Shown: positions 1 through 64,000 of the stretch, one piece after another
Layout: the number at the start of each line of letters is the position of its first letter
Position numbering within the stretch: the first letter of the stretch is position 1
Source of the DNA: Pectobacterium polaris
GTDB taxonomy: Bacteria; Pseudomonadota; Gammaproteobacteria; Enterobacterales; Enterobacteriaceae
DNA length: 64,000 bases
Direction: 5' to 3'
NCBI RefSeq assembly: GCF_002307355.1
Contig: NZ_CP017481.1
Coordinates: forward strand, 3,286,001 to 3,350,000
Translations under genes and position numbers: made by a program
Notes under the pieces: generated by a model
Seen by the model: only the letters and a program-made list of their open reading frames with translations
The model's database searches: none
Told to the model about the DNA's origin: nothing

Positions 1-68
1 AATTAAGGTGTTGAGATGAGACGAATTTCGTCTCTGTGGGCCTTTTAAGGGTTTTTTAAAATAAATGC

Positions 69-97
69 TTGCTAAAGATATTGATACATGAGTTAAT
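69..97 (+). promoter_or_regulatory. Sigma70-type promoter of the cold-shock gene
   Basis: TTGCTA at 69-74 and GTTAAT at 92-97 are separated by exactly 17 bp. The predicted start near 104 gives a leader of about 160 nt, the same size as the E. coli cspA leader. The sequence after the -10 (CGGTTTGA) also resembles the E. coli cspA start region as I remember it. Confidence 0.65.
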
Positions 98-102
98 GAC
101 TC

Positions 103-266
103 GTCGGTTTGATTCGCAGACGTAAAAAGCAGTTTAGTAAAGCAGTTCTCATTTCAAAGTGTTATCCATAGATATCCCTTCTTTTGAGCCTCCTTATCGT
201 TGCTAATTAAATTCTGTGCACAGGCCCTATTTGCCGGAAGGCGCTATACAAATTAAGGTAATTTCT
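103..266 (+). promoter_or_regulatory. cspA-type cold-shock mRNA leader (cold box / thermosensor)
   Basis: The long untranslated leader carries a cold-box-like start (CGGTTTGATTCGCAGACG) and an AAAGCAG element. Near the gene is a GCCNTATNNGCCGGAAGGC-like stem, followed by AAGGTAAT before the ATG. These elements occur in the same order in E. coli cspA. In that family the leader folds into a cold-stabilised structure that exposes the ribosome site at low temperature. Cold induction here is inferred from resemblance. Confidence 0.65.
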
Positions 267-479
267 ATGTCTAATAAAATGACTGGTTTAGTAAAATGGT
301 TTGACGCTGGTAAAGGTTTTGGTTTCATTACTCCTGACAACGGCAGCAAAGATGTATTCGTACATTTCTCTGCTATTCAGAGCAACGATTTCAAAACTCT
401 GGACGAAGGCCAAAAGGTTGAGTTCACTATTGAAAATGGCCAGAAAGGCCCATCAGCTGGCAACGTTGTCGCGCTGTAA
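267..479 (+). CDS. CspA-family cold-shock protein, 70 aa
   Basis: This is a single cold-shock domain RNA chaperone. It has RNP1 (KGFGFI, about residues 15-20) and RNP2 (VFVHF, about 27-31), which bind single-stranded RNA or DNA and melt secondary structure. The start ATG at 267 follows AAGGTAAT and matches the family's MSNKMTG start; upstream in-frame codons lie in the leader and were not used. It resembles E. coli CspG/CspA more than CspC or CspE, and the long leader agrees with a cold-inducible paralogue. The exact paralogue cannot be assigned by eye. Confidence 0.93.
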
Positions 480-567
480 TAGCCGCGCCATAATAGCCAA
501 ATGAATTAATGTTTCTCTTGCGATAGCGATGATGGTTTAATCCGGAGCGGTCAAGAAAAGCACTCAG

Positions 568-596
568 AACCCCTAGCGTAAAGCTGGGGGTTTTTG
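568..596 (+). terminator. Rho-independent terminator after the csp gene
   Basis: The stem AACCCCTAGC / GCTGGGGGTT is followed by TTTTT, about 90 nt after the stop codon. Confidence 0.8.
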
Positions 597-696
597 TTTA
601 TCTATCAATCATAGAAAATTACAGCGGCTTTTATCTTCCAACTTGGCCAGAATAGCCGGACTATCTATCTTAATCGCGCATGTTCTTATGAGATAG

Positions 697-999
697 CTAA
701 AATCGCTTTGCTTTAATTGGAGGAAAGCGTGAGTCGTTTTCGCAAGGAATCCCATCACGGTCGCCATCCATTTTGGTATCAGGACAGTTTTGAATGAAAA
801 AATAGGCCTCATCTCTAGAGTCCATCTGGCTACAATACTGCCTGCCGTCACAAACAAATCGATTTTTTTCTTGTTTTCGATCTTCTGTCTTTGTTTTTTC
901 CGTTCTCTGACTATCATGATCATAAGGATAGGACGATGCTGGCTGAATAGTAAAAAAGAATGCTGTAGATAGTAGAATAACGAAGAGTTTCCGTTTCAT
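697..999 (-). CDS. Exported excalibur-domain protein
   Basis: The 100-aa protein starts with a signal peptide (MKRKLFVILLSTAFFF..., about residues 1-24), then a charged K/E/R/Q-rich stretch. The C-terminus is an excalibur domain: a C-x-D-x-(R/K)-x-x-C-S-x-M pattern, then DGDRDGIPCE (about 80-90). That DxDxDGxxCE signature is the calcium-binding loop of the family, and three or four conserved cysteines suggest disulphides. It probably acts in the periplasm or outside the cell; function is unknown. A start 12 nt further upstream is possible, but the ATG at 999 has a GGA motif at proper distance. It is a single-gene unit between two opposite-strand genes. Confidence 0.7.
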   Translation of the reverse strand: MKRKLFVILLSTAFFFTIQPASSYPYDHDSQRTEKTKTEDRKQEKNRFVCDGRQYCSQMDSRDEAYFFIQNCPDTKMDGDRDGIPCENDSRFPPIKAKRF

Positions 1000-1236
1000 C
1001 GAAATATCCATGAAAGAATTGTATAAAGTAAGCCTATCATCCTTACTGGAGCATAAAGATTAATAATTCTTCATTATCAACGTAAAGGTTGTGATGAAAA
1101 CCTCATTGGTGCTGTTTAAAAAGTAATCTTTTTCTGTGAAAAAGCGCTTTCGCGAGCTGTGTTTCTTTCCAAAGTTGTCTCTCGTTCTAAAAATTATCGA
1201 CTAAATTGATAGAATACGACGTAATGGGAGGAAACG

Positions 1237-1383
1237 ATGACTGAGAAAAATACGGGTACTAAACACAAGGATGAAAATGACCATCCAGCAAAAGGTGCAC
1301 CTAAAGATCAGGGGGAGATTCCGCGCAAACGTGATGACAGCAAGGATGATGTCGATGATCCGTTTGATGCGAATAAGGATTAA
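1237..1383 (+). CDS. Small, highly charged hypothetical protein (48 aa)
   Basis: The frame opens with ATG after a strong GGGAGG ribosome site at 1226-1231 and encodes a Lys/Asp/Glu-rich, hydrophilic, apparently disordered peptide (MTEKNTGTKHKDENDHPAKG...). The C-terminus is acidic (DDVDDPFDANKD). There are no membrane segments or cysteines. The good ribosome site and biased composition suggest a real gene of the small stress or conserved hypothetical kind found in enterobacteria. I do not recognise a named family. Confidence 0.6.
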   Translation: MTEKNTGTKHKDENDHPAKGAPKDQGEIPRKRDDSKDDVDDPFDANKD

Positions 1384-1425
1384 TAGGTTGGCGACAGGTT
1401 TCTGTCGCCAATATGTAGCGAAAAG

Positions 1426-1908
1426 TTAGTGCGCTTTAGGCGCGACGGTAACCGATGCATCGGGGGTGAAATAATCGCTATCATCCACAATTGGAATATA
1501 AATCCTGACCCATTCAGTCCCTTCAACCATCTCCCAGCTATGTCCTTCTCCCTGTGTATCGGCGGCAATCAAGACGGTTCCAGGAGAAAGCAGAAAAGTG
1601 GAACCATCGCTAACCCGAAATTTCAACGTGCCTTTCAGCGTGATGACATATTGTTTGCGCGGTGCCGGGTGAACGTTCATCTCCCACGCTTCCGTGGAAT
1701 TACTGAGCCAAAATTTTTGTGCAGTGATTTTTTCCAGTGTAGGCACGCTGCCTGTGACGAAGGCTGAGTGATTATCTTGTGTATTGATGAGTTTGATAGC
1801 CGGTATCCGGGTTTCCTCTGTCTGCGTCGAAGAGGACGTTGCGGAATAAGCCGTAACGGAAAACCATAATCCGGCAAGCGCCAGAAGAAAACGCGATGTC
1901 TTTTTCAT
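1426..1908 (-). CDS. Exported cupin-domain protein
   Basis: The 160-aa protein has a signal peptide (about 1-22, ending TAYSA) and a single small cupin barrel. Visible cupin features are the HPAPRKQYVITLKG stretch (about 81-94, metal-ligand-like His plus the conserved beta-strand motif) and the later strand with SPGTVLIAADT and GEGHSW (about 108-126). Similar proteins are annotated only as cupin-domain proteins, and substrate and metal are unknown. The ribosome site upstream of the ATG is weak (GGAT). It is transcribed alone and convergent with the small charged ORF. Confidence 0.7.
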   Translation of the reverse strand: MKKTSRFLLALAGLWFSVTAYSATSSSTQTEETRIPAIKLINTQDNHSAFVTGSVPTLEKITAQKFWLSNSTEAWEMNVHPAPRKQYVITLKGTLKFRVSDGSTFLLSPGTVLIAADTQGEGHSWEMVEGTEWVRIYIPIVDDSDYFTPDASVTVAPKAH

Positions 1909-2143
1909 TTAAATAAAATCCATATTATCTATGCCCGATAAGCAGGCAACCCTATATATGTCAGCCGTCTCTGTGTACGTCTTACAACGTCGGGGATGGT
2001 ACTGCTGGGGGAGATCCTTCACCAGATGGTTAAAGCAATCGCACTGATTGGTATCTCGCTTGATTTGTTTATATTTTATTCGCTCCAGTTCCGCAGTAGG
2101 ATGAAATAGGTGAAGCGTAAATCAGTAGATGAAGGGAAGATAG

Positions 2144-3211
2144 ATGCAGATTTCAGCCAGTCGTCTGATGGCGATGATACAAATCGTATTGCAAAAGGCA
2201 GGATGTGAAGAAAACGAAGCTCGAATTGTCGCCGAACACCTTGTGGATGCAAACCTGAAAGGGCATGACAGCCACGGTGTGGGGATGTTGCCACACTATG
2301 TGGCGTTCATCGGGAAAGGTATTATGCATCCGAATACACCCGCGCGTTTAGTGCGTGACAGCGGAGCTGTGCTGCAATTTACTGGCGATCGCGGTTTTGG
2401 TCAGCGTACGGGCAAAGAAGCAATGCAGGCGGCTATTGATCGAGTGAAAACGACGGGTGTGTGTTTAATGACGTTGTCGTCTACCTGCCATTTGGGACGC
2501 ATCGGCACCTATGGAGAAATGGCGGCGGACGCCGGGCTCGTATCGATACACTTCGTCAACGTTAACGATCTCGACCCTATTGTGGCTCCTTGGTGTGGCA
2601 GTGAAGCCCGTTTCGGAACGAACCCTATCTGCATTGCGTTCCCGCCAACGGAGCATAACGCAGCCTTTGTGCTGGATTTCGCCACCAGCGTGGTTGCGCT
2701 GGGGAAAACCCGCGTCGCGTATCTGGCGGGCAAAACGTTTGATGAAGAGGTCATGTTAGATTGCCACGGTGTTTCCACTAACGATCCGAAAGTCATGTGG
2801 GAAGGTGAAAAACACGGTGCCTTGAAACCCATTGCGAAACATAAAGGTGGTGGGTTGATTTTAGCGGCTGAAATGCTGGCGGGGTTGTTGTCGGGCGGCG
2901 GAACGATTCAACCGGAGAACGCACGTCAGGGAGCAATAGTGAATAACATGACGACGATTGTTATCGATCCCGCCAGTATGGTTTCTATGGTGTGGTTGCA
3001 GAAAGAATATGATGCGATGCTGGATTACGTCCGCACGTCAACGGCTCCCGATCCGACACAGCCTATTTTAATCGCTGGTGAACCAGAACGTATTTCGCAG
3101 GCGCAACGTAGCGCAGACGGTATTTATTTGTCCGATCAGGAGTGGCAGAAAATCGTGGAGGCGGGAGTTTCTTTGGGGATGAATCCGGCCGAGTTCGCGT
3201 TAATAGCATAA
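2144..3211 (+). CDS. hcxB: Malate/L-lactate dehydrogenase-family oxidoreductase (hydroxycarboxylate dehydrogenase B-like)
   Basis: This 355-aa enzyme belongs to the type-2 malate/L-lactate dehydrogenase family, an NAD(P)H-dependent fold distinct from classical LDH. Family hallmarks are GHDSHGVGMLPHYV (about 39-52, with the catalytic-region His), RFGTNPICIAFP (about 157-168), DFATSVVALGK (about 178-188) and KHKGGGLILAAEML (about 226-239). Length and motif order match E. coli YbiC (HcxB), which reduces 2-oxoacids such as phenylpyruvate or hydroxyphenylpyruvate. Substrate here is inferred from that similarity. The start is supported by GAAGGGAAG upstream. The next gene is 39 bp downstream on the same strand but unrelated in function. 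Confidence 0.82.
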   Translation: MQISASRLMAMIQIVLQKAGCEENEARIVAEHLVDANLKGHDSHGVGMLPHYVAFIGKGIMHPNTPARLVRDSGAVLQFTGDRGFGQRTGKEAMQAAIDRVKTTGVCLMTLSSTCHLGRIGTYGEMAADAGLVSIHFVNVNDLDPIVAPWCGSEARFGTNPICIAFPPTEHNAAFVLDFATSVVALGKTRVAYLAGKTFDEEVMLDCHGVSTNDPKVMWEGEKHGALKPIAKHKGGGLILAAEMLAGLLSGGGTIQPENARQGAIVNNMTTIVIDPASMVSMVWLQKEYDAMLDYVRTSTAPDPTQPILIAGEPERISQAQRSADGIYLSDQEWQKIVEAGVSLGMNPAEFALIA

Positions 3212-3250
3212 TATTATTCAGGAGAAGACAATAATCGGGAGACTAAACGG

Positions 3251-3946
3251 ATGCGGGGATGGGTAATAGTTGTGGCGATATTAGGAGCCTTAGTGGCTCT
3301 GGCACCCTGGATCCAGCGTCAACTCCCGCCTGGTTACGATCCTTTCTCTCCACTGTCCGTTGACGATCCACCCACGTTTATTACTCGGCTGAAAATGAAG
3401 TCTGTCGCTAACGATCCTGAGGCCTGTCTGGCAATATTAAAGCAGGCGCAGGAAAACGGGCGACTGCGATTCTCCGAGGCCAATGATATCAGTGGGCAAT
3501 GTCCGGTAGCATCGCCCGTTCGGGTACAAGGCTTTGGCTCGGTCACGCTCAGTTCCAGTTTTCTTGCCAGTTGCCCACTAGCGCTGAGTAGCACCATGTT
3601 TGTGGCACAGGTCGCAGTGCCGCAGGCGCAATTTCTTGGCACGACTCTAACGCGTATCGACCATATGGGTAGCTACGCCTGTCGGAATATCTACCATCGA
3701 CCGGAAGGGCGATTGAGCGAGCATGCGACGGCAGACGCGTGGGATATTGCCGCTTTTCGTCTCTCTGATGGTCGGCAAGTGAGCGTCCTGAATCAGTGGT
3801 CGACAACGGACGATCGCGGCAGCTATTTGCGTACCACGTTCAGGGAAAGCTGTCGTTTTTTCGGTAACTCGCTGGGGCCGGAATATAACGCCGCACATGC
3901 TAATCACTTTCACTTTGGCATGCGCGGTTTTGGCGTGTGTCGATGA
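3251..3946 (+). CDS. Extensin-like C-terminal domain protein (LAS-peptidase fold)
   Basis: The 231-aa protein has one N-terminal membrane anchor or signal (about 4-20). It is followed by an extensin-like domain with the zinc-peptidase-type motifs S-E-H-A-T-A-D-A-W-D (about 155-164) and A-H-A-N-H-F-H-F (about 215-222). These resemble the SxHxxGxAxD and HxH ligands of D-Ala-D-Ala carboxypeptidases of the M15 type. Four or more cysteines suggest an exported, disulphide-bonded protein acting on cell wall or plant-wall material. Enzymatic activity is inferred. The start follows GGGAG with about 9 nt spacing. Confidence 0.75.
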   Translation: MRGWVIVVAILGALVALAPWIQRQLPPGYDPFSPLSVDDPPTFITRLKMKSVANDPEACLAILKQAQENGRLRFSEANDISGQCPVASPVRVQGFGSVTLSSSFLASCPLALSSTMFVAQVAVPQAQFLGTTLTRIDHMGSYACRNIYHRPEGRLSEHATADAWDIAAFRLSDGRQVSVLNQWSTTDDRGSYLRTTFRESCRFFGNSLGPEYNAAHANHFHFGMRGFGVCR

Positions 3947-3965
3947 AGATACTCAGGCGGGAAAA

Positions 3966-4157
3966 CTAAAAGTCAGCGTACTCCTGAGCAGGGATCCAGA
4001 AGCCGTCAATATACTCTTCGATGGGGAAGCAGCCGGCGCGGCGCAGGCGCTGCTCATCCATCGCTTGCAGGCACTGTGCTTCGGTGTTGTAGGCACCGAC
4101 GACCAAATCGTCGCAGCCATGCCCGAGATAACAAACAAATATCACTAACGCAAACAT
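3966..4157 (-). CDS. yebW: YebW family protein, 63 aa
   Basis: Length and sequence closely match E. coli YebW: an N-terminal hydrophobic segment (MFALVIFVCYL), a conserved C-G-C/E-D-L-V-V pattern, a YNTEAQC motif and a C-terminal DGFWIPAQEY. The start follows GGAGAACGAC. Function is unknown; the N-terminal segment may be a membrane anchor or signal. In E. coli yebW sits near yebS-yebT-rsmF as here. E. coli yebV, which lies between rsmF and yebW there, is not visible in the gap. Confidence 0.85.
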   Translation of the reverse strand: MFALVIFVCYLGHGCDDLVVGAYNTEAQCLQAMDEQRLRRAGCFPIEEYIDGFWIPAQEYADF

Positions 4158-4282
4158 GTCGTTCTCCAGACATTACCGATTTTCTCTATCTGTCAGGATA
4201 ATTGTAGATGAAAATCAGTGAGGAAAGGGAGAACGGGCGGTTCATCAGGTGGTTTTATCGCCACCTGATGCAGAAACCGCAT

Positions 4283-5737
4283 TTATTCTTTAGAAAGAGG
4301 CTGGGCAGGGGATGCGCCATCTCGCACTAAATCGCGTGGCAGGCTGTTTTTTATCCGGCTGCTGATGCGTTTTGCCAGACCGACAGGCGTGTTCTGGTAG
4401 GTTAAAATCAGCTCATCCGCAGCAGGCAGCGGTTCTGGATAGCTGTCTTTACCCTGGAACCACTCGCAGGCGATGCGATCGGTTAGCGCGTAGGCATTCT
4501 TCGCGTTCGGATCGGCCAGCGCGACAATGGCTTCATGCTGCCAGCGGAAACCTTTGGGGAAGCGCTCAGCGAGCTTAAGGCCAATACGTGAGAATCTGAT
4601 ATTGCCAAAAGCGGAGGTCAGCGCCGCAGGGAAGAGCCAGATCTCGCTATCACGCTGCCACAGTTGAAGTAACGTCTCATCCCAGTGAATGCCCTGTTTG
4701 CCTGCTGCCTGTGTGAGTAACGCACTGTCTTTGGGCGGGATCGGGGAGAACGGGAATTTACCGACTTTATAACCTGGACGCGGCAGAGGTGGCACGCTGG
4801 CGGTTTTCCGCAAACGGGCAACAAAGAAGCCTTCGCTGTCATAAATCTGTGGGAAGACGTGCAGGAAGCCTTCTTCGGTTATGGCGCGTTCGGCGTCGGC
4901 GAAGAGATCGTGTAACGATTCAAATTCGCACGCATCAGGAAACTGTGCCTGCAACCAACGGCAGACCTGCTGGTTTTCCTGTCTATTCAGCGTACAGGTG
5001 GAGTAAATCATCACGCCGCCGGGCTTCAGGGCATGGAACGCGCTCAGAATCAGGTCGCGCTGTGTGGCAGCAATATCGGTAATGCTCTCTTGCGACCAGT
5101 GGTTCATCGCCGCGGGATCCTTACGCACCACGCCTTCACCCGAGCACGGCGCATCCAGCAGAATCGCATCAAAATATTCCGGCAGCGCTGCACCGAAAAC
5201 CCGCCCGTCAAAGTGTGTAATCGCCGTATTGCTGACGCCGCAGCGGCTGATGTTGGCGTGCAACACTTTTACCCGGCTGGCTGAATATTCATTGGCGACG
5301 ATAGCCCCTTCATTATTCAGTCGTGCTGCGATTTGCGTCGTTTTGGATCCCGGTGCGGCCGCAACGTCCAAAACTGTTTCCAACGCATCATTACGGTGGA
5401 ACAGGGCGCTGACGGGCAGCATGGAGCTGGCTTCCTGAATATAAAACAGCCCGCTCAGGTGCTCCAGCGTATTACCTAACCGCGTGTTTTCTTCTTCCGC
5501 ATTCAGCAGCCAGAAACCTTCCTGACACCAGGGAATCGGCTCAAGCTGCCAGCCATAAGGCTGCACAAGCTGAAGAAAGGCATCGACGCTGATTTTTAAC
5601 GTATTCACGCGGATGCTCCGGCGCAGCGGACGCTGGCAGGCGGCAATAAAATCCTCCATCGAGAGGGATGAAGGCATGATGTCCCGCATAGTGTCGAGAA
5701 ATTCAGCAGGCAGGTTGGCTGGGGTAAATTTTGCCAC
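4283..5737 (-). CDS. rsmF: 16S rRNA (cytosine-1407 C5)-methyltransferase
   Basis: The 484-aa SAM-dependent enzyme methylates C1407 of 16S rRNA in the 30S subunit. The RsmB/RsmF core is present: motif [11 protein letters not shown] (about 123-132), motif [11 protein letters not shown] (about 193-201, with the release cysteine) and motif VI STCTLN (about 244-249, with the nucleophile cysteine). A C-terminal PUA-like region follows. Length matches E. coli RsmF (479 aa). It lies between yebW and letB, all on the minus strand, as in E. coli. Confidence 0.96.
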
Positions 5738-5882
5738 GGCGAGGTTCCGTACAGGTTATTCTGTAAAACGAGGGGAAGAAGCGGCGAAGTGTAGCACGGA
5801 TCCTTCATACATCATGTGAAAACGACGAGACGGCGCGTGAAAACGACAGGGCGACCATCGCCGCCCCGTCAGGTGATCAGTG

Positions 5883-8522
5883 TTAATTATTCGGTGTCGG
5901 AATCGCTGTACCCCATTGCCGCCACTCTTTGGGCTCTTCGTTCCTCAGCAGGAAATGCTTTCCTTCCTGTGCTTTGGGGGCGAGAGGCGTGCTGGGGGGC
6001 GTGGCAAACGCGATACCGCCGCGAATGAACTGCTGGAAGGTTCCGCTCTTGATGACGCCGCCAACCAATCCGAATTCCAGGTTGTAACCTGAAGCCTGCC
6101 AGAAGACGGAATTATCGCGCACCAGATGTTGATAGCGTTTGCTGATGCGTAGCGACACGGCGATACGATCGGAGAGCGTGCCCAGCGACAGCCCGGTTAC
6201 CGTACCGACTTCAATGCCGCGGAACAGCACTGGCGTACCAACCTGCAACGCGCCCGCTTCCGGCGCATCAACGCTGATATTCAAGCCGTCCTGATAGCGA
6301 GAGTCGGAGATGGTGGCTTGTTGCAGCTCAAAACTCCGCGTTACGCTGCCATTACCCGGTTCGACGTTGATATAAGGCTGGAATAGCGTCTCCAGATGAT
6401 TCACGCCGGCGGCGGAAATTTCTGGTGTGACGACGGAAAAACGCGTCCCGGAACGGGCGAAGTTACGCACGTATTCAGGGTAGAGGACGGCCTGCACCAG
6501 CACTTCATTACGCTGCTCGGACAGTTTCAGCGAATCCAACTGACCGATATCGATTCCTAGATAGCGGATCGGCATGCCCGGCGCGAGTTTACTGGCATCG
6601 TAGGTGCGCAGAATGATGCGACTCCCCACGGCGCGCGCCGCCGTTTCGTTGTTATACAGGACGCGTTTCCCGCCTTTAATTTCTGGAGCACCTTCCAGAT
6701 TATCAAAACTGATTGCCCCTTTAAGCGCTCGGTTCAGCGGGGAGGCCTGCACGGTCAGGCCCGACGTATTCAACTGCACACGGGCTCCACCTTCTGCCCA
6801 GAACACGCTGTTTTCCGTCAGCAGCTTGCGGTGTTCGGGACGAATATAAACGTCAACCTCAAAGGTATCCGCCTTCGGCCGCACCCGCATTATTTCGCCC
6901 ACCTGGAACTTACGGTACAGCACGATGGAGCCGTCCTGAATATCCGGCAGGCTGTCGGTCACTAAGGTGAGCGTCGGGGAAGGCGTGGCACCGCGAATGC
7001 CTTCCTCGGCTTTTTCGAGATCGCTGAACAGCGGGTAACGTGTCTGAACGTCACCTTTGCTGCCCGGTAAAACCTGAATACCGCCGCTGACCCATTCTTG
7101 CGCGCTGGCACCCAACACTTGAATCCCATCCAGCCCCATCTTCACATTCACACGGCTGTTCACGATGAATTTGCTGTCGCGGTGTAATAACTGGCGATAT
7201 CGCGGCTCGATCACCAAAAGGAAGCTGACACCCTGTTCGTCCAGCGTGCGTTTCACGACCTGTCCAACTTGGACACCATGCAGCAGCACAGGTTGACCGC
7301 TATCAATCCCATAGCTTTGTGCTGCCGTGAGCTGAATAGAAAGCGCGCCGGGCTGGGTGAGCTGCTGCTGCCCGCTATCCAGCACGTCAAAATGTTGGCG
7401 CGGTTCGCCTTCGCCGGGGATGAGCGTCAGCGTTGGGCCGCTCAGCAGACGTGAAACATTCAGGTCACTGAGCGAAAGCTGGGGCTTGCTGAGTTCGATT
7501 CGTGTGCCTTCACGCATCAGCGAAACCACGGCAGGATCGATGATGAGTTCTCCACTGACCTTGCCGTCATCTGGGTTCAACGTGATTTTATTCAGCGTGC
7601 CGACTTCTAGCCCCTGATACATCAGCGGGGTGCGGCCTTCAGATAGGCTGTCGCCGGAAGGTAAATCTAGCGTGATTTTCACACCGCGCTGGCTTTGCGC
7701 CAGATCGGGATAGAGGCGGTAGGATTGTTCGGCACCCGCATTCTCGCTCTCTTCCGGTGAATCGAACGCGATCGCACCGTTAACCAATGCTGCCAGATTC
7801 TCCATTTCAATTTTTGCGCCGCTGACGCTAATGTCCGCATTAAAGCCAGACACGTTCCAGAAGCGGCTATTTTTCTTCACCAGATGGGTAAAGCGACGTT
7901 CAACCAGCACGTCAATCATCACACCGTGGCTATCTTGGGAAACGGTGTAATCGTAGACTTTTCCCACCGGGATTTTACGGTAGTAAACCAGCGAACCGGT
8001 ATTCAGTGAACCGAGATCGTCTGCATGGAGATGAATCAGCAGTTCCCCGGTATTCACGCGGTATTTGGGCTGCGTATCCAGCGCTGAAAAGCGCTCTTGT
8101 GGCTCGCCGGAACCGGGCATCATGCCGATGTAGTTACCGCCCACCAGCGCATCCAGCCCTGACACCCCAGCGAGAGACGCTTTCGGGGTAACCAGCCAGA
8201 ACTGCGTGCCGCTGCGCAACGCTTCCTTCATGTCGCTTTTGATACTGGCTTCGACCTGAATGGTACGCAGGTCTTCACTCAGCTTGATATTTTGCACGGT
8301 GCCGACTTCCACCCCTTGGTAGCGCACGGGCGTACGTCCGGCGACAATACCGTCAGCGGAGACGAAATCGATAGTGACCGTTGTGCCACGTTCTTGCTGA
8401 TTGGTGTAAATCAGCCAGCCGGCAATCATCAACGCAATCAGCGGCAGCAGCCAAAACGGCGACAGGCGACGCTTGTTCTTCACGGTAGCTTCAGTTGGTG
8501 TCCCAGGCGTATTATCTTGCAT
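5883..8522 (-). CDS. letB: Lipophilic envelope-spanning tunnel protein B (seven MCE domains)
   Basis: The 879-aa protein has a short cytoplasmic N-terminus, one membrane helix (about 23-41) and then repeated MCE/MlaD domains. The recurring strand motif (RYQGVEVGTV, MYQGLEVGTL, LLHGVQVGQV, LYRKFQVGEI, RYLGIDIGQL, LFRGIEVGTV, plus YYRKIPVGKV) can be counted seven times, as in E. coli LetB (YebT/PqiT, 877 aa). In E. coli LetB forms a stacked hexameric tunnel across the periplasm that moves lipids between membranes. It starts 2 nt after letA, so the two are co-transcribed and translationally close. Confidence 0.96.
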   Translation of the reverse strand: MQDNTPGTPTEATVKNKRRLSPFWLLPLIALMIAGWLIYTNQQERGTTVTIDFVSADGIVAGRTPVRYQGVEVGTVQNIKLSEDLRTIQVEASIKSDMKEALRSGTQFWLVTPKASLAGVSGLDALVGGNYIGMMPGSGEPQERFSALDTQPKYRVNTGELLIHLHADDLGSLNTGSLVYYRKIPVGKVYDYTVSQDSHGVMIDVLVERRFTHLVKKNSRFWNVSGFNADISVSGAKIEMENLAALVNGAIAFDSPEESENAGAEQSYRLYPDLAQSQRGVKITLDLPSGDSLSEGRTPLMYQGLEVGTLNKITLNPDDGKVSGELIIDPAVVSLMREGTRIELSKPQLSLSDLNVSRLLSGPTLTLIPGEGEPRQHFDVLDSGQQQLTQPGALSIQLTAAQSYGIDSGQPVLLHGVQVGQVVKRTLDEQGVSFLLVIEPRYRQLLHRDSKFIVNSRVNVKMGLDGIQVLGASAQEWVSGGIQVLPGSKGDVQTRYPLFSDLEKAEEGIRGATPSPTLTLVTDSLPDIQDGSIVLYRKFQVGEIMRVRPKADTFEVDVYIRPEHRKLLTENSVFWAEGGARVQLNTSGLTVQASPLNRALKGAISFDNLEGAPEIKGGKRVLYNNETAARAVGSRIILRTYDASKLAPGMPIRYLGIDIGQLDSLKLSEQRNEVLVQAVLYPEYVRNFARSGTRFSVVTPEISAAGVNHLETLFQPYINVEPGNGSVTRSFELQQATISDSRYQDGLNISVDAPEAGALQVGTPVLFRGIEVGTVTGLSLGTLSDRIAVSLRISKRYQHLVRDNSVFWQASGYNLEFGLVGGVIKSGTFQQFIRGGIAFATPPSTPLAPKAQEGKHFLLRNEEPKEWRQWGTAIPTPNN

Positions 8523-8524
8523 TG

Positions 8525-9805
8525 TTATTCCACATCAGTGTTATCCCACATCAGTCGACTATCCAGCCATTCAACGGCAAGGATAGTGAGAATCACCGCT
8601 GCGCCAAAGTAAAAGGCAGCAGGCCCCATGGTGAAAGCGAGTAATTGATCGCGGTTGACGAGTGACATCGTCAGCGCAATCACAAATAAATCGAGCATGG
8701 ACCAGCGACCGATCCAACGGATCACGCGCAGCATCTTCATGCGCATCATTATGTTGCCTTCTGATCGGAGATGGATACTCACCAGCAGCCCGAACAGCAC
8801 AATAACCTTAGTAAACGGCACTAGAATACTGGCGATAAAGACCACCAGCGCGATCGGAACATTGCCTGACGCAAGCGAAAGAATACCGGAAAAAATCGTG
8901 TCCTCCGTACGTGCACCGTTGACATAAATAATCGATATGGGCAACAGGTTGGCGGGGAACAGTAAAATTATAGAAGCAATGAGCGCTGCCCAGGATTTTT
9001 GCAGGCTTTGCCGCTGGCGCAAGCGAAGCGGAATATGGCAACGGGGGCAACGACCTCGGTTGTCGGGAGAACTGGTGAAATGGCAGGAAAGGCAGATTCG
9101 ATAGCGATCCGGCGAAATCAACGGCCTCATGCGCGGATAAAACCGCTGCCAAAGCTGGTCGGTATTTAAGTGAATCAGCGTCAACAGGCTTAAGATCATC
9201 AGTGCCAGAAAGGCGACGAGCCCGATTCCCGCCTGAACATCCGCGAATTCACGGACTTTGATTGCGGCAACGGCCATTCCGACCAGATAGATATCCAGCA
9301 TCATCCACTCTTTTAGCCGTTGCAACATGAGGAGGATGGGCCGCAGATTCATCCCGATTCGGGGAGCAAAGAACAGGTATAACAGAGAAAAAACCAGCGT
9401 GAGTGGGGCACCAACCGTACAGAAAGCAACCATGCTTGCCGTGAGCGGATGCCCCTGCCGGGTGATTTGCCAAATGCCTTCGAACAGGCTGGCATTGATG
9501 GTAACCCCCAGCAGGCGAATACTGATCAACGGCTCGGTGAAGGCAAACGGCATCAGGACCAACATGGCAACCGCCATCGCCGCCAGTCGAGAAATAGTCC
9601 AGTCTCTGCCTGAACTGACTTTGGCATCACAACGTGGGCAGTTGGCTGTCTGGGTTCGCTTCAACTGCGGAAGCGCAAAAAAGGCATCGCACTCTGGGCA
9701 GCGATGATAGCGATCTATGGTAGACGCGGTGTTTTTCGCACCACCCGTTAACGGTGGTCGGGGGGAGGAAAACGGTGCAGGACTGACTATATTATGTATT
9801 TTCAT
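8525..9805 (-). CDS. letA: PqiA-family inner-membrane protein LetA
   Basis: The 426-aa polytopic protein is the inner-membrane partner of LetB. It carries two zinc-ribbon-like cysteine sets (C-P-E-C...C-P-R-C near residues 30-65 and C-L-S-C...C-P-R-C near 240-265), each followed by a block of membrane helices, the PqiA-family layout. I chose ATG 9805, preceded by AGGAAAG; it gives a length matching E. coli YebS (427 aa). The longer frame opening at 9901 lacks a good ribosome site and family support. It heads the letA-letB operon. Confidence 0.93.
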
Positions 9806-10102
9806 CTTTCCTGCGATCCGGTAAAAGGTGTTAAGTCCACGATGGATAACGTATTCACAGCTATTCAGTGTAACTGAAGGCTCACTGAATGATAAATTCA
9901 TAATAAGGCTCTGATCTCTGCCCGATATTATTTTACAGGTGGAAATAGCATGATATGCACGACAGCGATACAGTAAAGCGGATGATTCTTCGCGCGAAGG
10001 CGCGAATCTTATGGCATTCTGTAACCGATGCTAGTGCAGTCTGTGTGGAAACTGTTCGCACTGTTTTGAAAAGACAACAATATACTTTATGAATAAACAA
10101 GC

Positions 10103-10609
10103 ATGAATAAACAAGAATTTTATCAGGATCTCATTCGCGATATGTCATCGCTTATCGCGGATGAAAACCGTTTTATTACGATTTTATCAAACAGTAGTGC
10201 GCTGCTGTTTGAGCGTTTGGATGGGGTTAATTGGGCAGGGTTTTACCTGTTGGATAACGACACGCTTTTCCTGGGACCATTTCAGGGCAAGGTTGCCTGT
10301 GTGCGTATTCCGGTTGGCAAAGGTGTATGCGGTGCAGCGATAGCTGAAAATCGCATTCAGCGCGTGGATGATGTCCATGCGTTCCCTGGTCATATCGCCT
10401 GTGATGCCGCGAGTAATGCTGAAATTGTGCTACCGCTTGTCGTTAACGGGCAACCGATTGGCGTTCTGGATATTGACAGTACCCTTTATCAGCGTTTTGA
10501 CGCAGATGATGAAGAAGGGCTGAAGGCCGTGGTGAGCGTACTTTGTGCTCAACTGGAAGCGAGCGATGTGATGACATTCATCAATTCTCTCACGTTGAAG
10601 CAAGGTTAA
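10103..10609 (+). CDS. msrC: Free methionine-(R)-sulfoxide reductase (GAF domain)
   Basis: The 168-aa single-GAF enzyme reduces free Met-R-sulfoxide, protecting against oxidative damage. Sequence follows E. coli MsrC (YebR): NWAGFYLL (about 40-47), GPFQGKVACVRIPVGKGVCGAA (about 56-77, including catalytic-region cysteines) and HIACDAASNAEIVLPL (about 94-110, with the third cysteine). The start is odd: the first 12 codon bases are preceded by a near-perfect 14-bp copy of themselves, creating an upstream 5-codon frame whose TGA overlaps this ATG. No strong ribosome site precedes the chosen ATG. Next gene downstream is proQ. Confidence 0.93.
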   Translation: MNKQEFYQDLIRDMSSLIADENRFITILSNSSALLFERLDGVNWAGFYLLDNDTLFLGPFQGKVACVRIPVGKGVCGAAIAENRIQRVDDVHAFPGHIACDAASNAEIVLPLVVNGQPIGVLDIDSTLYQRFDADDEEGLKAVVSVLCAQLEASDVMTFINSLTLKQG

Positions 10610-10693
10610 CGTGGCAATTGCCGATGGCGTCATTATAATGACGCCTGTTCATGCCTGCGCCGGTTGGCAAACCCGTTGTAATCAGGAAATTTC

Positions 10694-11437
10694 ATGGAAA
10701 ATCAACCTAAGTTGAACAGTAGTAAAGAAGTCATTGCCTTTTTGGCAGAGCGGTTCCCGCTTTGTTTCACCACTGAAGGTGAAACTCGTCCGTTAAAGAT
10801 CGGTATTTTTCAGGATCTTGTTGAGCGTGTGCCGGAGTCCGATAACGTCAGTAAGACGCAATTACGCTCTGCGCTGCGTCTTTATACCTCAAGCTGGCGG
10901 TATCTGTACGGTGTAAAATTGGGTGCCCAACGTGTGGATCTAGATGGTAATCCATGCGGTGAGTTGGAACAGCAGCATGTCGATCATGCTCGTAAGCAGT
11001 TGGAAGAAGCAAAAGCGCGAGTTCAGGCTCAGCGTGCTGAGCAACAGGCGAAAAAACGTGAAGCAGCCGGAGAATCGGCAGAAGCAGCGCGTACGCCTCG
11101 TCCCGCTCAGAAACGTGCGCCGCGCCGCGATGCTTCAAACAATGCATCTCGAAACAACGCACCGCGTAATCCACGTCAGCCTTCTTCCGGCCAATCGCAG
11201 CCTTCTTCTCAGCAATCCGCGAATGCTCAATCTCGTCAGGCAAAGCCTGCCAGTAATGAGCGTCAACGGGTCGCGGTTACGGATGTTTCCAAACTGCAAA
11301 TCGGTCAGGAAATCAAAGTCAGAGCCGGCAAAGACGCCATGGACGCCACCGTGCTTGAAATTGCCAAAGGCGAAGTCAGAGTACAATTGGCTTCTGGATT
11401 GGCAATGATTGTACGCGCAGAACACTTGCAGTTCTGA
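10694..11437 (+). CDS. proQ: RNA chaperone ProQ
   Basis: The 247-aa global small-RNA-binding protein has an N-terminal FinO domain (about 1-120), whose conserved stretch [20 protein letters not shown] is visible near 55-70. A basic, Gln/Ala/Pro/Ser-rich flexible linker (about 125-185) follows, then a C-terminal Tudor-like domain (about 190-247). E. coli ProQ is slightly shorter (232 aa); the difference is in the linker. In E. coli it binds structured 3' ends of mRNAs and sRNAs and affects ProP levels. It lies 19 nt upstream of prc, the conserved arrangement. Confidence 0.96.
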
Positions 11438-11456
11438 TACGGAGGCCAACCTGGGC

Positions 11457-13466
11457 ATGAACAACTTAGTCAAAATAACCGCCATCGCAGGCTTACTGCT
11501 GGCGGGCTCTAGTTTTGCAAATGAAAACATTACGCGTGTTGAACAGATTCCTCAGCTACATCAGGAGCCTCAACATGCTACCGTTAGCGACAGGGTGGCC
11601 TCACGTTTCCTGCGTTCGCACTATCGCCAGTTTATGCTGGATGCGCAGTTCTCTGAGAAAATTTTTAACCGCTACCTCAATATGCTGGACTACAGCCACA
11701 ATGTGCTGTTGGCCTCTGATGTGGCACAATTTTCCGGGCAAAAAGCCCAGTTGGGCGACGCGCTGAAATCCGGTCAACTGGATATTCCGTACGCGTTGTA
11801 CAATCTGGCGCAGAAGCGTCGGTTTGAGCGTTTTCAATATGCATTGTCGCTGCTGGATAAACCGGTCGATCTGACGGGCAATGATACGTTTGAGCTCGAT
11901 CGCAGCAAAGCCCCTTGGCCGCAGAACGCGGACGAACTTAACCGCCTGTGGGATGCCAAGGTAAAATATGACTGGCTCAGCCTGAAGCTGACCGGTAAAG
12001 ATGATAAAGACATCAAAGAGACGCTGACCAAGCGTTACCAGTTTGCCATTCGCCGTCTGGCACAGAGCAACAGCGAAGATGTTTTCCAACTCGTCATGAA
12101 CGCCTTTGCGCGTGAAATTGACCCGCATACCAGCTACCTGTCACCGCGTAACACCGAGCAATTCAATACCGAAATGAGCCTGTCGCTCGAAGGGATTGGC
12201 GCGGTGCTGCAGATGGACGACGACTACACCATGATTAATTCCATGGTGCCAGGCGGTCCGGCAGCGAAAAGCAAGAACATCACCGTCGGTGACCGTGTGG
12301 TTGGCGTAGGCCAAAGCGGTAAACCAATGGTGGATGTTATCGGCTGGCGTCTGGATGATGTCGTTGCGCTGATTAAAGGCCCGAAAGGCAGCAAGGTCCG
12401 TCTGGAAATCCTGCCTGCTGGCAAAGGGACGAAAACCCGCATGGTTACGCTGACGCGTGAACGTATTCGCCTTGAAGACCGCGCGGTTAAGATGTCCGTC
12501 AAGACGGTCGGCAAGGATAAAGTCGGCGTACTGGACATCCCTGGTTTCTATGTCGGCCTGACAGATGACGTGAAGGTTCAACTCCAGAAGCTGGAAAAAC
12601 AGAACGTCAGCAGCATTGTGATTGACTTACGTACTAACGGCGGCGGTGCGCTGACGGAAGCGGTAGGGCTTTCCGGTCTGTTTATTCCCGGCGGCCCAGT
12701 GGTTCAGGTGCGCGATAATAATGGCAAAGTGCGCGAAGACAGCGACACCGACGGCATTGTGTATTACAAAGGCCCGCTGGTGGTGCTGGTAGATCGCTTC
12801 AGTGCTTCCGCTTCCGAGATCTTCGCGGCGGCAATGCAGGATTATGGCCGCGCCTTGATCGTGGGTGAACCGACGTTTGGTAAAGGCACCGTGCAGCAGT
12901 ATCGCTCGCTGAATCGGATTTACGATCAGATGCTGCGTCCTGACTGGCCAGCGCTGGGTTCCGTGCAATATACGATTCAGAAGTTCTATCGTATTGACGG
13001 CGGCAGTACTCAGATGAAAGGCGTGACGCCTGACGTGATGATGCCAACCGGCACGGAAACGGTAGATACCGGTGAGAAATTTGAAGATAACGCGCTACCG
13101 TGGGACAGCATCAAAGCGGCTAACTACACGAAGAGCAACGATCTGAAGGCACTGATTAGCAAACTGAATGAACATCATCAGGAGCGTATCGCCAAAGATC
13201 CTGAGTTCCAGTATGTCGCGCAAGATATTGCCCGCTACAACGCGCTGAAGGATAAGCGTAACATTGTGTCGCTCAATCTTGCCCAGCGCGAGAAAGAGAA
13301 TGACGATGATGAAGCGATGCGTCTGAAGCGGATTAACGATCGACTGACGAGAGAAGGTAAAAAACCGCTCAAATCGCTGGAAGATCTGCCGAAGGACTAC
13401 CAGGCACCCGATCCTTATCTGGATGAAACGGTGAAAATCGCTAACGATTTGGCACAGGAAGAGTAA
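11457..13466 (+). CDS. prc: Tail-specific periplasmic protease Prc (Tsp)
   Basis: The 669-aa S41-family carboxy-terminal processing protease has a signal peptide (about 1-20, ending SSFA) and an N-terminal helical domain. A PDZ domain (about 215-305, LEGIGAVLQMDDDYTMINSM) is followed by the protease core with nucleophile Ser in FSASASEIFAAAM and general-base Lys in FGKGTVQQYRS. In E. coli it trims FtsI and degrades SsrA-tagged and misfolded periplasmic proteins. The start ATG 11457 gives the canonical signal peptide. In E. coli htpX is the neighbour; here htpX lies about 41 kb away. Confidence 0.96.
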   Translation: MNNLVKITAIAGLLLAGSSFANENITRVEQIPQLHQEPQHATVSDRVASRFLRSHYRQFMLDAQFSEKIFNRYLNMLDYSHNVLLASDVAQFSGQKAQLGDALKSGQLDIPYALYNLAQKRRFERFQYALSLLDKPVDLTGNDTFELDRSKAPWPQNADELNRLWDAKVKYDWLSLKLTGKDDKDIKETLTKRYQFAIRRLAQSNSEDVFQLVMNAFAREIDPHTSYLSPRNTEQFNTEMSLSLEGIGAVLQMDDDYTMINSMVPGGPAAKSKNITVGDRVVGVGQSGKPMVDVIGWRLDDVVALIKGPKGSKVRLEILPAGKGTKTRMVTLTRERIRLEDRAVKMSVKTVGKDKVGVLDIPGFYVGLTDDVKVQLQKLEKQNVSSIVIDLRTNGGGALTEAVGLSGLFIPGGPVVQVRDNNGKVREDSDTDGIVYYKGPLVVLVDRFSASASEIFAAAMQDYGRALIVGEPTFGKGTVQQYRSLNRIYDQMLRPDWPALGSVQYTIQKFYRIDGGSTQMKGVTPDVMMPTGTETVDTGEKFEDNALPWDSIKAANYTKSNDLKALISKLNEHHQERIAKDPEFQYVAQDIARYNALKDKRNIVSLNLAQREKENDDDEAMRLKRINDRLTREGKKPLKSLEDLPKDYQAPDPYLDETVKIANDLAQEE

Positions 13467-13507
13467 AGAGTAATACGCTAAAATCGTTCTGATCATCTGA
13501 GATCATC

Positions 13508-13546
13508 AAGCGCCTTGTGGGTTTATCCGACAGGGCGCTTTTTTTT
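13508..13546 (+). terminator. Rho-independent terminator after prc
   Basis: The stem AAGCGCCTTGT / ACAGGGCGCTT (one G-T pair) with a short loop is followed by a run of eight T, 40 nt after the prc stop. Confidence 0.85.
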
Positions 13547-13621
13547 GAACCTAATCGTTGTTTTTGGATATGTTCGTTGTTGAACGCTACAGAATGACAG
13601 CACTGCACCGTCAATGACGGG

Positions 13622-14488
13622 CTAACGAATCTTGGTTGGTGAACAGCCAAAACGGGTTTTAAACCGTTCGGAAAAACGTGCTGAGGATTTATACCCGCAG
13701 GCTTCGGCCAGACGCTGCATACTCCATGACGTCGTCTGTACCAGCATCATCGCGTGTTGCATTCGCGTCTCCAGCAACAGCACTTCAAAACGCGTCTGCT
13801 CGGCGGATAGCCTCCGGCGCAGCGTGGCCTCGCTCATCGCCAGCAGGCGACCCGCAGACTGTGCGGTCCAGTGGTGTTCTGGCTCTTCGCTGATAAGTGC
13901 ACGTAACTGAGCGGTAACGCCGGGCTGTGGCGGTGCGCCAAAACGACATCCCCGTTCCGACAGTGCCAGCAGCATATCCATCAGCCGCAGTTCGAGACGT
14001 GATTCATTAAGTGTGTTGCCCGTGATCCCTTCAACCAGATACTGCAATGTGCAGGAGAGATCGTTATCCAGCGCGAGAGTAGTGAAGGGGCGGGGATGAT
14101 GCGTAGCGGGAAATTCATCAGGATAGCGATGATAAAACCGCGCCAGAAGCGTGGATGAAAACGTCAGAAAGATCGACCGGAAAGCGGAGTCATGGCCGCC
14201 GGGCGTTTTCGCCAGATCGGCGCTTGCGTCAGGCGTAATCAGGCAAAGCTGAGATGGCGTGTCGAAAACCGTCGTTTCGTTCTGTTCAAAAATGGTTAAT
14301 CGACCAGAGAGAACCAGCAGAAGCGTTGCCTCATAGAAATGGAAACGCGTTGTCCGCTGTGGCGTACGCAAGTGGGGCTGAGCTAGCGCGCACAGGCCAT
14401 ACCGCTGTAGCGGCTGGCCTGATGGCAATCGCCAGTCCGCCTCTACAATGAGAGACGGAGAAGCAGGGCGTAAAGTGGTCACGCTCAT
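13622..14488 (-). CDS. AraC/XylS-family transcriptional regulator
   Basis: The 288-aa protein has an N-terminal cupin-like sensing region (about 1-175) and a C-terminal double helix-turn-helix AraC domain (about 190-288). The second HTH ends with the family signature Y-K-S-S-A-R-F-S-E-R-F-K-x-R-F-G-C-S-P. The ligand is unknown. It sits 45 bp downstream of the PEBP gene on the same strand, so the two may be co-transcribed, but a functional link is not evident from sequence. Confidence 0.85.
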   Translation of the reverse strand: MSVTTLRPASPSLIVEADWRLPSGQPLQRYGLCALAQPHLRTPQRTTRFHFYEATLLLVLSGRLTIFEQNETTVFDTPSQLCLITPDASADLAKTPGGHDSAFRSIFLTFSSTLLARFYHRYPDEFPATHHPRPFTTLALDNDLSCTLQYLVEGITGNTLNESRLELRLMDMLLALSERGCRFGAPPQPGVTAQLRALISEEPEHHWTAQSAGRLLAMSEATLRRRLSAEQTRFEVLLLETRMQHAMMLVQTTSWSMQRLAEACGYKSSARFSERFKTRFGCSPTKIR

Positions 14489-14532
14489 AGCCAGTCATTC
14501 TTATAACAAGTCATTGTCATAACTTATTATTA

Positions 14533-15165
14533 TCACAATAATGCGGGATTCAGCGTATATAGCCCGGTGAGTGTTGCTTCTGCCAATACCGGTGCGTTAG
14601 CCAGCGCAGCGCGGACATTCGCTCCGTTAAGTTCACCTTCTATCGTTAAAGCAGGCGTCGCGAGGGCGTAAAGTGTGAAGATGTAATGATGGACAATCGC
14701 ATCATTCCACGGTGGGCAAGGACCATCATAGCCATAATAGGTGCCTTTCATCTGCTCGTCCGTGGCGAACCAACCCGTGTAATCATTGATGCCGTGTCGG
14801 AGTCCTGCCGGTGCATCCGGGCCTGCTTTCCCACGCGGTGTGATACCGCTGGAATGTGAGGCGGCAGGAATTTCATTGATGCTGGCTGGAATGTCCAGCA
14901 ATAACCAATGGTAGAAATCGACTCGTGGCAGAGAGGCGCTAACTTCGCGACCTTCCTGATTCACATCGTCACCGCGGCTGGGTACATCTGGATCGTGGCA
15001 GATCAATACGAAAGACTGTGTCCCTTCGGGCGCGCCGTGCCAGGCAAGATGGGGATTGTGGTTAGAAGACAGCGTAATGTGGCTAGTTGCATTCGGTACG
15101 GCAAAGGCAAATTCGCCTGGGATAGTTTCGCCGTCCTGAAAACTGTGGCTGGAGAGTTGCAGCAT
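14533..15165 (-). CDS. YbhB/YbcL-type phosphatidylethanolamine-binding (PEBP) family protein
   Basis: The 210-aa protein has the bacterial PEBP/Raf-kinase-inhibitor-like fold. Visible landmarks are NPHLAWHGAP (about 37-46), the ligand-pocket motif C-H-D-P-D-V-P (about 55-61), DFYHWLLLDIP (about 82-92), YTGWF, and YDGPCPPWNDAIVHHYIFTLYAL (about 143-165). It probably acts in the cytoplasm; there is no signal peptide. The start follows AAGGAGCTCCACC. The family is widespread but its bacterial role is poorly defined. Confidence 0.85.
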   Translation of the reverse strand: MLQLSSHSFQDGETIPGEFAFAVPNATSHITLSSNHNPHLAWHGAPEGTQSFVLICHDPDVPSRGDDVNQEGREVSASLPRVDFYHWLLLDIPASINEIPAASHSSGITPRGKAGPDAPAGLRHGINDYTGWFATDEQMKGTYYGYDGPCPPWNDAIVHHYIFTLYALATPALTIEGELNGANVRAALANAPVLAEATLTGLYTLNPALL

Positions 15166-15568
15166 GGTGGAGCTCCTTATCGTGATTCTGATGAGTGTTG
15201 AGTCATTATAGAAGAAGCTGTGCGTAATTATTTTCCTAATGCCGTCAGGATAATGCTTTTAGCGGTCAATTTGAGGGGTTTAGGTATGAAGACTCGTTAA
15301 ATGATGTTAAAAAAATGACGTCAGATAGGGAAAAGCAGGGGGGCTGACAAACCCGTCGAGTGGTGATTCGGATACGCTAAACGAGCATTCAAGCCACCAA
15401 CAAGTGTTAACACGTGGACTACGTCACTCATCATCATGAATGTCAGACAACCCATGAAAAACATGAAGGAGTCTGGCCCGTCACTGTGCGAAATGTGTTA
15501 TCCCGATGACATGGATGTGATCCAGCATTTTCATACCACAGGCTTCCACCACAAACGACGGTGTGAAG
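15166..15568 (+). other. 403-bp intergenic stretch at the left edge of the accessory island
   Basis: No convincing gene was found. It holds the PEBP promoter region on the right-hand minus side and only short frames. One 58-codon frame (15436-15612) contains a C-x2-C pair but lacks a ribosome site. The stretch ends at the truncated hydrolase remnant and probably marks the junction between backbone and island. Confidence 0.4.
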
Positions 15569-15834
15569 TTATTCGGTACTTCGTAGTTTATTTGGTTTCA
15601 GTGAAAGAATAATAGAATCAGATGATTGTAGAGAAATTCCATGTCCATTCAATTTCAAAACGGTAAGTATATTATTATGGTGTAAAACTATTTTCTCATA
15701 GGACAATCCGCTATCGTCACAAGTCGAATGGTTATCAGAGATTAGCTTCACATCAAATCCCAATGCCACTGCCCGTCTAACAGATAAATCAACACAATAT
15801 TGTGTGATAAATCCACCAACAATGAGATCCGTAA
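15569..15834 (-). pseudogene. Isochorismatase-family cysteine hydrolase, C-terminal remnant interrupted by an IS
   Basis: Reading the minus strand from the IS junction gives an open frame with the family core: DLIVGG, then TQYCVD (nucleophile cysteine), SVRRAVALGFDV, SDNHSTCD and LHHNNIL. This is the C-terminal half of an isochorismatase-like hydrolase. The 5' part is missing: beyond the IS3 element (17029-17049) the same frame continues only about seven more codons (RLFLGVT) before a stop. The gene was therefore truncated by island sequence as well as split by the IS. It cannot be functional. Confidence 0.75.
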
Positions 15835-15903
15835 GGTAATCCCCCGAAAAAGCGGTGTGTTTATAAGTAGAATTTTCTCGTAATCTGAACTGGGGAGATC
15901 TCT

Positions 15904-16170
15904 ATGAAAAAATCACGTTTTACTGACAGCCAGATCATGTCTATCCTGAAGCAAGCCGAGGCCGGAACACCTGTGGCCGAACTGTGCCGCGAGCATGGTA
16001 TGAGCAATGCCAGTTTCTATAAGTGGCGTTCTCGCTTTGGCGGTATGGACGCCTCCATGATGACCCGTCTGAAAGAACTGGAAGACGAAAACCGTCGCCT
16101 CAAAAAAATGTATGCTGAAGAACGGCTCAAAGCCGAAATCATTCAGGAGGCCATGGCAAAAAAGTGGTGA
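15904..16170 (+). CDS. IS3-family OrfA (DNA-binding subunit)
   Basis: The 88-aa protein has an N-terminal HTH_8-type helix-turn-helix ([16 protein letters not shown]...[20 protein letters not shown], about 5-46) and a C-terminal leucine-zipper-like coiled coil (about 52-85). It ends over an A6G run (16158-16164) just before its stop, the expected site of -1 frameshifting that joins it to OrfB to make the full transposase. Confidence 0.88.
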
Positions 16171-16991
16171 TGCCATCGCGTCGAAAGCAGATGGCACAGG
16201 ACGCGGTCAGAAACCGAAACGTCAGTGTGCGTTTTGCCTGCCAGTTGTTTGTTGTCAGCGAAAGCTGTTATCGCTATCAGCCTCATCTGAATGAAGAAAA
16301 TGACCTCATTGCTGACTGGCTGCTCCGCATCACTGACAGTCAGCGCAACTGGGGATTTGGTCTGTGTTTTTTGTACCTGCGTAATGTCAAAGGCTTCAGG
16401 TTCAACCACAAAAGGGTGTACCGGATTTATTGCGAGTTGTCGCTGAACATGCGAATCAAACCGAAAAAACGACTGAAACGGGATAAACCTGAACCGCTGG
16501 CGGTGCCTGAAAACAGAAACGAATGCTGGTCGATGGACTTCATGCATGATCAGCTATCGGATGGTCGTTCAGTCCGTTTGCTGAATGTTATTGATGACTT
16601 TAATCGTGAAGCGCTGGCAATTGAGGTGGATTTTTCCCTGCCCGCCAGTCGGGTAATCAGAACGCTGGAACAACTCATTGAGTGGAAAGGAAAACCGACG
16701 GCAATACGGTGTGATAACGGGCCGGAATATACGGGGAAGATGCTGATGTCATGGGCGGTTCATCAGAATATAACCCTTCGTTTTATTCAGCCCGGCAAAC
16801 CTCAGCAGAATGCCTATATTGAACGATATAACCGGACGGTGCGTTATGACTGGCTGGGGCAATACCTATTTACATTACTGGATGAATTGCAGAATTATGC
16901 TACTCAGTGGCAATGGTTTTATAATAACGAACGTCCGAATATGGCGTTGAATGGCTACACACCGATGCAGCATATTCAACGCATAACCTGA
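16164..16991 (+). CDS. IS3-family OrfB (DDE transposase catalytic part)
   Basis: The 275-aa frame overlaps OrfA and is normally made as an OrfAB fusion by -1 frameshifting. The rve integrase core has its DDE triad visible: D in WSMDFMHD (about 119), D in [10 protein letters not shown] (about 190) and E in [16 protein letters not shown] (about 225). No stop or frameshift interrupts it, so the element looks potentially active. Confidence 0.88.
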
Positions 16992-17164
16992 TTCTACTTA
17001 TCACCTCCGCTAAAAATGGGGGATTACCGTAACTCCTAAGAAGAGTCTATAGTTTTAATTTTTTCATTGAAATGTATGTGTTATTTTTATCTATCTGTGT
17101 TTTTATACGCTTTCATATACAATTAAAATGTGATCGTATGGGACTACGACCACATTTGAGAGTA

Positions 17165-18610
17165 TTAATTAATAAATGTCTTCATAATGGTCACGCCATT
17201 GTGGGAACCATGAACTAATTCACGCACAATTACGTTAAGCCCACTATCTGTAACCTCCACAATAGAATAACTATTGCGCTCGCCATTCATCCGTTGTTGC
17301 TGATCTACGCTAACACTACCGTTTGATATAATTCTTAAAGACTTTCCGCTATTAAAATTGCTTCTTTCATATTGTGTGTAGTTTGACATATTAAAAATAT
17401 GCTGATGTCCATGCATAACTAGTTTTATATTTTTTGAAATCGCTGATTTCATAATCCTTAACGAATCTACAGTCAAAGAAATTCCTTTCTTATTTAAAAT
17501 GTCAATATCGTTTACCGGAAGAAGATGATGATGCAGTGCTAGCATCCTAAAAGTCTCCTTGTCATTACTTGACAGATTATTTATTGCATCAATTCCTTCT
17601 TGCCCGACATAGCCGTACTCTGTCCATTCCGATGTGCTTACTATTCCACACGAGTTCAAAATGGTTATATCTAGATTTTTATCAATGTCTTTAATTTTAA
17701 AGTGTGCATTGTAAGATAAGTTCTCTCGCCAAGATCTACCTGATAATTCTTCAATAAATATTCTATAATCTCTCTCAAATCTTTTATCAACTTGATTGAT
17801 AATATTCTCACTAGAATCAGCGTGGTATCTGACCATGTCATGATTACCTGGTAAGGCTAATATCTTATCGTGTTCTATGTTAAGAGCATTACAGAGGCTA
17901 TGGATCTCATCCTTTATTTTTAAACTATGAGGTGTGTTCCAATCCCCTTTAGTTGTTAAATCACCGGTAATCAGTAGTAGTGAGAACTTATCGGCTATAC
18001 CAAGCTCACCTAAGTCTTTCATTATTGATCTTGTTAGTGAAGATTTAGTCTGTCCGAATTTATTAATTTCACTTTCATAACAGAATCCATAGTTTTCTCC
18101 AAAGTGTAAGTCTGAAATAACCAATATATGATTTTTATTTAACTCAATTCTGTTATTGATCATATCCTTATGATTGTTTTTATTTTTATTACCTTCTTCT
18201 AAAAAAAGATATGTTGGGTTTCCACTTTTTGCAAATGCTTCATCAAAATCTAAATTGTATCTAGGAAATATTTTTAAATTTTTTATGAGGAACCAAGTGT
18301 TAATTTCTTTCGACTTTTGACTATAATAGCTTGGTACTTGTGATAAATTAAGTTCACTTGCTTGATTATGTATAACCCTAGAAACTGTAGCTTTATATAT
18401 CTTATTGAGATCGCGATTGATTAAGAAAATATAATCATGTTTGTATGTATCCAAATACTCTAACTCAATATCAGAAAGGATCTCTTTTTCTTGCTTCCAC
18501 CACCCCCACCAAACAGCGCCACAATTATCAATGATAGATTGATGTTCTTCTATTGTGTCTATACCATCAGTAGTATCTCTAAATCTTAAGATTAAAATTC
18601 CTGTTTCCAT
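17165..18610 (-). CDS. Calcineurin-like metallophosphoesterase with a novel N-terminal domain
   Basis: The 481-aa protein has two parts. Residues about 1-140 form an unrecognised domain rich in aromatics (AVWWGWWKQEKE, YIFLINRDLNKIYKATVSRVI), possibly PUA/ASCH-like. Residues about 160-470 form a complete calcineurin-like phosphoesterase: SDLHFG (I), TGDLTTKGD (II), LPGNHDM (III), LALHHHLLP (IV) and MHGHQHI (V), so all metal ligands are present. The start ATG 18610 follows AAGGAAG; an upstream in-frame ATG lies inside the preceding gene and lacks a ribosome site. It overlaps the methyltransferase gene by 19 nt and is clearly AT-rich. Substrate (nucleic acid, cyclic nucleotide or other phosphodiester) is unknown. 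Confidence 0.8.
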   Translation of the reverse strand: METGILILRFRDTTDGIDTIEEHQSIIDNCGAVWWGWWKQEKEILSDIELEYLDTYKHDYIFLINRDLNKIYKATVSRVIHNQASELNLSQVPSYYSQKSKEINTWFLIKNLKIFPRYNLDFDEAFAKSGNPTYLFLEEGNKNKNNHKDMINNRIELNKNHILVISDLHFGENYGFCYESEINKFGQTKSSLTRSIMKDLGELGIADKFSLLLITGDLTTKGDWNTPHSLKIKDEIHSLCNALNIEHDKILALPGNHDMVRYHADSSENIINQVDKRFERDYRIFIEELSGRSWRENLSYNAHFKIKDIDKNLDITILNSCGIVSTSEWTEYGYVGQEGIDAINNLSSNDKETFRMLALHHHLLPVNDIDILNKKGISLTVDSLRIMKSAISKNIKLVMHGHQHIFNMSNYTQYERSNFNSGKSLRIISNGSVSVDQQQRMNGERNSYSIVEVTDSGLNVIVRELVHGSHNGVTIMKTFIN

Positions 18611-19515
18611 TTTAACTTCCTTGAATAAGGTGGAGAGGGGATGTCCCATTCTTTTAGATTAGTTATTTTTTCATAAATCTTGTTAAGGTCATCAGTTTCT
18701 ATAAGCTGATCCAATAATTTTATTAGAGCATTTGGATTATCTAATTGGCCTACTTCATTTTCGGAGCTCCATAGTTGTATAAGCTCTCTACCTTTCACTC
18801 TTTTGCTAACAGATGGCCAAATCCAGCCATTTGCTTGATCTAATTTATCTAATTTTATAGACCCAATCTCATTATTGTTTTCATCGCACTTAACGGCGAT
18901 TTGATAATCGTTGAATAAATATCTTATCCATTTAGACTCATTAGGAGTGATTTTTTTTAATGCAGGGGTACTATTTATGGTGATTATTACAAGATCTCCT
19001 TTTCTCGTTTGCAGGTGCTTATTTTTAAAGTTTGACATTTTCTCAAATAAAGGTGTTTCATAATCAAGTGAACTTTCAAAATATTCAATATCTGCCCATT
19101 TTAGTACCCATTCAAACAACTCTTTTTTTTCTGAAATAGCTAAAGGTCGTGTGTTGTCAGGCCATATAGATAGGAATATTTTAGCCCCAATTCCAGCTGA
19201 AATTGCGGCCCACGACAACCATCTGTAGTAGACGTCTAAATACCACGGGGGATCCATTACAACAAAGTTGTAGCTATCTTTAAGTGGTTCTGAGAAGTTA
19301 ATATCTATCAGTATATGATTTTTTAAGTCCTGTACCGGATGGCTATCAACTAAAACCACCTCCTTTCCCTTTTCTGAGAGTATTGCTGCAACAGTTGGCA
19401 CTCCTACAGAGAGCGTTTTCCCGTCAGCACAGTATTCGACAAGCCTTTCAGCTGTTTTATCAGAAAACCTCCAGTCATAATCAAGAGGATGTGGATTTGG
19501 TCTTATGGTTATCAC
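18592..19515 (-). CDS. Putative DPPW-motif methyltransferase
   Basis: The 307-aa protein has a Rossmann-type start (KTLSVGVPTVAAIL...KEVVLVDSHP, about 33-60) and a catalytic-type VVMDPPWYLD motif (about 84-93). That is the NPPY/DPPW signature of amino-group methyltransferases acting on adenine, cytosine or protein side chains. The layout is closest to N6-adenine-methyltransferase-like proteins, but the family is not recognised with certainty. The C-terminal third has a second region (GWIWPSVSKRVKGRELIQLW, about 224-243). It heads a two-gene operon with the metallophosphoesterase, overlapping it by 19 nt. Its composition is AT-rich relative to flanking backbone, consistent with transfer. No restriction enzyme is seen next to it. 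Confidence 0.65.
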   Translation of the reverse strand: MITIRPNPHPLDYDWRFSDKTAERLVEYCADGKTLSVGVPTVAAILSEKGKEVVLVDSHPVQDLKNHILIDINFSEPLKDSYNFVVMDPPWYLDVYYRWLSWAAISAGIGAKIFLSIWPDNTRPLAISEKKELFEWVLKWADIEYFESSLDYETPLFEKMSNFKNKHLQTRKGDLVIITINSTPALKKITPNESKWIRYLFNDYQIAVKCDENNNEIGSIKLDKLDQANGWIWPSVSKRVKGRELIQLWSSENEVGQLDNPNALIKLLDQLIETDDLNKIYEKITNLKEWDIPSPPYSRKLKWKQEF

Positions 19516-19943
19516 AATTATTCCTTAATGTGAAAAGTATAAGTCTAATAAAAATGAGACATGATTTTATGATATTTAATTTCTAATTCTGATATCGATT
19601 TTTAAATCAAGAATATTTCAATTTTTGGATGAAAATAATAAAGTTTTAGTCCTCTAATTTGAATGATTTTCTTGGGATACATATATAAGTAGTTAACCCG
19701 ATGCTTCTTTTTAGTGAGTTTAACATTAAAAAATCACTCTTTTATAGCACTGATGTTAGTAAGAGTGAAGTTGAAAAGTAAGCTATTTTAAGCTACCGAC
19801 CTTACAGTAAACTCTGTTAAAAATTTATCAAACAATTCTTTACACTGCCCATCTTTCATTTTTATTCAATTTAAACAGTGCATTACGTGATTGTTAATGA
19901 TGAGGGATGACTGATATTCTTCACCAGCGGTGACGCATGATCG
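19516..19943. other. AT-rich intergenic stretch upstream of the methyltransferase operon
   Basis: About 430 bp with no convincing gene on either strand. It probably contains the operon promoter reading leftward and the junction with phage-like debris on the right. I see no clear repeat or attachment site. Confidence 0.4.
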
Positions 19944-20240
19944 TAAAAAAACCGGCTTTCGCTGGTTCACGCTGCCGGTTCGTCACACTTTGGCAGCCAG
20001 TCGGCGTTGCTGTCGTCCGTCAGATCGAGATTGGTCTGTATACCTGACTTCGTGCGCCGCTGAAGGTAGTTCAGCCCGTACTCGCGCAGTATGCTGGTGT
20101 TACCCATGTGCAGGCCGGTCGGCTCAGCGGTTGAAAGCAGATTGCCGCAGAAGTCCACCATCGGATCGGCGTCGCGCTTAATGCGCATCGCTTCACCTGA
20201 ATTCTGCTGTGACTGAAGCTGCGCGCGGGCTTCCTACGGC
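19944..20240 (-). pseudogene. Phage-like gene remnant with an in-frame amber codon
   Basis: The minus strand carries a coherent frame (73 codons from an ATG at 20188: MRIKRDADPMVDFCGNLLST..., ending PKCDEPAA). It extends upstream in frame through a TAG at 20234-20236 to FNQP. Composition is GC-richer than the adjoining operon. Just past the stop is a terminator-like hairpin (AACCAGC GAAA GCCGGTT then T7). I do not recognise the family; it reads like the 3' end of a phage gene. Confidence 0.4.
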
Positions 20241-20260
20241 TGGTTGAACCGCAGCATCAG

Positions 20261-20528
20261 TTGATGCACTATGGTGAATATGTCACATACGTAACGGTAG
20301 CCAGAGATGTTGCGGCTGTTATGGGTAAAACCAGCATTTCAGCTCAGGCTACCGGTGGGGCGGTGGGTCACAACCCAATATCTATTATCATTCCCTGCCA
20401 TCGGGTAATCGGTACCAATAACAGTTTGACTGGGTATGCTGGGGGTATCGCAAAAAATTAAGTTACTTGAACTGGAGGGTGTGAACACCGTAAATATGAG
20501 CGTCCCTATCAAAGGGACTGCTTTATGA
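20261..20528 (+). pseudogene. Methylated-DNA--protein-cysteine methyltransferase (MGMT/Ogt-like) fragment, frameshifted
   Basis: The frame from 20261 encodes the C-terminal DNA-binding domain of an O6-alkylguanine transferase: HYGEYVTY, GGAVGHNPIS, the active-site PCHRVIG, and LTGYAGG. After YAGGIAK a six-A run (20453-20458) puts the frame out. Removing one A restores KIKLLELEGVN and a normal end at 20528. The N-terminal domain is absent. It is therefore a truncated, frameshifted relic squeezed between phage debris and potD. Confidence 0.7.
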
Positions 20529-20594
20529 TAATGATCGTCTTACCCGATCGGATAAAGAAGCAGCATTGCTATCGAGTGACACGATATCTCGCGA

Positions 20595-21638
20595 TTAACG
20601 ACCCGCTTTTAGCTGCTGGAAATAGGTTTCATACAGCGTGCTGGCGCTGCCGACATCGTTCTGCCACTCGCCTTTCGCGATAGTTTCATCATCTGGGTAC
20701 AGCGTTTTGTCCCCTGAAACTTCTGGCGGCAGTAATTTTTTCGCCGCCAGATTTGGCGTTGGATAACCGATAGTTTCCGCGACCTGTGCCGCGACTTCCG
20801 GGCGCAGCAGGAAGTCGATCAGCTTCATCGCACCGTCAACGTTTTTGGCATTGGCCGGAATCGCCAGACTGTCCATCCAGAAGATGCCGCCTTCTTTGGG
20901 CCAAATGACATCCAGCGGAGTACCAGCCTGACGCGCCACGTAGGCAGAACCATTCCACACCATACCCAGATTAACTTCACCTTCGATGAACGGGTTGCCG
21001 GGGTTGTCTGAGTTGAACGTCAGCACGTTCGGCATCAGAGCCTGCAGTTCTTTATAGGCCGCCTCAATCTCTTTAGGATCGGTGGTATTTGCAGAGTAGC
21101 CCAGTTTACGCAGAGCGATTTGGAACACCTCACGCGCGTCATCCGTCAGCAGCAGGCTGTTTTTGTACTTTGTATCCCACAGGTCGGCCCAACGGGTAAC
21201 GCTGGCAGGGTCAATCATTTCATGATTAATGCCAATCGCCGTTGCGCCCCAGATATAGGGAATGGAGTAGTCGTTGTTCGGATCGAAAGATTTGTGCAGC
21301 AGATTTGGGTCGAGATTATGGAAGTTGCTGAGCTTGCTGGTATCGATCTTTTGCAGCATGCCTTCTTTGCTCATCTTAGAGATGAAATAAGTTGAAGGTA
21401 CGACCAAGTCGTAAGCGCCATCCTTATAGGTTTTCAGCTTGGCGTACATACTCTCGTTGGATTCATAGGTGGAGTAAATCACCTTGATGCCCGTTTCTTT
21501 AGTGAACTGTTCCAACAGGCCCGGCGGCACGTATTCGGTCCAGTTATAGAAATAGAGCGTTTTGCCATCGTCGGCGTTGGCGGTGCTGATGCCAAACGCC
21601 ATCGCGCAGGCTGCCAGTAGGTGTGGCCACTTTTTCAT
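20595..21638 (-). CDS. potD: Spermidine/putrescine ABC transporter, periplasmic binding protein
   Basis: The 347-aa secreted binding protein (signal peptide about 1-23, ending STANA) captures spermidine and putrescine. Sequence closely follows E. coli PotD (348 aa), including LYFYNWTEYVPPGLL, the ligand-pocket residues in YESNESMYAK and SIPYIWGATAIGIN, and VWNGSAYVARQAG. The start ATG 21638 has an optimal TAAGGAGG 7 nt upstream. It is last in the potABCD operon, separated from potC by about 89 bp. Confidence 0.97.
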   Translation of the reverse strand: MKKWPHLLAACAMAFGISTANADDGKTLYFYNWTEYVPPGLLEQFTKETGIKVIYSTYESNESMYAKLKTYKDGAYDLVVPSTYFISKMSKEGMLQKIDTSKLSNFHNLDPNLLHKSFDPNNDYSIPYIWGATAIGINHEMIDPASVTRWADLWDTKYKNSLLLTDDAREVFQIALRKLGYSANTTDPKEIEAAYKELQALMPNVLTFNSDNPGNPFIEGEVNLGMVWNGSAYVARQAGTPLDVIWPKEGGIFWMDSLAIPANAKNVDGAMKLIDFLLRPEVAAQVAETIGYPTPNLAAKKLLPPEVSGDKTLYPDDETIAKGEWQNDVGSASTLYETYFQQLKAGR

Positions 21639-21727
21639 TATGTTTACCTCCTTACAGGTCCCAAAGGAAATACCCACTGATATCAGCAGATATGAAAATA
21701 ACGGTATTCATCGCGCGAGCCGCCACC

Positions 21728-22504
21728 TTACTTTCCGGTGCGGTCGCGTAAAATCAGCTGGCTACTGAGCACCAGCACCAGCGACAGAATGAGTAAAATC
21801 GTTGCCAGCGCATTAACTTCCGGGGAAACGCCGACCTTCACCATTGAATAAATCTTCAACGGCAGAATCTCATACTCGGGTCCGGTGACAAACGAGGACA
21901 CCACTACGTCATCCATCGACAGCGTAAAGCTGAGCAGCCAACTGGCGGCTACTGCCGGCATAGCCAGCGGAAGAATGATTTTACGCAGAATAATCACTTC
22001 GCTGGCCCCTAAATCGCGCGCGGCTTCCAACATCCGCACATCAAAGCCTTTCAGGCGTGAATAGACCGTCACTACCACAAACGGCAGGCAGAACGTGATA
22101 TGGGAAAACAGCAGCGACCAGAATCCGAGCGAGATGCCCAGCAGCATGAAGAGCACCAGCAGTGAGATCGCCATCACGATATCCGGCGACATCATCACCA
22201 CGAACAGCATGCCGCCGACAAAAGGCTTGCCGCGAAAACGGTAACGATACAGCGCGACGGCCGTCAGGGAGCCAATCAGCGTGGCGAATGTTGCAGAGAA
22301 AACGGCCATCGTCAGTGAGTGCTGTGCGGCCTGAAGCAGGCTGTCGTTGTTTATCAGCAGCCGATACCAGTCCAACGTAAATCCCTGCCAGTTGATGCCG
22401 AAACGCGCCTGATTAAATGAATTCACGATCAGAATGATGATCGGGATATACAGATAAGCGTAAATGATGGACATAAATCCACCGCGGATTAAGCGTCCGG
22501 TCAT
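21728..22504 (-). CDS. potC: Spermidine/putrescine ABC transporter permease
   Basis: The 258-aa inner-membrane permease has six predicted membrane helices. The EAA loop contacting the ATPase reads [23 protein letters not shown] (about 161-183). It is nearly collinear with E. coli PotC. The start overlaps the potB stop by 4 nt (ATGA), indicating translational coupling. Confidence 0.97.
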   Translation of the reverse strand: MTGRLIRGGFMSIIYAYLYIPIIILIVNSFNQARFGINWQGFTLDWYRLLINNDSLLQAAQHSLTMAVFSATFATLIGSLTAVALYRYRFRGKPFVGGMLFVVMMSPDIVMAISLLVLFMLLGISLGFWSLLFSHITFCLPFVVVTVYSRLKGFDVRMLEAARDLGASEVIILRKIILPLAMPAVAASWLLSFTLSMDDVVVSSFVTGPEYEILPLKIYSMVKVGVSPEVNALATILLILSLVLVLSSQLILRDRTGK

Positions 22505-23361
22505 TCCAGCTCTCCCTTTTTATTCAGCAGGCGGGCTGTGCGGTAATAGATAAATAGCAGTACGCCCATGACTAGCGTCAGGCAGATGCTGGTGGCAGCA
22601 CCAAATGGCCAGTCGCGGATATTGAGGAACTGGCTTTTAATAACGTTACCGATCAGCAAATTCTTGGCGCCGCCCATCAGATCGGCAACGAAGAACAAGC
22701 CCATTGCAGGCAGCAGCACCAGCAGGCAGCCGGCGATAATCCCCGGCATGGTCAGCGGGATGACGACGCGAATGAAGGTTTGCCATTTATTCGCCCCCAG
22801 ATCGCGGGCGGCTTCGAGGTAGGATTTATCGAGCTTCTCAATGCTGGAGTAAAGCGGTAGCACCATGAACGGCAACAGGATATAAATCAGGCCGAGAATC
22901 ACCGCTTCGGAGGTGTACATAATCCGGATCGGCGTATCGATAAGACCCGTCCAGAGTAGAAATTCATTCAGATGGCCGCGTGTACTCAGAAAGATTTTCA
23001 GGCCGTAAATGCGGATCAGCGAGTTAGTCCAAAACGGCACAATCAGCAGAAACAGCATCAGGGGCTGAATTTTTTTCGGTAAGCGCGCCAGAATAAAGGC
23101 GAACGGGTAGCCCCACAGCAGACAGCAAAGCGTGGCGATAACAGCCATGTTCAGCGAATGCAGCAGCACAGAGGCATAAAGTGGATCGGCCAGCCGCGTA
23201 TAGTTTTCCAGCGTAAAGACCAGGCTGACGAAATGAGTGTCATCGCGCGTCAGGAAACTGGTTCCGATGATCATCAGGTTGGGCAGGAAAACAAACAGCA
23301 CCAGCCAGGAAACGATGAGTGTGATAATGATGTTTTGAAAGCGTTTACGCGACTTCTTCAT
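22501..23361 (-). CDS. potB: Spermidine/putrescine ABC transporter permease
   Basis: The 286-aa permease is slightly longer than E. coli PotB (275 aa) because of about 11 extra N-terminal residues. It has six membrane helices and the EAA motif [20 protein letters not shown] (about 183-202). It overlaps the end of potA by 17 nt and the start of potC by 4 nt. Confidence 0.97.
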
Positions 23362-24460
23362 CGTGCAGGACTACCTCCCAACTTTCCACCCAGGTGACGT
23401 CTACTTTCTGGTTGAGTGAATGGTCGAAGTCGGGATCGTCTTCGTTAAAGAACTCGCTGACCATGACCATCTTGCCGTTTTCCAGCTCAATGTTGGATTC
23501 CAGCGTCATGCCTTTATAGTTGCGCTCGCGCACGTAGCCCACCATGCCCTCCGCCTGCATGCCGTCGCCAAGCTCTTCGACGCGTAAATCTTCCGGCCGT
23601 AGCAGTACGTTGAGGTGTTGCCCGACGTTGACCGGAAAGCTGACGGTAATAACGCATTCGTGGCCTTCGACCTGAGCACGCACCCGCTGTTCGTCCAACT
23701 GCTCCAGCACCACGGCATCAAAGATATTGATTTCACCGATAAAGCTGGCGACGAACAGGTTTTTTGGCTCTTCGTAGATTTCACGCGGCGTGCCGTCTTG
23801 CTCGATGCGTCCATCGCGCATCACGACGATACGGTCAGACATGGTCAGTGCTTCTTCCTGATCGTGCGTGACGAAAATAAAGGTGATACCCAGCTTGCGT
23901 TGCAGCGCCTTTAGTTCGTTCTGCATTTGCTTGCGCAGCTTATAATCGAGCGCGGACAGGGATTCATCCAGCAATAGAACCTTCGGCTGATTGACGACAG
24001 CGCGGGCGATGGCAACACGCTGTTGCTGGCCACCGGATAATTGATGTGGGCGACGCTGCGCCAGCTCTTCTAACTGCACCATTTTCAGTGCTTCAATCAC
24101 GCGTGGCGTAATCTCTGCTGCGGGTGTTTTCTGCATACGCAGGCCGAATGCCACGTTCTCAAACACGCTGAGATGAGGAAACAGGGCGTAGCTTTGAAAT
24201 ACGGTATTAACGTGTCGCTGTTCGGCGGGCTGGTGGGTGATGTCCTGCTTTTCCAGCATGACGTTGCCGCTATCGACCGTTTCCAGACCGGCAATCAGTC
24301 GCAGTACGGTGGTTTTGCCGCAGCCGGATGGCCCGAGGATCGTCAGAAACTCACCGTTATTAATGGTGAGATTAAAATGCGAAATGATGTCTTTGCCATC
24401 AAAGCCTTTATGGACGTTGAGCAATTCAACGACCGGCACAGTCAGGGAGTTTTCTTTCAT
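23345..24460 (-). CDS. potA: Spermidine/putrescine ABC transporter ATP-binding protein
   Basis: The 371-aa ATPase energises PotBC. It has Walker [10 protein letters not shown] (about 43-51), Q-loop FQSYALFPH, signature [14 protein letters not shown] (about 142-155), Walker [13 protein letters not shown] (about 163-174), H-loop THDQEEAL, and a C-terminal TOBE-like regulatory domain (about 280-370). It is the first gene of potABCD, divergent from pepT. Confidence 0.97.
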
Positions 24461-24819
24461 TAAGGTATAGCTCTATGTCCTGATTTGGCCGACCAACGGT
24501 ATGTCCGTTGCGATCGTACCAAGGGTTATCACCTTTCAGCTAGCGTGCGCAGTTAAGGGCGGCATTTTACGGGAAACACTGCCTGACGCCAACTTGTGTG
24601 ACCCACTTACTGCCGATTGGTGGCGATTAAGCCAATGAATGAGGGAGTATGTTTCCCGATTGTTACCTGATTTGGGCATTCTTCGTGACGTGGTCACTGC
24701 TTTTTGGCCTGAATTCTGGTCTGCCGGTTTGTTAAATCGGAAAAAAACTGACCTGACGCAATATTTACCGTGGGAGCCCTATCCATAATGCCTTTCAGGG
24801 TTCAGGGGGTATAAATAAG
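24461..24819. other. Divergent promoter region between potA and pepT
   Basis: 359 bp with no gene. It must contain the potABCD promoter (leftward) and the pepT promoter (rightward). I see no confident operator. In enteric bacteria pepT is known to respond to anaerobiosis via FNR, but I could not pick out a clear FNR box by eye. Confidence 0.5.
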
Positions 24820-26052
24820 ATGGATAGATTACTCGACAGATTTTTGAATTACGTTTCGTTCGATACACAGTCTAAATCCGGCGTTCGGCAAGTGCCGAGC
24901 ACCGACGGTCAGTTGAAACTGGCGCGTGCGTTGCAGCAGGAGCTGCTCGAACTGGGATTTGAGCAAGTGGCGTTGAGCAAACAGGGTTGCCTGATGGCGA
25001 CGCTTCCGGCAAACGTTGCCTGGCCCGTTCCGGCTATTGGCTTCATTTCACATATGGATACGTCACCGGATTTTAGCGGCAAGAATGTTAATCCGCAGAT
25101 TCTGGAAAACTACCGCGGCGGCGATATTGCCTTGGGCGTGGGGGATGAAGTGCTGTCACCCGTGATGTTTCCGGTGTTACACCAGCTACTGGGACACACG
25201 CTGATTACTACCGACGGCAAAACGCTGCTGGGAGCGGACGATAAAGCGGGGATTGCGGAAATTATTACCGCGCTGGTGCGTTTGAAGAAAAGCCAGTTAC
25301 CGCACGGCGATATTCGTATTGCGTTTACGCCTGATGAAGAAATTGGCAAGGGTGCGCAATTTTTTGATGTCAACGCGTTTAACGCACAGTGGGCTTATAC
25401 CGTGGACGGCGGCGGTGTCGGTGAGCTGGAATATGAGAATTTTAATGCCGCATCGGTTCAGGTGAAAATCGTGGGCAATAACGTGCATCCCGGTAGCGCC
25501 AAAGGCGTGATGGTGAATGCGCTGACATTGGCCTCTCGCTATCACCAGCATGTGCCGGAGAATCAATCGCCGGAGCAGACGGACGGCTATCAGGGGTTCT
25601 ATCATCTTCACACCATGAAAGGCTCTGTGGAACGCGCAGATTTGCATTACATCGTCCGCGATTTTGACCGCAACGGCTTTGAACAGCGTAAACAGACGAT
25701 GCTGGATATTGCGGAAAAAGTCGGCGCGGGGCTGCACCCGGATTGCTACATTGAAGTCACGATTACCGATACCTATTACAACATGCGTGAGCAGGTTGAG
25801 CAGCATCCGCACATTATTGCGTTGGCGCAGCAGGCGATGCGGGATTGCGACATTGAGCCGAATATGAAGCCGATTCGCGGCGGCACCGACGGCGCACACC
25901 TGTCATTTCAAGGGCTACCGTGCCCGAATCTGTTTACCGGCGGCTACAACTATCATGGCAAACATGAATTTGTCACGCTGGAAGGCATGGAAAAGGCGGT
26001 GTCTGTGATTATGCGCATTGCCGAATTGACGGCGCTGCGCGCGAAGCCGTAA
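24820..26052 (+). CDS. pepT: Peptidase T (tripeptidase)
   Basis: The 410-aa cytoplasmic M20 metallopeptidase removes the N-terminal residue of tripeptides. Di-zinc site motifs are visible: ISHMDTSPD (about 76-84), [13 protein letters not shown] (about 137-149), FTPDEEIG (about 169-176, catalytic Glu), [11 protein letters not shown] (about 193-203) and a C-terminal [11 protein letters not shown]is ligand. Length matches E. coli PepT (408 aa). Confidence 0.97.
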
Positions 26053-26075
26053 GTGTTTCCATTTTGCAGAGATGA

Positions 26076-26100
26076 ATAAGGCGGGATATTCCCGCCTTAT
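26076..26100. terminator. Bidirectional hairpin between pepT and roxA
   Basis: A perfect 11-bp inverted repeat ATAAGGCGGGA / TCCCGCCTTAT with a 3-nt loop lies between convergent genes. It lacks long T runs but is well placed to stop transcripts from both sides. Confidence 0.65.
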
Positions 26101-26130
26101 CGTTGTACTAACCCGTATTCAAGATGGGTC

Positions 26131-27252
26131 TTAATCCGCGAAGTACCAGTAACCGCTGTTAATCAGAACGGTGAGCTGTGCGAGGAAAGAGGGATCTTCC
26201 AGCGCATCGCCCAGTTGTTCTGCACCAATAGCAGGATGCTCAGCCAGCGCAAACAGCGCTGCCTTGTGCGTACTGTTCACTTTTTCCCCGTTAACGAAGC
26301 AGCTATCGCCAACGCAGATAACCCGCAGACCGCCTAAACGACGCAGCGGTTCACCCTGTTGCAGATATTCATACACTTCGCCAGCCTGATAAGGTGGCTC
26401 CGGCGGTGAGAGATCGAGCTCGTGACGGGACTGGGAAATAAATTCGCCAAACCAGTTTTGGAAATGCTCCGGTTGCTGCACCAGCTCCAGCATCATTTTT
26501 TGCAGCGCATCCAGTTCTTGCGGCAGTACGCTGGCGATATGATCGCGGGATGGAACATCAGGGTCGCTGTAGCGATAGCTGCCGAGTTCGCGGGAAAGCA
26601 CATAATCCGCAAAGCCGCTGACCAGCTCGCGAGCATTCGGCGCTCGGAAACCCACTGAGTAGTTCAGCGAGTTTTCAAGCGAATAGCCTTCGTGCGGGAA
26701 ACCCGGTGGAATATAGATGATATCGCCCGGTTCCAGTTCCTCATCGATAATCGCGTCAAACGGATCGACCTGAAGCAGGTCAGGATGCGGACAGTGCTGC
26801 TTCATCGGTATTTTTTCACCGATGCGCCAGCGGCGGCGTCCCGTTCCCTGAATGATGAAAACATCATACTGATCCAGATGTGGCCCTACGCCACCGCCGG
26901 GAACGGAAAATGAAATCATCAAATCATCGGTGCGCCAGTCCGGCAGTTGTCGAAAGGGCTGCATCAAGGCAGAAGAGGGCTCATGCCAGTGATCGACGGC
27001 CTGCACCAACAGCGACCAGTTACTTTCCCCCAGGTGATCGTAGCTCTCGAAAGGACCGTGGCTGACCTGCCAGCGTCCATTCTGATGGCTGACCAGACGG
27101 CTATCTACCTCGTTTTCTAACGCCAGACCAGCGAGCTCGTCAGGTGATATCGGGTCGATAAAATGCGTGAAACCGCCTTTAATCAGGAGCGGACGTTTTT
27201 GCCAGTAGTTCGCTAAAAAATCCTGCCAGTCGAGATTGAGCTGATAGTCCAT
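26131..27252 (-). CDS. roxA: 50S ribosomal protein L16 arginine hydroxylase
   Basis: The 373-aa JmjC-type Fe(II)/2-oxoglutarate oxygenase hydroxylates Arg81 of ribosomal protein L16 in E. coli (YcfD). It is the same length as the E. coli enzyme. The HxD iron motif is in GPHLDQYDVFIIQG (about 123-136), with the distal His in PPGFPHEGYSL (about 182-192). A C-terminal winged-helix region is present. It lies between pepT and phoQ as in E. coli. Confidence 0.97.
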   Translation of the reverse strand: MDYQLNLDWQDFLANYWQKRPLLIKGGFTHFIDPISPDELAGLALENEVDSRLVSHQNGRWQVSHGPFESYDHLGESNWSLLVQAVDHWHEPSSALMQPFRQLPDWRTDDLMISFSVPGGGVGPHLDQYDVFIIQGTGRRRWRIGEKIPMKQHCPHPDLLQVDPFDAIIDEELEPGDIIYIPPGFPHEGYSLENSLNYSVGFRAPNARELVSGFADYVLSRELGSYRYSDPDVPSRDHIASVLPQELDALQKMMLELVQQPEHFQNWFGEFISQSRHELDLSPPEPPYQAGEVYEYLQQGEPLRRLGGLRVICVGDSCFVNGEKVNSTHKAALFALAEHPAIGAEQLGDALEDPSFLAQLTVLINSGYWYFAD

Positions 27253-27387
27253 ACCGTTTTCCAGAAACTTGTTTTTGAGGAAATGACTGTTCTTGAAGAT
27301 ATGATTTTCCGTGAAATAATCAGTATTTTAAAACAATCAGTATTTTGGCGATAAGTATAGCGGAAGCATCGCGCGCTGTACTGCCTT

Positions 27388-28842
27388 TCACCCCTCATTC
27401 TGGCTCAGGTTTTGGCGGGAGAAAATAGCTTCGACTCGGGCACCGCCCAGTGCGCTGTCGCTGATGAGGATCTCACCCTGATACTGTTCGATAATTTCGA
27501 CGGCAACGGCAAGGCCAATACCTTGACCAGGGCGCATACGGTCGGCGCGTTGCCCACGCAGGAAAATCATTTCGCGCTTGCTTTCGTGGATGCCGGGGCC
27601 GTCGTCATCGATAATCAGGTGCAGTTTGTGATCGGAGTATTGCACGCTAATTTCGACGAATTCCAGACAGTACTTACAGGCGTTATCAAGAATATTGCCC
27701 AGCACTTCCATGAAATCATTCTTCTCACCGACAAAGGTCAACTCGGGCGGAATATCGAGCGTCAACACCACACCCTTACGCTGATACACCTTATTTAACG
27801 CGGAACACAGACCATCCAGCAGCGCCGGAACCGAGTGCACTTCGCGTATCAGTAGATTGTGTTCAGAGCGCACGCTGGCGCGATGCAGGTAGTAACCAAT
27901 CTGCTGCGAGATGCGGCTGATCTGCGACAGCATAATAGGCTCAGCCTGATCAATAGTGATCTCTTTGCCAGTTCGCAGCGCACGTAACGTGGTCTGTAAA
28001 ACCGCCAGCGGCGTTTTCAAACTGTGAGTGAGATCGGTGAGCGTTGTGCGGTATTTATGGTAGCGCTGACGTTCGTTATTCAGCAGGATATTCAGGTTTT
28101 TCACCAGACTGAACAATTCGCGCGGCGGGTTTTCATCCAACTGATCGCGCGTGCCTTTTTCCAGCTCGGCGATCTGTTTTACCAGATGCTGAATAGGGCG
28201 CAGACTCCAGTGCGCGCCCAGCCAAAGCAGGGGAAGCACCAGCAGAAGGTTGGCGATCAACACATAGCTGAACCATTCCCACACCACGTCTTCCTGCTGG
28301 AGCTCCTGCGGGATGCGATCGACTACAACAATCGTGATGGAAGGGAGATGTTCGGTCTTGGGGTAAACGTTCACGGCGATGGAGTGCGTTAACGCATTGC
28401 TATGCGCGCCGTTCAGCGCCCGCAGGCTGCTCAGTAGTAAGGTATTGCCTGTTAGTACCGCGCTGCTGGTATCGGTGTCGGTATCTAACTCGTGATAGGC
28501 TGTTTTGTTCAGCCACTCCGGATTGATTAGCGCTTCTAGCTCGGGAACGTGTTTTTCGCGCCAGAGCATGTGGCCATGCTCGTCGTATATCAACACCAGC
28601 GTGGGAAAATTGATGTCAACGTCGGGTGGCGTGACGATATTCAGCTGGTTATCGCGCCACTGCGCAAGGCTGTAGTAGAGGTTACTTTCGCCGCGTAGCA
28701 AACGGAATGAGGTTTTATCAAAGTTGACGCTGTACCCGATAATGGCGACGACGCCATAGGCGAGCGACAGCGCCAGCACGATGGCCGCTGTCGCGAGTAA
28801 AAAACGAATACGAAGCGAAAAGGGCTGCTTCTTATCGCTCAT
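27388..28842 (-). CDS. phoQ: Sensor histidine kinase PhoQ
   Basis: The 484-aa kinase senses low Mg2+, acidic pH and cationic peptides. It has TM1 (about 14-36), a periplasmic PAS-like domain with an acidic membrane-facing patch (DTDTDTSSA region, about 119-127), TM2 (about 192-213), HAMP, and a dimerisation helix with the phospho-accepting His in [12 protein letters not shown] (about 269-280). The ATPase N box ([10 protein letters not shown]) and G box (DDGPGI) follow. Length matches E. coli (486 aa). It starts within the phoP stop (4-nt ATGA overlap). Confidence 0.97.
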
Positions 28843-29528
28843 GCTGAGCCTGAGGGGGTATCAATATCAAAACGATATCCTTGTCCGCGCACGGTAGTGA
28901 TCACATCCGGGGCTTCTGCCTGCTGAATTTTCTTGCGTAATCGCCCCATCAACACGTCGATGGTATGACTTTCCCGCAGTTCTGCATCGGGATACAACTG
29001 CAACATTAGCGACTCTTTGCTGACGACTTTGCCTTTGTTGCGAATCAATGTCTCGATAATCGTGTATTCAAACGCGGTCAGCTTGATCGGGGTATCGTGG
29101 ATCATCAACTCGCGGCGCGACAAATCGATCTCAAAGGGCGGCAGGCTGATGATTTGCGATGCCAAACCGCTGTTGCGCCGCATCAGTGCCTGCAACCGCG
29201 CCACGACTTCTTCCATATGGAACGGTTTGGTCACGTAGTCGTCTGCCCCTGCTTGCAGCACTGCAACTTTGTCCTGCCAGCCTTCACGGGCGGTCAGCAC
29301 CAGTATCGGGAGCTTGACCTGATGGGCGCGCCAGCGACGAATCATGCTCATGCCATCTTCATCGGGCAACCCGAGGTCGACAATGGCGATGTCCGGCATA
29401 TTCTCATGCAGAAAATAATCTGCTTCTTTGGCATCAGACGCTGCGTCAACCTGATGCCCCATTTCGTTCATCTGAACGGTTAAGTGGTGGCGCAATAATA
29501 CATTATCTTCAACGACCAGAATTCGCAT
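28839..29528 (-). CDS. phoP: Response regulator PhoP
   Basis: The 229-aa OmpR/PhoB-type regulator has a receiver with acidic pocket (VVEDN at 5-9), phospho-acceptor Asp in IVDLGLP (about 51), and switch Thr/Lys in VLTAREG and TKPFH. The C-terminal winged helix ends RGQGYRFDI. In soft-rot bacteria PhoPQ affects virulence enzymes and Mg2+ adaptation. The start follows AGAGGATATAGCG. It is autoregulated, judging from the PhoP box upstream. Confidence 0.97.
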
Positions 29529-29656
29529 CGCTATATCCTCTGTCGAATAGATAGAATCATATTTATCAAAATACCTTGATGCACTCTATCTTTCACGTAT
29601 GTCGCCCCCGCGTATCAACATTATACGCAGAGAACGTTATTTATTTTATTTGTTAA

Positions 29657-29690
29657 ATTATCCACAGGGAGAATAAACCGGGTATAAACA
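29657..29690 (-). promoter_or_regulatory. PhoP box and PhoP-dependent promoter of phoPQ
   Basis: On the minus strand TGTTTA-TACCC-GGTTTA (29690 down to 29674) is an exact match to the (T/G)GTTTA-N5-(T/G)GTTTA consensus. An 11-bp gap separates it from a GATAAT -10 element (29662-29657). That spacing is typical of class II PhoP promoters, where PhoP replaces a -35. The site lies about 145 nt upstream of the phoP start. Confidence 0.85.
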
Positions 29691-29712
29691 GGCTGGAAAT
29701 GGTTGGTTTTAT

Positions 29713-29741
29713 GGAAAACTGGCGGGCAGGGCGCCCGCCAG
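29713..29741 (-). terminator. Terminator after purB
   Basis: Reading the minus strand, CTGGCGGG and CCCGCCAG flank a short loop and are followed by TTTT. It lies 30 nt beyond the purB stop and just upstream of the phoP promoter, so it insulates the two. Confidence 0.75.
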
Positions 29742-29770
29742 AGAGAGATTGCGATCAGGTTTGAGAACGG

Positions 29771-31165
<1,395 letters not shown>

Positions 31166-31269
31166 TCAATAACGATTAATTTTGATAAGGACAAGTAATT
31201 TTAACAATAATCAATTTCGTGACGCTGGCGTTAATCACACCAGCGTCGCTCATAACGGCAAGAATACCA

Positions 31270-31908
31270 TCAATCGGCTGGGCAACGCGCCAATATCTGT
31301 TTTGCTTCTTTAACCAGCTTGCCGCGTGAGAACATCAGCTGTAGGCGTCCGCCGCCAATTTGCTGCCAGAGCACAGCAGAGCGGATTCCGGCCAGCAGTG
31401 CAGCGCGTACTTTAGCCTGCACTTGGCTGTTTTTCAGCACTTCCGGTGAACCGGTAACCTGAATTCGTGGCCCCAGGGTACTGATGACATCCACGTAAAT
31501 GGCAGCCAACGCGCTCACAATCGTTTCGGAGAGCAACTCGAAATGCTCCAGTTGGCGCTCCAACTGCCCGATGCGTTTGCCCAATTCGTCAAGCGCGGCA
31601 GACTTGGCATTCAGCTTGCGCTCTAACGCAATCAGGCTGAAAGCGTAGCGCGATAATTCTGCACCTGCGCCTTTATTGCTGCTGGTATTCAGAATCCCTA
31701 ACAGCGTTTCCAGCCCAACTTTCAGGTTTTGCTCGTCATTACCGTAAACGGCCAGCGTGGACGCCGGATTGAGATTCAAAACGCTGTTCAGCGCGGTATG
31801 TAGCACATCGTTATTACAGCTACCCGTATGGGCCAACTGCTGGACTACATACGCCGATTGGCAAATGCCCGCTAACGCCAGCGTAATTTCATAATAATTC
31901 TTAGCCAC
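31270..31908 (-). CDS. hflD: High-frequency-lysogenization protein HflD homologue
   Basis: The 212-aa protein (E. coli 213 aa) is peripherally attached to the inner membrane and in E. coli binds the phage lambda CII protein. The start is GTG at 31908, preceded by AGGAG and giving the conserved [17 protein letters not shown]. Conserved landmarks [17 protein letters not shown] and [18 protein letters not shown] are visible. It starts 2 nt after mnmA, the usual mnmA-hflD-purB order. Confidence 0.95.
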
Positions 31909-31910
31909 GG

Positions 31911-33017
31911 TTACTCCTGTAAGCGTTCTTCGATGATGCCGCCGCCAAGGCAAACGTCGTCCAGATAAAAGACGGCGGATTGGCCTGGAGTCACGGCTGC
32001 GACAGGCTCATCAAAACGCACGGTAATGCGATCGTCGCCCAGTGGCGTGACGGTGCAGGGGATATCCGCCTGACGATAACGGGTTTTCACCGTACAACGT
32101 AATTCAGCGGTGAGCGGCTGACGATCGACCCAGTGTAGCTGCTGTGCGATTAAACCGTACGACATCAGGCGAGGGTGTTCGTGACCCTGCGCGACATACA
32201 GAATATTGTTGGCGACATCTTTATCCACCACGTACCAGGGATCTTCGCCGCCGTCTTTGACGCCGCCAATACCCAGACCTTTGCGTTGCCCCAGCGTGTG
32301 GTACATCAACCCCTGATGCTGTCCCATCGGTTTGTTGTCGTCGACGGACAGAATTGGACCCGGCTGTGCGGGCAGGTAGCGCGCCAGAAAATCGGTGAAT
32401 TTGCGCTCACCGATGAAGCAAATACCGGTAGAGTCTTTTTTCTTCGCGGTTGCCAGTTCCAACTCTTCGGCAATTTTACGTACCTGCGGCTTTTCCAGCT
32501 CACCGACTGGGAACAGGCTCTGTGCGATCTGCTCGTGGCTCAGCGTATAAAGAAAATAGCTCTGGTCTTTGTTGCCGTCCATGCCGCGCAATAAACGGCT
32601 CTTACCGTCAACGTCGTGACGACGAACATAGTGGCCTGTCGCGATATAGTCCGCGCCGAGATCCTCGGCGGCGAATTCCAGGAAGGCTTTGAATTTGATT
32701 TCTTTATTGCACAGGATATCGGGGTTGGGGGTACGGCCCGCTTTGTATTCTTCAAGGAAGAGTTCAAACACGTTGTCCCAATATTCAGCGGCAAAGTTGA
32801 CGGTATGTAATTCGATACCCAGCTTGTCGCAAACGGCCTGCGCATCTGCAAGGTCGGTGGCCGCTGAGCAATATTCCGTGTCGTCGTCCTCTTCCCAGTT
32901 CTTCATGAACAGGCCTTCAACATGATAGCCCTGTTGCTGTAACAGGTAAGCGGAAACGGAGGAATCAACACCGCCGGACATACCGACAATCACTTTTTTC
33001 TGGCTGTTATCTGACAT
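31911..33017 (-). CDS. mnmA: tRNA-specific 2-thiouridylase MnmA
   Basis: The 368-aa enzyme installs the 2-thio group on U34 of Lys, Glu and Gln tRNAs. It has the PP-loop [15 protein letters not shown] (about 13-27), catalytic cysteine in [12 protein letters not shown] (about 97-108) and the second cysteine in [10 protein letters not shown] (about 196-205). Length is identical to E. coli MnmA. It is co-directional and almost contiguous with hflD. Confidence 0.97.
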
Positions 33018-33161
33018 GGGAGTCTCACGAACTGAAATTTACTGACGCATTGATGCGAAAAACAAGCGGCATATTTTAGCATGTTGAGCCGAGGGCTGCA
33101 TCGCTATTCCTGCCGCGCAGTGGTCAGGCCATTCACGGCAGGTTTATAAACAGACCTCTGT

Positions 33162-33608
33162 CTAAAAAGGCCAGTTGAACGCACCCAATACGGTTAACGG
33201 ATAGCGTTCTGGCTGCTGATAGCAGCGAATACTTTCGGCCACCAGCGGTGAACGAAGCTGGCGAGAATGCAGAATTTCCTCGGCGGTCAGCCAGCGGCAG
33301 CATTCGATATCGCTGTCGTGCGGCTGGGTGTCGACCCGCGTAGGCAGATCGAGCGCGAAGCAAAAGCGTAAAAACGGCGTGTTGTCAGGTGCGATCCATT
33401 GGTGCAGACGCAAGAAACTCTGCGGTGTAGCCTGAATGCCCGTTTCTTCCCACAGCTCACGGCTTGCAGCCTGAATCAGCGTCTCATCGGCTTCCAGATG
33501 ACCCGCGGGCTGGTTCCACAATAATTTATCGTTAATTAACTCTTCGACGACCAGAAAATGGTTTTCGGCCTGTACCACACAGGCGACTGTCACATGGGGT
33601 TTAAACAT
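33162..33608 (-). CDS. nudJ: Phosphatase NudJ (Nudix hydrolase)
   Basis: The 148-aa Nudix enzyme in E. coli hydrolyses HMP-pyrophosphate and nucleoside di- and triphosphates. The Nudix box GHLEADE...RELWEETGI (about 36-58) is intact, including the metal-binding REXXEE core. The start follows AAGGAGATAATGG and overlaps the end of rluE by 8 nt. Confidence 0.94.
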
Positions 33609-34230
33609 CCATTATCTCCTTCCATTCTCCGGGTAACAGGTTTTCTACGGTCTGATTGGCCATGCCGTATCGAATCAGACGTAATGTAGGATACCCGATA
33701 TTTGCCGTCATACGACGAACTTGCCGATTACGGCCTTCATGCAGCGTGATTTTTAACCAGCAGTCGGGAATGCTTTTACGCTCGCGTATGGGGGGATTGC
33801 GCGGCCACAGCCAGTTGGGTTCCGGTACGATTTCCGCGCCGGCGGGCAGCGTTTTGCCGTCATTCAGCTCCAGACCGGTACGAAAGCGTGTCAATGCGGC
33901 ATCGTCAGGAATACCTTCGACCTGAACATAGTAAATTTTGGCCGTTTTTTGCGTCGGTTGTGTCAGTCGAGCCTGAAGTTTGCCGTCATTGGTGAGAATC
34001 ATCAGACCTTCGCTGTCGCGATCCAGACGCCCAGCGGCATAAACACCACTAATCGGAATATAATCTTTTAGCGTGCGACGTCCGGCTTCATCAGTGAACT
34101 GTGGCAACACATCGAAAGGTTTATTGAACAAAACGATGAGGCGCGGCGCGTTGTCAGGCTGCTTTTTTCTTGCCGGCTGTGAGCTGAATCGTTTAACTTT
34201 GTGATTTTTAACAGGGAATTTATTCATCAT
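33601..34230 (-). CDS. rluE: 23S rRNA pseudouridine(2457) synthase
   Basis: The enzyme isomerises U2457 in 23S rRNA. The RsuA-family catalytic motif [19 protein letters not shown] (about 61-79, Asp in RLD) and [11 protein letters not shown] are present, as is the [11 protein letters not shown] motif (about 171-181). I chose ATG 34230 (209 aa). A TATAAT at 34256-34261 on this strand would start transcription near there, leaving out a longer in-frame start at 34266. The N-terminus is basic and variable in the family, so the exact start is uncertain. Confidence 0.92.
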
Positions 34231-34357
34231 CTTTATAGTCGCGGATAACAAAAGCATTATACTCAAATGGTTTGCGATTGGCGCGGGCTAAATATTCAAG
34301 TAGTATTGACACGCATCTTACAAGTCATTAACAAAATTGCGCTCGAAGGAGAGGTTA

Positions 34358-35611
34358 ATGGAAAGCAAAGTAGTTGTACCGACAGAAGGTCAGAAAATCA
34401 CGGTTGATGCTCAAGGTAAACTGGTTGTTCCAAACAATCCGGTCATTCCTTTTATCGAAGGTGACGGCATTGGTATCGATGTAACGCCAGCCATGATCAA
34501 CGTCGTTGACGCCGCCGTGAAGAAAGCCTATCAAGGCAAGCGCGCGATTTCCTGGATGGAGATCTATACGGGTGAAAAATCCACGCAGGTCTACGGTAAA
34601 GATGTCTGGTTGCCGGAAGAAACACTGGATTTGATCCGTGAGTATCGTGTGGCGATTAAGGGCCCGCTGACAACGCCAGTCGGCGGTGGTATTCGTTCTC
34701 TGAACGTTGCACTGCGCCAACAGTTGGATCTGTATGTTTGCCTGCGTCCGGTACGCTACTACGAAGGTACACCTAGCCCGGTTAAACAGCCTGAGCTGAC
34801 CGACATGGTGATCTTCCGCGAAAACGCCGAAGACATCTATGCAGGTATCGAGTGGAAAGCGGGTTCTGCGGAAGCAGACAAAGTGATCAAATTCCTGCGT
34901 GAAGAAATGGGCGTTAGCAAAATCCGTTTCCCTGAGCAGTGCGGTATCGGCGTGAAGCCGTGTTCCGAAGAAGGTACCAAACGTCTGGTTCGCGCGGCTA
35001 TCGAATACGCGATCACCAACGACCGTGATTCCCTCACGCTGGTACACAAAGGCAACATCATGAAATTCACCGAAGGCGCGTTCAAAGACTGGGGCTACCA
35101 GTTGGCGCGTGAAGAATTCGACGGTGAGCTGATCGATGGCGGCCCGTGGGTGAAAATCAAGAACCCGAACACCGGCAAAGAGATCGTGGTAAAAGACGTG
35201 ATCGCCGATGCATTCCTGCAACAAATCCTGCTGCGTCCTGCTGAATACGATGTGATCGCCTGTATGAACCTGAACGGTGACTACATTTCCGATGCATTGG
35301 CAGCACAGGTTGGCGGTATCGGTATTGCTCCGGGCGCGAACATCGGTGACGAATGTGCACTGTTTGAAGCCACGCACGGTACAGCACCGAAATATGCGGG
35401 TCAGGACAAAGTGAACCCAGGTTCCGTGATTCTGTCTGCTGAAATGATGCTGCGTCACCTGCAATGGTTCGAAGCGGCTGACCTGATTGTTAAGGGCGTT
35501 GAAGGCGCGATCAAGAACAAGACCGTGACTTACGATTTCGAACGCCTGATGGAAGGCGCTAAACTACGGAAATGTAGTGAGTTTGCGCAGGACATCATCG
35601 ATAACATGTAA
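34358..35611 (+). CDS. icd: Isocitrate dehydrogenase [NADP+]
   Basis: The 417-aa TCA-cycle enzyme oxidises isocitrate to 2-oxoglutarate. It has substrate-binding RSLNVALRQ (phosphorylatable Ser), [13 protein letters not shown], and [27 protein letters not shown] (nucleotide and metal region). Start ATG 34358 follows GGAGAGGTTA and gives the E. coli-like MESKVVVP. The last 17 or so codons (CTA CGG AAA TGT AGT...) use rarer codons than the rest of the gene. In E. coli the icd 3' end is the integration site of e14 and phage 21, and mobile DNA begins just downstream here. Confidence 0.97.
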
Positions 35612-35637
35612 TCCAGTGTTAAGCATGGGTTAACAAT

Positions 35638-35666
35638 AGGGGCCTCAATTGGCCCCTTATTTTTTG
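35638..35666 (+). terminator. Rho-independent terminator after icd
   Basis: The stem AGGGGCC / GGCCCCT with loop TCAATT is followed by TATTTTTT, 27 nt after the icd stop. Confidence 0.85.
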
Positions 35667-35683
35667 TGCTTGTGCCCAGAAAA

Positions 35684-36384
35684 CCCCCAGCTAGGCTGGG
35701 GTTCAGTAAAGTTTTCAGCTTTGAGCCAGTTATAAAAACCCCTTTTGATTTGTTAAAACAGTTTGCGGTCTGGCAACTGCAAACGTTCAACAAGAAATCA
35801 AAAGGGGGGCCCAATGAGGGACGAAAAGAGCTTAGCGCACACCCGGTGGAACTGTAAATATCACATAGTTTTGCGCCGAAGTATCGAAGGCAGGTGTTCT
35901 ACGGGGAAAAGCGCAGAGCGATTGGCAGCATTTTAAGAAAGCTGTGCGAATGGAAAAACGTGAATATTCTGGAAGCGGAATGCTGTGTGGATCACATCTA
36001 CATGCTTCTGGAAATCCCGCCGAAGATGAGTGTCTCGGGATTTATGGGATACCTGAAGGGAAAGAGTAGCCTGATGCTTTATGAGCAGTTTGGCGATTTG
36101 AAGTTCAAATACCGTAACAGGGAGTTTTGGTGTCGAGGGTATTATGTTGATACGGTGGGGAAAAACACGGTCAAGATACAAGAATACATAAAGCACCAAC
36201 TGGATGAGGATAAAATGGGAGAGCAACTGTCGATCCCGTATCCAGGTAGCCCGTTTACGGGCCGTAAGTAATCCATAGATGCAAATGTCAGATCGCGATG
36301 CGCGTGTTAGGGCGCGGCTGGTAACAGAGCCTTATAGGCGCATATGAAAAACTATCCTCCGGCTATGCCAGAGGATAGTTTTTC
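35684..36384 (+). mobile_element. IS200/IS605-type element, copy 1 (defective)
   Basis: This is a single-ORF element of about 700 bp without long inverted repeats. The left end carries a subterminal hairpin (CCCCAGCTAGGCTGGGG) and the right end a hairpin around CCTCCGGC TAT GCCAGAGG. It is nearly identical over its length to the copy at 40.56-41.27 kb and in the same orientation. Exact ends are approximate. Confidence 0.85.
35814..36271 (+). pseudogene. tnpA: IS200 TnpA transposase, frameshifted and active-site mutated
   Basis: Compared with copy 2, this tnpA has lost one T in the run at 35869-35872 (four instead of five), breaking the frame after about 19 codons. The HUH motif, DHIHMLL in copy 2, reads DHIYMLL here because of a C-to-T change (codon at 35999-36001). 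Either lesion alone should abolish Y1 transposase activity. The rest is intact, so decay is recent. Confidence 0.88.
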
Positions 36385-36495
36385 AAGTGGCGGCGGGATT
36401 CGGTGCTCGCTGTTTAAATTAACAGATAACTATTAGCAACATAACGCTGGTATTATTTGCACTCTATTATGGATGGGTGTAACACTGGAGTGTGT

Positions 36496-36861
36496 ATGAA
36501 ATCGGTTTTATCGTTTGTTATTGCTATTTTATTTTCCTTTTCCGCTTATGCTTCCGATTTGGATAAAGACCAAGGATTGTCTGATTTAATTTGGTCAAAA
36601 ACATCAAACAAAGAAGCGATACAATTAATCAACAAGAACCCTGAGTTAATCAATTCAAGGACTGGCGCTGGGTTCACTCCGTTGCATTTAGCTGGGATGA
36701 TTGGCAATAAAGAGATTGCCACGTTTCTTCTGAAAAAAGGGGCGGATGTTAATGCTGTTGATAGTGACGGCTACAGCCCCCTGACGAGAACTGTAGCTAA
36801 TGGCCATCAGGATATAGCGGACATCTTGATAAAAAATGGCGGCAAGGAGTTAAGGCCTTAA
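36496..36861 (+). CDS. Exported ankyrin-repeat protein
   Basis: The 121-aa protein has a signal peptide (about 1-20, ending SAYAS) and two clear ankyrin repeats (GFTPLHLAGMIGNKEIATFLLKKGADVN and the following DGYSPLTRTVANGHQDIADILIKNGG), preceded by a degenerate one. The start follows GGAG. It is probably a periplasmic protein-interaction module; its partner is unknown. It stands directly upstream of a truncated secreted nuclease gene, so a protective role could be imagined, but there is no direct evidence. Flanked by IS200 copy 1. Confidence 0.75.
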   Translation: MKSVLSFVIAILFSFSAYASDLDKDQGLSDLIWSKTSNKEAIQLINKNPELINSRTGAGFTPLHLAGMIGNKEIATFLLKKGADVNAVDSDGYSPLTRTVANGHQDIADILIKNGGKELRP

Positions 36862-37027
36862 CGTCGCAAATAAACATTATTTCTAGGCTTGCTTCTGCGG
36901 GCCTTTTCTTTATCAGGAAAAAAAACAGAATGTAATTCTGTTTAGTAAAATTTATCTATCCCTTTGATTACACTTTACGTGTCCGAGTGACATATAAACC
37001 GTGCAGACATTCAAAAGAGGGATACAC

Positions 37028-37441
37028 ATGAAACTGAACTTCATCAAGTTACTGCCCGTGCTGTTGTTGGGCGCTTGCTCAATGTACCAACCTCAAGAGA
37101 CAGCCGAACAACAACCTTCGCAGCAAACTGAAATTGCCGCTCCCTTACCAGCTCATCAGGCTGCTGTTGCAGCAGTCGCTGCCGTGTCGAAAGATAATTG
37201 TCTCGTAGGTTGCCCGGTAGGCGGTAGTTCTCAGACGTTGATTCGTGATGCATATACGCTGAACAATAACAGTTCGACCCGGTTTGCGAATTGGGTAGCG
37301 TACAAAATGACTTCATCAAGTCAAGCAAGCGGTCGTTCGCGCACATGGCGTCAAGACCCAGATCTATCAGCGTCAGATACGCTGGCCCCAGCAGCATACA
37401 CCGGAGCAAATGCTGCGTTAGCTGTTGACCGTGGACACTAG
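37028..37441 (+). pseudogene. nucA: Truncated Serratia-type DNA/RNA non-specific endonuclease (NucA-like lipoprotein)
   Basis: The frame encodes a lipoprotein signal (LLLGAC, about residues 10-15), a linker, then the start of the nuclease domain: DNCLVGCPVGGSS, AYTLNNNSSTRFANWVAYK, DTLAPAAYTGANAAL and the catalytic DRGH. The stop (TAG, 37439-37441) falls where the family has Q of DRGHQAPL. The next codons still read A-P-L and then diverge to a TAA. About the last 55% of the domain, including the metal-binding Asn region, is gone. It is therefore a dead remnant with a good ribosome site (AGAGGG). Confidence 0.82.
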
Positions 37442-37575
37442 GCTCCACTGGTTGGGCTCGGTTGCTAATACAACCAGTAGCAACTAATCAATAAATCACA
37501 TAGCCCGCTGTAAGTAAGCGGCGGGCTTTCTTTTCCCCTCGTTCAGAGAGGATGCACAGCAATAGAGGGGGCTAA

Positions 37576-37971
37576 ATGTCCGAACCTTTTACCAGTACCG
37601 GCGCTGCTGGTTCTGCGCTGGCGGGTGCCAGTTTATACGGGATTCTGACCGGAACAGATTATGGGGTGGTATTCGGCGCGTTTGCCGGAGCCGTATTTTA
37701 CGTTGTAACCGCTGCCGAGTTGACGGCATTCAGGCGTATCGCATATTTCGTCGTTTCATATATCGCGGGCGTTCTGTGTGCTGGGCTGGTGGGCTCTAAG
37801 CTCTCCGCGCTGACTGGCTACAGTGATAAGCCTCTTGATGCTCTCGGTGCAGTAATCGTTTCGGCGTTAGCTATCAAAATCCTTACCTGGTTCAACAATC
37901 AGGATATGGACAGCGTATTGAGTACGCTATCCCGATTTAGGGGAGGTGGTGGAAATGGCAACTCTCGTTAA
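37576..37971 (+). CDS. Putative phage holin
   Basis: The 131-aa protein has three to four hydrophobic segments (about 11-33, 35-50, 56-80, 90-108), a glycine-rich N-terminus and a basic glycine-rich tail (RFRGGGGNGNSR), as in holins that permeabilise the inner membrane. It is first in a four-gene lysis cassette. The next gene overlaps it by 17 nt. Holin assignment rests on size, topology and position. Confidence 0.7.
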   Translation: MSEPFTSTGAAGSALAGASLYGILTGTDYGVVFGAFAGAVFYVVTAAELTAFRRIAYFVVSYIAGVLCAGLVGSKLSALTGYSDKPLDALGAVIVSALAIKILTWFNNQDMDSVLSTLSRFRGGGGNGNSR

Positions 37972-38218
37972 CGTCATTATCTGCGCGGTGATAGTCGTCT
38001 TGCTGATGTTCTATCGAAAGAACGGAGCGAGACACCGCCCATTAATTTCATGGCTGGCCTACCTGCTGGTTCTGGTTTATGCAAGCGTTCCGTTTCGCTA
38101 CCTGTTCGGCTATTACGATGCAGGTTGGCTGGTGGTGATTACGAATATGTTTATCTGTGCGGCTATTCTGCGTGCTCGCGGTAATGTCGCCCGGCTTATC
38201 GATGTGCTGAGGTTCTGA
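37955..38218 (+). CDS. Small three-helix membrane protein of the lysis cassette (holin/antiholin-like)
   Basis: The 87-aa protein has three hydrophobic segments (about 2-20, 31-46, 54-72) and a basic C-terminus, resembling phage holin families with three helices. ATG 37955 follows GGGGAGGTGG and is preferred over two upstream GTGs inside that ribosome site. It overlaps the preceding holin gene and its stop overlaps the endolysin ATG by 1 nt, indicating tight coupling. It could be a second holin or an antiholin. Confidence 0.7.
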   Translation: MATLVNVIICAVIVVLLMFYRKNGARHRPLISWLAYLLVLVYASVPFRYLFGYYDAGWLVVITNMFICAAILRARGNVARLIDVLRF

Positions 38219-38760
38219 TGACGAAAGATGAAATCTTTAACGCGATCCTGAATCGTGAGGGTGGTTACGTTAATCATCCTGCTGATCGTGGCGGCCCGAC
38301 AAACTGGGGGGTTACTGAGAAAGTGGCGCGGGCTCATGGCTATAACGGTGATATGCGCAATATGACTCGTCAGCAGGCATTAGCCATCTACGAGGCTGAT
38401 TACTGGTATGGGCCACGGTTCGATCAGGTTGCAGCTGTATCACCAACTATCGCTGCCGAATTGTGTGATACGGGAATCAATATGGGACCGTCCGTGCCAT
38501 CCAAATGGTTCCAGCGCTGGTTGACTGCGATGAATAACGGTGGCCGCTTATATCCAGATCTGATCGCAGACGGAAATATAGGCCCACGTACTATTACTGC
38601 GCTACGTCAGTATTTAGCGGCAAGGGGCGCAGAGGCTGAGCGTGTTTTACTCCGAGCACTAAATTGCAGTCAGGGGGCTCGTTATCTTGAGCTGGCAGAA
38701 TCGCGACCTGCGAATGAGGCGTTCCTGTATGGATGGGTACGTGAGCGCGTTCAGTTATGA
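38218..38760 (+). CDS. Phage endolysin, glycoside hydrolase family 108 (N-acetylmuramidase)
   Basis: The 180-aa murein hydrolase has the GH108 catalytic motif NREGGYVNHPADRGGPTNWG (about 12-31, with the E-G-G-Y glutamate) and a C-terminal peptidoglycan-binding type-3 domain (about 90-175, with ADGNIGPRT). There is no signal peptide, so export depends on the holins. It shares TGATG with the upstream gene and ATGA with the downstream Rz gene. Confidence 0.93.
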   Translation: MTKDEIFNAILNREGGYVNHPADRGGPTNWGVTEKVARAHGYNGDMRNMTRQQALAIYEADYWYGPRFDQVAAVSPTIAAELCDTGINMGPSVPSKWFQRWLTAMNNGGRLYPDLIADGNIGPRTITALRQYLAARGAEAERVLLRALNCSQGARYLELAESRPANEAFLYGWVRERVQL

Positions 38761-39206
38761 GCATTATACCTAACTGGAAAATAGCAGCTGTTTCGCTGGT
38801 GGCCGGAATAGCGCTCGGTTGGTACGTGCAGGGGTTGCGGTGGGATGCAGATGCTGCAGAGTTGGGCCGTCAGCAGTCTGACAATATTAGCACGGGGCAG
38901 CAGGCCATCATTGCAGGGTAGGAGCTGGAATTTCAGCGCTTCAATGAGATTGCCCGCCAAGCTAATCAGCACGGCATAAATATTAAAGTGAATTCAGATG
39001 AAACGCAGATCGTTTACAGGACAATTATCAAACGTGACCCGGTTGGTCGTCAGTGCGTTAGCGATGATGTTGCTGATCGGTTGCTCGACTACACGTACCG
39101 TTTACGTGCCAGCACAATGCGTACCGTTACCGGCGGAACTGACTCAGCCGACATTGGTTCCACTACCACCGGTTGCAGACTGACATATGCGCAGGTTGTT
39201 TATTGA
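38757..39206 (+). pseudogene. Rz-like inner-membrane spanin, interrupted by an amber codon
   Basis: From ATG 38757 (4-nt overlap with the endolysin) the frame encodes one N-terminal membrane helix (about 8-25) and then a periplasmic helical region. Codon 55 is TAG (38919-38921), after which the frame remains open for 95 codons (ELEFQRFNEIARQAN... to 39206). The stop probably arose from CAG or another one-step change. Type and position match an i-spanin (Rz). It would be functional only if the amber codon were suppressed. Confidence 0.75.
38998..39183 (+). CDS. Rz1-like outer-membrane lipoprotein spanin, nested in Rz
   Basis: The 61-aa frame lies entirely within the Rz 3' half in a different frame, the classic Rz/Rz1 nesting. 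It has a basic N-terminus, a hydrophobic stretch and a lipobox (LLIGCSTT, Cys about 29), then a Pro-rich mature part (VPAQCVPLPAELTQPTLVPLPP). It is intact even though the enclosing Rz frame is broken. The o-spanin normally pairs with Rz to fuse membranes at the last step of lysis. Confidence 0.75.
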   Translation: MKRRSFTGQLSNVTRLVVSALAMMLLIGCSTTRTVYVPAQCVPLPAELTQPTLVPLPPVAD

Positions 39207-39322
39207 ACTGATCCGCTATTGACGGCGCTTGATCAAGCTAACAATCAACTTTCTGGCATACGTAGAGCGGAATCTATTTATTCCTCGCAATAGTGAGGAT
39301 CTTTATATCAAGAGGAAGTGAG

Positions 39323-40201
39323 ATGAAAAAATACGCTATTGCGTTAATGTGCCTGTTTTCAGTTTCAGCATTTGCAGAGACCTATAAAGGCTACCCCGAT
39401 ATTCCAGGTACCGCAGTCGGTTTTGCTACGGAGGTCGTCAACTATACTCCCGGTCCTAAGGTGTCATCGAGTTTTAAAGATCCTAAACGTGCCCTTGGTG
39501 CCCCTAATCGTTACAGTTCAGGAGAAGCGACGCTCTCCCTTGGTGCCGCAGGTAGTCTTGTTTTGCGCTTTAGTCCATTAGCTATCAAGAAGGGTGGAAC
39601 AGTAGACGCTGATTTTTACGTCTATGAGGTTGGGACATATGAGTCGTGGGATGCCTATGTATCAGTGGATGGAAATGAATGGATAAAAGCGACTCCTGTA
39701 TTTAAGGATATCAACCCAGCTCCTGGTAATGTGGCGACTAATAGAGGCTCCGTAATTGGGTATGACGTTGATGTTATTGAATCAATATCTGACTCATTTA
39801 CCTATCTAAAAATTGTAGATTCGAGTTTGTCAACATATGCGGACTCGCCAGGCGCTGATATTGATGCAGTTGTCGTGACGAGCGCGAAAGCTCTGGGAAG
39901 TGAAGTATTTGTTGATACGGATTCCCGTAACGGAACGATCTACAACCTGTATCAGAATGATGTCACTGGCGCTGTAGGTGTCAAAATCGTCAATAAAGAT
40001 AACACAGTTTCGTATGTCCCTTTCTCTACTGATGATTCTCTGAAGGCTGTAGCATTGTCGCTACAAGGTGATTTCAATTGTGATGATGAAAAAGACATCA
40101 ATGTGCTGGCGACAAAAACCGCAGACAATGTGCAGGTGAACATCATCAAGCAGCAAAATGGCACAGCCATTAAGACTATCGATAACTCAGTAACCAAGTA
40201 A
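39323..40201 (+). CDS. Secreted protein of unknown function
   Basis: The 292-aa protein has a signal peptide (about 1-19, ending SAFA). The body is rich in beta-strand-like and aromatic segments (VDADFYVYEVGTYESWDAYV, about 96-115) with several Asp-rich spots (VDSSLSTYADSPGADIDAVV), suggesting a Ca2+-binding beta-sandwich or lectin-like surface protein. The C-terminal region (about 200-292) has an IYNLYQNDVTG motif. ATG 39323 follows GAGGAAGTGAG. I do not recognise a family. It is cargo between the lysis cassette and IS200 copy 2. Confidence 0.7.
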   Translation: MKKYAIALMCLFSVSAFAETYKGYPDIPGTAVGFATEVVNYTPGPKVSSSFKDPKRALGAPNRYSSGEATLSLGAAGSLVLRFSPLAIKKGGTVDADFYVYEVGTYESWDAYVSVDGNEWIKATPVFKDINPAPGNVATNRGSVIGYDVDVIESISDSFTYLKIVDSSLSTYADSPGADIDAVVVTSAKALGSEVFVDTDSRNGTIYNLYQNDVTGAVGVKIVNKDNTVSYVPFSTDDSLKAVALSLQGDFNCDDEKDINVLATKTADNVQVNIIKQQNGTAIKTIDNSVTK

Positions 40202-40251
40202 GGTATTACAGCAGGCATTCACTGAGTGCCTGTAATAATGTAATTCTCCTA

Positions 40252-40512
40252 TTGCAATTATTCAACTTATCCTCGGAGGGATCAGATGACAGTGAAAAAT
40301 CAGAGCGTGGGGTATATGAGCGTACTTTTTATGATGCTAATCTCAGTAATGATTTTTTTAGTGTCATAAAGGATGACATAGAGAAAATGCTATCCGTAAT
40401 ACGAGAAAAGGATGGTGAGATTGAATGGTATCAGCCTAATCTCATGTTCCATGGAGTCAATGGTAAGAACACTGTTGGTGTTTGGATATTCGCAAGTCTG
40501 AAACAAAATTAG
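40252..40512 (+). CDS. Hypothetical acidic protein, possibly frameshifted
   Basis: A coherent 86-codon frame starts at TTG 40252 (EGSDDSEKSERGVYERTFYDANLS...WIFASLKQN) with no good ribosome site. A proper ribosome site (GGAGGG) and ATG at 40285 serve another frame that stops after 27 codons. This suggests either an unusual TTG start or an indel near the 5' end of what was one gene. No family recognised. Confidence 0.35.
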   Translation: MQLFNLSSEGSDDSEKSERGVYERTFYDANLSNDFFSVIKDDIEKMLSVIREKDGEIEWYQPNLMFHGVNGKNTVGVWIFASLKQN

Positions 40513-40564
40513 ATTCATACCTACTTCCATTCTAGCCCTGGCATCTGCCGGGGCTTTTCTTATG

Positions 40565-41269
40565 CCCACCCCCCCAGCTAGGCTGGGGGTTCAGTAAAGC
40601 TTTCAGCTTTGGGCCAGTTATAAAACCCCTTTTTGATTTGTTAAAACAGTTTGCGGTCTGGCAACTGCAAACGTTCAACAAGAAATCAAAAGGGGGTCCC
40701 AATGAGGGACGAAAAGAGCTTAGCGCACACCCGGTGGAACTGTAAATATCACATAGTTTTTGCGCCGAAGTACCGAAGGCAGGTGTTCTACGGGGAAAAG
40801 CGCAGAGCGATTGGCAGCATTTTAAGAAAGCTGTGCGAATGGAAAAATGTGAATATTCTGGAAGCGGAATGCTGTGTGGATCACATCCACATGCTTCTGG
40901 AAATCCCGCCGAAGATGAGTGTCTCGGGATTTATGGGGTACCTGAAGGGAAAGAGTAGCCTGATGCTTTATGAGCAGTTTGGCGATTTGAAGTTCAAATA
41001 CCGTAACAGGGAGTTTTGGTGTCGAGGGTATTATGTTGATACGGTCGGGAAAAACACGGTCAAGATACAAGAATACATAAAGCACCAACTGGACGAGGAT
41101 AAAATGGGAGAGGAACTGTCGATCCCGTATCCTGGTAGCCCGTTTACGGGCCGTAAGTAATCCCTAGATGCAAATGTCAGATCGTGATGCGCCTGTTAGG
41201 GCGCGGCTGGTAACAGAGCCTTATAGGCGCATATGAAAAACCTCCGGCTATGCCGGAGGATAGTTTTTA
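40565..41269 (+). mobile_element. IS200/IS605-type element, copy 2
   Basis: Same structure and orientation as copy 1. It has a left hairpin CCCCCAGC TA GGCTGGGG and a right hairpin around CCTCCGGC TAT GCCGGAGG. The left arm of the right hairpin lacks the four bases TATC present in copy 1, which shortens the outer stem. Its right end touches the stop codon of the neighbouring minus-strand gene. Confidence 0.85.
40702..41160 (+). CDS. tnpA: IS200-type transposase TnpA (Y1 HUH)
   Basis: The 152-aa single-strand-specific transposase has the HUH pair in CVDHIHMLLEIP (about 61-72), and the catalytic tyrosine lies in the C-terminal helix (IQEYIKHQ, about 126-133). ATG 40702 follows AGGGGG. The frame is intact, so this copy may be active and could also mobilise copy 1 in trans. 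Confidence 0.92.
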   Translation: MRDEKSLAHTRWNCKYHIVFAPKYRRQVFYGEKRRAIGSILRKLCEWKNVNILEAECCVDHIHMLLEIPPKMSVSGFMGYLKGKSSLMLYEQFGDLKFKYRNREFWCRGYYVDTVGKNTVKIQEYIKHQLDEDKMGEELSIPYPGSPFTGRK

Positions 41270-42376
41270 TGGATGACCAATGCTCTGTGAGCCGGGGATG
41301 AGCCGGAAATACATGTGTTCGGGAATCGGGCTGTCCCAGCCGCCGATATACATCGCAAAACCGATCATGCCGAAAAGGATACCGAGCACCAGTACCGTCA
41401 TCGTGAGACCGGACAGTGCAGTTTGTCGCCATAGCGGTTTGGCTATTTCGCTGCCTTTTTCCTGCAAGCCTGAAGGTTGCGTCAGCGAAAAATAGAGCGT
41501 TGATGATACTGGGCACGATTCAACGCAGGTCATGCAAGCCGTGCATTCCGCCGTTCTCACCTGAATGAGCTTATCTACCGGGATGTTAGATGGGCAGGCC
41601 TTGGCGCATTTGCCGCAATCGATACAGCTGGTGGCGTTGCGACGAATCTTGAAGGGTGACAGCAGCGAAAATATCCCCATGAGCGCACCGTAGGGGCAAA
41701 GGTAGCGGCACCAAAAATGGCGGACGAACAGGCTGACAAACGTAAAAAGAAAAACGCAGACTAACGTGATGGTGCCGATATTACGGAAGAAGCCGAGCAT
41801 CTTGACGTCGGCGATTAAGCCGTAAGGCGACATCAGGAACATATAAATGCTCTGTGCTGGCATCGATAAGGCGATATAGAGGAAAAAGCTTAATAACAGA
41901 TATTTCAGGCTACGCAGCGGAATATCCAGCCACTTCGGAAGAATGAAGTGACGGCCAAATATTTTTTTCCCCAATGCACCTACCCACTCGGAAATCGTGC
42001 CGATAGGACACAGCCAGGAACAGAACGATTTCTTCAGTAACAGGCTGGTGAGAATAAATGCGAGAAGTAATAACATTGACGCAAGGTGGATAGGGGGAAA
42101 ATCACCTGTTTCCCACGTGAACTTCACGTTCATCAATCCGGCAATCGGCAGCCAGCCCTCAATACCGCCCGGCCTCGACATATAAAGGCTCGTGCCGCCA
42201 GTTTCAAAGTAGCGTACCCAAAAGTAGAAGGTGATGCCGATATAGATGTTAATTGCCAGTAGCAGAATTTGCGTCGCTCTGCGCCAGGTCAGGGCGTTGC
42301 GCCAGTCATTCCAGAGAAGTTTACCGCCAGTGGTTCCGGGGCGGCGTTGCCACCGCTTTCTTGCTTTCTCACTCAT
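41267..42376 (-). CDS. NapH/NosR-like polytopic membrane protein with two 4Fe-4S clusters
   Basis: The 369-aa protein has about five to six membrane helices. It carries the double C-x-x-x-C-P motifs of NapH/CcoG-like proteins (FCSWLCPIGTIS and WCRYLCPYGALMG) and a C-terminal pair of ferredoxin-type clusters (C-I-D-C-G-K-C-A-K-A-C-P and C-T-A-C-M-T-C-V-E-S-C-P), followed by one last helix. It probably relays electrons at the inner membrane; the partner is unknown. ATG 42376 (MSEKARKRW) is chosen over a start 40 codons upstream. The stop codon is supplied at the edge of IS200 copy 2. Confidence 0.78.
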   Translation of the reverse strand: MSEKARKRWQRRPGTTGGKLLWNDWRNALTWRRATQILLLAINIYIGITFYFWVRYFETGGTSLYMSRPGGIEGWLPIAGLMNVKFTWETGDFPPIHLASMLLLLAFILTSLLLKKSFCSWLCPIGTISEWVGALGKKIFGRHFILPKWLDIPLRSLKYLLLSFFLYIALSMPAQSIYMFLMSPYGLIADVKMLGFFRNIGTITLVCVFLFTFVSLFVRHFWCRYLCPYGALMGIFSLLSPFKIRRNATSCIDCGKCAKACPSNIPVDKLIQVRTAECTACMTCVESCPVSSTLYFSLTQPSGLQEKGSEIAKPLWRQTALSGLTMTVLVLGILFGMIGFAMYIGGWDSPIPEHMYFRLIPGSQSIGHP

Positions 42377-42841
42377 TGCTCTCAATTGCCCCCATTTATT
42401 TTTTTCACTCGGTGCTTTCAATACACCGAAGGGATCGTGGGGCAACGTTATCACGCTCGGAATGGTTAAAAATTGATTTGTGCATTGTAAATGCATGTTT
42501 GTGGGTTTTTTTAGCTGCTTGATTTGAATAAGAAGAGAGGGGCAAGAGTGCAGAAGGGCGATTTTTCTAAGAGCAATATGAGAGATATAAAAAAGAATGG
42601 ATACGTAAACGTACCCATTCTATTAATTACCAGACGGTATTATTTTTGGATATATCTGTCATGCTTCAAACTGTGTGAGTGATCCTGAGCCAGCGTATAG
42701 AAATACCTTGCTACATTTGCACCATTCTCATGAATTAGGTTATTTTTTATTAAAAGCAAAAATTATAGTTGTTATTAAATGATCTGTTTTTATTGTTTTC
42801 TTTTAATTATCACCTGGGTTTTTAATTAATGGCTTTTTACA
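42377..42841. other. 465-bp AT-rich intergenic stretch between rdgB and the 4Fe-4S gene
   Basis: No convincing gene. A copy of the motif shared by the rdgA and rdgB promoters (TATAGTTGT, 42774-42782) overlaps a minus-strand TATAAT (42772-42777), so an additional repressor-controlled promoter is possible. Confidence 0.4.
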
Positions 42842-43192
42842 TTATGCCTGAGTGTGCTGTTTTGCCTGTAGTTCCTCTTTTCGCATCGTTCTGACAATTT
42901 TATAAATCCATTGCAGCGAGACATTATATTTTTTAGCCAGCGCGCTGTGATTGCGCCCGTCAAACTCTTCATAGATTTGAAGATCGCGTTGAGACGCGCG
43001 CCAGGAGATTCCCATCGGGAAATAAACGTTTTGCCCGCCCCATACGGTCATCATATGTTTGGCAACGGCATTGCCGACCAGCTCGGCGGTTTGTGGATCC
43101 AACTCCGTGACGGTTTTGACCGTATCGGCAACATGTTGAGAAAGCTCGACCAGAAGCTCAGGACCTTTACTGCGAAATTGTGGCTCAGTCAT
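42842..43192 (-). CDS. rdgB: Mor/C-family transcriptional activator, RdgB-like
   Basis: The 116-aa protein follows the phage Mu Mor/C architecture. An N-terminal dimerisation part is followed by GGQNVYFPMGISWRASQRDL (about 52-71) and a C-terminal helix-turn-helix (FDGRNHSALAKKYNVSLQWIYKIV, about 78-101). Size and its pairing with a CI-type repressor gene match RdgB of E. carotovora subsp. carotovora, which activates pectin lyase and bacteriocin/lysis genes after DNA damage. This is not the E. coli XTP pyrophosphatase also called RdgB. The start follows AGGGTGA. Confidence 0.8.
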   Translation of the reverse strand: MTEPQFRSKGPELLVELSQHVADTVKTVTELDPQTAELVGNAVAKHMMTVWGGQNVYFPMGISWRASQRDLQIYEEFDGRNHSALAKKYNVSLQWIYKIVRTMRKEELQAKQHTQA

Positions 43193-43277
43193 AAATCACC
43201 CTATTGTTATGTGTGTTGTTACTGACGTGAAAACTGGGTTGTTACCTTTGCAGAGACTTCCCTGCTGCTATGTGTCT

Positions 43278-43306
43278 ATTTAAAACTATAGTTGTTTTTA
43301 TGTCAA
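43278..43306 (-). promoter_or_regulatory. rdgB promoter with a repressor-like motif in the spacer
   Basis: On the minus strand TTGACA (43306-43301), a 17-bp spacer and TTAAAT (43283-43278) form a good sigma70 promoter about 85 nt upstream of rdgB. The spacer contains the palindrome-based motif AACTATAGTTGT (43284-43295). A second copy, ATTTAAGTTGT, lies at 43321-43331 just upstream of the -35. RdgA binding is inferred. Confidence 0.6.
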
Positions 43307-43395
43307 CATCTTTAGTTTTAATTTAAGTTGTTTTTGGTTGTAAAAAGAAATGACAAGGTGGAGGGGCTACACGCAAAAGAGGCCCGATGAGGGAC

Positions 43396-43422
43396 AAAAA
43401 AAATCCCGCCACAGGGCGGGAA
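43396..43422 (-). terminator. Rho-independent terminator downstream of rdgA
   Basis: On the minus strand CCCGCC CTGT GGCGGG is followed by ATTTTTTTT. It lies about 230 nt beyond the rdgA stop, with no gene in between, and separates rdgA transcripts from the rdgB promoter. Confidence 0.8.
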
Positions 43423-43650
43423 AGGAACAACATAGACAGGATGAATAACACAACATCAACAAGGGTTGATGAGACAATAGCACGGGGATTGTATAAAACT
43501 GTTGCGCGTAGGTAAGGTTATTTGGGCGGGGGTAAACGCTTTTTAGCGCTGAAACATTTATTGATAAAACAAGCCGATGTCCGTATCGGTCCATCGGCGT
43601 TGATGAGAGGAAAAGAGAGAACTATGGCGCGAGATTCCGCCATTACCGGG
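43423..43650. other. Gap between rdgA stop and its terminator
   Basis: About 230 bp with only short, unsupported frames. If transcribed from rdgA it forms a long 3' untranslated region; no stable RNA structure was obvious apart from the terminator. Confidence 0.35.
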
Positions 43651-44385
43651 CTATAGCAGCACCGAATACCAGAACACACGGCCAATGATCTCAACGTCAG
43701 ATTCATAGGCCTCTTCGTCAGTCTCGCGATTGAAGCTATGGATGGTGAGAAGACCGCCTGGCTTGCGGTAAAGTTGTTTGATTCGTTTTAGCTTGTCGTT
43801 ACCGCCGCCTTCCTGAGCGATGGCGTAGAGCTTCCCATCAATGATGCGTTTGTTGTTGGTATCAACCGCAACGGTAGTTCCATCAGGAATGATGGGTTCC
43901 ATACTGTCGCCCGCTGCCGGGAAACAAAGAACGCCTGAACCGTCCGTATTTGCACCAACCTTACGCAGCGTAGCTTTGGAGAAACGGAGCTTAAAGCCGT
44001 TGTAATCCTCACTTTGAATGCGTCCGTCGCCGCAGGCAAACTCAATATCCTTTAAAAAAGGCACTTCCACCTCGTCCTCTGATAGTTCTGTCGTGCTGTC
44101 CCAAGCTGATACGGTGCCCCATTCGGATTTTGGCGGAATGCTGGGTTCCTGAAGCGAGCGAGTGACTTCACTGCTACGCATTGGGCCTTCGCCGTTTGCC
44201 AACCATTCAGGGCGAACACGTAGTGCATTGGAAAGCTCAACAATTTTGGTTGTCTGCGACGCTTTCCCCACCTCGATCTTCTGTATGGCGGCCTGAGATA
44301 CGCTAATCATGTCGCCAAGTGCTTTTTGGCTAAGCCCTTGTGCAGTTCTGGCGGTCTTTAATCGTTCTGCAAGTGTCGTTTTCAT
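43651..44385 (-). CDS. rdgA: CI-type S24 repressor/regulator, RdgA-like
   Basis: The 244-aa protein has an N-terminal XRE helix-turn-helix (AQGLSQKALGDMISVSQAAIQKIEVGK, about 14-40) and a C-terminal LexA/S24 peptidase domain with nucleophile Ser in AAGDSMEP and general-base Lys in NDKLKRI. A candidate self-cleavage site sits at FACGDG. The length equals that described for RdgA of E. carotovora, which with RecA controls rdgB after DNA damage. ATG 44385 is chosen; an upstream TTG would lie inside the promoter. No ribosome site precedes it. Confidence 0.8.
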   Translation of the reverse strand: MKTTLAERLKTARTAQGLSQKALGDMISVSQAAIQKIEVGKASQTTKIVELSNALRVRPEWLANGEGPMRSSEVTRSLQEPSIPPKSEWGTVSAWDSTTELSEDEVEVPFLKDIEFACGDGRIQSEDYNGFKLRFSKATLRKVGANTDGSGVLCFPAAGDSMEPIIPDGTTVAVDTNNKRIIDGKLYAIAQEGGGNDKLKRIKQLYRKPGGLLTIHSFNRETDEEAYESDVEIIGRVFWYSVLL

Positions 44386-44391
44386 TCGGTC

Positions 44392-44420
44392 AATGTACAA
44401 CCTAAGTTTTCATTTATCAA
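44392..44420 (-). promoter_or_regulatory. rdgA promoter (predicted leaderless) with operator-like motif in the spacer
   Basis: On the minus strand TTGATA (44420-44415), a 17-bp spacer and TACATT (44397-44392) are seen. The expected start, 6-7 nt further, coincides with the A of the rdgA ATG at 44385, so the mRNA would be leaderless. The motif AACTTAGGTTGT (44408-44397) fills the spacer's end. It matches the motif in the rdgB promoter. Confidence 0.55.
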
Positions 44421-44786
44421 GCAGGTATTAATCTTGTTTAAAAAAACCACCGACGGTCGTCATTAGTGCGTGTGAAAATCGCGCATAAATACAACTTTTA
44501 ATACGATTTAAGTTGTTATTCTGTAAGGCACACCCTGTGTGGCTGGATGAGATAACGTCGACATCCCTAAGCGCGATCGCTCAACTATCAAAAATCCTAA
44601 TAAGTATCAGGCAGTCATAGTATCGTCTTATTCCACCCCCTAATTTGCTTTAAACGTGTGAGTCACTTGATCTAAATCACAATCTGGCCGTATGCATTTT
44701 GCTCTTATGGAAATCCCGCTGTGGGAAATATAACCAATAAATTCGTTTCATTAAGCATGCGCATGACTGCGTGTCGCGGAGGGTGT
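44421..44786. other. Upstream regulatory region of rdgA
   Basis: No gene. An inverted pair of the RdgA-type motif, ACAACTT ... AAGTTGT, spans 44491-44516. Reading leftward, TTACAG and TATTAA 17 bp apart could form a second rdgA promoter with the motif in its spacer. The rest shows nothing distinctive. Confidence 0.45.
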
Positions 44787-45044
44787 ATGTCTGTAATTCG
44801 CACGTGTTTAAGTCTGTTTGGTGGTGATACGGTAATTGTTCGGTGTACAAATACATTTGAAGTGCAAATGAGCAGTAGTGAACAGGAAGCCATGGCCGAA
44901 GAGAATAGTGCTGCGCAGGATTCTATTTGCCGTCATGCAGAAGGCGAGGTGTATTTAACGGTGCCTTATACAGGGGTGTGGGATGTCGTGATACGAGCAA
45001 AAAATGACACGCCTGAGCATTCAATAACCTATTTTCCCGCCTGA
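44787..45044 (+). CDS. Small conserved protein, DUF1883-like
   Basis: The 85-aa protein begins at ATG 44787 after GGAGGG. It has a GGDTVIVRCTN strand near the N-terminus and VYLTVPYTGVWDVVIRAK near the C-terminus, resembling the beta-rich DUF1883 domain in which G-D-x-V...V-P...G-x-W-x-V-V recurs. No signal peptide. Function unknown. It is oriented away from rdgA and is not obviously phage-like. Confidence 0.55.
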   Translation: MSVIRTCLSLFGGDTVIVRCTNTFEVQMSSSEQEAMAEENSAAQDSICRHAEGEVYLTVPYTGVWDVVIRAKNDTPEHSITYFPA

Positions 45045-45434
45045 TGACGCTCTGGTTGGTTATATTCTGTTGATAACTTGATAATACATTGTCGTTATCC
45101 GGTTATGAGCACTTGAATATACCAACCTTCTCCTTTCTTTTCTTCCCTCATCGCTCAACGTTGTGAGTGCGTCGGTATCTTTCTATTTCACTTTTCATCT
45201 ATTATCTTAATTGATGCTTCCACTTGTTATTATTCATGATTCGCAGGGGTGATAGAGTCTGGATCTTTTGCCATACTCATACTTAGCCACCACGCATCTG
45301 ACTCTTGGCAGGATAGGGGCTTTGGTTTGCTAATGTTGGCTTGCTGTTCTTATCGTGCTCATTGCTGCAACATTTTGGATTTATAGCTAAATTTTTGTCT
45401 AATCTGAACATTATACGATGGGAGGGGGGAACCC
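45045..45434. other. 390-bp intergenic stretch before the GGDEF-EAL gene
   Basis: I see no gene, repeat or RNA here apart from the promoter region that must serve the downstream gene and its strong GGGAGGGGGG ribosome site at 45419-45428. Confidence 0.4.
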
Positions 45435-47603
45435 ATGAGTCGTGCCCCAATAAGCAAAGATGAAGACAAACGTCTTGCTGCTCTTCGTGAGTATGGCATT
45501 AAGAACGTATTATTTGACCCGGGTCTAAGTAACCTGATTAGTCTGGCCGCTAACATCTTCAGCGTGCCTATCGTTTTGGTGTCGTTAGTAGAGGCTGAAC
45601 GCCAACTGTTTGCCGCCAGCGTGGGCGTTCCTTTTTGCGAAACGCCTCGTGATATCTCTTTTTGCGCGCATACGATCCTAAAGAAAAAGATCATGGTCGT
45701 GCCCGATGCCCTTAAGGATGCGCGTTTTAAAAATAACCCGCTGGTTGTGGGCGTTCCCTACATTCGTTTTTATGCTGGCATTCCATTAATTACGCCGTCC
45801 GGGCATGCCATCGGCACGTTGTGCATTATCGATTTGAAACCCAGAACGACATTCACCAAGCGTGATGAGCATAATTTGCAGGATCTGGCTTCATTAGTTA
45901 TGGATAAGCTGGAAATGCGACGTCTGGAACTGGCGCGGAAAGCCAGTCAGGTGCGTTTTGAAAATATTGCCAACACCTCGCCCGATACCATTTTGTGCGT
46001 TAATGAGAAGGGGATGATCACCTTCTGGAATACCGCAGCAGAACACATGCTGGAATATACTGACGAGGAGATTATTGGCCGCAGTATTAATACCATCGTG
46101 CCCGATGCCTTTGTCGTGCAGCTCAATCATCTGGTTACCGATCGCGATTCGCTGATGAAAGGCGTGACGCTGGAACTGAACGTACAAGCTAAAAGCGGTA
46201 GTTTGGTTCCAGTCGAATTGTCGGTTTCGATGTGGGAAGACAACGACAATATTAGCTATGGTGCGATATTGCGTGACATTACAGAACGACGGCGCAATGA
46301 AGAACGGCTGTTTTTGCTGGCGCATCTGGATCCGTTAACCGGGTTGGCAAACCGCACTCTGCTGACATCCAATCTGGAAACCGCGCTAAAGAATGAACCT
46401 GCGGTTTGTATCATGATGGTCGATCTGGACGGGTTTAAAGATGTGAATGACAGTCTGGGGCATTCCAGCGGCGATAATATTCTGGTGCATGTCGCTAAAA
46501 AAATAAAAGCTACAGTTCGCTCCGGTGATGTTGTGGCGCGAATGGGTGGGGATGAGTTTGCGCTGTTGTTCCCCGGCCTGAGCGACAAAAAGGTCGCAGG
46601 AAAAATTGCCGAGCAAATTATCCATGAAATTTCGCAGGCGATGATTATTGACGATCATCAAATCAATATTAGTGCCAGTATTGGTGCGGTGCTGTACCCA
46701 GAATATGGGTTGACCGTGCAGGATCTGTTGACCAGCGCAGATTTAGCGCTGTATCAGGCGAAATCTGAAGGTCGAAACTGCTACCGCTTTTTTACACGCG
46801 AGCTGCTTGAGGTCTTTCAGGCTAAGCATGCCTTCCAGTTAGAATTTGTGCGCGCTTACGAGCAGCATGAGTTTGAGATGTTCTACCAGCCACAGGTCAA
46901 ACTGGCGACAAATGAAATTGTTGGTGCCGAGGCGCTGCTGCGCTGGCGTCATCCGGAAAGAGGGCTGCTTAGCCCCGCGGCATTTCTTACCGCACTGGAA
47001 AACGGCCCGTGGGCAGAACGCGTTGGGGATTGGATCGTCGAAACGGCATGCAGGCAGGCGGCGGAATGGAGCCAGGCGAGCGACAGCTATTTTCGTATCA
47101 GCATTAATCTTTTCAGCGCACAGTTTCGTACCGGCATGTTGGCGCAAAAGATTATGGATATTCTTGCGCGTACCGGGTTACAGCCAAGTTCGCTGGAGCT
47201 GGAAATCACGGAAAATATTATCCTGCGTTACGATGAAAGTATGCTGCAGCCGTTAAATACGCTGCGTGAAGCGGGAATCGGTATTGCCTTTGATGATTAT
47301 GGCACGGGCTATGCCTCGCTCAGCATGCTTAAAAACTACCCGGTGACTCGGCTGAAAATCGATCAAACGTTTGTCAGGACCATGTGCGAGTCTCCGCCGG
47401 ATGCGGCGATTGTTCGGGCGATCCTGTATCTCGGGAAAAGTTTCGGTCTGGGTGTGATTGCAGAGGGGGTGGAAACATTAGAGCAGAGCGAGCGTCTGCG
47501 GGGTAAAGGGTGCGAGGAAGCGCAGGGATATCTGTTTGGGCACCCAATGCCTGCCGAGGAATTCACCCAGTTACTGAAACTAAATAAGCCAATAGACGTT
47601 TAA
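45435..47603 (+). CDS. GAF-PAS-GGDEF-EAL cyclic-di-GMP turnover protein
   Basis: The 722-aa cytoplasmic protein, without membrane helices, has a GAF domain (about 25-165), a PAS domain (about 170-290), GGDEF (about 295-455) and EAL (about 470-715). The GGDEF signature is intact (ARMGGDEFALLF) and has an RxxD inhibitory site five residues before it (RSGD). EAL residues are also kept: AEALLRW, ELEITEN, FDDYGTGYASL, LKIDQ, EGVE and QGYLFG. It could therefore make and degrade c-di-GMP under GAF/PAS control. It is transcribed alone. Confidence 0.9.
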   Translation: MSRAPISKDEDKRLAALREYGIKNVLFDPGLSNLISLAANIFSVPIVLVSLVEAERQLFAASVGVPFCETPRDISFCAHTILKKKIMVVPDALKDARFKNNPLVVGVPYIRFYAGIPLITPSGHAIGTLCIIDLKPRTTFTKRDEHNLQDLASLVMDKLEMRRLELARKASQVRFENIANTSPDTILCVNEKGMITFWNTAAEHMLEYTDEEIIGRSINTIVPDAFVVQLNHLVTDRDSLMKGVTLELNVQAKSGSLVPVELSVSMWEDNDNISYGAILRDITERRRNEERLFLLAHLDPLTGLANRTLLTSNLETALKNEPAVCIMMVDLDGFKDVNDSLGHSSGDNILVHVAKKIKATVRSGDVVARMGGDEFALLFPGLSDKKVAGKIAEQIIHEISQAMIIDDHQINISASIGAVLYPEYGLTVQDLLTSADLALYQAKSEGRNCYRFFTRELLEVFQAKHAFQLEFVRAYEQHEFEMFYQPQVKLATNEIVGAEALLRWRHPERGLLSPAAFLTALENGPWAERVGDWIVETACRQAAEWSQASDSYFRISINLFSAQFRTGMLAQKIMDILARTGLQPSSLELEITENIILRYDESMLQPLNTLREAGIGIAFDDYGTGYASLSMLKNYPVTRLKIDQTFVRTMCESPPDAAIVRAILYLGKSFGLGVIAEGVETLEQSERLRGKGCEEAQGYLFGHPMPAEEFTQLLKLNKPIDV

Positions 47604-47630
47604 GCAAGATAGACGTTTAAACAAGATAGA
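47592..47630 (+). repeat. 17-bp tandem duplication across the GGDEF-EAL stop codon
   Basis: ATAGACGTTTAAGCAAG (47592-47608) is followed at once by ATAGACGTTTAAACAAG (47609-47625) and then ATAGAC. The gene's TAA is in the first unit. It looks like a small slippage duplication. Confidence 0.75.
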
Positions 47631-47661
47631 CAAACAGCGGTTGTACCATCCCGCCGTCTCA

Positions 47662-47690
47662 GAAAGCCAGCGTCCGCTGGCTTTCATACT
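47662..47690 (+). terminator. Probable terminator after the GGDEF-EAL gene
   Basis: The hairpin GAAAGCCAGCG / CGCTGGCTTTC has a 2-nt loop and is 60 nt downstream of the stop. Only a short T-rich tail follows. Confidence 0.6.
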
Positions 47691-47782
47691 TTGCGTTCCC
47701 TGCGCGGTTCACAGACTAAAAAGTGGAATCCGGATCACATTTTTTCTATAGTGCTGGCTCGTAACCCAGTACCGGATGTCCC

Positions 47783-49528
47783 GTGCACGAAATATTTGAA
47801 ATGCTCCTTGCGGTCTTCGACCGCGCCGCGCTGATGCTGATTTGTCTGTTTTTCCTGACAAGAACCAGTCAGTTCCGGCAATTACTGCAAAAAGAGCAAC
47901 ACTCGCCAGGAGAGCGGGTGACGGTGACGGCCATCTTTTCACTGTTTGCGCTGTTCGGTACGTATTCCGGCATTAATGTTGAAGGGTCGCTCGTCAACGT
48001 GCGTGTGATTGCCGTGATGTCCGGCGGTATTCTCTTCGGTCCTTGGGTAGGGATTGCAACTGGCATCATTGCGGGTGCGCATCGTTATCTCATTGATATC
48101 GATGGCATCACCTCCGTCCCTTGCCTGATTACCAGCATCATCGCGGGTATCATTTCCGGCTACATCAATAAGAAAGTCAAAAAAGAGCAGCAATGGAGCA
48201 TCGGAATTCTGGGCGGTATGCTGTGTGAGTCGTTAACTATGCTGCTGGTTGTGGCATGGGCGACGCCGATCGAGTTAGGGCTAGATATTGTTTCGAAAAT
48301 TGCGGTGCCGATGATTCTTGGCTCCGTTTGTATTGGCCTGATCGTATTGCTGGTGCAAAGCGTGGCGAATGAAAAAGAGGTCATTGCCGCCAGACAGGCC
48401 AAACTCGCGCTGGATATCGCACACAAAACGCTGCCGTATTTCCGCAATATCAACAGCGATTCACTGACGGCCATCTGTAGGATCATTCGGACTGAAATTA
48501 ATGCAGATGCGGTAGCGATAACGAACACACAGCACATTCAGGCGTATGTGGGGATTGGGGAAGAAAAGTATAATATCGGCCACGATATAATTAGCCCGAT
48601 GACACAGCAGGCGATCCATGACGGAAAAATCATCATTAAAAATAATGATGAACAGCACCTGACGCCGGAAATTCATTCGATGATTGTCATCCCGCTGTGG
48701 GAACACGGGCAGGTGACTGGCACGTTGAAAATCTATTATCGCCATGCGCATAAAATCACCTATTCATTACGCGTGATGGCGGTCGGTTTATCGCAAATCA
48801 TGTCAACGCAAATTGAAGTGTCTCGCACAGAACAATTGCGTGATATGGCAAATAAAGCGGAATTGAGAGCGCTGCAAAGTAAGATCAATCCGCACTTTCT
48901 TTTTAATGCGCTGAATGCGATTTCCTCATCTATTCGTATTAATCCCGATACCGCGCGCCAACTGGTGATCAATCTGTCTCGCTATCTGCGCTATAACCTC
49001 GAACTCAACGACGATGCGCTGATCGATATAAAGAAAGAGCTGTACCAGATTCAGGATTATATCGCGATTGAGCAGGCGCGGTTCGGTGCCAAGCTAACGG
49101 TGATCTACGATATCGACGACGATTTAGCGTACAAAATCCCCAGTTTGTTAATTCAGCCGCTGGTGGAAAACGCGATTGTGCATGGTATTCAGCCTTGCAG
49201 AGGCAAAGGAACCGTGGTGCTGTCCGTGAAGGAGCAGGGCGATAAGCTGTTGGTGGCGGTAAAAGATACGGGTAATGGCATTAGTCAGGAAACGATGGAC
49301 CGCGTCGCGCGTAACGAACTGCCAGGGAATAGAATTGGTCTGCTGAATGTCCATCACCGGGTTCGCCTGCTCTATGGCGATGGTCTGCATATTCGCCGTC
49401 TGGAACCGGGGACCGAAATTTATTTCTACATTCCACGAGAAGATAAAACCCCGTCGGCGTTGCCGGATACCGTTCTGGTGCCGCAGTCGGGAGATTCTGC
49501 TGCTGAACAAACAGGAGGCAACCCATGA
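47783..49528 (+). CDS. pyrS: Pyruvate-sensing LytS-type histidine kinase
   Basis: The 581-aa protein is collinear with E. coli PyrS (YpdA). It has an N-terminal 5TM-LYT membrane sensor (about 1-200), a GAF domain (about 220-350), a His_kinase with the phospho-His in [20 protein letters not shown] (about 371-390) and an HATPase (N box [12 protein letters not shown]). The start is GTG 47783, giving the conserved [22 protein letters not shown] start. In E. coli it senses external pyruvate. It overlaps pyrR by 4 nt. Confidence 0.93.
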
Positions 49529-50274
49529 AAGCCATTATTGTTGAAGATGAGTTCCTCGCGCAGCAAGAGCTGAGTTATCTCATCAAACAACACAGCGATA
49601 TTACGATTGAGGCGACATTTGATGACGGGCTGGATGTACTGAAATATCTGCAACATAACGACGTTGATGCGATCTTTTTGGATATCAATATTCCCTCGCT
49701 AGATGGCGTCTGGCTGGCGCAAAATATCAGCAAATTCGCGCATAAGCCTTACATCATTTTTATTACGGCGTACAAAGAACATGCGGTTGAGGCGTTTGAA
49801 GTCGAAGCCTTCGATTACATTCTCAAGCCGTATCATGAATCACGCATCATCACGATGCTGCGTAAATTGGAAACAACCTGGCAGCAGCGGCAAATAGCAC
49901 CTGCTGTTGAAACGGGCACGCAGGCGAGTGCCCCGAGAAGTGCACAGCACACTATTAACCTGATGAAAGACGAACGGATTATCGTCACGGATATTAACAA
50001 TATCTACTATGCTGCCGCGCAGGAAAAGGTCACGCTGGTTTATACCCGGCGTGAAGAATTCATCATGCCGATGAATATTACGGAGTTTTGCAGCCGCTTG
50101 CCGGAAGAGTACTTCTTCCGCTGCCATCGTTCTTACTGTGTCAACCTGACGAAAATCCGTGAAATTGTGCCGTGGTTTAACAATACCTATATCCTGCGGT
50201 TGAACGATCTGGATTTTGAAGTCCCAGTAAGTCGAAGCAAGATAAAGGCGTTCAGGTCATTGATGCGTCTTTAA
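49525..50274 (+). CDS. pyrR: LytTR-type response regulator of the pyruvate system
   Basis: The 249-aa regulator has a receiver (acidic pair VEDE at 5-8; phospho-Asp in FLDINIPS, about 53; Lys in YILKPYHE) and a C-terminal LytTR DNA-binding domain (about 145-249). It matches E. coli PyrR (YpdB, 244 aa). Its expected operator is present immediately downstream in front of yhjX. ATG overlaps the pyrS stop (ATGA) and follows GGAGGCAACCC. Confidence 0.93.
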
Positions 50275-50275
50275 C

Positions 50276-50306
50276 GGCATTTCATTCCGCGTTTCAGGCA
50301 TCTCAT
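50276..50306 (+). promoter_or_regulatory. PyrR (YpdB) binding site upstream of yhjX
   Basis: GGCATTTCAT (50276-50285), 11 bp, then GGCATCTCAT (50297-50306). This is the direct-repeat architecture GGCATTTCAT-N11-GGCATTTCAT described for YpdB at the E. coli yhjX promoter, with one mismatch in the second half. It lies 152 bp upstream of yhjX. Confidence 0.85.
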
Positions 50307-50457
50307 TCCCCATTCGATCAACCACTGTCAGCCCGCTTGTATACTGGCTTCAGCCCATAAGCTGACAGTGTTTTGATGGATTTTCTCTTCTCCACATCAG
50401 CTTATATTTTTTAGCGTGCCGAGTGAATCGGACCAATTTTGATGTAGGGGAAAGCCC

Positions 50458-51681
50458 ATGAATACCAAACCTGTTAACCGGGGATTGATTGTCCTCGGGA
50501 CTATCATCACCCAAATGGGACTCGGCACGATTTACACCTGGAGTTTATTCAACCAGCCGCTGGTGGACAAATTTGGCTGGACGCTGAGCTCCGTGGCGAC
50601 GACGTTTTCCATTACCAGTTTCTGTCTGGCATTTGCTACGTTGTTTGCCGGTAAATTTCAGGAGCGTATTGGTCTACGCCGCTTAACAATGATCGCCGGT
50701 ATCGCGCTGGGCGCGGGGCTGATGGCGAGTGCGGCAAGCCCGTCACTGACGTTGATTTATCTGTTGATGGGCGTTGTTGTCGGCTTTGCGGACGGCACGG
50801 CTTACATCACGACCCTGTCCAATTTGATCAAATGGTTCCCTAACCGCAAAGGGCTGATAGCGGGCATTTCTGTTGGCGCATTCGGTACCGGAAGCCTGCT
50901 GTTCAAATACGTAAACAGCTTTTTGATTGCGGAAGTCGGTGTGTCAGAAGCCTTTTTCTACTGGGGCATTATCGTCATGGCAATGATTCTGGTCGGTAGC
51001 TCACTGCTGAAAGAACCTGCTGCGGTGCCGGTTCAACAGTCTGCGGTTCAGGGGCAGACGCGTGATTTCTCACTGGCTGAAATGTTGGCGACCAAAGAAT
51101 CGTATTTGCTGTTTATTATCTTCTTCACCGCTTGCATGAGCGGCCTGTATTTGATTGGTATTGTGAAAGATATCGGTGTGCAAATGGCCGGAATGGATAT
51201 GGCGACGGCGGCCAACGCGGTGTCTGCAATTGCGATTTTTAATACTGTTGGGCGTATTGTGCTTGGCGCGCTTTCCGATAATGTCGGACGTATGCGGGTG
51301 ATCAGTTTTACCCTGTTCGTGACGATTCTCGCCGTCTCCGTGATGACATTCCTGCCGCTGAATCCGGTTTTGTTCTTTATCTGTGTCAGCGCGATTGCCT
51401 TCTGCTTTGGTGGCAATATCACGGTGTTCCCGGCGATTGTTGGCGACTTCTTCGGTCTGAAAAATCACAGCAAAAACTACGGTGTGATTTATCAGGGGTT
51501 TGGTATCGGTGCATTGTCTGGCTCGTTCATTGCCGCACAGTTAGGGGGCTTCCAGGCCACCTTCATGGCAATCATCATTATGTCGGTCATCTCGTTGCTG
51601 ATCACCCTGTGGGTTAAACCACCGAAACATCAACCTGTTGCTGCTTCAATGCGTACAGATATGGCACACGCGCAGAGCTAA
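50458..51681 (+). CDS. yhjX: MFS transporter YhjX (pyruvate-induced, oxalate/formate antiporter family)
   Basis: The 407-aa transporter has 12 membrane helices, the GRIVLGALSDNVGRMRV loop between helices 8 and 9 and an N-terminal KPVNRGLIVLGTIITQMGLG typical of YhjX. In E. coli it is the main target of PyrSR, but unlinked; here all three are together. Substrate is probably pyruvate or a related acid. The start follows GTAGGGG. Confidence 0.92.
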   Translation: MNTKPVNRGLIVLGTIITQMGLGTIYTWSLFNQPLVDKFGWTLSSVATTFSITSFCLAFATLFAGKFQERIGLRRLTMIAGIALGAGLMASAASPSLTLIYLLMGVVVGFADGTAYITTLSNLIKWFPNRKGLIAGISVGAFGTGSLLFKYVNSFLIAEVGVSEAFFYWGIIVMAMILVGSSLLKEPAAVPVQQSAVQGQTRDFSLAEMLATKESYLLFIIFFTACMSGLYLIGIVKDIGVQMAGMDMATAANAVSAIAIFNTVGRIVLGALSDNVGRMRVISFTLFVTILAVSVMTFLPLNPVLFFICVSAIAFCFGGNITVFPAIVGDFFGLKNHSKNYGVIYQGFGIGALSGSFIAAQLGGFQATFMAIIIMSVISLLITLWVKPPKHQPVAASMRTDMAHAQS

Positions 51682-51690
51682 TCGAATACC

Positions 51691-51730
51691 GTGGCGGGCA
51701 GTCGAAGGACTACCCGCCACAATGTTTTTT
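51691..51730 (+). terminator. Rho-independent terminator after yhjX
   Basis: The stem GTGGCGGG(C)AGTC / GACT(A)CCCGCCAC with loop GAAG is followed by AATGTTTTTTT. Confidence 0.85.
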
Positions 51731-51762
51731 TGACATAAGGTTTTCCTGACATAAGGTTTTTC
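51731..51762 (+). repeat. 16-bp tandem repeat
   Basis: TGACATAAGGTTTTCC (51731-51746) is repeated as TGACATAAGGTTTTTC (51747-51762), directly after the yhjX terminator. Confidence 0.75.
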
Positions 51763-51872
51763 TGCCACACCATTTCCCCTCTCTTACCTGCTGAAATATC
51801 GCGATACAGTTCATCACTTCCCCGATCATCTACGTGTCACAGGCGAACCCTAGCGTCGTTGTCAGCACATCT

Positions 51873-51934
51873 TTTTCCTAAAACACGTTTTACAAAAATG
51901 AAATTTTCCTAAAAGCAACGCGATTTTCCTAAAA
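51873..51934 (+). promoter_or_regulatory. Three TTTTCCTAAAA direct repeats upstream of the UgpB-like gene
   Basis: Exact copies of TTTTCCTAAAA occur at 51873-51883, 51904-51914 and 51924-51934. Starts are 31 and 20 bp apart, close to three and two helical turns. The last copy ends 25 bp before the start codon. They look like binding sites on one DNA face; the protein is unknown. Confidence 0.55.
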
Positions 51935-51958
51935 ATAAATTGTACCGGAGAAAACATC

Positions 51959-53296
51959 ATGATGATTCGGTTTAGGTTCACGTCTGTTTTTTTGATGCTG
52001 TTAAGTGTGGTCTTACTCATTCCGCTGTCTGCCAAGGCGGCTGTTGAGCTGACGTTTTGGCATGGTATGGACAGCAACCTGAACACGGAATTGATACGGC
52101 TGGTCAATCGGTTTAACGAATCTCAGACGGTGTATCACGTTGAGCCTATCTACAAGGGCAGCTATGAACAGACGCTGGCTGCTGGCATTGCCGCTTATCG
52201 CACGGGCAACGCGCCGGATATTTTGCAGGTTTATGATGTCGGTACACCGAATATGATGCACAGCGGGGCGATTATCCCGGTGTTCGATCTGTTCAATCAG
52301 GTTGGTATCGCTAATGACGAAAAAGCCTTTTTGCCTGCGGTTGAGCTGTTTTACAGCGACAGCCAGACCGGACACCTGATTTCCCAGCCGTTTAACAGTT
52401 CAACCCCCGTTCTGTACTACAACAAAGATGCGTTTATTAAAGCGGGGCTCGATCCTGATAAGCCGCCACGCACCTGGAATGAGCTGGCGTACGATGCGAT
52501 GCGGCTGCGTGAGAGTGGGATGACATGCGGCTATACGAATGCAGGGCAGCAAGGCTGGATATTACTGGAAGCGTTTAGCGTCTGGAACGGGCTGCCGATT
52601 GCGACGAAAAACAATGGCTTCGATGGTGTCGATGCACACCTGCTGGTGAATGGTCCGTTGCAGGTTGCGCACATCACCCAGCTTGCGGAGATGATGAAGA
52701 AGAAATCGTTCAGCTATTTTGGTCGTAATGACGAAGGCACTACGCGCTTTTATAACGGTGACTGCGGCATATTGACGACGTCATCGGGCGGGCTACGCAA
52801 GATTCAGAACTATGCCAAATTTCACTACGGTGTAGGCATGCTGCCTTACAGCGAAGAGGCGAAAGGTGCGCCGCAGAATACGTTCATCGGAGGGGCAAGC
52901 CTCTGGGTCATGAAAGGGAAAGCGGCATCGCATTATCAAGGGATCGCTGAATTCCTGCATTTCCTCACACTGCCGGAAAATGCCGCCGAATGGCATCAGA
53001 TGACGGGCTATTTACCGGTGACACAGCCTGCCTACGAACTCACGCGCGAGCAGGGATTTTATGCCAGATACCCCGGCAGCGATGTTGCGATGAAACAGCT
53101 TACCAATAAACCGCCACTGCCTTATACGCGCGGGTTCCGCTTGGGCAACATGCCACAAATTCGCACCATCATGGATGAAGAGCTGGAAAAGGTCTGGGCA
53201 GAGCAAGAAACGCCGCAGCAGGCGCTGGACAATGTGGTTTCACGGGGAGATAGCCTGTTGCAGCATTTTGCGCAGTCAGTTTCCCGTCACTCGTGA
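51959..53296 (+). CDS. UgpB-like periplasmic solute-binding protein
   Basis: The 445-aa exported protein has a signal peptide (about 1-27, ending AKA). It closely follows UgpB, the sn-glycerol-3-phosphate-binding protein: [91 protein letters not shown] and [14 protein letters not shown]. No ugpA, ugpE or ugpC lies nearby, so it must share permeases encoded elsewhere or act differently. It pairs with the phosphodiesterase gene 30 bp downstream, as ugpB-type and ugpQ genes do. Confidence 0.85.
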
Positions 53297-53326
53297 CATT
53301 TCTCATTTATTTGGAGCTTTCGACAG

Positions 53327-54175
53327 ATGACAAAGCAAAATAGAGGCATAACTCAGGACGTGATTGCAGCGCAAAATGCAACGGTTCTGGCAGTGGCACA
53401 TCGCGGCGTTTGGGATTCGGCACCGGAAAATTCGCTGGCGGCGCTGCGTGAGGCGATTCGTCTGGGCGTTGATATCGTGGAAATAGATGCGCAATTGACG
53501 GCAGATAGCCACGTTGTTGTGATCCATGATGATACGCTCGATCGCACGAGCGATATGAGCGGCTGCATTGGCAAGATGACGCTGGAGGAGATTCGTCAGG
53601 CACGTTTACGTGGGAGCGATGGTGGTTCGGCATGGCCACTGAGTAACGAAAAAGTCCCGTTATTGTATGAAGTTCTCGAAGAGGCGCGGGGGCGTATTGT
53701 CATCAATGTGGATGTCAAACATGAGCACGAATTTGGTGTGATCGCCCGCGATATTCGCGATAAAGGCCTGAGTGCAGGTGTGATCATGAAAAGTCCGGTT
53801 GATCTTGCTTCTGCTCGTTTTCCCATTGCATCACCGTCTCTGGATACCCAAGTTCCCTATATGCCGATGATCCACCTCAAATGGGGGAAAACCGTCGATA
53901 TTTTACGACAGATTGATGATATCGGCGTCGGTATTGTGGAAGCCAGCTTTGATCATATTGAGGTGTTGACCGAGGTGTATGCCGAGTTTCAACGGCTTGG
54001 GGTTCGGATTTGGGTGAACACGCTGGATTGCTCGCATTCGCTCGACTACAGCGACACGCGAGCCTTAGCTGAACCTGACGCCGTATGGGGGGCATTAATT
54101 CGCGCTGGGGTAGGGGCGATTCAGGTGGATCACGCTGCCGAATTTATCGAGTTTCGCTCAACGTTATCACGCTGA
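53327..54175 (+). CDS. Glycerophosphodiester phosphodiesterase-family protein
   Basis: The 282-aa GDPD TIM barrel shows AHRGVWDSAPENSLAALREAI (about 24-44; catalytic His, Arg and Glu), VDIVEIDAQLTADSHVVVIHDDTLDRT (metal ligands and the second catalytic His) and a C-terminal GVGAIQVDHAAEF. There is no signal peptide, so it is a cytosolic UgpQ-like enzyme hydrolysing imported glycerophosphodiesters to glycerol-3-phosphate. Likely operon with the preceding UgpB-like gene. Confidence 0.88.
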   Translation: MTKQNRGITQDVIAAQNATVLAVAHRGVWDSAPENSLAALREAIRLGVDIVEIDAQLTADSHVVVIHDDTLDRTSDMSGCIGKMTLEEIRQARLRGSDGGSAWPLSNEKVPLLYEVLEEARGRIVINVDVKHEHEFGVIARDIRDKGLSAGVIMKSPVDLASARFPIASPSLDTQVPYMPMIHLKWGKTVDILRQIDDIGVGIVEASFDHIEVLTEVYAEFQRLGVRIWVNTLDCSHSLDYSDTRALAEPDAVWGALIRAGVGAIQVDHAAEFIEFRSTLSR

Positions 54176-54338
54176 CATATCAGGATTGATAGCAGGCAGG
54201 ATGCCGCTTTCCTTTTGAAACGTGTAAAGTTATGTGGATTTAGTAACTGAAAAGTTAAGAATGCTTGAAAATGCCACGGCAACCCATACGATGTATGTGT
54301 GCAAACTTTATCTTTCTGCAAGAGGAAATGAGACCTTT

Positions 54339-55220
54339 ATGATGCGTATTGCGCTTTTCCTGATCACCAACCTGGCGGTGATGTTGGTTTTCGGGCTGGT
54401 ACTCAGCCTGACGGGAATTCAGTCCAGCAGTGTCCAGGGCTTAATGATTATGGCTGGACTGTTTGGCTTTGGCGGTGCGTTTGTTTCATTGCTGATGTCT
54501 AAATGGATGGCGTTACGGTCCGTTGGTGGTGAAGTCATTGAACAACCACGTAACGAAACTGAACGCTGGCTGATGGAAACGGTTCGTTCACAGTCACAGC
54601 AGGCTGGGATCGCGATGCCACAGGTAGCAATCTACCATGCACCGGACATCAATGCGTTCGCGACGGGAGCCCGTCGTGATGCGTCGCTGGTAGCAGTGAG
54701 TACCGGTTTACTGCAAAACATGAGCCGTGACGAGGCTGAAGCGGTTATCGCGCATGAGATTAGCCACATCGCGAATGGCGATATGGTGACGATGACGTTG
54801 GTTCAGGGGGTCGTAAATACCTTCGTTATCTTTATCTCTCGTCTTATCGCGCAGGTCGTTTCCGGTTTCCTGTCCGGCAACCGTGACGAAGGTGAAAGCA
54901 GCAATGGCAACCCGCTGGTTTACTTCGCTGTTGCCACCGTGCTGGAACTGGTATTTGGTATTCTTGCCAGCATTATCACCATGTGGTTCTCACGCTACCG
55001 TGAATTCCATGCGGATGCCGGTTCAGCCAAGCTGGTGGGGCGCGAGAAAATGATCGCTGCACTGCAACGCTTGAAGACCAGCTATGAGCCGCAGGAAGAG
55101 AGCAGCATGATGGCTTTCTGCATTAACGGAAAATCGAAATCCTTCAGCGAACTGTTCATGTCACACCCGCCGTTGGATAAGCGTATCGAAGCGCTGCGCT
55201 CCGGCGAATACCTGAAGTAA
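54339..55220 (+). CDS. htpX: Membrane zinc protease HtpX
   Basis: The 293-aa M48 metalloprotease of inner-membrane quality control has the same length as E. coli HtpX. It has two N-terminal helices, the HEISH zinc motif in [13 protein letters not shown] (about 136-148), another hydrophobic pair (about 158-178 and 195-215) and third ligand Glu in [15 protein letters not shown] 54339 matches the MMRIALFL start of E. coli. In E. coli it adjoins prc, but not here. Confidence 0.97.
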
Positions 55221-55252
55221 TTTACGATATTATCTTCTGAAGCTATCTTCCC

Positions 55253-55275
55253 AAAGGCCCATTCGGGCCTTTGTT
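55253..55275 (+). terminator. Terminator after htpX
   Basis: The inverted repeat AAAGGCCC ATTC GGGCCTTT is followed by GTTATTT, 32 nt after the htpX stop. Confidence 0.75.
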
Positions 55276-55393
55276 ATTTCTGCGTTTATTGGTTCATCGT
55301 TCCTGCGTTTTCTCCGCCCGAATGTTTTCATTCGATCTGAAACAGGTGGTGAAAATATGAAGAATGTTTTATAAAATAAAACCACGATCACGG

Positions 55394-55418
55394 AAAAATG
55401 AAACATTGTTTCTATAAT
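55394..55418 (+). promoter_or_regulatory. KdgR operator upstream of ogl
   Basis: The core palindrome GAAACA-T-TGTTTC (55400-55412) is set in AT-rich flanks (AAAAAT ... TATAAT), the form of KdgR boxes controlling pectin catabolism genes. It lies about 160 bp upstream of ogl. A TATAAT overlapping its right flank (55413-55418) suggests direct occlusion of the promoter. Confidence 0.8.
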
Positions 55419-55574
55419 GCCGATATAACAGGCGTCTCGCGTGAGATTGGTGGCCTGATTTTTGAACAACCGGTGTCGGGATGACCGATTCATCGGGCGA
55501 ACGGAATGTCAGGTTATCGAAGAGTATGCGCGTGTGGCGTCAGATTCTTCATGATAAGTTCTAAGGATTTACGG

Positions 55575-56741
55575 ATGGCCAAAGGTAACAAGATCCCCCT
55601 AACGTTTCATACCTACCAGGATTCAGCAACCGGCACCGAAGTTGTGCGCTTAACCCCGCCCGATGTTATCTGCCACCGCAACTATTTCTATCAGAAGTGT
55701 TTCTTCAATGACGGCAGCAAGCTGCTGTTTGGCGCTGCGTTTGATGGCCCGTGGAATTACTATCTGCTGGATTTAAAAGAGCAGAGCGCCACGCAGCTGA
55801 CGGAAGGCAAAGGTGACAACACCTTCGGTGGTTTCCTGTCTCCGAATGACGATGCGCTGTATTACGTTAAAAATACCCGTAATCTGATGCGTGTCGATCT
55901 GGCTACGCTGGAAGAGAAAACGATTTATCAGGTGCCTGACGATTGGGTCGGCTACGGTACCTGGGTTGCCAACTCCGATTGCACCAAAATGGTCGGTATT
56001 GAGATCAAAAAAGAAGACTGGAAACCACTGACCGATTGGAAAAAGTTCCAGGAATTCTATTTCACCAATCCTTGCTGTCGTCTGATTCGCGTCGATTTGA
56101 TAACGGGCGAAGCAGAGACTATCCTTCAGGAAAACCAGTGGCTGGGTCACCCAATCTACCGTCCGGGTGATGACAACACGGTTGCGTTCTGCCACGAAGG
56201 TCCGCATGACCTGGTTGATGCGCGTATGTGGTTCATCAATGAAGATGGCACCAACATGCGTAAAGTGAAAGAGCATGCGGAAGGCGAAAGCTGCACCCAC
56301 GAATTCTGGGTGCCAGATGGTTCAGCGATGATTTACGTCTCTTACCTTAAAGACGATACCAATCGCTACATCCGCAGCATCGACCCGGTTACGTTGGAAG
56401 ATCGCCAACTGCGCGTAATGCCGCCGTGTTCTCACCTGATGAGTAACTATGATGGCACGCTGTTGGTCGGCGACGGTTCCGATGCGCCAGTCGACGTGCA
56501 GGACGATGGTGGCTACAAGATCGAGAACGACCCGTTCCTGTATGTTTTCAATCTGAAAACCGGCAAAGAACATCGTATCGCGCAACACAATACATCATGG
56601 GACGTGTTGGAAGGGGACCGTCAGGTTACTCACCCACATCCTTCCTTTACGCCGGATAATAAACAAGTCCTGTTTACTTCTGACGTAGATGGAAAGCCTG
56701 CGCTGTATCTGGCGAAGGTTCCTGATTCAGTCTGGCACTAA
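55575..56741 (+). CDS. ogl: Oligogalacturonate lyase
   Basis: The 388-aa cytoplasmic enzyme cleaves short oligogalacturonides from pectin into unsaturated monomers that become KDG. Start ATG 55575 (MAKGNKIPLTFHTYQD) gives the standard 388 aa length. The family is a seven-bladed beta-propeller. Manganese-ligand-type histidines are visible in FCHEGPHDLVDARMW (about 205-219), GESCTHEFWVPDG and HNTSWDV...THPHPSFTPDNK. It is the hallmark of a pectinolytic plant pathogen. Confidence 0.95.
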   Translation: MAKGNKIPLTFHTYQDSATGTEVVRLTPPDVICHRNYFYQKCFFNDGSKLLFGAAFDGPWNYYLLDLKEQSATQLTEGKGDNTFGGFLSPNDDALYYVKNTRNLMRVDLATLEEKTIYQVPDDWVGYGTWVANSDCTKMVGIEIKKEDWKPLTDWKKFQEFYFTNPCCRLIRVDLITGEAETILQENQWLGHPIYRPGDDNTVAFCHEGPHDLVDARMWFINEDGTNMRKVKEHAEGESCTHEFWVPDGSAMIYVSYLKDDTNRYIRSIDPVTLEDRQLRVMPPCSHLMSNYDGTLLVGDGSDAPVDVQDDGGYKIENDPFLYVFNLKTGKEHRIAQHNTSWDVLEGDRQVTHPHPSFTPDNKQVLFTSDVDGKPALYLAKVPDSVWH

Positions 56742-56752
56742 TAATACTAATA

Positions 56753-56787
56753 AATCCGCGTCACATTTTATGGCGCGGATTATTTTA
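56753..56787 (+). terminator. Terminator after ogl
   Basis: AATCCGCG and CGCGGATT flank a 13-nt loop and are followed by ATTTT, shortly after the ogl stop. Confidence 0.7.
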
Positions 56788-56955
56788 AAATATTTTCTTA
56801 CATATTATTTTATTAAGTCTCTGACGCGGTTATTTCTCAAACTTAACTTGATTATCGTTATTGCTCCATTGCCATAATCAAAGCGTTCCCTTTATACTAA
56901 AACCATTGTTCTATTTTTTTTAAAACAAAAAAAACTGAGTAGGGTAACCACAAAA

Positions 56956-57747
56956 ATGGCTAGTGCAGATTTAGATAAACAACCCGATTCCGTGTCGTCC
57001 GTTTTAAAGGTTTTTGGTATTTTACAGGCATTAGGTGAAGAGAGAGAAATTGGTATTACCGAGCTTTCTCAGCGAGTCATGATGTCTAAGAGTACCGTTT
57101 ACCGCTTCTTGCAGACGATGAAATCCCTGGGCTATGTTGCGCAGGAAGGTGAATCAGAGAAATATTCGCTGACGCTCAAGTTGTTTGAACTTGGGGCAAA
57201 GGCATTGCAGAACGTAGATTTAATCCGCAGTGCGGATATACAGATGCGTGAGTTATCTGCACTAACGCGGGAAACAATCCACCTTGGCGCGTTGGATGAA
57301 GACGGCATCGTTTATATCCACAAAATTGACTCGATGTATAACCTGCGTATGTATTCGCGCATTGGTCGCCGTAATCCGCTGCACAGTACCGCAATTGGTA
57401 AAGTGTTGTTGGCATGGCGCGATCGTGGCGAAGTGGAAGAGGTTCTGTCGACTGTCGAATTCACGCGCAGTACGCCGCACACGCTGTGTTCTGCTGAAGC
57501 GCTTCTCAACCAATTGGATGTCGTGCGTGAGCAAGGCTACGGGGAAGATAAAGAAGAACAGGAAGAAGGACTGCGTTGTATCGCTGTGCCAGTATTCGAT
57601 CGTTTTGGCGTGGTGATTGCTGGTCTTAGTATTTCTTTCCCAACGATTCGTTTTTCAGAAGACAATAAACACGAATATGTGGCTATGCTGCACACTGCGG
57701 CCAGAAATATCTCTGAGCAAATGGGCTACCACGATTACCCTTTCTGA
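56956..57747 (+). CDS. kdgR: Pectin-degradation repressor KdgR (IclR family)
   Basis: The 263-aa IclR-type repressor has an N-terminal winged helix (VFGILQALGEEREIGITELSQRVMMSKSTVYRFLQTM, about 19-55) and a C-terminal effector domain binding KDG (about 75-260, with ETIHLGALDEDGIVYIHK, GRRNPLHSTAIGKVLLAW and GLRCIAVPVFD). In Pectobacterium it represses pectinase, ogl and catabolic genes and is released by KDG. It is directly downstream of its target ogl on the same strand, with a terminator between. Confidence 0.96.
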   Translation: MASADLDKQPDSVSSVLKVFGILQALGEEREIGITELSQRVMMSKSTVYRFLQTMKSLGYVAQEGESEKYSLTLKLFELGAKALQNVDLIRSADIQMRELSALTRETIHLGALDEDGIVYIHKIDSMYNLRMYSRIGRRNPLHSTAIGKVLLAWRDRGEVEEVLSTVEFTRSTPHTLCSAEALLNQLDVVREQGYGEDKEEQEEGLRCIAVPVFDRFGVVIAGLSISFPTIRFSEDNKHEYVAMLHTAARNISEQMGYHDYPF

Positions 57748-57766
57748 TATTCCCTATCAATGCCTG

Positions 57767-57795
57767 AGCCTGTCCTTGTCGACAGGCTTTTTATT
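57767..57795 (+). terminator. Rho-independent terminator after kdgR
   Basis: AGCCTGTC / GACAGGCT with a short loop is followed by TTTTTATT, about 20 nt after the stop. Confidence 0.85.
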
Positions 57796-58004
57796 GCGTG
57801 CCATTCCAGGCCGCTACCCTGCGGGCCGTCGTAAGCGATGTTGAAAAACGCTCCCCACGTTTTTTTTATTTTTGCACCAATACGATAGCGGTGCGCATCA
57901 ACACGATGTGGATAACGGATAGGGTTGGGTATCGAACTTGGCTATGCCACGGTGTTAAGATAGCCCACAGGTACCTGTCATAAGTGGTTATAAGTGGAGT
58001 CGTT

Positions 58005-58268
58005 GTGAACATATTAGAAGTGGTTTTTGTCTTGCTCATTGTGCTGCTGGCCGCGCTGGTCTGGTTTTTTGTTAATCGGGCGAGTGTCAGAGCGAATGAG
58101 CAAGTGAAATTGTTGCAGGAAATCGTAGAGCAGCAGCGCCAGCAGTTAGCATTATTGAAAAAATTGTTGCCTCAGAATGCAGAAAAAAGTGAGCCTGAAG
58201 CGCTTGCCGCTGAGCGCGATCGTGATGATGTGGAGCTAACGTTTAAAAGTGTCATCCCAGAACGTTAA
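58005..58268 (+). CDS. yebO: YebO family membrane protein
   Basis: The 87-aa protein has an N-terminal membrane helix (about 4-22), the conserved WFFVNRASVRANEQVKLLQEI segment (about 23-43) and a glutamine-rich coiled coil, ending in a charged tail. It corresponds to E. coli YebO. I chose GTG 58005, which has GGAG five bases upstream; an earlier in-frame GTG at 57984 is less likely. In E. coli mgrB lies between yebO and kdgR; no mgrB-like frame is present here. Confidence 0.75.
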   Translation: MNILEVVFVLLIVLLAALVWFFVNRASVRANEQVKLLQEIVEQQRQQLALLKKLLPQNAEKSEPEALAAERDRDDVELTFKSVIPER

Positions 58269-58307
58269 TGGCTCAATCACTGTGTAACGCGTAAACATCT
58301 ATCCCTT

Positions 58308-58350
58308 TGCCTGCTCACGTCATCCTTCATGCTGATGGCATGAGCAGGCA
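58308..58350 (+). promoter_or_regulatory. Inverted repeat ahead of the permease gene
   Basis: TGCCTGCTCA (58308-58317) and TGAGCAGGCA (58341-58350) form a perfect 10-bp stem around a 23-nt loop. It follows the yebO stop and lacks a T run. It may be a weak terminator or a leader structure for the permease. Confidence 0.45.
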
Positions 58351-58394
58351 TTGTTATAAAATGAAGAAGGCTTTACAGGAAGCACAAAAACAAC

Positions 58395-59795
58395 ATGGCA
58401 AATGCTCAAAACAACATAGCAAACGATCAACAGGAATTGGTTCTAAAACGAGGGTTAAAGAATCGACATATTCAACTGATTGCGCTGGGTGGTGCGATTG
58501 GTACCGGATTGTTTTTAGGGATATCGCAGACTATCCAAATGGCAGGGCCGTCCGTTTTATTAGGCTATGCGGTTGCTGGAATGATTGCGTTTCTGATTAT
58601 GCGACAGCTGGGTGAGATGGTGGTGGAAGAACCGGTAGCGGGTTCGTTTAGCCATTTTGCTTATAAGTACTGGGGCGATTTTGCGGGCTTTCTGGCTGGC
58701 TGGAACTACTGGGCGATGTTTATTCTGGTAGGGATGGCTGAACTGACGGCCGTGGGGATTTATATCCAATACTGGTGGCCTGAAACGCCAACCTGGCTGT
58801 CCGCCGCGATATTCTTCGTGCTGATCAACCTTATCAATCTGGTTAATGTGCGGATGTTTGGGGAAACGGAATTCTGGTTTGCCCTTATCAAAGTGCTTGC
58901 CATCGTTGGGATGATTGTCTTCGGCAGTTGGTTGCTGCTGAGTGGCAATGGTGGCGAAACGGCAACGGTGCGTAACTTATGGATCCATGGCGGATTCATG
59001 CCGAATGGCGCAAGTGGATTGATCATGGCGATGGCTGTGATCATGTTTTCATTCGGTGGTCTGGAATTGGTGGGTATTACTGCTGCTGAAGCAGCCGATC
59101 CGAAGCGTTCTATTCCTCAGGCGACCAATCAGGTGGTCTATCGCATCCTGATTTTCTATATCGGCGCGCTGTCTATTTTGTTATCGCTTTATCCGTGGGG
59201 AAATGTCGTCGATGGCGGGAGTCCGTTTGTCCTGATTTTCCAGGCGCTGAATAGCAATATAGTCGCAAACGTACTTAACATCGTAGTACTCACGGCAGCG
59301 TTATCGGTTTACAACAGCGGCGTGTACTGCAATAGCCGGATGCTGTACGGTTTGGCAAAACAGGGAAATGCGCCGAAATCTCTCGCGAAGGTCAACGCAC
59401 GAGGTGTCCCCGTTCGTTCTATCGCGCTGTCAGCGTTAGCGACATCGTTCGGCGTCGCGATCAACTACCTGATGCCAGGCAAAGCCTTTGAGTTGTTGAT
59501 GGCGCTGGTGGTTTCAACGCTGGTGATTAACTGGATCATGATTTGCTTTGCTCACCTGCGTTTTCGTCAGGCGATGATAGAGAAGGGCATTGTTCCTGCG
59601 TTTAAAGCCTTCTGGTATCCGTGGGGCAACTACCTGTGTCTGGCGTTTCTGGCAGGGATTCTGGTGATTATGCTGCTGTCTCCGGGGATTCGCATTTCGG
59701 TCATCTTAATTCCGTTCTGGATTGCCGTTATTTGGCTTGGTTTCCGATTCTCCCGCAAAAATAATGCATCGCTGAAGTCGGTGCAGACACAGTAA
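58395..59795 (+). CDS. Aromatic amino acid permease (AroP/PheP type)
   Basis: The 466-aa APC-superfamily transporter has 12 predicted helices. The amino acid permease signature GGAIGTGLFLGISQTIQMAGP is near residues 32-52, followed by MRQLGEMVVEEPVAGSFSHFAYKYWG and FSFGGLELVGITAAEA. Sequence lies between E. coli PheP and AroP, so it should import Phe, Tyr or Trp with H+; specificity cannot be fixed by eye. The start follows ACAGGAAG. It occupies the position next to yebO where E. coli has cspC. Confidence 0.87.
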   Translation: MANAQNNIANDQQELVLKRGLKNRHIQLIALGGAIGTGLFLGISQTIQMAGPSVLLGYAVAGMIAFLIMRQLGEMVVEEPVAGSFSHFAYKYWGDFAGFLAGWNYWAMFILVGMAELTAVGIYIQYWWPETPTWLSAAIFFVLINLINLVNVRMFGETEFWFALIKVLAIVGMIVFGSWLLLSGNGGETATVRNLWIHGGFMPNGASGLIMAMAVIMFSFGGLELVGITAAEAADPKRSIPQATNQVVYRILIFYIGALSILLSLYPWGNVVDGGSPFVLIFQALNSNIVANVLNIVVLTAALSVYNSGVYCNSRMLYGLAKQGNAPKSLAKVNARGVPVRSIALSALATSFGVAINYLMPGKAFELLMALVVSTLVINWIMICFAHLRFRQAMIEKGIVPAFKAFWYPWGNYLCLAFLAGILVIMLLSPGIRISVILIPFWIAVIWLGFRFSRKNNASLKSVQTQ

Positions 59796-59804
59796 ACCCC
59801 TCAG

Positions 59805-59840
59805 TAGCCTGTTCATCACGATGCAAAGATGAACAGGCTA
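59805..59840 (+). terminator. Hairpin after the permease gene
   Basis: A perfect 13-bp inverted repeat TAGCCTGTTCATC / GATGAACAGGCTA has a 10-nt loop. There is no T tract, but position suggests termination or 3'-end protection. Confidence 0.6.
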
Positions 59841-60010
59841 CCCATCCAGCTTTAACACGTAAGTTATAAGGTGTATTATTGCCCCGACGTTATCCGTGTC
59901 ACGCTAATGCGCACCTTTAGTGTTCGCATCATGTGTATATATTTCACAGAGTAAAGAGAAATAGCAGGGGTAACACTTTTGATTTTCAATTGATATGCGA
60001 TTTTTTGCAT

Positions 60011-60031
60011 GTGAGCTTTCGTGTGGCTCAC
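60011..60031 (+). promoter_or_regulatory. thrS translational operator hairpin
   Basis: GTGAGC / GCTCAC encloses a nine-base loop containing CGT, resembling the threonine tRNA (CGU) anticodon arm. It sits just upstream of the thrS ribosome site (TAAGGGA, 60041-60047). In E. coli ThrRS binds such a hairpin to repress its own translation. Confidence 0.7.
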
Positions 60032-60053
60032 CACTGTAAATAAGGGAATTATA

Positions 60054-62527
<2,474 letters not shown>

Positions 62528-62545
62528 GGCATTCAAGTAGCAAGA

Positions 62546-62569
62546 CCGTACAACCTTTGTGTTGTACGG
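62546..62569 (+). promoter_or_regulatory. Hairpin between infC and rpmI
   Basis: CCGTACAAC / GTTGTACGG, a perfect 9-bp stem with a 6-nt loop, is followed by CTTTG. It lies in the region where E. coli has an attenuator and the L20-binding translational control of rpmI-rplT. Confidence 0.55.
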
Positions 62570-62601
62570 CTTTGTTCGCCTTATCTGATTCGTTTTATTA
62601 A

Positions 62602-62820
<219 letters not shown>

Positions 62821-62845
62821 GTAACCTTTTTTTAATTCAGAATAA

Positions 62846-63220
<375 letters not shown>

Positions 63221-63226
63221 GTCAGT

Positions 63227-63256
63227 TGAGAGAGGGAGCTTTGGCTCCCTCTTTTC
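63227..63256 (+). terminator. Rho-independent terminator after rplT
   Basis: AGAGGGAGC TTTG GCTCCCTCT is followed by TTTCGTC, just after the rplT stop. Confidence 0.85.
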
Positions 63257-63309
63257 GTCGAGCACTACACGTTTAGTTTTTATTATTTACAAGACAAGGT
63301 AACGCAAGT

Positions 63310-63354
63310 ATGAACGCTGCTATTTTCCGTTTCTTTTTTTACTTTAGCGCCTGA
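63310..63354 (+). CDS. pheM: pheST operon leader peptide
   Basis: The 14-aa leader peptide MNAAIFRFFFYFSA contains five phenylalanines in codons 6-12, essentially the E. coli PheM sequence with Ala instead of Thr at the end. Ribosome stalling on Phe codons during shortage of charged tRNA-Phe prevents the downstream terminator from forming and increases pheST expression. Confidence 0.93.
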   Translation: MNAAIFRFFFYFSA

Positions 63355-63400
63355 ATTCAGGGGGCTTTGCGCGTAAGAAAAGAAACGAAAAGTAGCGCTT

Positions 63401-64000
<600 letters not shown>

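Follow-up and report, generated by a model that had tools for sequence, protein, structure and literature searches.

Here, we describe a two-gene unit of Pectobacterium polaris in which the gene for a DPPWY-motif Rossmann enzyme precedes the gene for a protein that combines a PUA-like domain with a calcineurin-like phosphoesterase domain. The unit lies on the minus strand of a 64,000-nucleotide stretch of contig NZ_CP017481.1, called here the window, to whose numbering all coordinates refer. We are confident that the phosphoesterase and the enzyme belong together as a real, conserved module within the DS-9 family. How the module works is a more tentative matter: we lean, with some reserve, towards a defence module of that family whose partner has been exchanged and which has a restriction-modification-like way of working, in which a mark, its reading by the PUA-like domain and a phosphoesterase effector would be combined.

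The gene pair and its site

The first gene (18592..19515, minus strand) encodes a 307-aa protein from a GTG start, with the same start residue in close homologues, and is preceded by a ribosome-binding site, AAGGAAT (19520..19526, minus strand), read from the sequence. The open frame of the second gene spans 17165-18649 (494 aa). A start at 18610, giving a 481-aa protein (17165..18610, minus strand), is favoured because close homologues have 481 aa and because a ribosome-binding site, AAGGAAG, can be read at 18616..18622 on the same strand. The true overlap is therefore 19 nt (18592..18610, minus strand), joining the stop of the first gene to the start of the second, and is a candidate for translational coupling. 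A first-pass annotation made from the letters alone had reported two overlapping, AT-rich genes; both were recovered on this strand, the start of the second being moved to 18610, and the composition agrees, with a GC content of 0.36 in the enzyme gene and 0.32 in the phosphoesterase gene against 0.50-0.55 in most flanking kilobases. Similarly, GC3 is 0.31 and 0.28 in the two genes, and 0.61-0.63 in potD (so annotated in a plasmid record that matches it) and in the flanking gene that we take to be prc. A promoter scan of the locus was uninformative, with 7 promoter-like sites against 14.8 expected, and a terminator scan of the locus found none.

The surroundings were only partly as first described. 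The insertion sequence noted next to the pair is an IS3-family element (15835..17028, plus strand), delimited by its end repeats, with GTAA on both sides, and it adjoins the module from outside. The suspected MGMT relic is also there, as the 3' end of an O6-methylguanine methyltransferase gene (20270..20560, plus strand) that is intact at the same site in a relative, G002. The "split hydrolase" to the left (14533-15165), on the other hand, proved to be an intact PF01161 protein of 210 aa, the same length as in five relatives, and the supposed phage relic, frame 19970-20233, has no Pfam match, part of it recurring in many genomes of the genus. At the same site, G002 (L039) carries an Ogt-like gene (Pfam run) and an MFS-sized frame, while G018 (L038) carries AraC and MFS genes (Pfam run on both) plus a third gene; this one and the Ogt-like gene of G002 match one and the same relic in the window. 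In G011, G006 and G019, the PF01161 gene adjoins potD. The window retains short fragments of the genes that relatives carry here (15485-15569 and 20270-20560). The pair thus takes the place of genes that other members of the genus carry here. No HAD gene of the DS-9B kind lies beside it: there is no frame of at least 80 aa between the second gene and the insertion sequence, and the sole such frame between the first gene and potD is one of 83 aa (19930-20181) over the relic.

The two proteins

The model of the enzyme (pLDDT 90.5) is consistent with the first-pass reading of a DPPW Rossmann protein: it has the predicted class I SAM-dependent fold with a conserved motif IV, DPPW, here DPPWY. Methyltransferase and BpsA folds fill its lists of structural matches, which barely cover residues past 188; BpsA is the closest fold, and METTL5 and an archaeal m4(2)C rRNA synthase are among the neighbours. 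All 120 relatives keep D-x-PWY, 113 of them as DPPWY, and seven residues (D57, D88, P90, W91, Y92, R123 and E158) are invariant in all 41 aligned sequences. The N6-adenine methyltransferase-like family PF10237 gives 15.7 bits, below its gathering threshold of 23.2, which two long relatives (L034 and L006) pass; the best PDB match to the enzyme profile is 2ift, with an E of 0.1; PADLOC has no match for the enzyme. Motifs of the DPPW type belong to methyltransferases of exocyclic amino groups, and the protein is a probable amino-methyltransferase. We also considered aminopropyl transfer as in BpsA, to which the structure points. However, the GDDD motif, indispensable in Tk-BpsA (PMC12979288), occurs in 0 of 120 relatives; the aligned place reads G-x-P-S/T in 107 of them, the GSPT of L006 aligning with GDDD itself, and this absence argues against such an activity.

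The N-terminal domain of the second protein had been called unfamiliar. It is in fact PUA-like by its match to the Pfam family PF24405 'Pua-like' (E 3e-32, 112.1 bits against a gathering threshold of 27), an assignment that comes from Pfam, since the fold-match lists are filled by the phosphoesterase domain. It covers residues 19-170 of the 494-aa frame (18137/18140..18595, minus strand) and is a candidate reader of a modified base. Among modification sensors, domains of the PUA superfamily are the most numerous group, with YTH for 6mA as one member (PMC11037411), and PUA domains are described as RNA-binding and generally tied to translation (PMC7641849).

The calcineurin-like domain (17396..18127, minus strand; model of the whole protein at pLDDT 85.7) is identified by Pfam, alignment, motif census and fold. 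PF00149 matches with 50.7 bits against a gathering threshold of 21.5, and the full motif set noted at first holds: all 41 aligned sequences, among them that of the window, have the residues tested, and a census was also made over 120 relatives. These residues are D167, H169, D217, N256, H257, D258, H361, H362, H400, H402 and H404 in 481-aa numbering. The nearest solved folds are Lmo2642, GpdQ, Rv0805 and SMPDL3A, with Mre11 ranked lower; the closest ones are phosphodiesterases and phosphatases known mainly for their action on small substrates. For SMPDL3A, cGAMP has been linked as a substrate (PMC13092281). PADLOC gave the phosphoesterase a domain-level PDC-S60 match only and no named system, and PHROGs had no match for either protein. 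Nevertheless, the earlier statement that nothing here matched a named system does not stand, as the protein belongs to the DS-9A family: NF053862 (DS9_1_antiphage) aligns over model positions 1-486 with an E of 6e-98 and 328.8 bits, below the model's cut-off of 420.

Pairing, neighbourhoods and possible function

The first-pass annotation had named co-occurrence in advance as a check. In all nine non-DS-9 PUA-phosphoesterase loci inspected (the window, L006, L024, L025, L026, L027, L028, L029 and L034), the enzyme gene lies directly upstream on the same strand. The 19-nt overlap is exact in seven of them (the window and L024 to L029, read from the frames in L026 and L028), while the genes overlap by 1 nt in L034 and are separated by 16 nt in L006. 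Moreover, among the listed clusters (120 of 334 phosphoesterase and 120 of 1080 enzyme matches), 34 of 120 enzyme clusters have a longest contig exactly as long as that of a phosphoesterase cluster, against a null mean of 0.8 and a maximum of 5 in 1000. Taking these equal lengths to indicate pairs, the protein distance matrices of the two families correlate with r 0.84 over 41 pairs, 34 of them inferred in this way (0 of 2000 permutations), and with 0.78 once the two most divergent pairs are removed. The only two IMG/VR contigs with either protein hold both, as does the only such record in the phage collection. The pairing extends to plasmids of Hyphomicrobiales and Rhodobacterales, and it is, by these comparisons, an old one, the two genes having been inherited together across distant bacteria.

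The enzyme family is wider than the pair. All 11 plasmid records with the enzyme were inspected: four (Sinorhizobium, Agrobacterium, Rhizobium and Loktanella) also carry the phosphoesterase, and the other seven have a radical SAM/ASCH operon layout (by a Pfam run on L030, and by annotation or layout in the others). In addition, G674 carries a relative of the enzyme with no phosphoesterase found in its genome, a counter-example that counts against strict pairing of the wider enzyme family. The enzyme is rare, occurring only in its own genome among 98 and in one further genome, G674, in the phylum sample of 398; the complete E. coli genomes gave no DNA match to the pair. In the class sample, NF053862 matched 106 of 369 genomes at E <=0.001, none above the cut-off, and the listed matches except that of G000 are partial (the phosphoesterase part, or the PUA part in G1122); a search at this threshold is unspecific, because 8 of 14 control genomes match too.

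Several relatives sit among defence or mobile genes. The Agrobacterium pair (L027) directly follows Gabija genes (GajA 3e-203, GajB 8e-181), and the Loktanella pair (L029) has a CARF-kinase-ATPase protein and NaeI restriction genes nearby. In L024, a satellite-type primase, with domains that recall P4-type satellites, is encoded upstream of the pair. Thus, conserved pairing, matched divergence, mobile and defence neighbours and full-length DS-9A homology support the pair as a defence module. The original proposal of an island-borne defence pair of modification enzyme and phosphoesterase is well supported by the same four lines, and it gives way where it held that the pair resembled nothing named. 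Its further idea, of one enzyme that would mark or sense and another that would cleave a nucleic acid, is kept here as a proposal.

PF24405-like proteins also occur alone, and each of the three found is encoded in a type II restriction-modification locus whose methyltransferase is of the N6-adenine kind. G101 and G059 have the gene next to those for a D12 N6-adenine methyltransferase and an EcoRV-type nuclease; in G1122, its neighbours encode an MT-A70 methyltransferase and a MunI-type nuclease. The domain of the G1122 protein falls short of the Pfam cut-off (19.1 against 27 bits) and matches our own profile at 6e-6. Among 275 genomes of the order, the EcoRV nuclease occurs only in G101 and G059, both with the PUA-like gene, two cases that are not fully independent because their PUA proteins are 67% identical. 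PF24405 itself was found in 3 of 394 genomes of the order sample (the Pectobacterium genome, G059 and G101) and in 2 of the 398 that make up the phylum sample (the Pectobacterium genome and G101). The G101 protein has no relative in viral contigs or phages, and its single match among all plasmids (E <=0.001) is to the protein of the Rhizobium pair, in the PUA portion (37%, E 3e-9), so that the stand-alone and fused forms are directly tied.

Our tentative reading is of a mobile two-gene anti-phage module in which a DPPWY SAM-dependent enzyme replaces the HAD phosphatase as partner of a DS-9A-family PUA-phosphoesterase. The first protein would methylate an exocyclic amino group of a nucleic acid base and so label self, or else the substrate. 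In the second protein, the PUA-like domain would read whether the mark is there or absent, and the two-metal phosphoesterase domain would hydrolyse phosphodiester bonds of nucleic acid judged foreign. Methyl transfer, the acceptor base, the reading, the cleavage and phage protection by the pair are all steps that we infer. The link to restriction-modification comes from the stand-alone PUA-like proteins, with their N6-adenine methyltransferase and nuclease neighbours, and from another operon, where a distantly related enzyme gene is followed by one of the PUA-family ASCH type. It is tempting to go further, to a new restriction-modification architecture in which a PF24405 base reader aims a two-metal calcineurin-like cutter and a BpsA-like DPPWY N-methyltransferase supplies the mark. 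DS-9 would then be a sister form with HAD replacing the marker, and PF24405 a base reader so far overlooked that EcoRV- and MunI-type systems also use, as their third component; in this full extent, the proposal is doubtful.

The chief rival, unlikely and yet to be taken seriously, is a nucleotide or second-messenger system, in which the phosphoesterase would hydrolyse a nucleotide (cyclic or modified), the partner (methyltransferase here, HAD phosphatase in DS-9) would make or process that small molecule and the PUA-like domain would take the modified nucleotide as its ligand. The nearest folds (Lmo2642, GpdQ, Rv0805 and SMPDL3A) suit this view, as do the HAD hydrolase of DS-9, with its weak matches to nucleotidase families, and the operon of distant enzyme relatives, which also encodes a small P-loop kinase and a radical SAM protein; the DS-9 authors themselves suggest signalling molecules as yet unknown (PMC13092281). 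However, the two-gene unit lacks a recognisable nucleotide cyclase, and the PUA-like family is also found in type II restriction-modification loci. The DPPW-type motif, that of exocyclic-amine methylation, likewise speaks against it. The RNA-processing role of metallophosphoesterases at RNA ends in repair systems, together with METTL5 and the rRNA synthase among the enzyme's structural neighbours, suggests another scheme, in which the enzyme would modify tRNA or rRNA and the PUA-phosphoesterase would cut or heal RNA, either as tRNA-targeting abortive defence or as RNA repair. The RNA binding and translation links of PUA domains (PMC7641849) fit as well. We consider this distinctly unlikely, as the unit lacks genes for a ligase or kinase and the stand-alone PF24405 copies accompany DNA restriction-modification genes.

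It is also conceivable that contact rather than catalysis matters, the phosphoesterase being a growth inhibitor held by its Rossmann partner, as in toxin-antitoxin pairs, and freed on phage infection. The constant order, partner first, the overlap in seven of nine loci and the exchange with an unrelated HAD protein would suit a binding partner, but D-x-PWY in 120 of 120 relatives and seven residues in 41 of 41 argue for catalysis and leave this improbable. Least probable of all, by a good distance from likelihood, is a pair outside defence, serving mobile-element maintenance or metabolism and hitchhiking on plasmids and satellites. The rarity of the pair (the enzyme in its own genome only, 1 of 98) would agree with it, and we know of no phage assay of this pair; against it stand the full-length DS-9A homology, the recurrent defence neighbours and a patchy distribution typical of defence genes.

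Comparison with known systems

DS-9, including its PUA-like plus phosphoesterase protein DS-9A, is already known, published as an anti-phage system (DeWeirdt, Mahoney and Laub, Science 2026, PMC13092281); the catalytic residues of DS-9A are needed for phage defence, and its authors call DS-9A and DS-8 homologous. Beyond that paper, the open-licence full texts listed, judged by titles and abstract starts, yielded no description of a methyltransferase paired with a PUA-phosphoesterase; the link of the PUA-like family to adenine restriction-modification loci and the BpsA-like enzyme fold were likewise not found described in open-licence full texts. Partner exchange, the PF24405 association and this fold were thus not seen in the literature searched. 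DS-9 was published with the target of its phosphoesterase unknown. The variant described here, with a probable base-modifying enzyme swapped in, and the presence of the PUA-like family in adenine restriction-modification loci make that target directly testable and nominate PF24405 as a base-reader family.

The likeness to DS-9 lies in the full-length PUA-like and metallophosphoesterase protein, the two-gene operon and the mobile defence-island setting, and the DS-9A of L035 has the same PF24405 and PF00149 layout. What differs is the partner gene. In DS-9 it encodes a HAD phosphatase (DS-9B) and comes second, whereas in the window pair it encodes the DPPWY Rossmann enzyme and comes first; the four DS-9 loci inspected (H47, H49, H50 and H58, of 12 DS-9-like plasmid records) all have HAD. 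Against the NF053862 cut-off of 420, the window protein scores 329 bits and the Agrobacterium protein paired with the same kind of enzyme 430. DS-8 (NACHT-metallophosphatase) and human SMPDL3A share the phosphoesterase superfamily fold, but DS-8 has NACHT where the window pair has a PUA-like domain and a partner gene. BpsA, a branched-chain polyamine synthase (PF01861), differs from the enzyme family in its GDDD, replaced there mostly by G-x-P-S/T.

The radical SAM - DPPW enzyme - ASCH - P-loop kinase operons of cyanobacterial and alphaproteobacterial plasmids carry relatives 25-29% identical to the enzyme, followed by a PUA-superfamily gene; however, this gene is ASCH and not PF24405, the phosphoesterase is missing, and radical SAM, DUF4186 and kinase genes are added. 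Type IV (modification-dependent) restriction joins a reader to a nuclease with no methyltransferase of its own, whereas all nine pair loci carry the enzyme gene. The type II loci of G059 and G101 (EcoRV type) and G1122 (MunI type) resemble the pair in uniting an adenine-type methyltransferase with a PF24405-family protein at one locus. They differ in having a separate EcoRV or MunI nuclease, while the window protein joins its PUA-like domain to a metallophosphoesterase in one chain and has a partner from another methyltransferase family; in the reading that we favour, the phosphoesterase would stand where a type II system has its endonuclease.

The site of the pair and its variable contents

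The stretch of the window between the PF01161 gene and potD (15166-20594) is a variable site within the genus, where the gap may be empty, may hold AraC, MFS and Ogt-type genes, or may carry an IS together with the pair. The same site holds a high-GC open frame fragment at 19970-20233 that has no Pfam match, and part of it (19983-20083) has copies of about 72-77% identity in many genomes of the same genus. This fragment is probably a phage or mobile-element relic.

DPPW enzymes in other settings

A long DPPW enzyme is found in a conserved operon of cyanobacterial and alphaproteobacterial plasmids. Pfam domains, assigned on plasmid locus L030, give its content as DUF6932, an XRE-IrrE regulator, DUF4186, radical SAM, the long DPPW enzyme, ASCH and a P-loop kinase. 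The operon lies on plasmids at L030, L031, L032, L033, L037, L050 and L051 and, from the pattern of open reading frames, on cyanobacterial contigs at L003, L004 and L005. It resembles a system that modifies bases or nucleotides, and the titles and abstracts returned by a literature search for DUF4186 do not describe it. Another relative of the DPPW enzyme is carried by the GC-rich genome G674 (locus L044), in which no phosphoesterase partner for it was found.

Beside the pair itself, the Agrobacterium locus L027 carries, at 11199-13482, a gene whose product combines a P-loop kinase with an adenylosuccinate-synthetase domain and which adjoins DUF7002, and the Rhizobium locus L028 has genes of similar size, the first annotated as adenylosuccinate synthetase (5589-7888). 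These genes are possibly another defence or nucleotide system.

Phosphoesterase and PF24405-like proteins in other loci

At L073 (3348-7781), a metallophosphoesterase-SIR2 fusion protein is encoded downstream of an 813-aa protein with an ATPase-like start; the two are possibly another defence pair. In EcoRV- and MunI-type restriction-modification loci, an additional gene encodes a stand-alone PF24405-like protein (L042, 7551-8075; L043, 7717-8241; L072, 7971-8453). The MunI-type locus, L072, is bordered near a contig end by inverted copies of one stretch (7600-7870 and 9860-10120), perhaps an assembly palindrome. Finally, on an E. coli plasmid (L036, 5397-7044), the PUA and phosphoesterase parts of DS-9A, from the published anti-phage system DS-9, occupy separate open frames, and the adjoining HAD gene is annotated as a normal gene; this DS-9A gene looks interrupted.
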